Shown here one piece after another: positions 1 through 33,001 of a stretch of 33,001 nucleotides of DNA (positions are counted from its first letter, which is position 1; every line of letters begins with the position of its first letter). The position numbers and the translations under genes are program-made. This DNA comes from Elusimicrobiota bacterium. Lineage in GTDB: Bacteria; Elusimicrobiota; Elusimicrobia; Elusimicrobiales; UBA9959. The stretch lies in the NCBI GenBank assembly GCA_012517285.1, contig JAAYVG010000041.1:1-33001 (forward strand), read 5' to 3'. Under the pieces are notes generated by a model. The model was not told the DNA's origin and searched no databases. It worked only from the letters and a program-made list of their open reading frames with translations.

Positions 1-153
1 TCAGGTGGATGGTATGGTCCTGTGGATTATTCAAACTCAAATGGTATAGCAATATATATACCGGCATCATCTATAGGAAATGGATATTTAGACTTACAGT
101 GGTCAAAGTATTCAAACTGGGATGAGATGATAAGCTGGTATTTGAGCAAGTAA
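1..153 (+). CDS. C-terminal end of clostripain-like (C11) protease, partial
   Basis: An open frame enters from the left edge and stops with TAA after 50 codons. The visible tail has a GIAIYIP segment followed by a Tyr/Leu/Trp-rich stretch and WDEMISWYL at the end. This resembles the C-terminus of peptidase family C11 (clostripain-like), whose members often end in a G-[IL]-[SA]-IY-[FI]-P strand and a W-x-x-[FM]-[LI]-x-x-Y-[LF] motif. The catalytic His/Cys region lies outside the window, so the assignment rests on tail similarity only. A strong terminator follows closely, so this is the last gene of its transcript. It would be an exported protease if it follows its family. Confidence 0.5.
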   Translation, partial: SGGWYGPVDYSNSNGIAIYIPASSIGNGYLDLQWSKYSNWDEMISWYLSK

Positions 154-178
154 AAAGTCTTAAAGGTTGTAAAATTAC

Positions 179-214
179 AAGGGCAGTCTTTAAAAAAGAC
201 TGCCCTTATTTTTT
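179..214 (+). terminator. Rho-independent terminator after the partial protease gene
   Basis: A 10-13 bp stem (AAGGGCAGTCTTT pairing with AAAGACTGCCCTT) is followed by a T-rich run (TATTTTTT). It sits about 25 bases after the stop codon of the partial protease gene. Confidence 0.9.
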
Positions 215-244
215 GGTTTTATAAATTTGCTAAAATAAATAAAT

Positions 245-318
245 GGGCGGTTAGCTCAGCGGTTTAGAGCGTTCGCCTCACACGCGAAAGGTCAGAGGTT
301 CAAATCCTCTACCGCCCA
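245..318 (+). tRNA. tRNA-Val (anticodon CAC)
   Basis: A 74-nt cloverleaf: acceptor stem GGGCGGT/ACCGCCC, D-arm with TTAGCTCAGCGG, anticodon stem TTCGC/GCGAA around loop CTCACAC (anticodon CAC, reading GTG), T-arm AGAGG-TTCAAAT-CCTCT and discriminator A. The 3' CCA is not encoded (ATT follows), so CCA addition by a nucleotidyltransferase is needed. Confidence 0.97.
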
Positions 319-363
319 TTGCTGGTAATAAGTTCCGATAAAAGATTTGAAAAACAAATATTT

Positions 364-649
364 TACTTAGGGTTCACTGAAAAAGTCTATTTGAGCAATA
401 AAGCAATGATTTTCGTTATGAGGCGAAAAAACGACCGAGCATACTACAAAGTAGTCTGTAAGCGAATTCTGATGAAGCCGTAGTAGAAAAGCATTATCTT
501 TATTGCCAAAAGAAAGATAAGAAAGTGCAAGGTTTTTGCAACATTACCCTAAAAATAGTGCACTTTTAAAGCAATAATACGCTATAATAGAGACAACTAT
601 TCATTTAGAAAATTATCTTTCGTTAGACTTTTTCAGTGAACCCTACTTA
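364..649. mobile_element. MITE-like element with 21-bp terminal inverted repeats and target duplication
   Basis: Two perfect 21-bp inverted ends, AGGGTTCACTGAAAAAGTCT plus A at 369-389 and its complement at 624-644, enclose about 235 bp with no ORF of note. The element is flanked by the direct repeat TACTTA (364-369 and 644-649). Because the outermost A/T of the ends is shared with this repeat, the duplication can be read as 6 bp with element 370-643, or as 4 bp (ACTT) with element 369-644. Inverted ends, flanking duplication and absence of a transposase describe a non-autonomous miniature transposable element. The interior contains the small palindrome ACTACAAAGTAGT. It fills most of the gene-free stretch between tRNA-Val and the exporter operon. 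The parent transposase is not in this window. Confidence 0.8.
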
Positions 650-691
650 ATCTATTATAGTGTAATAAAAGTTTATATAGATTGAGGATTT

Positions 692-1981
692 CTATTCATA
701 CTTCAGTGCTTCCACAGGATCAAGCTTCGCTGCAACACTTGCCGGATAAAGCGATGATATAAACCCTGTAAGCGATGCTATGACAATAGCAATCAATGCC
801 ATCCACCATCTGAACATCATCATATTTATATCACCCTTTATCTTTAAGTATTCAACAGCACCAATACCAATTATAACACCAAATATCCCACCTAAAAATC
901 CAAGCAATATTGCCTCAACAATAAACTGCATCATAATATCAAACCTTGTTGCCCCTATAGCTCTCCTTATGCCTATCTCCTTTATCCTTGAATATATTGC
1001 AGCAAGTGACACATTCATTATACCGATACCTCCTGCAAGTATTGCTATAATCCCTATTATCATAACCGTCATCATATCCCTCTGCTTGTCTGCCATCTGA
1101 TCCTTGAGTATCTCTATATAATCCCTCATATTCAGAAAAGAAGCATCGTTCTTTCTTGATTTTATAACCTCTGATATCAATCTTTTGTATTTTTCTATGC
1201 TTTCCCTGTTGCCAGTATCAACATTTATACCATCTATCGCTGAAGTGTTTTGATTGTAAGAGTATCCTTTTAAATTTTGAAGGGTTGTGAGAGGAACAAG
1301 TATGTTTGGTTCCCAGCTTCCAACTCCTATAAATGATTTTGGGTTTTGCTCCTGAGGAGGTTCCTCTAATACTCCAACAATCTTGAATAGATTGTTATTG
1401 ATCTTTATATCCTTACCAACAAGCTCATTGTGTTTTACATACTCCTGAAACGAATCCTTGTATTTATAAAATTTATACCACTTTGGTTTTTTAAGCCATC
1501 CACCCTCTTTTATTATCACACATACCTTTTCTTTGTTGTCAATATCATATTTATTTATAAACCTTCCCTTCATCTTATATATCCAACCTCTTTTTTTCCA
1601 CTCTGGTGTTATCCCTTCTATTCCTAAATAGGTGTCATAGCCCAAATCAGAAAATCTCACCCATTTATTGAAATACGGAGAGACCATATAAAGCTCTGGG
1701 AATGTCTTTCTTATTGCTAAGGCATCGTTATATGTAAGATACTTAGATTCGTCATATTCAGATCCCTGTTCCTCCCATCTGTTTTTGTTTTCTATATTTA
1801 TTCTCCCCGGTCCATTTATCTCTATTGCTTTGTTCATTCTGTAGTTCATAGAATATACAAGTGTTAATGTATATATTATTGATATCACACCTATTGTTAT
1901 GGAAAAAAAACTTAAAAATGATCTCATCTTATGATACTTGATTTCAATCATAGCACTTCTTGCTGTTTCAACAAGCTTCAT
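692..1981 (-). CDS. MacB-type ABC transporter permease (FtsX family)
   Basis: Membrane subunit of an ABC exporter of the MacB/FtsX mechanotransmission type. A single N-terminal membrane helix (about residues 20-45) is followed by a large extracytoplasmic MacB_PCD-like domain (about 45-290). The C-terminal FtsX domain (about 303-429) has three further hydrophobic helices, the coupling segment RIKEIGIRRAIGAT and the typical ending LYPASVAAKLDPVEALKYE. Its 429 residues fit a stand-alone permease; E. coli MacB fuses this unit to its ATPase, whereas here the ATPase is the upstream gene. The start codon lies inside the end of the ATPase gene (14-base overlap), so translation is coupled. It is last in the order tolC-like, adaptor, ATPase, permease. 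Substrate unknown: such pumps export peptides, macrolides, siderophores or lipoproteins. Confidence 0.93.
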   Translation of the reverse strand: MKLVETARSAMIEIKYHKMRSFLSFFSITIGVISIIYTLTLVYSMNYRMNKAIEINGPGRINIENKNRWEEQGSEYDESKYLTYNDALAIRKTFPELYMVSPYFNKWVRFSDLGYDTYLGIEGITPEWKKRGWIYKMKGRFINKYDIDNKEKVCVIIKEGGWLKKPKWYKFYKYKDSFQEYVKHNELVGKDIKINNNLFKIVGVLEEPPQEQNPKSFIGVGSWEPNILVPLTTLQNLKGYSYNQNTSAIDGINVDTGNRESIEKYKRLISEVIKSRKNDASFLNMRDYIEILKDQMADKQRDMMTVMIIGIIAILAGGIGIMNVSLAAIYSRIKEIGIRRAIGATRFDIMMQFIVEAILLGFLGGIFGVIIGIGAVEYLKIKGDINMMMFRWWMALIAIVIASLTGFISSLYPASVAAKLDPVEALKYE

Positions 1982-2636
1982 CTATAACTCCGTCCTTTAT
2001 TTTTATTATTCTTTTAGCCTTTTTGGCCATATTAATATCATGGGTAACCATAACAACAGTCATCCCCTTTTTGTTAAGCTCAAGAAGTATATCAATGACA
2101 TCATTAGCATTTGATGAGTCAAGATTTCCTGTTGGCTCATCAGCCAGTAACAACGATGGAGAATTTATAAGTGCCCTTATTATAGCAACCCTCTGCTTTT
2201 CTCCACCAGACAGTTCAAGCATGGAATTTCTGGATTTACTTCTCATATTAAACAGATCCATAAACTCATCTGCTTTTTTTACAGCATCCCTTCTTGATGT
2301 TCCTAAGTAGAGTGCAGGAAGTATAATATTTTCAACAGTGGATAATCGCGGCAAAAGATTAAACGATTGAAAAACAAACCCTACCTCTTTCAATCTCATA
2401 TAACTTCTTTCCTTATCATTAAGCTTTGATGCGTCAACATTTTTAAAATAATATTGGCCTGATGTTGGTATATCCAAAAAACCCATAATATTTAGCAGTG
2501 TTGATTTACCACACCCACTTGGTCCAAGTATTGCAAGAAAATCATTCTCCATAACCTCAATATCAACCCCCTTTAAAGCCTGATAAACAAAGCTTTTGGA
2601 GGTATAATTTTTAACTATTTTTTCACATCTTATCAT
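1968..2636 (-). CDS. ABC transporter ATP-binding protein (MacB/LolD type)
   Basis: Cytoplasmic ATPase powering the neighbouring MacB-type permease. All motifs are intact: Walker A GPSGCGKST (residues 38-46), Q-loop Gln90, signature LSGGEKQ (142-148), Walker B LLLADE (162-167) followed by the D-loop region, and switch His199. The ADEPTGNLDS stretch is characteristic of the LolD/MacB/FtsE subfamily. The 222-residue length is normal for a single nucleotide-binding domain. The gene overlaps the adaptor gene upstream by 4 bases (ATGA) and the permease gene downstream by 14 bases, so the three are translated as a coupled unit. By family it would form a dimer bound to two permease copies. Confidence 0.95.
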   Translation of the reverse strand: MIRCEKIVKNYTSKSFVYQALKGVDIEVMENDFLAILGPSGCGKSTLLNIMGFLDIPTSGQYYFKNVDASKLNDKERSYMRLKEVGFVFQSFNLLPRLSTVENIILPALYLGTSRRDAVKKADEFMDLFNMRSKSRNSMLELSGGEKQRVAIIRALINSPSLLLADEPTGNLDSSNANDVIDILLELNKKGMTVVMVTHDINMAKKAKRIIKIKDGVIDEAC

Positions 2637-3532
2637 TGTTCTATGTTAAGTGGTTTATCAGTATAAACCTCATCCCCTTCCTTTAAGCCACTTATAACCT
2701 CCACATAAGTTTCATTCCTCAGCCCTGTTTTTATATAAGTTTTTTTTGCTTTTTTCGTCTCAGGATTATAAAGATAAACAAAACTTTCTCCATATTCATC
2801 AAAAAGCCCTGAAAGCGGAAGTCTTAAAACACCAGTTCTTTTTTCAAGAACTGCTGAAACCGTTGCACTCATATTTGGTATAAGATTGAGACCATCTACT
2901 ATATCTATCTCAACAGGAAATTTTTTCAGATCAGACTTTGATGAAAATGATATGAGCGATACCCTGCCCTTAGTCTTTTTATTTAGCACATCTATATAAA
3001 GATCAACCCACATACCCTTTTTTATCTTGATCACATCCTTTTCATCCACATCAACTCTTACAATCATTTTACTAAGGTTTGCAACCCTCATAATACACGT
3101 TGGATTATAGTCGTTCAATCCTGTAATTTTTTCTCCTACAAGCCTTATCTTTTCCTCACCACCATATCCATTATCAGATGAACACTTTAAAACAACACCA
3201 TCAATTGGACTTATGACATCAACAGGAATAAACTTATCAGCGGAGCTCATACCCGGCTGAACAACAGCAAGCTTACTACCAACTTTTACCTCATCACCCT
3301 CCTTTACAAAAAGCTCTGATAATGTCCCGCTCACCAGAGAATAGATATCCCTTACATCCTTTGGATATACCGTACCATTTTCTCTAAACTCAACCTCAAC
3401 ATCTCCCTTCTCAACCTTAACCCTTTCTATGTCAGCCTCAACAACTGAGTATTTTTTATAAAATTTATATCCATAATAACAACCTGAAATGATTATAATT
3501 AATATCAAGGATCTCAATATCTTTTTTTTCAT
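2633..3532 (-). CDS. Periplasmic adaptor (HlyD/MacA-like membrane fusion protein), hairpin-less
   Basis: Adaptor expected to link the inner-membrane ABC unit to the TolC-like channel. One N-terminal membrane anchor (about residues 5-25) precedes a lipoyl/barrel-sandwich half (SGTLSELFVKEGDEVKVGSKL, about 68-88). The second half (ISPIDGVVL) follows after only about 20 residues. Beta-barrel and membrane-proximal domains come next, with NMSATVSAVL and LKEGDEV. MacA and HlyD insert a long alpha-helical hairpin between the lipoyl halves; here it is missing. I chose the ATG at 3532: it overlaps the tolC-like stop as ATGA and has AGGAGAGG 3-4 bases upstream. An in-frame TTG 18 bases earlier is less likely. 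Confidence 0.88.
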   Translation of the reverse strand: MKKKILRSLILIIIISGCYYGYKFYKKYSVVEADIERVKVEKGDVEVEFRENGTVYPKDVRDIYSLVSGTLSELFVKEGDEVKVGSKLAVVQPGMSSADKFIPVDVISPIDGVVLKCSSDNGYGGEEKIRLVGEKITGLNDYNPTCIMRVANLSKMIVRVDVDEKDVIKIKKGMWVDLYIDVLNKKTKGRVSLISFSSKSDLKKFPVEIDIVDGLNLIPNMSATVSAVLEKRTGVLRLPLSGLFDEYGESFVYLYNPETKKAKKTYIKTGLRNETYVEVISGLKEGDEVYTDKPLNIEQ

Positions 3533-4824
3533 ATACCCTCTCCTTTCCAAAGTTCCTCTCCTATTACCTTTTTATAATAAACCATTGCAAGGTATAAATC
3601 ATAATAAGAATTTGCAAGATCAGTCTGTGAATTGAGCTGATCCTTCTGAGCATCCACAAGATCAATAACGGATGCATTTCCCTCGTAGTATTTCTGTTTT
3701 GTTATCTCAAGATTATCGTTTGATATCTTGGACTTTATTTTTGAAACCTCATACGACTTCTTAGAATAGGAAAACTGATATATAGCTGAAATGATCTCTT
3801 TTTTTATTGAAAGCTTTAAGTCATCAAGATCCCTTCTGGCCTCGGCAAGGTATATATTTGCCTCATAATAATTCTTATCCTTTGTATAGATGCCGGATGT
3901 TATTGGAAACGATAAGGAAAAACTCAGGGCATAAGTCTTTTCACCAGAACCTATTGAAAATATTTTATTCTTTGCATATGAAAAATCAAGCTTTGTATCA
4001 GGATAAAGTGTTGCATAGCTTTTCTTAAGCTCCTTTTCTTTTTTTTCGATCTCCTTTTCTTTTATATATATTTCCTTTCTATTTTTAAGCCCTTTTTCTA
4101 TAGATTCGCCAATACCAGCTATACCTTGAGACTCATCAAAAACAATCTCTGATGGATTCTTTTCTGAAAGTGGCTCATCCTTTATTAATATATTAAAACT
4201 TATGATTGAATTTATTTCTAAATTTTCATTCTGTGTATAAAAAAGCTCAGAATCTTTATAATTGAGCTCTGATTTAAGTAGATCAGAATAGCTTTTCAAT
4301 CCCTGAGAATAATAAATTTTAGTTTTTTCGTACTGATCAAGATATGATTCCATATTAGACCTTGATACCTCAATCATCTTTTTATTTTTCAGCAGGTCAG
4401 CATATCTTGATATAGCGTTATAAACAGTATCCTGAACATTAAGCCATAGATTTGCCTCAGCAATAGCTATATCGATAAATTGAGAATCCACTGTAAACTT
4501 ATCCTTAAAATTATTGAATAGGTTATAACTTAAATTCAATGATGAGGATGTTTCGTCATCGTTTATTGAAAATTTTTTAGCATCTGAATATAGATTAGAG
4601 CTAAGCGTATAATAAACATCAGGTATATATGACTGATAAACTGTATTAAGATACTCCTTCTTTGCTATTTCTTTCTGATCCTTATAATTTTTTATCTCAG
4701 TAGATGTATCAAGAGCTTTTTTTATATAATCATCCAATGATATCTCTAAAGAAAAAAGCTCCGATGAGATAAAGCATAGCAAAGCTGATATAAAAAATAT
4801 GGATATTTTTTTCAGTTTCATCAT
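3529..4824 (-). CDS. TolC-family outer membrane efflux protein
   Basis: Outer-membrane channel component of the exporter encoded downstream. It starts with a signal peptide (MMKLKKISIFFISALLCF, cleaved near LFS-LEI). The mature part shows the internal duplication of OEP/TolC proteins: long Lys/Glu/Asp-rich helices alternating with beta-strand segments, for example YYTLSSNLYS in the first half and TLYPDTKLDFSYAKN in the second. At 431 residues it is a usual TolC size. It is the first gene of the leftward operon. No Shine-Dalgarno precedes the two adjacent ATGs (4824 and 4821). A -10-like TATACA lies 5 bases before the first, so the mRNA may have almost no leader. The promoter region is shared with divergent rlmN. 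Confidence 0.9.
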   Translation of the reverse strand: MMKLKKISIFFISALLCFISSELFSLEISLDDYIKKALDTSTEIKNYKDQKEIAKKEYLNTVYQSYIPDVYYTLSSNLYSDAKKFSINDDETSSSLNLSYNLFNNFKDKFTVDSQFIDIAIAEANLWLNVQDTVYNAISRYADLLKNKKMIEVSRSNMESYLDQYEKTKIYYSQGLKSYSDLLKSELNYKDSELFYTQNENLEINSIISFNILIKDEPLSEKNPSEIVFDESQGIAGIGESIEKGLKNRKEIYIKEKEIEKKEKELKKSYATLYPDTKLDFSYAKNKIFSIGSGEKTYALSFSLSFPITSGIYTKDKNYYEANIYLAEARRDLDDLKLSIKKEIISAIYQFSYSKKSYEVSKIKSKISNDNLEITKQKYYEGNASVIDLVDAQKDQLNSQTDLANSYYDLYLAMVYYKKVIGEELWKGEGI

Positions 4825-4829
4825 TATAT

Positions 4830-4837
4830 TGTATAAT
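4830..4837. promoter_or_regulatory. Overlapping divergent -10 boxes of rlmN (+) and the tolC operon (-)
   Basis: On the plus strand TATAAT at 4832-4837 ends exactly 6 bases before the rlmN ATG at 4844. On the minus strand TATACA at 4835-4830 ends 5 bases before the tolC-like ATG at 4824. Only 19 bases separate the two genes, neither has a Shine-Dalgarno, and no good -35 is visible. The two -10 boxes physically overlap, so polymerase could occupy only one at a time. Confidence 0.55.
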
Positions 4838-4843
4838 AAAAAT

Positions 4844-5860
4844 ATGGATATTTTAAAAATTAGAGAACATATTAATAAGAAGGGTTATCCTGATTATAGA
4901 TTCAATCAGGTTAAGGATGCTGTGTTTTCAAACGCGGTAGCTTCTTTTAAAGAAATCAAAAACATCCCTGAAAGCTTGAGGGAAGAGCTTGAAAAAAACT
5001 TTAGGTTTTATTCAATTAAAAATGTAATGACACTATCTTCAAAGAAAGAAAATGCATTGAAATTTCTTTTTGAGCTTAAGGATGGTTATAGAATTGAGAC
5101 AATGATATTTGAAAAGGAAAAGGATACATGGGTTGCCTGCATATCAAGCCAAGTCGGATGTCCGGTTGGATGTAAGTTCTGTGCTTCAGGAAAGAAAGGA
5201 CTGAAAAGAAATCTTAACTATGATGAGATATCAGATCAGGTTTTATTTGCAAAAAATTATATTGCTAAAAATCTTAGCGGTGAGATAAAAAGGATTGTCT
5301 ATATGGGAATAGGAGAATCGCTTTTCAACTATGAAAATCTTTCAAAAAGCATATCAATATTAAACAATTATTTCAACATAGGCAAGAGACACATATCAGT
5401 TTCAACCTTTGGCTATATACCGAGGATAAGAGATTTTGCAAGAGATTTTCCTCAGGTAAATCTTGCTATATCACTTCATAGTGCAGTTGATAAGACAAGG
5501 GAAGAGCTGGTTCCGTTTTCTGAAAAATATCCATTGAAAGAGCTATCAAGGGCATTAAAGGATTATCTTGACATAACAAAGCGAAAGATTTTTATTGAAT
5601 ATGTTATGCTGAAAGGAATAAATGATAGACAGAAGGATGTTTATAAGATAATAAATTTCATTGATTCGATAAGCAAAAGAAAATATTTTACCGTAAATCT
5701 TATACCATATAACCAAACTGATTTAAAATTTCTTCCATCAAGCAGGGAGAGAATCTCTGAATTTTGCAATATGCTTATCTCTGAAGGGGTTAACTCAACA
5801 ATAAGGAAAAGTTTTGGAGTTGATATAAAAGGGGCATGTGGCCAATTAGCAATAAAATAA
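4844..5860 (+). CDS. rlmN: 23S rRNA A2503 / tRNA A37 C2-methyltransferase RlmN
   Basis: Radical-SAM enzyme that methylates carbon 2 of A2503 in 23S rRNA and A37 in some tRNAs, affecting decoding accuracy. The cluster motif CPVGCKFC supplies Cys106, Cys110 and Cys113. The RlmN-specific Cys99 (in ACISSQVGC) and the methyl-carrying Cys332 (in GACGQL, near the C-terminus) are both present, so the enzyme looks intact. The 338 residues are within the family range. I chose the ATG at 4844 because the protein from there matches the family start; an in-frame ATG 45 bases upstream would overlap the divergent gene and add an unrelated leader. TATAAT ends 6 bases before this ATG, suggesting a leaderless mRNA. 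Cfr is the paralogous alternative, but the context and sequence fit RlmN. Confidence 0.95.
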   Translation: MDILKIREHINKKGYPDYRFNQVKDAVFSNAVASFKEIKNIPESLREELEKNFRFYSIKNVMTLSSKKENALKFLFELKDGYRIETMIFEKEKDTWVACISSQVGCPVGCKFCASGKKGLKRNLNYDEISDQVLFAKNYIAKNLSGEIKRIVYMGIGESLFNYENLSKSISILNNYFNIGKRHISVSTFGYIPRIRDFARDFPQVNLAISLHSAVDKTREELVPFSEKYPLKELSRALKDYLDITKRKIFIEYVMLKGINDRQKDVYKIINFIDSISKRKYFTVNLIPYNQTDLKFLPSSRERISEFCNMLISEGVNSTIRKSFGVDIKGACGQLAIK

Positions 5861-5894
5861 AAAAGCGCCCTGATTTTTTTACAAACAGAGCGCT
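5850..5894 (-). terminator. Terminator shared by the convergent rlmN and lipoprotein genes
   Basis: Stem AGCGCCCTG (5864-5872) pairs with CAGAGCGCT (5886-5894) with one mismatch. Read on the minus strand it is followed by TTTTTTATTTTATT, a good U-run for the lipoprotein gene. On the plus strand the run after the stem is weak, so rlmN may terminate less efficiently. Confidence 0.75.
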
Positions 5895-5911
5895 TGATTT
5901 ACTCTAATTAT

Positions 5912-6109
5912 TTATTTCCCACTTGGGGTTGTTTGCTGCTGTGTCTGTTCTGTAGGCTGCTGAGCATTAGTTGTTGTTTCTGTGCTTGTTGCTGGAGTCT
6001 GTGTTTGCTCCATTGCAGCAGGTTCCTGAACAGGAGCTGTTTCCTGTGGTTTATTGCAGGCAACAGCCATAACAGCCATAACTGGCACTAATAATAACAT
6101 TTTTTTCAT
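5912..6109 (-). CDS. Small low-complexity lipoprotein
   Basis: A 65-residue protein with a lipoprotein signal peptide: MKKMLLLVPVMAVMAVAC, with a lipobox-like VAVAC-type site making Cys18 the lipidated residue. The mature part (NKPQETAPVQEPAAMEQ and onward) is almost entirely Gln, Thr, Pro, Glu and Ala, with no recognisable domain. It is probably an extended periplasmic spacer or coat lipoprotein. Start: ATG at 6109 has GAGGTG 9 bases upstream; an in-frame GTG at 6121 coincides with that Shine-Dalgarno and is unlikely. Promoter and 5' hairpin are described separately. Function unknown. Confidence 0.75.
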   Translation of the reverse strand: MKKMLLLVPVMAVMAVACNKPQETAPVQEPAAMEQTQTPATSTETTTNAQQPTEQTQQQTTPSGK

Positions 6110-6125
6110 AAGTTTCTTCACCTCG

Positions 6126-6163
6126 TTTAGGAAATCCTTAATGGATCTCCTAAATACATTATA
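6126..6163 (-). promoter_or_regulatory. Promoter and 5'-terminal hairpin of the lipoprotein mRNA
   Basis: On the minus strand TATAAT occupies 6163-6158. Transcription from it would start near 6151, at the edge of a hairpin: TTTAGGA and ATCC (6126-6137) pair with GGAT and TCCTAAA (6143-6154), with one internal mismatch and a 5-base loop. The hairpin ends just before the GAGGTG ribosome-binding site. It could stabilise the 5' end of an abundant short mRNA or act as an operator. Confidence 0.45.
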
Positions 6164-6234
6164 TCATTTTTTAACATTTAAGCCGCACTGAGAAAGTGGA
6201 AGATAAACTACGAGGTTACCTCTGGTTCTTTCCT

Positions 6235-6266
6235 AAATAACCAGACAACCAAATAACTAAACAACT
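6235..6266 (+). repeat. Four degenerate 8-bp tandem units (AAAYAACY)
   Basis: AAATAACC, AGACAACC, AAATAACT and AAACAACT follow one another without gaps. Two more such units in reverse orientation (AGTTGTTT, GGTTGTTT) lie at 16477-16492 beside tRNA-Ser. Just upstream, at 6206-6217, AACTACGAGGTT is a weak member of the CTACG-core repeat family seen elsewhere in the window. Confidence 0.5.
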
Positions 6267-6287
6267 AATTTGTAGGACTTTAGGCAC

Positions 6288-6316
6288 TTGAAAGCTTGAT
6301 ATATGTCAATTACTAT
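6288..6316 (+). promoter_or_regulatory. Predicted leaderless promoter of the MltA gene
   Basis: TTGAAA (6288-6293), a 17-base spacer and TACTAT (6311-6316) are followed by exactly 6 bases and then GTG at 6323. A transcript starting 7 bases after the -10 box would begin at the start codon. The motif TAGGACTTTAG lies just upstream, at 6272-6282. Confidence 0.5.
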
Positions 6317-6322
6317 GTAATT

Positions 6323-7600
6323 GTGAAGATATTATTTTTTTTAACATTAGGATTGACTCTTTCTGGAGGAGATTTTAAAGAAAGGATGCAATCTGTTGAA
6401 CTACCCTCTGTTTTTGTAAGATTTAATGATACTAAAGCAACATCCTGCCCAAAAAACTATAAAGATTTAACTGACAAGGGATCAGGTTTTGTATTTTCAG
6501 ATATAGATAATCCTGTAAAAGACGTCTCATCATCACTCTGGTCAAACCTATCAATCATATCAGATGATCTTGATAGAGAGAGCCTATTAAAAGCGATAAA
6601 AACCAATATTGAGTACTGGCAGTCTAAACCACAAAGCTTTTCCATCAAATTGGCAGGTGATACCTATACAGCCTCTGAAATGCTTGAAGCAAACAATGAT
6701 CTCTATTCCATATTCTCATCAACTATGTCATACACTGATATATTAAATGTCCTTAAATCAAGGTTTAAGATTTATAGGGCAGTTAGTGATGATACAAAAG
6801 ATGTTACTATAACAGGATACTACGAGAGTGAGATATCTGTGAAAAAAGAAAAAGATGATGTTTATAAATATCCACTTCATTTTAGACCACCTGATTTAGT
6901 AAAAACTAATAATCCTGACTTTGATTATGGAAGGTATGATGAAGATGGAAATCTTGTTAAATATTATTCAACAGAAGAAATAAGGAATGGTGCTATTGAT
7001 AAATATAAATTAGAGATAGCATACTCAAACCATCCATCACACATTCTTCTTGCCCAGATTCAGGGTTCTTCAATACTCAGATTCCCTGATCAAAGCTATG
7101 AGAGGATTGGTTTTGATGGCGCAAATGGCTGGCCTTATGTCAGCATTCAGAAAATTCTTATGGACTGCGGAGAAGTGCCTTCAATGAACTTTAAGGATTT
7201 CATAAAATATCTTTCTTCGCAACCACAGGATAGAGAGGAGAGGCTTGTTAATTTAAACCCGAGGTATATATTTTTTAATATAAGGGATAAGGATTTGGGG
7301 GCTATTGGTGCGATATCAAAGGAACTCACCCCCAAGCGTTCTGTTGCAATAGACCCTGCCTACATTCCTTATGGCCTTGTTGCTTATATCTCATCAACCA
7401 AGCCTGTAAGCGATGAAAATGGTGAAAAAATAATAAGCTTTGAAAAATTTTCAAGGTTTATAACAACACAAGATACAGGAAGTGCCATAAGAGGGGCTGG
7501 AAGAATAGATATATTCTGGGGAAATGGTAAGAAAGCGGAGTTAGAAGCATCCTCTATGAAAGCATCAGCGAGCTTTTATCTGATCACACCTAAAAAATAA
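6323..7600 (+). CDS. mltA: MltA-type lytic murein transglycosylase
   Basis: Cleaves the MurNAc-GlcNAc bond of peptidoglycan to leave 1,6-anhydro ends, acting in the periplasm during wall remodelling. The MltA domain begins around TGYYESEI and YPLHFRPPDL (about residues 164-192 from this start). The C-terminal 3D-type barrel contains SVAIDPAYIPYG, then QDTGSAIRGAGRIDIFWG (about 383-400), which carries the conserved catalytic-region aspartates. The start is uncertain. GTG at 6323 gives a clean signal peptide (MKILFFLTLGLTLSGG) and sits 6 bases after a promoter -10 box; an in-frame TTG at 6296 would add nine residues. No Shine-Dalgarno is visible for either. No lipobox Cys follows the hydrophobic stretch, unlike E. 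coli MltA, so this form may be soluble. Confidence 0.9.
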   Translation: MKILFFLTLGLTLSGGDFKERMQSVELPSVFVRFNDTKATSCPKNYKDLTDKGSGFVFSDIDNPVKDVSSSLWSNLSIISDDLDRESLLKAIKTNIEYWQSKPQSFSIKLAGDTYTASEMLEANNDLYSIFSSTMSYTDILNVLKSRFKIYRAVSDDTKDVTITGYYESEISVKKEKDDVYKYPLHFRPPDLVKTNNPDFDYGRYDEDGNLVKYYSTEEIRNGAIDKYKLEIAYSNHPSHILLAQIQGSSILRFPDQSYERIGFDGANGWPYVSIQKILMDCGEVPSMNFKDFIKYLSSQPQDREERLVNLNPRYIFFNIRDKDLGAIGAISKELTPKRSVAIDPAYIPYGLVAYISSTKPVSDENGEKIISFEKFSRFITTQDTGSAIRGAGRIDIFWGNGKKAELEASSMKASASFYLITPKK

Positions 7601-7608
7601 AACACATA

Positions 7609-7648
7609 TATAATAGGACTTTAGACTCATATAAGTATAGGTCTAAAG
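7609..7648 (+). promoter_or_regulatory. Promoter with downstream CTTTAGAC hairpin, papain-like protease gene
   Basis: TATAAT at 7609-7614 is followed by TAGGACTTTAGAC. CTTTAGAC (7619-7626) pairs perfectly with GTCTAAAG (7641-7648) around a 14-base loop that can pair further. TAGGACTTTAG also precedes the MltA gene at 6272-6282. The resulting mRNA would have a leader of about 95 bases beginning near this hairpin, with the Shine-Dalgarno AAGGAGGT far downstream. Confidence 0.5.
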
Positions 7649-7716
7649 GTCGTTGGTAATAATCAATAATGAAATTAAACTTTATATATCAGTTGTAAAT
7701 CAAGGAGGTATTATAG

Positions 7717-8727
7717 ATGAAAAGAAATAAAGGTATTTTGTTGGTTATAGGAGTATTTTTGTTCTCAAGCGTATCACTGTTTTCAAAAGAACCATCAAAG
7801 ATGATAAAAGAAATACAGGATGCAATAAATGCAAAAGGAGCAAAATGGGTTGCCGGTGAAACATCCGTATCCAATCTTTCTGAAGAAGAACAGATGCAAA
7901 AGGTAGGTTTTAACTTTGCACCTATAAAGGCTCAGCCAATTACTGACCTTGATCTCAAAGCTGTTCCATCATCACTGGACTGGAGAGATTATAATGGCAA
8001 GGATTATGTCAGCGGCGTTAGAGATCAGGGGAACTGTGGATCATGCTGGGCATTTTCTATGACTGCAGGGCTTGAGTCATATGTATTAAAAACAAATGAT
8101 ATGTCCGGCCAGGATATTGATCTTTCAGAGCAGATAATGGTTTCATGCAGTCAAGCGGGTTCTTGTAATGGTGGATCCCTTGATGCTTCATATATTGTTG
8201 ATACAGGACTTCCTCCAGAATCATATTATCCATACACTCAGAAGGACGGGAGTTGCTCATCAGCAAAGCCTGGATGGCAGGATAATGCTTACAGAATAGG
8301 ATCATTTGGCAGTGTTTCACAGAGCGTATCAGCTATTAAGGCTGCTCTCGTAAAGTATGGACCACTTCCAACAGCAATGATGGTTTATAATGACTTTATG
8401 TCATATAAATCAGGGATATACTCATATACAACAGGTAAAAAGCTTGGTGGACATGCAGTATTCCTTGTTGGATACAACGATGATGGACAGTATTTTATAG
8501 TTAAGAACAGCTGGGGACCGAATTGGGGAGAAAATGGATTTTTTAAGATTGCTTATTCAGAGATTAAAAGTGTTGTAAGGTTTGGTCTTAGCACAATAGC
8601 ATATAAAACCCCAAATAATGGTGGAAAAGAGATAAGCAAGAGGGTTGATGTAAGCGTTGATGATCTTAGCAGTAAAGACATAGAAAAAGTTATGCCTATG
8701 ATTCAACCTGCGTTTGACTGGAAATAA
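7717..8727 (+). CDS. Exported papain-like (C1A) cysteine protease, cathepsin-B-like
   Basis: Secreted or periplasmic endopeptidase of family C1A. A signal peptide (about residues 1-23, MKRNKGILLVIGVFLFSSVS) is followed by a propeptide. Its segment IQDAINAKGAKWVAGETSV resembles the short cathepsin-B-type prodomain (I-N-x-x-x-T/K-W-x-A-G). The mature domain starts near VPSSLDWRDY. Catalytic residues are all present: Gln104 (oxyanion hole), Cys110 in CGSCWAF, His246 in GGHAV and Asn264 in VKNSWG. Cys residues at 144 and 150 and GGS fit the family disulfides. A 35-residue tail without known homology follows. AAGGAGGT sits about 10 bases before the ATG. A strong terminator follows, so this is a single-gene unit. 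Confidence 0.95.
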   Translation: MKRNKGILLVIGVFLFSSVSLFSKEPSKMIKEIQDAINAKGAKWVAGETSVSNLSEEEQMQKVGFNFAPIKAQPITDLDLKAVPSSLDWRDYNGKDYVSGVRDQGNCGSCWAFSMTAGLESYVLKTNDMSGQDIDLSEQIMVSCSQAGSCNGGSLDASYIVDTGLPPESYYPYTQKDGSCSSAKPGWQDNAYRIGSFGSVSQSVSAIKAALVKYGPLPTAMMVYNDFMSYKSGIYSYTTGKKLGGHAVFLVGYNDDGQYFIVKNSWGPNWGENGFFKIAYSEIKSVVRFGLSTIAYKTPNNGGKEISKRVDVSVDDLSSKDIEKVMPMIQPAFDWK

Positions 8728-8750
8728 TAGAACACAAATTGTTAGAGATA

Positions 8751-8797
8751 AACAGCCCAATTAGAAAATAGAATTTTCTAATTGGGCTGTTTTCTTT
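8751..8797 (+). terminator. Strong rho-independent terminator after the C1A protease
   Basis: A perfect 19-bp stem (AACAGCCCAATTAGAAAAT with its complement at 8773-8791) with a 3-base loop is followed by TTTCTTTT. The same stem may also serve coaD, which ends on the other strand at 8849. Confidence 0.92.
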
Positions 8798-8848
8798 TAC
8801 TACAACAGAAAAGTTTCATACTAATCGATCTATTTTATAATTAAGCTG

Positions 8849-9355
8849 TTAACCCTTTAATTGTTTAAATTTTTCTTTGATTTTTTTTACAACATAAGGG
8901 GGAACCATCTTTGAGACATCACCATTAAAATATGCAATCTCCCTTACAACGCTTGATGAGAGATATGAGTATCTTTGCCTTGGCATAAAAAATATTGTCT
9001 CTATATCAGGGTACAGTGTTCTGTTTGATGCAGCATACTGAAACTCATATTCAAGATCAGATATAGCCCTTAAACCCCTTATAACAATATCAGTCTTTTT
9101 TTCTTTGAGGTAATCAACCAGCAACCCATCAAAACAATCTATCTCTATGGACTTACGATTGATAGCAGATTGGAGCAAAACCTTTTTTAATATATCGCAT
9201 CTTTCCTCAACACTGAAAAGACTTTTCTTGTTTGAATTTATAAAGATGCTCACTACAACCCTGTCAAAGATCTTCAAAGATCTCTGTATAACATCCATAT
9301 GACCGTAGGTCAATGGATCAAAGCTTCCTGGATAAACTGCAATTTTCTTTTTCAT
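8849..9355 (-). CDS. coaD: Phosphopantetheine adenylyltransferase
   Basis: Transfers AMP from ATP to 4'-phosphopantetheine, the penultimate step of coenzyme A synthesis, in the cytoplasm. The nucleotidyltransferase motif is PGSFDPLTYGH (residues 9-19, T/HxGH type). The pantetheine/ATP-binding segment RGLRAISDLEYE starts at Arg93 and the C-terminal YSYLSSSVVREI (129-140) contains the ISSS-like motif. The 168 residues are a little longer than the 159 of E. coli. There is no Shine-Dalgarno; TATAAT ends 6 bases before the ATG, so the message is probably leaderless. The gene stands alone, divergent from the Rrf2 regulator. Confidence 0.97.
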   Translation of the reverse strand: MKKKIAVYPGSFDPLTYGHMDVIQRSLKIFDRVVVSIFINSNKKSLFSVEERCDILKKVLLQSAINRKSIEIDCFDGLLVDYLKEKKTDIVIRGLRAISDLEYEFQYAASNRTLYPDIETIFFMPRQRYSYLSSSVVREIAYFNGDVSKMVPPYVVKKIKEKFKQLKG

Positions 9356-9361
9356 AAATTA

Positions 9362-9367
9362 ATTATA
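9362..9367 (-). promoter_or_regulatory. Predicted leaderless -10 box of coaD
   Basis: TATAAT on the minus strand ends 6 bases before the coaD ATG, with no Shine-Dalgarno in between. The -35 region (TTATTA at 17 bases) is poor. Confidence 0.5.
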
Positions 9368-9431
9368 TAAAATTAATAAACATTTAATAATTATACGCAT
9401 CCTGTTGTTTTTATTTTAATATTTTGCTAAA

Positions 9432-9449
9432 TTAGTATTATAATACTAA
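9432..9449 (+). promoter_or_regulatory. Perfect 18-bp palindrome over the Rrf2-gene -10 box (likely auto-operator)
   Basis: TTAGTATTA followed by TAATACTAA is a perfect 18-bp palindrome. It contains the TATAAT box (9439-9444) of the regulator gene that starts at 9462. A regulator bound here would block polymerase. Shine-Dalgarno AAGGAGA follows before the ATG. Confidence 0.6.
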
Positions 9450-9461
9450 AAAGGAGACATA

Positions 9462-9857
9462 ATGCAATCTCTAATAAAAATTTCTGATGCTGCTGTTATA
9501 GCAGTTCATGCAATAGACTATATGATTAAAAAGAATGATTCTGTTTATATAGCATCAAATTTAGCAAGGGAGCTTCAGGTAAGTTATAATCATCTGAGCA
9601 AGATTCTTCAACTTCTTGTAAAGCATGGATATCTTCAAACCATGAGAGGTCCTTCTGGTGGATACGTCATCACCAGAAAAGGTGAAAATGCAAGAATAAA
9701 GGATATAATAGCTCTCATAGATGGTGATGTTGAAAAGAATGTTTGTTTTATGAATACAAAGATATGTTCAAGACACTCGTGTGTTTTAAAAGATTTTTTA
9801 CAAAGAACGCTTGATGACTTTAAAAAAACTGTGAACACAAAAATAAAAGATTTTTGA
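9462..9857 (+). CDS. Rrf2-family transcriptional regulator with three-Cys cluster site
   Basis: DNA-binding regulator of the IscR/NsrR/RsrR class. The winged-helix domain covers about residues 1-85, with ASNLARELQVSYNHLSKILQLL as the recognition region and RGPSGGYVI as the wing. Cys95, Cys102 and Cys107 (in VCFMNTKICSRHSCV) match the three-Cys pattern that holds an Fe-S cluster in this family. It therefore probably senses redox state, NO or iron-sulfur status. The palindrome covering its own promoter suggests autoregulation. Its stop overlaps the next start (TGATG). The following oxygen-defence genes make an oxidative-stress role likely, but that is inferred from position. Confidence 0.92.
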   Translation: MQSLIKISDAAVIAVHAIDYMIKKNDSVYIASNLARELQVSYNHLSKILQLLVKHGYLQTMRGPSGGYVITRKGENARIKDIIALIDGDVEKNVCFMNTKICSRHSCVLKDFLQRTLDDFKKTVNTKIKDF

Positions 9858-10603
9858 TGAAGGAAAAAAATTTTTTTGACAATATATATAAAAAATATAA
9901 TATAAAAGATTTTGTTTATTCCGATCCTATACAATTTCCTTTAAAATTCAAAGAAAAAAATGATATTGAAATAGTTGCACTCATTTCATCATCATTTGCA
10001 TATGGTAATGTAAAACAAATAATAGCCTCATTGAATAAAATATTCTCAAGGATGAAAGAACCTTATAGATATATAAAAAATTTAGATGATAAAAAAGTTA
10101 AATCTGATTTTTATGGCTTCAAACACAGGTTTAGTGATTTTAATGAGCTTGGAAATTTTCTTCTCAATATAAAAAGAATATATGAAAAATATCCTGATAT
10201 TGAAACAGCTTTTAAGTCAAAAATAAAAAAGGATGATAGAGATGTATCAAATGCCATATACCTTTTTGTAGATGAGTTTTGCTTTTACAAGACACCAACG
10301 CTTATACCAGATCCAAGCAAAAAAAGTGCTTTTAAAAGATTCAATTTATTTTTGAGATGGCTTGTAAGAGAGGATGAGATTGATATAGGCATATGGAAAA
10401 ATATAGATAAAAGACTTCTCATAATTCCGCTTGACACTCATATGCATCAGATATCAAAGGAGCTTAAAATTACTAAAAGAAATGACACATCTATGAGGAC
10501 AGCCATTGAGATAACAGATTTTTTTAAAAAGATAAATCCTAATGATCCTTTAAAATATGATTTTTCGCTTACAAGAGCACCAATTTTGAAAAACTTTAAA
10601 TAA
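9857..10603 (+). CDS. TIGR02757 (DUF2400) family protein
   Basis: A 248-residue cytoplasmic protein of the TIGR02757/DUF2400 family, of unknown function. Family hallmarks are the N-terminal DPIQFPLKF and EIVALISSSFAYGN, the central PSKKSAFKRFNLFLRWLVR, IPLDTHMHQI, and the C-terminal NPNDPLKYDFSL. The IPLDTH and DPLKYDF segments recall the helix-hairpin-helix DNA glycosylase fold, and a DNA-repair role has been suspected for the family, but no activity can be claimed. Start: ATG at 9857 overlaps the Rrf2 stop, implying translational coupling; a TTG one codon earlier is possible but unlikely. Confidence 0.9.
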   Translation: MKEKNFFDNIYKKYNIKDFVYSDPIQFPLKFKEKNDIEIVALISSSFAYGNVKQIIASLNKIFSRMKEPYRYIKNLDDKKVKSDFYGFKHRFSDFNELGNFLLNIKRIYEKYPDIETAFKSKIKKDDRDVSNAIYLFVDEFCFYKTPTLIPDPSKKSAFKRFNLFLRWLVREDEIDIGIWKNIDKRLLIIPLDTHMHQISKELKITKRNDTSMRTAIEITDFFKKINPNDPLKYDFSLTRAPILKNFK

Positions 10604-10614
10604 AATGGTAAAAT
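10586..10614 (+). promoter_or_regulatory. Predicted promoter of the rbr-tpx-dfx-rubredoxin genes
   Basis: TTGAAA (10586-10591), a 17-base spacer and TAAAAT (10609-10614) overlap the end of the TIGR02757 gene. A start near 10621 would give a leader of about 44 bases with the Shine-Dalgarno AGGAGG before rbr. The Rrf2 palindrome is not repeated here. Confidence 0.45.
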
Positions 10615-10664
10615 AGCAAATGGGTTAAATTCGCTCAAAATAAAACACATAGGAGGCATATACT

Positions 10665-11246
10665 ATGTCATCACTTAAAGGAACACAAACAGAAAAAAAT
10701 CTGCTCACAGCATTTGCTGGAGAGTCTCAGGCAAGAAATAGATATACTTTTTTTGCCAGTGTTGCTAAAAAAGAAGGATATGTTCAGATATCAAACATAT
10801 TTGAAGAAACTGCAAACAATGAAAAGGAGCATGCAAAGAGGTTTTTTAAATTTCTTGAAGGCGGAAACAGCGAAATCAATCTTGACGCAAGGTTTCCTCG
10901 AGGAGTTATAGCAGATACCAAATCAAATCTTTTAGCAGCTGCCAGCGGTGAAAATGAGGAATGGTCAGAACTTTATCCCAAGTTTGCTAAGGTTGCAAAA
11001 GAAGAAGGCTTTGATGTTATATCAAAGGTTTTTGAAGAGGTTGCAAAGGTTGAGAAACATCATGAAGAAAGATATAGAAAACTGGCCCAAAACATTGAGG
11101 AAGGAAAGGTGTTTAAAAAGGATAAGGTCATAAGATGGAAATGTCTTAACTGTGGATATGTTTATGAAGGACCGGAAGCACCAAAGAGCTGTCCAGCATG
11201 TGCCCATCCTCAAGAATACTTTGAGGTCTTAGCTGATAACTTTTAG
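10665..11246 (+). CDS. rbr: Rubrerythrin
   Basis: Non-haem di-iron peroxidase that reduces hydrogen peroxide to water in anaerobes, taking electrons from rubredoxin. The N-terminal four-helix ferritin-like domain supplies iron ligands Glu20, the ExxH pair Glu53/His56 and Glu130/His133. The C-terminal rubredoxin domain has Cys160, Cys163, Cys176 and Cys179. At 193 residues it is a canonical full-length rubrerythrin. AGGAGG precedes the ATG. tpx follows after 8 bases, so it heads an oxygen-defence operon ending with rubredoxin, its likely electron donor. Confidence 0.97.
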
Positions 11247-11254
11247 GAGGAAAA

Positions 11255-11794
11255 ATGGAAGAAAACAATACTGATATTCCAAAGATAAAAAGAACTGTTA
11301 CAATGCAGGGAAGAGAGCTTACTCTTTTAGGAGATGAGCTTAAGGTAGGGGATAAGGCACCTGATTTTAAGGTTATAGACAATAACTCTATGCCTATGAA
11401 GTTTTTAAGGACATACAGAGGGAAGGTCGTCCTTATATCAAGTGTGCCATCGCTTGATACTCCTGTATGCGATCTTGAAACAAGAAAGTTCAACACTGAA
11501 GCAGAAAAGCTTTCAAATGATGTTGAAATAATAACTATAAGCATGGATCTCCCCTTTGCTCAAAAAAGATGGTGCGGTCAATCAGGGGTAAAAAGAGTAA
11601 AGACATACTCCGATTACCTTAAGGCTGACTTTGGAAAGTCATATGGCGTACTTATAAAGGAAATAAGGCTTTTGGCAAGGGCTCTTTTTATAGTTGATAG
11701 GGATGAAACAATAAAATATATACAACTCGTAAAAGAGGTCTCAAACGAACCAAACTATGAAGAGGCTTTGAATATACTGAAACAGATAGTTTAA
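11255..11794 (+). CDS. tpx: Thiol peroxidase (Tpx-type peroxiredoxin)
   Basis: Reduces hydrogen peroxide and alkyl hydroperoxides with electrons from thioredoxin. The peroxidatic Cys72 lies in PSLDTPVCDLETRKF with Thr69 and Arg77 of the active site, and the resolving Cys107 is in RWCGQSG, the atypical 2-Cys arrangement of Tpx. The 179 residues carry a slightly longer N-terminus than the usual 165-170. TAGGAGGAAAA sits before the ATG, 8 bases after rbr, and dfx follows after 9 bases, so all are co-transcribed. Confidence 0.96.
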   Translation: MEENNTDIPKIKRTVTMQGRELTLLGDELKVGDKAPDFKVIDNNSMPMKFLRTYRGKVVLISSVPSLDTPVCDLETRKFNTEAEKLSNDVEIITISMDLPFAQKRWCGQSGVKRVKTYSDYLKADFGKSYGVLIKEIRLLARALFIVDRDETIKYIQLVKEVSNEPNYEEALNILKQIV

Positions 11795-11803
11795 GGAGGA
11801 AAT

Positions 11804-12187
11804 ATGGCAGAATTAAAAGGAATATATAAATGCGAGGTATGCGGTAATATAGTTGAAGTTTTACACAGCGGTGCAGGAAAATTGGTCTGCTGTGGAAAGG
11901 AAATGAAATATTTTAATCCAAATTCTACAGATGGAGCAAAGGAGAAGCATGTTCCTGTTATAACAAGAACATCAACTGGATATATGGTTAAAGTTGGTTC
12001 AGTTGAACATCCTATGGAGGATAAGCATTACATAGAATGGATTGAGCTTATAGCTGATGGAATAAGCCATAGAAAGTTTTTAAAACCAGGAGATAAACCT
12101 GAGGCAGAGTTCTGCGTGAAAGCAAACAAGGTTGAGGCAAGAGAATACTGCAATCTTCATGGTTTATGGAAGGCTGAGTTAGCATAA
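11804..12187 (+). CDS. dfx: Desulfoferrodoxin (two-iron superoxide reductase)
   Basis: Reduces superoxide to hydrogen peroxide without releasing oxygen, so it suits an anaerobe; the peroxide can then go to rubrerythrin and Tpx encoded beside it. The N-terminal desulforedoxin-like centre has Cys10, Cys13, Cys29 and Cys30. The catalytic centre has Glu47 and His49 (in EKHVPVI), His69, His75, Cys116 and His119 (in YCNLHGLW). Both centres are complete, so this is a class I (2Fe) enzyme of normal length (127 residues). AAGGAGG precedes the ATG. Confidence 0.97.
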
Positions 12188-12254
12188 AAAAATTAATTTA
12201 AACATCCCCTTTTTACTTCTTGCTGATAAAACCACGGGGAAAACAGGAGGAAAG

Positions 12255-12416
12255 ATGAAAAGATACGTATGCAAGGTGTGCGGATATATATATGACCCAG
12301 AAGCTGGAGATCCAGACTCAAACATACCACCAAAGACTCCATTTGAAAAGCTTCCAGACAACTGGGTATGCCCAGTATGTGGGGCAACAAAGGCTGACTT
12401 CGAACCAGAGAACTGA
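12255..12416 (+). CDS. Rubredoxin
   Basis: A 53-residue rubredoxin that carries single electrons to rubrerythrin and desulfoferrodoxin. The iron is bound by Cys6 and Cys9 ([10 protein letters not shown]) and Cys39 and Cys42 (WVCPVCGA). The remaining sequence ([17 protein letters not shown]) is canonical. AGGAGGAAAG lies directly upstream of the ATG. It is 67 bases after dfx, with no terminator between, and is followed by a strong terminator, so it closes the operon. Confidence 0.97.
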
Positions 12417-12443
12417 AACAAGAATCAGAGTCAACCAAAATAA

Positions 12444-12480
12444 AAAAACGGCTCCTATATGGAGCCGTTTTTGTTTTTGT
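12444..12480 (+). terminator. Rho-independent terminator after rubredoxin
   Basis: AAAAACGGCTCC and GGAGCCGTTTTT pair around TATAT and are followed by GTTTTTG. It ends the oxygen-defence operon. Confidence 0.93.
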
Positions 12481-12508
12481 CAAAAAATCTAAATCCCTAT
12501 CTGATAAT

Positions 12509-12584
12509 TTTATAGACTTTATAGACTACAGTTCCAAAGCCGAAGTAACCTACGCAGTTACTTTTGGTTCTTATTATTAAGAAC
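12509..12584 (-). repeat. CTACG-core hairpin repeat with tail, between convergent rubredoxin and rhodanese genes
   Basis: At 12534-12567 CCAAAG...AAGTAAC and GTTACTTTTGG pair around CTACGCA. It is flanked at 12567-12584 by a second hairpin (GTTCTTA/TAAGAAC) touching the rhodanese stop, and at 12509-12526 by TTTATAGAC twice in tandem. Read on the minus strand the order is hairpin, TTTGGAAC, TAGTCTATAAA. The same order follows the hairpin at 32929-32969, so this is a recurring unit rather than a simple terminator. Confidence 0.65.
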
Positions 12585-12585
12585 T

Positions 12586-13071
12586 CTATTTAACAACAGG
12601 ATAACCTGCTTCCTGCCATGCAGTTATCCCACCTTTTATATGATGAACATCACTAAAACCTAATTCCTTCATAATGTCAAGAGCCTTTGCACTTCTGCCA
12701 CCTGTCCTGCAGTATATAAGATACTTGCCATTTTTATCAAGCTTTGATATCTCATTCTTAAAATTAGGATTATAAAAATCAATATTTAATTTGGCATACT
12801 CAAGATGTCCCTGAGCATACTCTTCAGGAGTTCTTATATCTATAACAACAGGATTTTTGGATATTATAAAATTATAAGCCCCATCAGCATCTACCTCAGC
12901 TGGCGTTGTGCAATTCCCAGGTCTATTATTATCAAAACTGTACGATATATCAGTGGAACATATATCTGTAGACTTTATACTGCTCATTGAAATGTTAAAT
13001 ATATCAAGGTCAAACGAACTCAGAGATAAAATCATAAGTGGGATACAAAAAATATATAATTTTCTTTTCAT
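12586..13071 (-). CDS. Exported rhodanese-domain protein
   Basis: Single-domain sulfurtransferase-like protein with an N-terminal signal or anchor sequence (MKRKLYIFCIPLMILSLSSF). The rhodanese domain spans about residues 58-160: DIRTPEEYAQGHLEYAKLN, then active-site Cys121 in YCRTGGRSAKA, and the ending HHIKGGITAWQEAGYPV. The short loop CRTGGRS is typical of single-domain periplasmic forms (PspE-like). Three extra Cys residues between the signal and the domain may form disulfides. AGAGG precedes the ATG. The gene lies 8 bases after the ZIP transporter gene, at the end of the operon. The substrate is unknown. Confidence 0.92.
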   Translation of the reverse strand: MKRKLYIFCIPLMILSLSSFDLDIFNISMSSIKSTDICSTDISYSFDNNRPGNCTTPAEVDADGAYNFIISKNPVVIDIRTPEEYAQGHLEYAKLNIDFYNPNFKNEISKLDKNGKYLIYCRTGGRSAKALDIMKELGFSDVHHIKGGITAWQEAGYPVVK

Positions 13072-13079
13072 AAAACCTC

Positions 13080-13820
13080 TTATTTAAAAATATTATCCAA
13101 TAACATCATTATAGCAAATCCTATGACAAGAGACCATGTTGCAATCCTTCCATATCCCTTTTCATGTGACTCAGGAATCATCTCTCCACTTATAACAAAA
13201 AACATACAACCGCTTGCAAATGCAAGAGCAAAAGGGAGAAAACCATTGAAAAGGGTGACAAGAGATATCCCAATAAATCCACCAATAGGCTCAACTATTG
13301 CACTTAAAAAAGTCATAAGAATACAATATCTGATTGAATAGCCAAGAGCCATAAGAGGCAGAGCTATTGCAAGCCCTTCCGGTATGTTTTGTATACCTAT
13401 ACCAATTGCAAGAGCAAGTGATTTTGATCTGTCAGTCAAAGCCCAACCAACACCAACGCTCATCCCCTCAGGGAAATTATGTATTGTTATTGCTATCATG
13501 AATAAAAATATTCTTTTTAAATTAATATTAGGGCCTTCCTTCCCTTTAAAAAAATGCTCATGTGGAATATATCTTGCAACTATGTCTATGAAAAGAACTC
13601 CTGTTAAAAACCCTGATATAGCAAAATAAACTCCTTTCATTTCCATTGCCGGAATTAGCAAGCTAAAGAATGTTGCGCTGAGCATGATCCCGCCAGAAAG
13701 GCCTAACATTGCTGAATATGATCTGTGAGAAATTCCTTTTCTAAGAAAAAAGATAGGTATGACACCAAGCATAGTTGCCATGCCTGAAAGAAAAGAAATG
13801 AAAGTAGCCTTTAATATCAT
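13080..13820 (-). CDS. ZIP-family divalent metal transporter (ZupT-like)
   Basis: Inner-membrane uptake protein for zinc, iron or related divalent cations. Eight hydrophobic segments are visible over 246 residues. The metal-path helices carry IHNFPEGMSVG (His114, Asn115, Glu118) and IQNIPEGLAIALP (Asn145, Glu148), the twin PEG motifs of ZupT/GufA-type ZIP proteins. A charged loop with HEHFFKGKEG precedes the first motif. The gene starts 6 bases after glnA without a clear Shine-Dalgarno, so it probably depends on read-through from it. The rhodanese gene follows closely. Confidence 0.92.
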   Translation of the reverse strand: MILKATFISFLSGMATMLGVIPIFFLRKGISHRSYSAMLGLSGGIMLSATFFSLLIPAMEMKGVYFAISGFLTGVLFIDIVARYIPHEHFFKGKEGPNINLKRIFLFMIAITIHNFPEGMSVGVGWALTDRSKSLALAIGIGIQNIPEGLAIALPLMALGYSIRYCILMTFLSAIVEPIGGFIGISLVTLFNGFLPFALAFASGCMFFVISGEMIPESHEKGYGRIATWSLVIGFAIMMLLDNIFK

Positions 13821-13826
13821 AAATTA

Positions 13827-15164
13827 TTAAAGTATTGAAAAATATCTCTTTATTTCATAATCACTTACTTTTATTCTGTACATATCCCATTCTATGTTTT
13901 TGTTCTCTATCAATTTTTCATACACATGTTCACCGAGTGTTTCCTTTAAGATCTTAGAGTTTTTAGCCTCATCTATCGCCTCTATAAGCGAACCGGGAAG
14001 AACATCTATACGGTTTGCCCTTCTTTCTATCTCGTTCATCTCATATATATCAGCTTCTACAGGCTTTTTTAATGATAGTTTATTTTTTATTCCATCAAGC
14101 CCAGCCCTTAACATAACCGCAAAACATAAATATGGATTTGTTGCAGGATCAGGAAATCTTGCTTCTATTCTTGTCGACTCTTCTTTGCCCGGCTTTGCCT
14201 GAGGAACCCTTATAAGAACTGATCTATTTCTTCTTGCCCATGCGATATAAACTGGAGCTTCATAACCGGGAACCAGTCGCTTGTATGAATTAACCCACTG
14301 ATTTGTCACAAGGCATATCTCCCTCACATGATTCATAAGCCCTGCAATATAATATTTAGCATCCTGTGAAAGGAAATAATCATCCTTTTTATCAAAAAAC
14401 ATATTTTTATTATTTTTAAAAAGTGATTGATGAACATGCATACCACTACCATTTTCACCATTCAACGGCTTTGGCATAAATGTAGCATAAACATTGTTTT
14501 TTGAAGCTACCTCTTTTACTACAAGCTTGTATATCAGAACATTATCTGCCATAGAAAGGGCATCGTTGTACCTCAAGTCTATCTCATGCTGGCTTGGAGC
14601 AACCTCATGATGGGAATATTCCACATGGATGTTCATTTCATCTAAAACCTGTATTGTCTTCTTTCTTAGATCACTTGATTCATCCACCGGAACAGAATCA
14701 AAATAACTACCATCATCTATGATCTCTGGCTTAGTTGAATCCTTAAAATAAAAATACTCAAGCTCCGGCCCAACCATAAAATTAGTATAACCCATCCCTT
14801 TCATATATTCAATATTTTTCTTTAAAATAAATCTTGTGTCACCCTCATAGTTTTTACCATCAGGTGTTAGAATATCACCAAACATAATCGCAGTCTTCGA
14901 ACCATCAAAGCTTTCTGGAAGGATATTAAAAGTTTTTATATCAGGCATTAAAAGTAAATCTGATTCGTAGATTCTTGCAAAACCCTCTATTGAGGAACCA
15001 TCAAAGCCCATCCCCTCATTAAGAGCATGTTCCAGCTCCTTTCTTGTAATTGTAAAGGCTTTTAACTGACCAAGTATATCAACGAAACAGAGCTTTATAA
15101 AATTTATTCTTTCAGCATCAACAATCTTTATAATATCTTTAATATCAGGTTTGTTAATTTTCAC
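13827..15164 (-). CDS. glnA: Glutamine synthetase, type I
   Basis: Makes glutamine from glutamate, ammonia and ATP; a cytoplasmic dodecamer in its family. Motifs in order: DGSSIEGFARIYESDLLL (N-terminal half of the inter-subunit active site), the metal/glutamate-binding NGENGSGMHVHQSLF, KRLVPGYEAPVYIAWARRN with the RNRS arginines, and EARFPDPATNPY. The 445 residues match the short (GSI-alpha-like) form, lacking the longer insertion of enterobacterial GSI. EADIYEMN occupies the region of the adenylylation Tyr in GSI-beta, but that site alone does not show such control. GTG start with GGAGGAATT directly upstream, 22 bases after the prepilin peptidase gene. Confidence 0.97.
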   Translation of the reverse strand: MKINKPDIKDIIKIVDAERINFIKLCFVDILGQLKAFTITRKELEHALNEGMGFDGSSIEGFARIYESDLLLMPDIKTFNILPESFDGSKTAIMFGDILTPDGKNYEGDTRFILKKNIEYMKGMGYTNFMVGPELEYFYFKDSTKPEIIDDGSYFDSVPVDESSDLRKKTIQVLDEMNIHVEYSHHEVAPSQHEIDLRYNDALSMADNVLIYKLVVKEVASKNNVYATFMPKPLNGENGSGMHVHQSLFKNNKNMFFDKKDDYFLSQDAKYYIAGLMNHVREICLVTNQWVNSYKRLVPGYEAPVYIAWARRNRSVLIRVPQAKPGKEESTRIEARFPDPATNPYLCFAVMLRAGLDGIKNKLSLKKPVEADIYEMNEIERRANRIDVLPGSLIEAIDEAKNSKILKETLGEHVYEKLIENKNIEWDMYRIKVSDYEIKRYFSIL

Positions 15165-15186
15165 AATTCCTCCATAAACTCTTAAT

Positions 15187-15963
15187 CTAAGAAAATATTT
15201 TCATGAAACTTATATTAAAATAGAATTTAATAACGCAACCTATTGCAAGAAATGGACCAAAAGGCATATAAGAAAATCTATCAAGTTTTTTTGCAAGGAT
15301 TAAAGAAATCCCATAAACTGCGCCTACAAAAGAAGCAATGATGATAACATCTATTATTCCTTTTGCTCCTACTATGCTTCCTATAGCACCAAATAAAAAC
15401 ATATCTCCCTCACCAACAGCATCTTTTTTATAAAGAAGTTTTCCAAGCCATGCAAGCAAAAACATAGAGCCTGCACCTGCAACTATGCCGGCAAGCGATG
15501 TTATAATTCTTTGATAAATGCTTCCATCAAAAAGTGGATTTGAAAAAGACCCAACGAGACCAAAGAATGCGATAAGATATGAGAATAGATCTGATAACAT
15601 CATAGTTTTAAAATCAATCACACTAACAACAATTAAGAGATAAGCTATTGCTGTTGAAGAAATAAACCAAGGGATGTTCCCCCTCCACTTCAAAAAAAAT
15701 ATGACTGTTATAGCAGCGCTCAAAAATTCAACAAGGGGATAAACAATGCTTATTTTTGTTTTACAGTTTCTACACCTTCCACCCAAAATAATATAGCTCA
15801 AAAGAGGTATATTGTCATACCATTTTATTGGGGCTTTACATTTAGGACAGAACGACGGGGGAAGAACTATGGATATATTATTTTCTGTTCGGTATATAAC
15901 AACATTTAAAAAACTTCCAAAACAGAGCCCAATTATAAATATAAAAATCAGCATAAATATCAT
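15187..15963 (-). CDS. Prepilin peptidase (A24A, PilD/GspO-like)
   Basis: Inner-membrane aspartyl protease that cleaves leader peptides of type IV pilins and type II secretion pseudopilins and usually N-methylates the new end. The N-terminal part has FGSFLNVVIYR and two CxxC pairs (Cys39/Cys42 and Cys64/Cys67), a zinc site. The catalytic aspartates are Asp117 (VIDFKT) and Asp187 in GEGD, and PFGPFLAIG is at the end. The 258 residues and about seven hydrophobic segments are normal. No pilus genes are nearby; substrates must be encoded elsewhere. TATAAT ends 6 bases before the ATG and there is no Shine-Dalgarno. It heads the operon with glnA, the ZIP transporter and rhodanese. Confidence 0.95.
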   Translation of the reverse strand: MIFMLIFIFIIGLCFGSFLNVVIYRTENNISIVLPPSFCPKCKAPIKWYDNIPLLSYIILGGRCRNCKTKISIVYPLVEFLSAAITVIFFLKWRGNIPWFISSTAIAYLLIVVSVIDFKTMMLSDLFSYLIAFFGLVGSFSNPLFDGSIYQRIITSLAGIVAGAGSMFLLAWLGKLLYKKDAVGEGDMFLFGAIGSIVGAKGIIDVIIIASFVGAVYGISLILAKKLDRFSYMPFGPFLAIGCVIKFYFNISFMKIFS

Positions 15964-15969
15964 AATAAA

Positions 15970-15975
15970 ATTATA
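15970..15975 (-). promoter_or_regulatory. Predicted leaderless -10 box of the prepilin peptidase-glnA operon
   Basis: TATAAT on the minus strand ends 6 bases before the ATG of the prepilin peptidase gene. No Shine-Dalgarno and no convincing -35 are seen. Confidence 0.5.
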
Positions 15976-16114
15976 AAAACTATCATGTTAGAAAGACTTT
16001 AAACTATTTTATATAATCTATAGGATCTGTACAATAAGAATCATCGATTGCACACTTTCATTTTCCATCATAATTTTTTTAAACACAAACAAACCTTCTG
16101 TCCATAGCATACTA

Positions 16115-16257
16115 TTATTTCAAACCACTAACAAGCGATGTCTGTGATATTGCAATTGCAATATCACCTACTTCTTCACCTGTTTTAGTGATAAACTATG
16201 ATTAAAATATTCTGAAATTGCAATAAATGCTTTCTTTATCTCTTCTCTACCACGAGC
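16115..16257 (-). pseudogene. Possible frameshifted coding remnant
   Basis: Minus-strand translation reads ARGREEIKKAFIAISEYFN and then, after a shift of frame near 16185, TGEEVGDIAIAISQTSLVSG and a stop. The two pieces look like ordinary coding sequence (no low complexity, amphipathic pattern), but I recognise no family. The rest of the gene-free stretch 15976-16143 shows no ORF or RNA that I can support. The second piece contains the 24-bp palindrome. This may be chance; confidence is low. Confidence 0.25.
16144..16167. repeat. Perfect 24-bp palindrome in a gene-free stretch
   Basis: GTGATATTGCAA is followed directly by its exact reverse complement. There is no loop and no T-run, so it looks more like a dimeric protein site than a terminator. 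Confidence 0.6.
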
Positions 16258-16382
16258 AATCACCACGCGTAGTCTGGCCTGCCAGACGAAGCGATTACCA
16301 CGCGTAGTCTGGTTTACCAGACGAAGCAATTACCACGCGTAGTCTGGTTTACCAGACGAAGCGATTACCACGCGTAGTCTGG
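16256..16382. repeat. 35-bp tandem repeats (3 full copies plus 15 bp) ending in tRNA-Ser
   Basis: Units start at 16263, 16298, 16333 and 16368 with CCACGCGTAGTCTGG and follow each other exactly every 35 bases; copies 2 and 3 differ at one position. Each unit holds a hairpin, GTCTGGT/ACCAGAC in copies 2-3 and GTCTGGC/GCCAGAC in copy 1, a compensatory T-A to C-G change. The last partial unit runs into the encoded CCA of tRNA-Ser. There are no spacers, so this is not a CRISPR array. Confidence 0.85.
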
Positions 16383-16470
16383 CGGAAGGGGAGGGATTCG
16401 AACCCTCGTTCCGATAAAATCGGAAACAGACTTTCCAGATCTGCGCCTTCAACCGCTCGGCCACCCTTCC
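16380..16470 (-). tRNA. tRNA-Ser (anticodon GGA)
   Basis: A class II tRNA on the minus strand: acceptor GGAAGGG/CCCTTCC, anticodon stem CAGAT/GTCTG around loop CTGGAAA (anticodon GGA), a long variable arm (TTTCCGATTTTATCGGAA), T-loop TTCGAAT, discriminator G and an encoded CCA (16380-16382). The CCA bases coincide with the end of the upstream 35-bp repeat array. Confidence 0.97.
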
Positions 16471-16589
16471 ATAAAAAGTTGTTTGGTTGTTTAGAATAAT
16501 TTCCAACTATAATAAATAATATTTTTACAAATAAATATAGGCTCAATTAATCTTTAAAACAAGAGATATCTTTATTATTAATAAAAATA

Positions 16590-16673
16590 TGGTTGGGGTA
16601 GGATTCGAACCTACGTAGGGCGAAGCCCGACGGTTTTACAGACCGTTGCATTTGACCGCTCTGCCACCCAACC
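16590..16673 (-). tRNA. tRNA-Tyr (anticodon GTA)
   Basis: A class II tRNA on the minus strand: acceptor GGTTGGG/CCCAACC, anticodon loop CTGTAAA (anticodon GTA), a long variable arm (CGGGCTTCGCCCT region), T-loop TTCGAAT and discriminator A. CCA is not encoded, in contrast to the neighbouring tRNA-Ser. Confidence 0.97.
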
Positions 16674-16740
16674 ATCTAAAACAACCAAGTAATAGTATAT
16701 CAAATTGATGCTGATTTTATCAAGACAAACAACCAGTTTA

Positions 16741-17814
16741 TTACACATTAAACCTAAAATAACAAACGTCTCCATCCTTTATCTCATAATCCTTTCCTTC
16801 AAGGCGGATAAGCCCCTTTTCTTTTAAAATTTTTTCATCCCTGTACTTCTCAATATCAGAAAAGGAATAAACCTCAGCTCTTATAAAACCTCTTTCAATA
16901 TCTGAGTGAATCTTTCCACTCGCCTTTGGAGCTTTTGTTCCTCTTTTTATCATCCATGATCTTACTTCATCAGTTGAACCAACTGTAAAAAATGATATCA
17001 GATCAAGCATTTTGGTTGACTTTAAAATAATCTTTTCAATGCCTGAGTATTCCTCACCAATGTCCTTTAAAAAGTCCTTTCTCTCATTTTCTTCAAGTTT
17101 TATTATCTCTGACTCTATCTTTGCAGATATTCTTACCATATCAGAACCTTTTTTTGAGACATAATCCTCAAGCCTCTTAACGACAGTCTCATCCTGCTTT
17201 TCACCAATGTTTGCGACATAAAGAACAGGTTTGGATGTTAAAAGATTAAAATTTTTCATATCATCAATGCTTATGCCGCTCTCCCTTGCTGGTTTTCCTT
17301 CAGAGAGTGCTTTTTTTATTATCTCAAGCTTTGAAAGAATCTCCTTGGCCTCCTTATCACCTGTTCTTGCTGAACCTGAATTTTTATCAATCATCTTATT
17401 AACACTTTCTAAATCACTTAAAATCAACTCTAAGTCTATGACCTCAATATCCCTCACAGGATCAACTCCCCCGAGCGTATGAACAACATCGCTATCATCA
17501 AAGCATCTCACAACCTCAACAATAGCATCAACCTCTCTTATGTTTGCTAAAAATTTATTGCCAAGCCCCTCTCCCTGAGACGCTCCCTTAACAAGTCCAG
17601 CAATATCAACAAACTTTATATATGAATATGTTTTTTTAGGAGGCTTGAATATATCAAAAAGAATATCAAGCCTTTTATCTGGAACAGAAACAACACCAAC
17701 ATTTGGGTCTATTGTTGTAAACGGATAGTTTGAGCTTTGGGCACCTGCATCAGTTAAAGCATTGAAAAGTGTTGATTTACCAACGTTTGGAAGTCCAACA
17801 ATCCCTATTTCCAT
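16741..17814 (-). CDS. ychF: Ribosome-binding ATPase YchF (Obg-like)
   Basis: Obg-family P-loop enzyme that prefers ATP and binds ribosomes; linked to stress responses. G1 is GLPNVGKST near the N-terminus, followed by NYPFTTIDPNVGVV, the G3 region DIAGLVKGASQGEGLGN, and NIGE in place of NKxD, the change that gives YchF its ATP preference. A helical-hairpin insert follows. The C-terminal TGS domain ends in GLIRLEGKDYEIKDGDVCYFRF. The 357 residues match the family (about 363). Start ATG at 17814 with GAGG 5 bases upstream; the in-frame GTG at 17820 overlaps that site. It is last in a set with the GNAT and Lys-rich genes. Confidence 0.96.
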   Translation of the reverse strand: MEIGIVGLPNVGKSTLFNALTDAGAQSSNYPFTTIDPNVGVVSVPDKRLDILFDIFKPPKKTYSYIKFVDIAGLVKGASQGEGLGNKFLANIREVDAIVEVVRCFDDSDVVHTLGGVDPVRDIEVIDLELILSDLESVNKMIDKNSGSARTGDKEAKEILSKLEIIKKALSEGKPARESGISIDDMKNFNLLTSKPVLYVANIGEKQDETVVKRLEDYVSKKGSDMVRISAKIESEIIKLEENERKDFLKDIGEEYSGIEKIILKSTKMLDLISFFTVGSTDEVRSWMIKRGTKAPKASGKIHSDIERGFIRAEVYSFSDIEKYRDEKILKEKGLIRLEGKDYEIKDGDVCYFRFNV

Positions 17815-17845
17815 AATCACCTCATAGATTAATATATAAAAAGAA

Positions 17846-18307
17846 TCACCTTATCATATTTTTATAGACAGAAACATCAGAATCTGGTATCTCTACAGCG
17901 CCAACTGTTTTTTTAAAAAATTCCGATGGGCCAACCCAGCCAATAACAGCATACCCATAGCCATCATAAAACATCTGTTTAAGTGTTCTTATAAGAAGAG
18001 CCTTTCCAACACCAGACTTTCGCTCAGTCTCTATAACCCCTATGGGACCGAAAAAACCTCTGGCAGTGGAATCATAACAGGCAAAACCAATTATCTCTTT
18101 GTTTTTTATTGCAATAAAACATGTTGGCGGAACTGATGAAAAACTCACATCACACTCGCTTGACCACGAGCTTGAAAAATTCTTTCCAACCCAATCAACA
18201 ACCGCTTTTTTTTCCGGGCCTATAGCCCTTTTTATTATGATGCTATCTTTCAAAAAACTTTTTTCATCAATATCAGATATATCATAAAGCTTTACAAGTA
18301 AATCCAT
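17846..18307 (-). CDS. GNAT-family N-acetyltransferase
   Basis: A 153-residue single-domain acetyltransferase. The acetyl-CoA pyrophosphate loop is RKSGVGKALL (Arg96 to about 105), preceded by the beta strand FFGPIGVIETE and followed by YGYAVIGWVGPSEFFKKTVGAVEI, the usual motif A/B layout with a late aromatic segment. The substrate is unknown; an amino group of a small molecule or protein is typical. The ATG overlaps the stop of the Lys-rich gene (TAATG), so translation is coupled to it. ychF follows after about 30 bases. Confidence 0.88.
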   Translation of the reverse strand: MDLLVKLYDISDIDEKSFLKDSIIIKRAIGPEKKAVVDWVGKNFSSSWSSECDVSFSSVPPTCFIAIKNKEIIGFACYDSTARGFFGPIGVIETERKSGVGKALLIRTLKQMFYDGYGYAVIGWVGPSEFFKKTVGAVEIPDSDVSVYKNMIR

Positions 18308-18756
18308 TATTTATCACCATTTTTGTTTATTATAACACTGTTGTTTTCAAGACCTATCATAAGCTCTGATGAGTTTTTTGTAGCAGTGGATTTTTTTACG
18401 TCCTTGCTTTTTGGTTTAACAGGATTTCCCTTCTCATCAAACTTATAAACATTTGCATCTCCCTTTTTAAAAACATATTTATCTTTCTTGGAATTATTTT
18501 TAACAGCTGCCTTCTTCTTTGTTTGTTTTGGCTTAGTACTTTTTGTACTCTTTGATGACTTGGTTGTAACTTTCTTATTCTTAACACCTGAGGCAGATTT
18601 TTTTGACTCAGTTTTTTTATCCTTTGTATCCTTATCAGCATTTTGATCAGTTTCACTGCTCAACCCACTCATATAAAGTGTTGAATCAGATTGCGAAAAA
18701 AGAAAAACTGGAAAGAATAAAAATATAATAAATATTTTTCTCATAATCATTCTCAT
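18307..18756 (-). CDS. Exported lysine-rich low-complexity protein
   Basis: A 149-residue protein with a signal peptide (MRMIMRKIFIIFLFFPVFLF, cut near FSQS) and a mature region dominated by Lys, Ser, Thr and Asp (KTESKKSASG, TKSSKSTKSTKPKQTKKKA). The C-terminal part is more ordinary, with YVFKKGDANVYKFDEKGNPV and ELMIGLENNSVIINKNGDK. No domain is recognised. A strongly basic, disordered exported protein might bind peptidoglycan or nucleic acid, but that is speculation. TATAAT ends 5 bases before the first ATG and no Shine-Dalgarno is seen, so the transcript may be leaderless. Internal ATGs at 18750 and 18744 are alternatives. Confidence 0.75.
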   Translation of the reverse strand: MRMIMRKIFIIFLFFPVFLFSQSDSTLYMSGLSSETDQNADKDTKDKKTESKKSASGVKNKKVTTKSSKSTKSTKPKQTKKKAAVKNNSKKDKYVFKKGDANVYKFDEKGNPVKPKSKDVKKSTATKNSSELMIGLENNSVIINKNGDK

Positions 18757-18761
18757 AATAA

Positions 18762-18767
18762 ATTATA
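18762..18767 (-). promoter_or_regulatory. Predicted -10 box of the Lys-rich/GNAT/ychF unit
   Basis: TATAAT on the minus strand overlaps the stop codon of the RF-FolD gene and ends 5 bases before the first ATG of the Lys-rich gene. No -35 match is visible. Confidence 0.4.
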
Positions 18768-19956
18768 GCAGGTTTTTGGCAGCTTTTACAGTGGCATTCA
18801 AAAGACAGGCAAGAGTAACAGGACCAATTCCTCCTGGAACAGGTGTTATCGCACTGGCAATATCTCTAACACTGCTGAAATCAATATCACCACACATCCT
18901 TCCATTTTCATCAATATTTGTCCCTATATCAATCAAAACCTGATTCTCACCTATCATATCTGATTTAATAAAATTAGCCTTACCAATCGCAGATACTATT
19001 ATATCTGAATTTTTTAGATATTCATTCAAATTTTTTGTTTTTGTGTGACAGATTGTAACAGTCCCGTCAAGCATCGAAAGCATATGTGCAACAGGTTTTC
19101 CTGTTATGGAAGACCTTCCAACAACGGTAATTTTTTTACCGGAGATATCAATATCATAATGCATCATCAATCTTATGGTTGCATAAGCAGTCTGAGGTAC
19201 AAAAAAATCATATTTTTTTATATCATCAAATTTTTTTGATATAAAAAGCCTGCCCATATTAATAGATGAAAGAGCATCAACATCCTTACTAGGATTTAAT
19301 GCATCCCAAAACTCTGGATCATCAAAGCCATCAGGAAGAGGTTTTTCAACCATTATGGCATCAACATTTTTATCGTTTCCAAGCTCCTTTATAAGCGATA
19401 TAAAAAATTTCTTATCTGTTTTTTCCCGAGGCATATAAAGCCTTGTATCTATACCGAGTTTCTGAGATTTTTTTATCTTAAGATTCATATAATATGATGA
19501 TGGTGAGTTTTCAAAATAATTTATTATCGCAAGAAAGGGTTTTCTTCCCTTTTTTAAAAGAAAATCCTCAGCCATAAGCTTTGTTTCAGCATTTATTTGC
19601 TCTGATAGTGTTTTTCCTTCAAGAATCATAATCCCTCTCTTCTTTTTTATAATAACATCTGGATTTTTTAAATAAAAATCTTCTATCCTTTCTACAAGAT
19701 CTCTTAATGCAATAAACCTGTTTATACTCAGCGACCTTTCCCTCTGGCATCTAACAGATATACCGAGCGGCCTATATCTGAGCAAAACTGCATTGTTTGT
19801 CTTGTTTATCTTTTGACCACCATTTCCGCTTCCTTTTTGAAATTTTTCATCTATGTCAAAAAGATCAATTCCAAGCTTTTTTATTTTATCCTTTAGTTCT
19901 TCTATCTTTTTTTTGCCAACACTTCCAAATATATCATTAAAATTATCAATTCTCAT
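18763..19956 (-). CDS. folD: Fusion of a GGQ release-factor domain with FolD
   Basis: A continuous 397-codon frame with two parts. Residues 1 to about 105 are an RF-1-type peptidyl-tRNA hydrolase domain like those of the small release-factor-like proteins: GSGNGGQKINKTNNAVLL (GGQ at 46-48), then GISVRCQRERSLSINRFIAL. Residues about 109-397 are a full FolD (methylene-THF dehydrogenase/cyclohydrolase): Tyr156 and Lys160 of YxxxK, KDVDA (224-228), GRSSITGKP (280-288), GDIDF and TPVPGGIGPVT (371-381). Two motifs differ: VEKPLP (Glu204) where FolD has VQLPLP, and PQTA where it has PCTP. The first ATG has no Shine-Dalgarno; an internal ATG at 19629, preceded by GAGAGGG, would give a 288-residue FolD. 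It lies 4 bases after the NERD-helicase gene. Real fusion or two products: undecided. Confidence 0.9.
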   Translation of the reverse strand: MRIDNFNDIFGSVGKKKIEELKDKIKKLGIDLFDIDEKFQKGSGNGGQKINKTNNAVLLRYRPLGISVRCQRERSLSINRFIALRDLVERIEDFYLKNPDVIIKKKRGIMILEGKTLSEQINAETKLMAEDFLLKKGRKPFLAIINYFENSPSSYYMNLKIKKSQKLGIDTRLYMPREKTDKKFFISLIKELGNDKNVDAIMVEKPLPDGFDDPEFWDALNPSKDVDALSSINMGRLFISKKFDDIKKYDFFVPQTAYATIRLMMHYDIDISGKKITVVGRSSITGKPVAHMLSMLDGTVTICHTKTKNLNEYLKNSDIIVSAIGKANFIKSDMIGENQVLIDIGTNIDENGRMCGDIDFSSVRDIASAITPVPGGIGPVTLACLLNATVKAAKNLL

Positions 19957-19960
19957 AAGG

Positions 19961-21682
19961 CTAAATCTTATTATCCTTAGCTTTTTTTATATTACTATCT
20001 ATAAGAGATGTGATTGAGTTGTTTTCAAGTGATATAATATAAAGCTCTTTCCTTGCCCTTGTACATGCAATATAGAGCAATCTCAATGCTTCTGCTTTCT
20101 CAAAATAATTCTGTAAAAGATTTGCACCATAAATTATTACCATATCACTCTCAAGCCCTTTTGATGAGTGTATAGTAGCAAGCTTTACGTCTGCAGAAGT
20201 ATTAGTTTCTTCTCCTATAATAGCAGTCTTGATATTTTTTGAGTTAAGATAATCATATATTCCATCCATCAATCTGTGATTTGGAAAAAGAAACATTAAA
20301 GAAACGCTTTTCTTCTTGTTCTTTATAAGTGAATATATATAATCCTTTGATTCATCTTCGCTATAAAATATTTTTAACTCAGGCCATGAGCCACTTCTTA
20401 TCACGTTCTCATACCTTGTTTCAACAGCATCTTCTTCAAAGCAGAGAATATGATTTTTATCAAGATCCTCAATCAAATCATAGGCAACTGAAATTATCTG
20501 TTTGGTATTTCTGTAATTTGTGTTGAACACCTCAGTTCTACCAACAATATCTATTGAAAGTTTTCTCCAGTTTATGCTTCTCTTATATATATTCTGAGAA
20601 TTATCATATACAATAAAAAGATTGTTTGTCTCTTTATCAAGAAAATTTACAACAGATACATACCACTTACCCATAAAATCCTGTCCCTCATCAATAAGTA
20701 TTGATTGATATTTTATGTCTGATTTCTTAGCAGACTCTATCATCAAATCTGGAATGATATTATTCCAGTAATCATCATTCATCTTTTGAGTGGATGGAAT
20801 TTCTATGCCAAGTCTGTTTAAAACTTTAAAACACCACGAGTGGTATGTCATAACCTCAACATTCGTAAAATCTTTAAGATTATCCTTCAGATATATGGAA
20901 AGAGATCTGTTAAAACACAACACAAGAATCTTCCAATCTGGATTTATCTTTGAAAGAAATTTTGCTCTGGCCACAAGCATGACCGTCTTTCCACTACCAC
21001 TGACACCTCTTATCAATCTGTGACCATTAGAAAACTGTCTTGCTATCCTTTCCTGATGTTTATCAATGACAGCCAATGAATCATTATTTATCTTCAACTC
21101 AGGATATATGATTGATCTTATCTCATCAACCTGAAAATCTTCAAGTTTTGATGGCCTTGCAGGCAAAAACATTTTATCAAGAGATAATTCAAGTTTTTCA
21201 GTTGATGAAAAATCATCAGCAATAAAAAACTTATCAGAAAAAGCTTTTTTGAGTTCATAATAAAAAAGCTTTTCCATATCCTCTTTTTTAAAATTGCTCA
21301 TAAAAACACCAAAACCCCAGTTAACGGAAAGCTTTTTATCCTTAAGAAGTAATTCATCCCTTTTAAGCATATCCACAAGTTGTAGTATATAATTTCTTAC
21401 CTGTTTTAATGGATTTAAAAATCTGATATCCCTGTTATCAACATTTAAAATTATACTATCCTTGTCAGCCTCAATTATTCTATCAAAACTCCAGTCTTTA
21501 ACCTCAATTATTATAACTCCTTTAAGCGGATGTATTATGATAAAATCAGGATAATAGTTTTTAATCTCTGTGTTGTAGTAAACAACGCAGTCATCAGATA
21601 AGTTTTCTTTAAGAATTTCAAAAAGTCTCTTTTCACCCTTTGTAGCACTTTCTGGAATAGTTCTTGGAATCAAAAAAGCCAT
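19961..21682 (-). CDS. NERD-domain UvrD/Rep-like helicase
   Basis: Predicted DNA-processing enzyme combining a nuclease-related domain with a superfamily 1 helicase core. NERD part (about residues 10-120): GEKRLF (Glu17), PDFII (Asp46) and IIEVKDW (Glu60, Lys62), the restriction-endonuclease-like catalytic set. Helicase part: Q-motif around KHQERIARQF, Walker A GVSGSGKT (226-233), Walker B ILIDEGQDF (328-336), NYRNTKQI, TIHSSKGLESD and the C-terminal LLYIACTRARKELYI. The 573 residues are complete. It is transcribed away from the origin and is first in the leftward set, followed 4 bases later by the RF-FolD gene. Its role (repair, defence or plasmid control) cannot be told from the sequence. 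Confidence 0.92.
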   Translation of the reverse strand: MAFLIPRTIPESATKGEKRLFEILKENLSDDCVVYYNTEIKNYYPDFIIIHPLKGVIIIEVKDWSFDRIIEADKDSIILNVDNRDIRFLNPLKQVRNYILQLVDMLKRDELLLKDKKLSVNWGFGVFMSNFKKEDMEKLFYYELKKAFSDKFFIADDFSSTEKLELSLDKMFLPARPSKLEDFQVDEIRSIIYPELKINNDSLAVIDKHQERIARQFSNGHRLIRGVSGSGKTVMLVARAKFLSKINPDWKILVLCFNRSLSIYLKDNLKDFTNVEVMTYHSWCFKVLNRLGIEIPSTQKMNDDYWNNIIPDLMIESAKKSDIKYQSILIDEGQDFMGKWYVSVVNFLDKETNNLFIVYDNSQNIYKRSINWRKLSIDIVGRTEVFNTNYRNTKQIISVAYDLIEDLDKNHILCFEEDAVETRYENVIRSGSWPELKIFYSEDESKDYIYSLIKNKKKSVSLMFLFPNHRLMDGIYDYLNSKNIKTAIIGEETNTSADVKLATIHSSKGLESDMVIIYGANLLQNYFEKAEALRLLYIACTRARKELYIISLENNSITSLIDSNIKKAKDNKI

Positions 21683-21949
21683 ATATTGTTTAATTTTTAA
21701 CGCTTAAACCACAATTTTTCAAATCTTTCTTTGTTGACTGAAAGCTCTAATTATTGTATTATATAAAGTATAAAGTGATATATCAAGATACCGATCTTTT
21801 TAATGCTGTTTGTTTGATGTTTATAACTTTGTTAAAAATGTTTGTTTGTTTTTTTAAACAAGGTTATGCACATATAAAAGTGATTATTTTTTAAGTATTT
21901 TTATTAAAAAATCTGATTTTATTAACATTTGTGGATAAGCTGTGGATAA
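21683..21949. other. Chromosomal replication origin (oriC) upstream of dnaA
   Basis: An AT-rich intergenic region between two divergent genes contains two consensus DnaA boxes as TGTGGATAA (TTATCCACA on the other strand) at 21930-21938 and 21941-21949, two bases apart, and TTATGCACA at 21864-21872. Between them a very AT-rich tract (about 21875-21925, TTTTTTAAGTATTTTTATT and so on) is a likely unwinding element. The second box overlaps the GTG start of dnaA. The gene neighbourhood and the change of gene direction here agree with an origin. Confidence 0.85.
21734..21762 (+). promoter_or_regulatory. Predicted dnaA promoter
   Basis: TTGACT (21734-21739), a 17-base spacer and TATTAT (21757-21762) give a start near 21769. 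The resulting leader of about 170 bases would run through the origin and its DnaA boxes, allowing autorepression. Confidence 0.55.
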
Positions 21950-23285
21950 CATAAAAAATAACATATGGAATGATATAATAGAAGAATTAAGCGAAGAGCT
22001 TAAAAGGGATGATCTTTATCTTTGGTTTTCTTCTGTTAAAAAAGCGGATATAAAGGACAACATCCTTGAAATAGAGGTTCCAAACAATCTTTACATAGAA
22101 AGAATATCTAAAAAAGAAGAAACTATTAAAACAAGGATAAAAATTTTGACAGGTGTTGATGTTGTTATTAAATACACAATATCCCCGATATCTGACACAG
22201 AACAGATTACGGAAATTCCAAAAAAAGAAGAAACTGTTCAAAACGCTTTTATAACAAAACTCAATCCAGAGTACACCTTTGATGATATGGTTATATCACA
22301 GTTCAATCAATTAGCGGCTTCTTTTTCAAGGAGTGTTGCAAGTGAAATAGGAAAGATAAATCCATTTTTTATATACAGCAGGCCGGGTCTTGGAAAAACA
22401 CACATGCTTCACTCTATCGGAAATGAAATATTAAAAAATAAACCTTTTTTAAAGGTTCTTTATATAACGGCAGAGGATTTCGTTAATGAATATATAACAT
22501 CAATTCAGCAAAGCAGGGTTGATCTTTTTAGAAATAAATACAGAAATCTTGATTGTCTATTGATAGATGATATTCAATTTATAGTAACAAAGGAAAGAAG
22601 TGAGGAAGAGTTTTTCTTCACATTCAATACACTTTTTGAATACAAGAAACAGATTGTTGTAACATCCGATAGGCCACCAAATGACATAGCACTCAATGAG
22701 AGGTTGATATCAAGGTTTAAGATAGGTCCTGTGGCTGATATAAGGCCACCAGAATTGGAAGAGAGGATGGCCATCATAAGGAAAGAGAATGAAAAGCAGA
22801 GATATAATATTCCGGATGATGTTATAAGTTTTATTGCCCAGAATATCAAGGATAGCATAAGAAGTTTAAAGGGGTGTCTTTCAATGGTATATCATTACTC
22901 TGTTTATTCAAATGAATATCCTACAATAGATAAAACAAAAGAATGGATAAAGGATTATATAGCAGTTAACAATTCAAACAGCAAACCTCCTATTAAAGTG
23001 GAGGATATTCAAAGAATTATAGCAGATGAATATGGTATATCAGTGGATGATATAAAGTCAAAGCAAAGAAGTGAAAGATTTGCTTTTCCAAGACAGGTAG
23101 CAATATATATAACATGTGAGTTAACTGATATGTCGCTTCCTGATATTGGTAAGTTTTTTAATAAAGATCACTCAACGATAATTCATGCAAGGGATAAAAT
23201 AAAACAGTATTTAAACAATGATCCCTTTTTCTCTGAAAAGGTTAACAATATAATAAACAAAATAAATAATAAAAATGTTGATTAA
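21942..23285 (+). CDS. dnaA: Chromosomal replication initiator DnaA
   Basis: Binds DnaA boxes at oriC, unwinds it and loads the helicase. Domain I starts with NIWNDIIEELSEELKRDDLYLWF. The AAA+ core spans about 108-330, with Walker B LLIDDIQF (206-213) and sensor region TSDRPP. The C-terminal DNA-binding domain has the signature LPDIGKFFNKDHSTIIHARDKI. The P-loop is odd: SRPGLGKTH (146-154), where DnaA usually has GGxGLGKTH. The 447 residues are normal. Start: GTG at 21942, needed to give the family N-terminus; it lies inside a DnaA box and lacks a Shine-Dalgarno. Confidence 0.97.
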   Translation: MDNIKNNIWNDIIEELSEELKRDDLYLWFSSVKKADIKDNILEIEVPNNLYIERISKKEETIKTRIKILTGVDVVIKYTISPISDTEQITEIPKKEETVQNAFITKLNPEYTFDDMVISQFNQLAASFSRSVASEIGKINPFFIYSRPGLGKTHMLHSIGNEILKNKPFLKVLYITAEDFVNEYITSIQQSRVDLFRNKYRNLDCLLIDDIQFIVTKERSEEEFFFTFNTLFEYKKQIVVTSDRPPNDIALNERLISRFKIGPVADIRPPELEERMAIIRKENEKQRYNIPDDVISFIAQNIKDSIRSLKGCLSMVYHYSVYSNEYPTIDKTKEWIKDYIAVNNSNSKPPIKVEDIQRIIADEYGISVDDIKSKQRSERFAFPRQVAIYITCELTDMSLPDIGKFFNKDHSTIIHARDKIKQYLNNDPFFSEKVNNIINKINNKNVD

Positions 23286-23407
23286 TTGTTAAAGATCCTT
23301 TTTGTGTTCAGAATGTTTATTGTGTGTTGAAAAAATGTTGATAAAAATTCACTGTAGAAACGTGAGTTATAAACATATCAACACTTCTCTTTATTATTAG
23401 GAGGATT
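23286..23407. other. dnaA-dnaN intergenic region with weak DnaA-box-like sites
   Basis: TGTTGATAA (TTATCAACA on the minus strand, one base off the consensus) lies at 23336-23344 and ATATCAACA at 23375-23383. These could be a second, weaker half of the origin or sites regulating dnaN. AGGAGG stands just before dnaN. No other structure is evident. Confidence 0.4.
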
Positions 23408-24535
23408 ATGAAAATATTATTATCACAGAATATATTTGTTGAAAGTCTTAATAAAATTCAATCAGCTGTTCAATCAAAGTCAGGTTCATTGCCTGTTCTA
23501 CAGAATTTTTTAATAGAAGCAAACAAGGATTATTTAAAATTTGTATCCACAGATTTAGAGATAGCAATAAAACATATAACGAGGGAAGGTTTTAAAACAA
23601 TAACGGAGGGGTCTGTAACCATTCCATTCAAAAAAGTTTATGAAATTCTTTCAAGCATAGATAAAGATAGTGAGGTTACTGTTTCTTCTGATGACGATAA
23701 GGTTTCTATTGTTTCAGGAAAGACTAAAATAAAAATAGCATCACTTCCTGTTTCTGATTATCCTGCCATACCTTCAATAAATGAAAAAGAATCGTTTAAG
23801 ATGAATGGTTTTGATATAATATCTATGATTGACAAGACAATTTTTTCTGCTTCAACGGATGATAAGAACAGTATTTTAAACGGGCTCTTGTGGAAAAAAG
23901 AAAAAAATATTTTTACAATAGCGGCAAGTGATGGTAGAAGACTTGGAGTAATATCCAGAGATTTAAAAAACACAGTAAAGAAAGATTTTAAGGTTGTTAT
24001 ACCATCAAGGATTCTGGGAGAAATATCATCATTTATTAAATCAAACTGTGATAAAAATGATGATGTGCTTGTTGATATTTCCACAAACAAAATAGGCTTT
24101 AAGATTAAGGATACTGATTTTATTTCAAGTTTTATTGAAGGAAACTTTCCATCATATGAGACCATAATTCCTAAAAACTTTGAGTCATCAGCAACTGTTG
24201 ATGTCAACAAGCTTTTAAACTCAACAAAAAGAGCCATTATTTGTAATGGTGATTTAAAAACAGGATTTGTTAAATATACATTTAAAAAGGATGTTTTGAT
24301 AATCAACTCATCATCTCAATCTGTTGATTTTGAGGATGAAATTGATTGTGATTTTTCTTTAAAAAACGAGGATTTTGTTATTATTTATAATCCTAAATTT
24401 ATTGTTGATATTTTAAAAAACATTGAGAGTAAAAATATAGAGTTTCATTTTACAAGTCAGACTACTCCAACAATGTTAAAGACTGAAGAAGATCCTATGC
24501 TCGTTTATATGATTATGCCATTAAAATCTTATTGA
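23408..24535 (+). CDS. dnaN: DNA polymerase III beta subunit (sliding clamp)
   Basis: Ring-shaped processivity factor that holds DNA polymerase III on the template. The 375 residues contain the three repeated clamp folds. Recognisable parts are the N-terminal LVESLNKIQSAVQSKSGSLPVLQNFLIEA-type start, the ASLPVSDYPAIP strand, the central AASDGRRLGV segment of domain 2 and the C-terminal YMIMPLKSY, which corresponds to the conserved VMPMRL end that lines the protein-binding cleft. TTAGGAGGATT stands before the ATG. It follows dnaA and is followed after 6 bases by the dciA-like gene. Confidence 0.96.
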   Translation: MKILLSQNIFVESLNKIQSAVQSKSGSLPVLQNFLIEANKDYLKFVSTDLEIAIKHITREGFKTITEGSVTIPFKKVYEILSSIDKDSEVTVSSDDDKVSIVSGKTKIKIASLPVSDYPAIPSINEKESFKMNGFDIISMIDKTIFSASTDDKNSILNGLLWKKEKNIFTIAASDGRRLGVISRDLKNTVKKDFKVVIPSRILGEISSFIKSNCDKNDDVLVDISTNKIGFKIKDTDFISSFIEGNFPSYETIIPKNFESSATVDVNKLLNSTKRAIICNGDLKTGFVKYTFKKDVLIINSSSQSVDFEDEIDCDFSLKNEDFVIIYNPKFIVDILKNIESKNIEFHFTSQTTPTMLKTEEDPMLVYMIMPLKSY

Positions 24536-24541
24536 TATTAT

Positions 24542-24820
24542 ATGAAAAACCCTAAGAGTTTAAAAGAGATTATTACAGATCATAAAATTTTTGGAGGATT
24601 GAATATAAGTAATCTTATGATATTAAACTCTGTTTGGAAGAATGAGATGAAGGAATACTCCCTTTACTGTGATATATTTTCGATAGAAAAAAAAACACTT
24701 GTTTTAAAGATTAAAAATCCAGTTGTTAAAAATGAAATATATATAAAAAAGGATATAATTCTTAGAAAAATAAACAAATATTTCAATTCTAATTTTATAA
24801 AGGATATTAAGTTTGTATAA
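24542..24820 (+). CDS. DciA-like DUF721 protein (short form)
   Basis: A 92-residue protein matching the core of DUF721: an early helix ending in LMILNSVWKNEMKEYS, then strands with KKTLVLKIKNPVVKNEIYIKKDIILRKINKYF and the final IKDIKFV. DUF721 includes DciA, the ancestral loader of the DnaB replicative helicase, and the place between dnaN and gyrB is a usual one for it. The protein lacks the long disordered tails common in DciA. No DnaC or DnaI loader is encoded in the window. There is no Shine-Dalgarno and only 6 bases separate it from dnaN, so it probably relies on coupling. Confidence 0.75.
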   Translation: MKNPKSLKEIITDHKIFGGLNISNLMILNSVWKNEMKEYSLYCDIFSIEKKTLVLKIKNPVVKNEIYIKKDIILRKINKYFNSNFIKDIKFV

Positions 24821-27303
<2,483 letters not shown>

Positions 27304-27304
<1 letters not shown>

Positions 27305-27418
27305 GACAGATGACAGAAATCAGAGGTCAGAATTTAAGGAAATTCCCCTATTTATCTGACTTCTGACCCTGCCGAAGCCACTTCGGCGCAGGCAGGCTCT
27401 GACTTTTGTCTTCTGTTT
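27304..27418. repeat. Nested inverted-repeat element between gyrB and gyrA
   Basis: The outer arms AGACAGATGACAGAAATCAG (27304-27323) and TCTGACTTTTGTCTTCTGTT (27398-27417) are complementary at most positions. Inside, GGTCAGAA (27325-27332) pairs with TTCTGACC (27361-27368). A third, GC-rich hairpin GCCGAAG-CCA-CTTCGGC (27371-27387) is framed by CCTGCC and GGCAGG. It fills nearly all of the 127-base gap and contrasts with the AT-rich surroundings. Confidence 0.7.
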
Positions 27419-27431
27419 AAAGGGAGCTTAT

Positions 27432-29906
27432 ATGGCTGATGAAGAAAAAAAATTAAATGATGATATAAATATTATTGAAAGGGATATTTCTGAGGAGATG
27501 AAATCCTCCTACATAGATTATTCCATGAGTGTTATTGTAGGAAGGGCTTTGCCTGATGTAAGGGATGGTCTTAAACCTGTTCACAGAAGGGTTCTCTACA
27601 CAATGTATGATATGGGAGTGAGGTATAACAAGCCTTACAGAAAATCAGCTCGTATAGTCGGTGAGGTTATGGGTAAGTATCATCCACACGGCGATGCTGC
27701 CATATATGATACCCTTGTCAGAATGGCTCAGGACTTTTCTTTGAGAATGCCTCTTGTTGATGGTCAGGGAAACTTTGGTTCTATTGATGGTGATCCACCT
27801 GCCGCTATGAGATACACTGAGGCAAGGCTTTCACAGATTGCTGAGGAAATACTTAGCGATATTGATAAGGAAACAGTAAAGTTTACCCCCAACTATGATG
27901 GTAGTCTGACAGAGCCAGTTGTTCTGCCTGCAAAACTTCCAAACCTTTTGATCAATGGCTCAAACGGTATAGCTGTTGGTATGGCAACAAACATACCAAC
28001 CCACAATTTAACTGAGGTCTGTGATGCTATTATTGCAACCATTGAAAATCCTGATATACAGGTAAAGGACTTAATGAAGTATATAAAAGGTCCTGATTTT
28101 CCAACAGGTGCAATAATAAGAGGAAGATCTGGTATAAAGAATTATTTTGAAACAGGAAGGGGTTCTGTTAAGATTCAAGCCAAAACTGAGATAGAGGAGA
28201 TAAAAGGGAACAGAGAAGCAATAATAATAACTGAGATACCTTATCAGGTTAATAAAACCACACTTATTGAATCTATAGCAGAGCTTGTAAGGGATAAAAA
28301 AATACCTGAGATATCTGATATAAGGGATGAGTCTGATAGAAGAGGTATGAGGATTGTTATAGAAGTAAAAAGGGATGGCAATGCTCAGGTTGTTTTGAAT
28401 CAGCTTTTTAAACACACACAGCTTGAAACAACATTTGGTGTCATAATGCTTGCTATTGTTGATGGAAGGCCAAAGGTGCTTAGCATCAAAGAGGTCATAG
28501 AGCAGTATATAAGGCATAGAAAGCAGGTCATTTATAACAGAACAAAGTATGACCTTAACAAGGCACTTGCAAGGGCTCATATACTTGAAGGATATCTTAT
28601 AGCTTTAAGAAACATTGATGAGGTTGTTGATATAATAAAGAAATCTAAAACCTCACAGGAAGCAAAAGAAAAATTGATAAACAGGTTTGCTTTGAGTGAA
28701 ATACAGTCTCAGGCTATACTTGATATGAGACTTCATCAGTTGACAAGGCTTGAGGTTGGTGCTATTGAGGAAGAGTACAAGGGTTTGATGAAACTGATTG
28801 ATGAACTGAGATCAATACTTAAGAATCCTGCAAAAATATTAAAAATAATAATTGATGAGCTTAAGGAATTGAAGGAAAAATATGGTGATAAAAGAAAAAC
28901 TGAGATCTCTGGTGAATCAACCGATCTTGATATAGAGGATCTGATACAGGAAGAGGATGTTATTATAACCATCACACACAGCGGTTATATAAAAAGGATT
29001 CCATGCGATATGTATAAATCACAGGGAAGGGGTGGCAAGGGTGTTATAGGTTCTGATTTAAAGGAAGAGGATTTTGTTGATACTCTTTTTGCAACAACAA
29101 CTCACTCTACTATATTGATGTTTACATCGAGAGGAAGGGTTTATGCCTTAAAGGGCTATGAAATACCTGAGGCACCGAGATCAGCAAGAGGGAAGGCTAT
29201 AGTAAACCTTCTCCCGATAAAGGATGAGACTATTACATCTATAATATCAATAGAATCGTTTGAGGAGAAAAAGAAGGATCAGAGCTATCTCTTTATGGCA
29301 ACAAGAAAGGGCTATGTCAAAAAAACTCCTATCTCAGACTTTGCAAACATAAGAAGGAACGGTATAAATGCAATAACCCTTGAGGATGGAGATATACTCA
29401 CTGGCGTTTCACATACTGATGGAAGTTATGATGTTATAATTGGAACAAAGAATGGAATGTCAATAAGGTTTGCTGAGAAAGAAGTAAGGGATATGGGAAG
29501 AAATGCAAGAGGCGTGAGGGGTATAAAGCTTGCTAAGGATGATATAGTCATAGGAATGGATGTCGCATCACCGAGCTCTAAAAAGGACTTGCTCACTGTA
29601 TGTGAAAATGGCTATGGAAAAAGGACAAAGTTAAGTGAGTATAAAAATCAACACAGGGGTGGAAGTGGTGTTATAACAATAAAAACTACTGAAAGAAATG
29701 GTAGTGTTGTTGGCATTTATCTTGTTGATGATAGCGATGATCTGATGATAATAACTGAGAAAGGGAAAATAATAAGGATACATGCAAAAGATATAAGCGT
29801 TGTCAGCAGAAACACTCAGGGTGTAAGGCTTGTTAAACTTGAGGATGGTGATAAGGTATCAAGCGTTGAGTCTGTTGTAAAAGAAGTTGATGAAACAGAA
29901 GGATAA
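27432..29906 (+). CDS. gyrA: DNA gyrase subunit A
   Basis: Breakage-reunion subunit of gyrase; forms the A2B2 enzyme with GyrB. The catalytic Tyr128 lies in [10 protein letters not shown]. The quinolone-binding region reads [11 protein letters not shown] (84-94), with Ala89 where E. coli has Ser83, while Asp93 (E. coli Asp87) is kept. The long coiled-coil arm is around residues 365-490. The C-terminal DNA-wrapping beta-pinwheel begins after about 510 and carries the GyrA box QGRGGKG (531-537), one residue off the consensus QRRGGKG, so it is gyrase rather than topoisomerase IV. The 824 residues are standard. GGGAG lies upstream of the ATG. Confidence 0.97.
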
Positions 29907-29954
29907 TTAATTGAGCCTAAGCCAAAAGATTTCAGTTAAATCAATTTGTATTAG

Positions 29955-29985
29955 CATCTCATAGAATAAAATATTCTGTGAGATG
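29955..29985 (+). terminator. Hairpin after gyrA, possible terminator without a clear T-run
   Basis: CATCTCATAGAATA pairs with TATTCTGTGAGATG (one T-G pair) around AAA. No run of T follows directly, so it may be only an mRNA 3'-end stabiliser. It separates gyrA from the MarC-family gene. Confidence 0.4.
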
Positions 29986-30018
29986 ATTCTCAAAAACAGT
30001 AACAACTTTATTTTTAGT

Positions 30019-30024
30019 TAAAAT
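30019..30024 (+). promoter_or_regulatory. Possible leaderless -10 box of the MarC-family gene
   Basis: TAAAAT ends 6 bases before the ATG at 30031 and no Shine-Dalgarno is present. The -35 region has no good match. Confidence 0.35.
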
Positions 30025-30030
30025 AAACAT

Positions 30031-30624
30031 ATGAGCATATCAGAGATTATTTCAGCAGTTATAACGCTTACCATTGTAATGGATCCTGTTGGCAATATCC
30101 CTCTTTTTATAAGTGTCTTAAAGAATGTAAAAGAATCAAAAAGAAGACATATAATAATAAGAGAGCTCTTTATAGCACTTGGTTTAATGTTGTTCTTTTT
30201 ATTCTTCGGTAAATGGATTGTTCTACTTTTCTCTATGGATGTTATCTCACTTTCCATAGCCGGTGGTATAGTGCTTTTTTTGATAGCTCTTTCAATGATA
30301 TTCCCAGCAAGAGAAAATGGGCTTATTGATACAAAGGAAGAACCTTTTATTGTTCCGCTTGCCACACCTCTTGTTGCTGGTCCATCAGTTCTAACAATGA
30401 TTCTCATATACAATATGAAGGATAGCGGTAATATCCCCCTCTGGTTTGTTATAATCTTTATTTCATGGCTTATAAATGTTGTTATACTCTCACTTTCAAC
30501 AAGAATATCAAAGTTCTTTGGTGAAAAGGGGATGTCTGCCCTTGAAAGACTGATGGGGATGATACTGATAACAATATCAGTTCAGATGATATTAAACGGT
30601 ATAAAAGATTTCTTAAGAAACTAA
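30031..30624 (+). CDS. MarC-family (UPF0056) membrane protein, YhgN-like
   Basis: A 197-residue integral inner-membrane protein with six hydrophobic segments. It resembles E. coli YhgN along its whole length: MDPVGNIPLFISVLK near the start, REL-FIALGLMLFFLFFGK, GGIVLFLIALSMIFP, the charged loop EEPFIVPLATPLVAGPSVLT and the C-terminal GEKGMSALERLMGMILI. Two MDP/PLxPLxxGP-type motifs in opposite membrane halves are typical of the family. Its transport function is not established; the older link of MarC to antibiotic resistance was withdrawn. The gene lies alone between gyrA and a convergent gene. Confidence 0.92.
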   Translation: MSISEIISAVITLTIVMDPVGNIPLFISVLKNVKESKRRHIIIRELFIALGLMLFFLFFGKWIVLLFSMDVISLSIAGGIVLFLIALSMIFPARENGLIDTKEEPFIVPLATPLVAGPSVLTMILIYNMKDSGNIPLWFVIIFISWLINVVILSLSTRISKFFGEKGMSALERLMGMILITISVQMILNGIKDFLRN

Positions 30625-30661
30625 AGACTATTCCGAAAAATATCGACTAATCTTTTTTGAT

Positions 30662-32080
30662 CTAATCGGGGAAATATTCTCTGCCAAAATGGTCCACATA
30701 TCCCTGCTTACCATTTAATTCAACTCGAGCAAGACCTTCAAAAAAAATAGCCTTATCATATTTCAAAGGTATAACTTCCTTGCCTGATTTATCTATAAAG
30801 CCACAGTAACCATTTAATACAACTTGAGCAAGACCTTCTGAAAAAGACCCAGCATCATCATATTTCAAGGGTATAACTTCCCTGCCTGATTTATCTATAA
30901 AGCCATACTTATCATTTAATTTAACTTGAGCAAGACCTTCTGAAAAAGACCCAGCATAATCATATTTCAAGGGTATAATTTCCTTGCCTGATTTGTCTAT
31001 AAAGCCATACTTATCATTTAATTCAACTAAAGCAAGACCTTCTGAAAAAGACCCAGCATAATCATATTTCAAGGGTATAATTTCCCTGCCTGATTTGTCT
31101 ATAAATCCCAACTTATTATTTAATTTAACTTGAGCAAGACCTTCTGAAAAAGACTCAGCCCAATCATATTTCAAGGGTATAATTTTCCTGCCTGATTTAT
31201 CTACAAATCCCCACTTATTATTTAATTTAACTTGAGCAAGACCTTCTGAAAAAGACCGAGCATCATCATATTTCAAGGGTATAATTTCCCTACCTGATTT
31301 ATCTATAAAGCCATACTTATTATTTAATTCAACTAGAGCAAGACCTTCTGAAAAAGACTTAGCATCATCATATTTTAAGGGTATAACTTCTCTACCTGAT
31401 TTATCTATAAAGCCCCGCTTACCATTTAATTCAATTGCAGCAAGACCTTCTGAAAAAGACCAAGCATCATCATATTTCAATGGTATAACTTCCCTGCCTG
31501 ATTTATCTATAAAGCCATACTTACCATTTAAGTAAACTAGAGCAAGACCTTCGGAAAAAAACCAAGCAAAATCATATTTCCCTTCCATTACGATAGAGCC
31601 ACCATAAGCACAAAATCCTATTTTATTTTTATTATAATCCACACAGGGGAAAATTCTATAATAAACAAGTTCATTATAATATTTATTGTTCCTATTATAA
31701 TAAGCTTCCAAAAAATTCTCAACAAAAATAGATTTATCCTTTGCGGATATAATATCCATTTTAAGAAGTTTATCCAATTTGGCATAATCTTCTTCCATAG
31801 ATTTTTTCTTTTTTTCTAAGGCTTCCTCATATTTCTTTTGATTTATAATATAATCTTTCCACTCCTGGACTCTTTTTAAGGCAATATCCCTGTATTCTGG
31901 AACTTCATTTGAAAAACTTTCCCATCTTTGAATAATTTTATTTATATCTGTTTCATTTTTCTCAAACTTCACAATCTCATCATACTTTGAAAGTTTATCA
32001 ATATCAATTTTATTAAAGTCTAATTCTGTCTCACTTATTGATGATATCTCAGGCTGATTTATCTCCTGTAATGATAGCAC
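30662..32080 (-). CDS. WG-repeat protein (possibly the C-terminal part of the upstream gene)
   Basis: A 472-codon frame with a charged, partly coiled-coil N-terminal region (about residues 20-130, e.g. YEEALEKKKKSMEEDYAKLDKLLK) and then about ten WG repeats. The repeats begin with a degenerate one near 154, followed by eight units of 33-34 residues (GFIDKSGREVIPLKYD, then SFSEGLA and LNNK) and a cut-off last unit from 460. WG repeats form beta-rich extended surfaces, often outside the cytoplasm. The frame starts with GTG directly after the TAA of the CsgG-like gene and in the same reading frame, without a Shine-Dalgarno or a signal peptide. It may therefore be the rest of one longer protein broken by a stop codon, or a second product. 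The function is unknown. Confidence 0.85.
   Translation of the reverse strand: MLSLQEINQPEISSISETELDFNKIDIDKLSKYDEIVKFEKNETDINKIIQRWESFSNEVPEYRDIALKRVQEWKDYIINQKKYEEALEKKKKSMEEDYAKLDKLLKMDIISAKDKSIFVENFLEAYYNRNNKYYNELVYYRIFPCVDYNKNKIGFCAYGGSIVMEGKYDFAWFFSEGLALVYLNGKYGFIDKSGREVIPLKYDDAWSFSEGLAAIELNGKRGFIDKSGREVIPLKYDDAKSFSEGLALVELNNKYGFIDKSGREIIPLKYDDARSFSEGLAQVKLNNKWGFVDKSGRKIIPLKYDWAESFSEGLAQVKLNNKLGFIDKSGREIIPLKYDYAGSFSEGLALVELNDKYGFIDKSGKEIIPLKYDYAGSFSEGLAQVKLNDKYGFIDKSGREVIPLKYDDAGSFSEGLAQVVLNGYCGFIDKSGKEVIPLKYDKAIFFEGLARVELNGKQGYVDHFGREYFPD
30704..31516 (-). repeat. Eight near-identical ~102-bp tandem repeats inside the WG-repeat gene
   Basis: Each unit encodes one 34-residue WG repeat (one unit is a codon shorter). 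On the plus strand each copy contains TGAGCAAGACCTTCTGAAAA-like and CCTGATTTATCTATAAAGCC-like blocks with few differences, including silent positions. This indicates recent duplication or gene conversion. Confidence 0.9.
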
Positions 32081-32626
32081 TTAGGGGCTTATCTCAAATA
32101 TTATCCTGGGTGTTTCTTTTTTTATATTTTTATCCTCTACTTTTGCTTTATATTCCTCCCAGCTCCTTTCTATTTCCATAATTGATGAAGATAAAACCTT
32201 TCCCGTCCTAACCTCTATCACCCTTGAGTTTACCCTGCACTTATTATCTGAAATATCTTCGATTATACCTGTTACTATGGCATCGGCGCCTAAAAGCTTT
32301 CCAAACTCAAGACCCTTTGTGTCATCTATTAGACCACTCATTTGCATTTTCTTTTCTTCTAATAATTTTGATATAAGAGTCCTTTCAAGAACATCAATAT
32401 TTTTATTTTTAGCCAGATATGAAGTAAGTTCCTCCTGTATCTTAATCGAACCAATAGATACGCTTCCATCATAATAAGGGAAACTAAAAACTGCCAATTT
32501 TATCCCTGTTTTATCATTTATTCCCTGTGATAATTCTTCCGCAAGATTTTTTATATCACTCGCATTTAAAAAATTGGTGAAAAAAACTACTGCTATAAAA
32601 AATGAATATTTTTTTATTGTATTCAT
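32081..32626 (-). CDS. Exported CsgG/FlgO-like domain protein
   Basis: A 181-residue protein with a signal peptide (MNTIKKYSFFIAVVFFTNFLNA, cleavage before SDIKN) and a CsgG-type fold. Recognisable parts are IKLAVFSFPYYDGSVSIGSIKIQEEL, the ERTLISKLLEEKKMQMSGLIDD helix, GKLLGADAIVTGIIEDI and the strand VNSRVIEVRTGKVLSSS. Such domains occur in curli-secretion and other envelope lipoproteins and in proteins that define surface structures. No lipobox Cys follows the signal. Start ATG at 32626 has GAGG 5 bases upstream; an in-frame GTG at 32641 overlaps that site. The frame ends with TAA, followed in the same frame by the WG-repeat ORF. Confidence 0.85.
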   Translation of the reverse strand: MNTIKKYSFFIAVVFFTNFLNASDIKNLAEELSQGINDKTGIKLAVFSFPYYDGSVSIGSIKIQEELTSYLAKNKNIDVLERTLISKLLEEKKMQMSGLIDDTKGLEFGKLLGADAIVTGIIEDISDNKCRVNSRVIEVRTGKVLSSSIMEIERSWEEYKAKVEDKNIKKETPRIIFEISP

Positions 32627-32744
32627 ATATTCCTCACTCACATAATGATAATTAGATAAAAATATCTATCTTTCATCCTGATTACATTTTACCTTTTTTT
32701 AAAAATATTTTAGACAAAAATCGGATAAAATCTATAATAACCTA

Positions 32745-32969
32745 TCCAACCTACGAAGTTGGACGAAAATTTGTAAATGGAGTTATATGTCCAACCTACG
32801 AAGTTGGCCAGAGGTTTGACTTTTAAAACTCACACTAAAACTGACCATTTTTTATTAAGACCAAAAGTAACCGCGTAGGTTACTTTTGGTTAGCAACAAA
32901 ATAATATTAAAATATAATCATAAATTTATCCAAACCCGAAGTAACCTACGCGGTTACTTCGGGTTTGGA
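32745..32969. repeat. Cluster of four CTACG-core hairpin repeats
   Basis: Four palindromes lie in 225 bases upstream of the CsgG-like gene. Two are CCAACCTACGAAGTTGG (32746-32762 and 32791-32807). One has a 13-bp perfect stem, ACCAAAAGTAACC with loop GCGTA (32860-32890). One has an 18-bp perfect stem, TCCAAACCCGAAGTAACC with loop TACGC (32929-32969). The loop keeps CTACG or its complement CGTAG. After the last one TTTGGAAC and TAGTCTATAAA follow, as at 12509-12567. The rest of 32642-33001 has no gene; a short TAGATA/TATCTA hairpin is at 32653-32668. Confidence 0.8.
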
Positions 32970-33001
32970 ACGGTTAGTCTATAAAATTGTGGGCAAAGTC
33001 A

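Follow-up and report, generated by a model that had tools for sequence, protein, structure and literature searches.

When a release-factor domain and a metabolic enzyme share one reading frame, the question is whether the join is real and, if it is, what it does for the cell that carries it. The locus that raises this question lies in a window of 33,001 nucleotides (the whole stretch of DNA analysed here), which is one entire contig (C13) of a draft Elusimicrobiota genome of 1.96 Mb, 52 contigs and 97% completeness. On its minus strand, an uninterrupted frame at 18763..19956 runs from its ATG without an internal stop and encodes a 397-aa protein in which an RF-1/GGQ domain is followed by FolD, an essential folate enzyme. 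A sequence-only reading had described this single frame, leaving out the strand, with GGQ at residues 46-48 and a whole FolD in the same polypeptide. The 397-aa translation bore out each of these points, and both partners were complete by Pfam, with matches above cut-off to RF-1 (residues 28-100, E 1.2e-14), THF_DHG_CYH (112-227, E 9.8e-23), and THF_DHG_CYH_C (232-395, E 5.5e-55). The AlphaFold model of the fusion protein had a mean pLDDT of 91 and displayed two confident domains, the GGQ part being folded over residues 1-97. The model was made from a trimmed alignment; a 47-row alignment that stacked stand-alone RF proteins onto FolD was set aside.

A search of related genomes for the same architecture, as the earlier reading had proposed, found it in a second species, the sole other genome of the genus. 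The fusion there is full-length, free of stops, and 69% identical to that of the window over residues 1-396 of 397, with a nucleotide identity between the two genes of 66-70%. This bears directly on the concern that a missed stop or a chimera produced the frame: although the two genomes from which the fusion is known are both draft assemblies, and the window is one whole contig among the 52, the same junction is present in an independent, diverged genome of another species. We therefore consider the fusion genuine and the chance of an assembly or sequencing error negligible. Among the matches listed from 295 sampled Elusimicrobiota genomes, which were the best-scoring ones and the place where any fusion should stand, only these two spanned the whole query; the others started around query residue 108-110 or a little before it, in many cases running across stop codons, and RF and FolD were separate genes in all other Elusimicrobiota among these matches. 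Separate genes in relatives were what the sequence-only reading had named as evidence against a fusion; they are found in the other genera but not in the second species. The order of domains, which that reading considered undescribed, occurred in no other listed genome of the phylum, and no report of it was found in the literature searched.

No adjacency of folD and RF was seen in the relatives, and scanning the contigs of named genomes for the fusion gave one ordinary FolD only. Judged from sequence, the fusion seems to have arisen once, within or just before the genus. Other long frames did not withstand inspection. An apparent further fusion in genome G022, with the RF in a 910-aa frame, was a stop-free alternate frame over the neighbouring rsh gene, with the true start just before the RF, and the FolDs lying in 403-414-aa frames in family f15 were ordinary 291-aa FolDs in both cases examined.

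The surroundings of the fusion are common to the two species: diverging from it on one side are dnaA and dnaN, and it is followed on the other by a hypothetical gene, a GNAT gene, and YchF. At the syntenic site in the sister genus, a plain folD stands opposite dnaA and is followed by the hypothetical and GNAT genes, without an RF there. In the window, a NERD/UvrD-like helicase gene (19961-21682, minus strand) lies between dnaA and the fusion and ends 4 bases upstream of it. This short gap had been reported correctly, but the association that it implied did not hold, as the helicase is missing at the site in both the second species and the sister genus; because it is missing in the second species, we regard it as a local feature and not as part of the fusion system. 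The hypothetical gene (18307-18756, minus strand) encodes a Lys/Ser/Thr-rich protein with a signal-peptide-like start and without a Pfam or NCBIfam match, and its position after folD is conserved in the second species and the sister genus. Elsewhere in the window, a gene on the minus strand (30662-32080) encodes a protein with many tandem 'GFIDKSGREVIPLKYD' (WG-type) repeats.

What kind of release factor has been fused? The N-terminal helices and RF-1 core together make up an mtRF-R-like peptidyl-tRNA hydrolase domain (residues 1-97; 19666..19956, minus strand), an assignment that draws on Pfam, the model, and the best solved relatives, which were C12orf65/mtRF-R chains. A profile built from the family, fusions and stand-alone proteins together, matched C12orf65 over positions 10-118 of 122 (E 8e-19), whereas the same profile matched ArfB in the GGQ segment only (profile positions 31-57), and the curated NCBIfam model of ArfB, whose cut-off is 100 bits, gave 34.7. 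The codon-recognition and N-terminal domains of RF1 and RF2 are absent around the GGQ domain of the fusion; true RF1 and RF2 have genes of their own at other sites in the window genome, where no further RF-1 protein was found besides them. Neither fusion genome has a second copy of either protein. The GGQ codons (G46, G47 and Q48; 19813..19821, minus strand) are invariant in 21 aligned relatives, and all 24 positions that are invariant across these 21 are kept in both fusions, GGQ and its flanks included. The description of the domain as rescue-type given in the sequence-only reading stands in that this is a GGQ domain free of codon recognition; it does not stand in the ArfB sense, since the full-length match is to C12orf65.

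Like C12orf65/mtRF-R (MTRFR; PDB 7a5h, 2rsm), the fused domain has a GGQ domain without a codon-recognition domain; of a basic C-terminal extension it keeps KKKR(G). mtRF-R is stand-alone and mitochondrial, whereas here the basic tail runs directly into FolD. ArfB/YaeJ is likewise a small codon-independent GGQ rescue factor with a basic tail, differing in how little of it the family matches. Eukaryotic C12orf65-MJ1316 fusions also join a C12orf65-like domain to another domain, but their partner serves RNA-end recognition, and the accessible part of that account describes no FolD partner (PMC6514570). With respect to other rescue routes, tmRNA is present in the window genome, in which searches turned up neither an RqcH/NFACT protein nor a small S4 protein of the MTRES1/RqcP kind.

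The FolD part (residues 110-397; 18766..19629, minus strand) is complete by both Pfam domains and by fold, with a TM-score of 0.93 to 3p2o (normalised by target length), and is the sole FolD of the window genome. Alignment to E. coli FolD (1b0a) placed Y156, K160 and D227 at the active-site positions Y50, K54 and D121, but E204 at Q98. Apart from this substitution and the N-terminal fusion, which the bacterial FolDs 3p2o and 1b0a lack, the whole fold is shared with them. The substitution is a family trait older than the fusion: in loci L006-L033, the position is E in all family f1 FolDs examined and mostly P in family f2, while the two f15 FolDs examined keep Q. The E. coli variant Q98H retains about 8% of its dehydrogenase activity and about 1% of its cyclohydrolase activity (PMC5688156), and with E at this position the cyclohydrolase activity of the fused FolD is uncertain. 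The window genome also encodes a cyclodeaminase (FTCD_C) domain and Fmt (fmt), and formate-THF ligase is absent from it.

The two domains are connected by a linker at residues 94-109 (19630..19677, minus strand; placed by alignment and model), which ends in the basic KKKRGI. It is the sole disordered part of the model, with pLDDT <50 at 103-106, and KKRG excepted it is only 37% identical between the species. In stand-alone RF proteins, an R/K-K-K motif is followed by a basic C-terminal end, and the shortest of them stop exactly at the junction point (RRKKRH, RRRKHR); the fusions keep KKKR/KKRG and then run into the FolD Met, so that FolD replaces the rest of the basic RF tail.

At the junction, both fusions retain the Met codon that belonged to folD itself. 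Four bases before this Met110 ATG (19627-19629) lies a Shine-Dalgarno-like GAGAGG (19634..19639, minus strand), with a pairing energy of -8.9 kcal/mol in the window genome and -8.0 kcal/mol in the second species; pairing this good was rare, occurring at 2.6-2.9% of the 272 internal ATGs in frame. The fusion's own start has no Shine-Dalgarno sequence (-3.1 and 0.1 kcal/mol, respectively). With a good internal ribosome-binding site and a fusion start that lacks one, internal initiation probably yields free FolD besides the fusion. RNA structure around GAGAGG and Met110 was no stronger than in shuffles. The GAGAGG lies within the KRG codons of KKRG, and its conservation may serve the amino acids. 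We also considered KKRG as a translated leader that folD itself brought along, and rejected it: folD of the relatives is preceded by a promoter, not a Shine-Dalgarno sequence, making the RF tail the likelier source of KKRG.

That promoter was apparent when folD upstream regions were compared (L006-L033). A -10 box stood 2-13 nt (mostly 6-8) before the folD ATG in 16 of 26 relatives, compared to a mean of 3.2 and a maximum of 9 in shuffles, and there was little sign of Shine-Dalgarno sequences. A -10 box so near the ATG suggests that folD messages of the order are often leaderless. In the second species, TATAAT stands 6 nt upstream of the fusion's ATG; in a promoter scan of the region, sites were no more numerous than in shuffles.

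The stand-alone RF family is common in the phylum, though mostly missing from family f2; among the relatives without it are G005, G020, and most of f2. In 16 of 20 Elusimicrobiota loci (L035-L054, e.g., L043:1684-3511 and L045:3023-4966), the RF lies directly downstream of a RelA/SpoT (rsh) gene on the same strand, with gaps of 3-352 bases, and the rsh genes of both fusion species no longer have an RF beside them. The pair is a possible starvation-linked rescue pair. When aminoacyl-tRNA has run short, human mtRF-R frees the chains left on split large subunits (PMC8786322), and the ancestral pairing with rsh would fit such a role.

Trees of FolD and of the RF both placed the genus beside g13, with moderate support in the RF tree (83/81), as would be expected if both parts had descended vertically. 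The RF branch was 0.5 for the window genome versus 0.26 for the second species, and the longer one could mean relaxed constraint. Synonymous sites are saturated between the two species and dN/dS gives no usable ratio. Differences at codon positions 1/2/3 amounted to 0.25/0.13/0.63 in the RF core and 0.24/0.15/0.51 in FolD; this third-position excess, with the intact GGQ region, suggests that both domains are in use and under purifying selection.

The reading that we favour, at a probability of about 0.65, is that this is a genus-specific bifunctional gene with two ordinary, intact activities, whose FolD would be present both tethered and free. A stand-alone mtRF-R-like gene, ancestrally beside RelA/SpoT in most relatives, would have moved in front of folD, the in-frame join falling immediately behind the basic R/K-K-K motif of the release factor. 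By the simplest route, its coding sequence would have landed between the folD promoter and start codon and lost its stop. The product would be two independently folded domains on a short flexible linker. The GGQ domain is predicted to act on ribosomes that have stalled or split and to free the nascent chain independently of stop-codon recognition; FolD is predicted to make methenyl- and probably 10-formyl-tetrahydrofolate. Two products are probable, RF-FolD of ~45 kDa and, by putative internal initiation, free FolD of ~31 kDa, and the two may mix in FolD dimers.

A bolder idea is that the tether itself was selected, either by putting FolD on ribosomes or by letting one-carbon status (formyl-Met supply) control rescue. 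A stop anywhere in the weakly conserved linker would split the protein in two, yet both species, at 69% identity, retain the open frame; in addition, both domains are intact, fmt is in the genome, and with rsh as the ancestral neighbour a starvation link is plausible. Yet the fusion is confined to one genus, its linker is poorly conserved and disordered, the internal start seems to give untethered FolD, and the relatives show no folD-RF adjacency. A coupling of rescue to one-carbon metabolism is thus possible, the fusion itself being what points to it, but we think it unlikely that the tether was selected. More doubtful still is its most specific form, in which the link between formyl-Met-tRNA-dependent restart and the clearance of starved ribosomes would be made by FolD bound to 50S subunits that have stalled or split, or by an effect of folate status on the GGQ domain; how much FolD is tethered and how much is free would then depend on the internal start.

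Just as unlikely as selection of the tether, in our judgement, is a neutral accident that left a decaying RF part as a tolerated N-terminal appendage, with FolD the sole selected product. The relatives that do without a stand-alone RF, the presence of tmRNA, and the long RF branch of the window genome would all fit such decay, but it sits poorly with a GGQ region and 24 invariant positions preserved in both species, with a third-position bias in the RF about as strong as that of FolD, and with the lack of a stop or frameshift in either species. It is quite improbable that the gene amounts in practice to two separate proteins, through cleavage of the chain or an end to translation of the first part near the junction. 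The internal start is strong and a protease could cut the basic, disordered linker, but neither species has a stop codon between the domains, and an internal start does not stop read-through.

The preferred reading, a bifunctional gene particular to one genus, describes a domain combination, new with respect to the literature searched, whose precursors are still recognisable in sister genera. Beyond the genus, the stand-alone relatives point to a bacterial mtRF-R-like factor, widespread and uncharacterised, whose gene accompanies that of RelA/SpoT, matching the starvation setting of human mtRF-R. The rsh–RF pairing makes the ancestral role of the bacterial relatives of a human disease gene testable.
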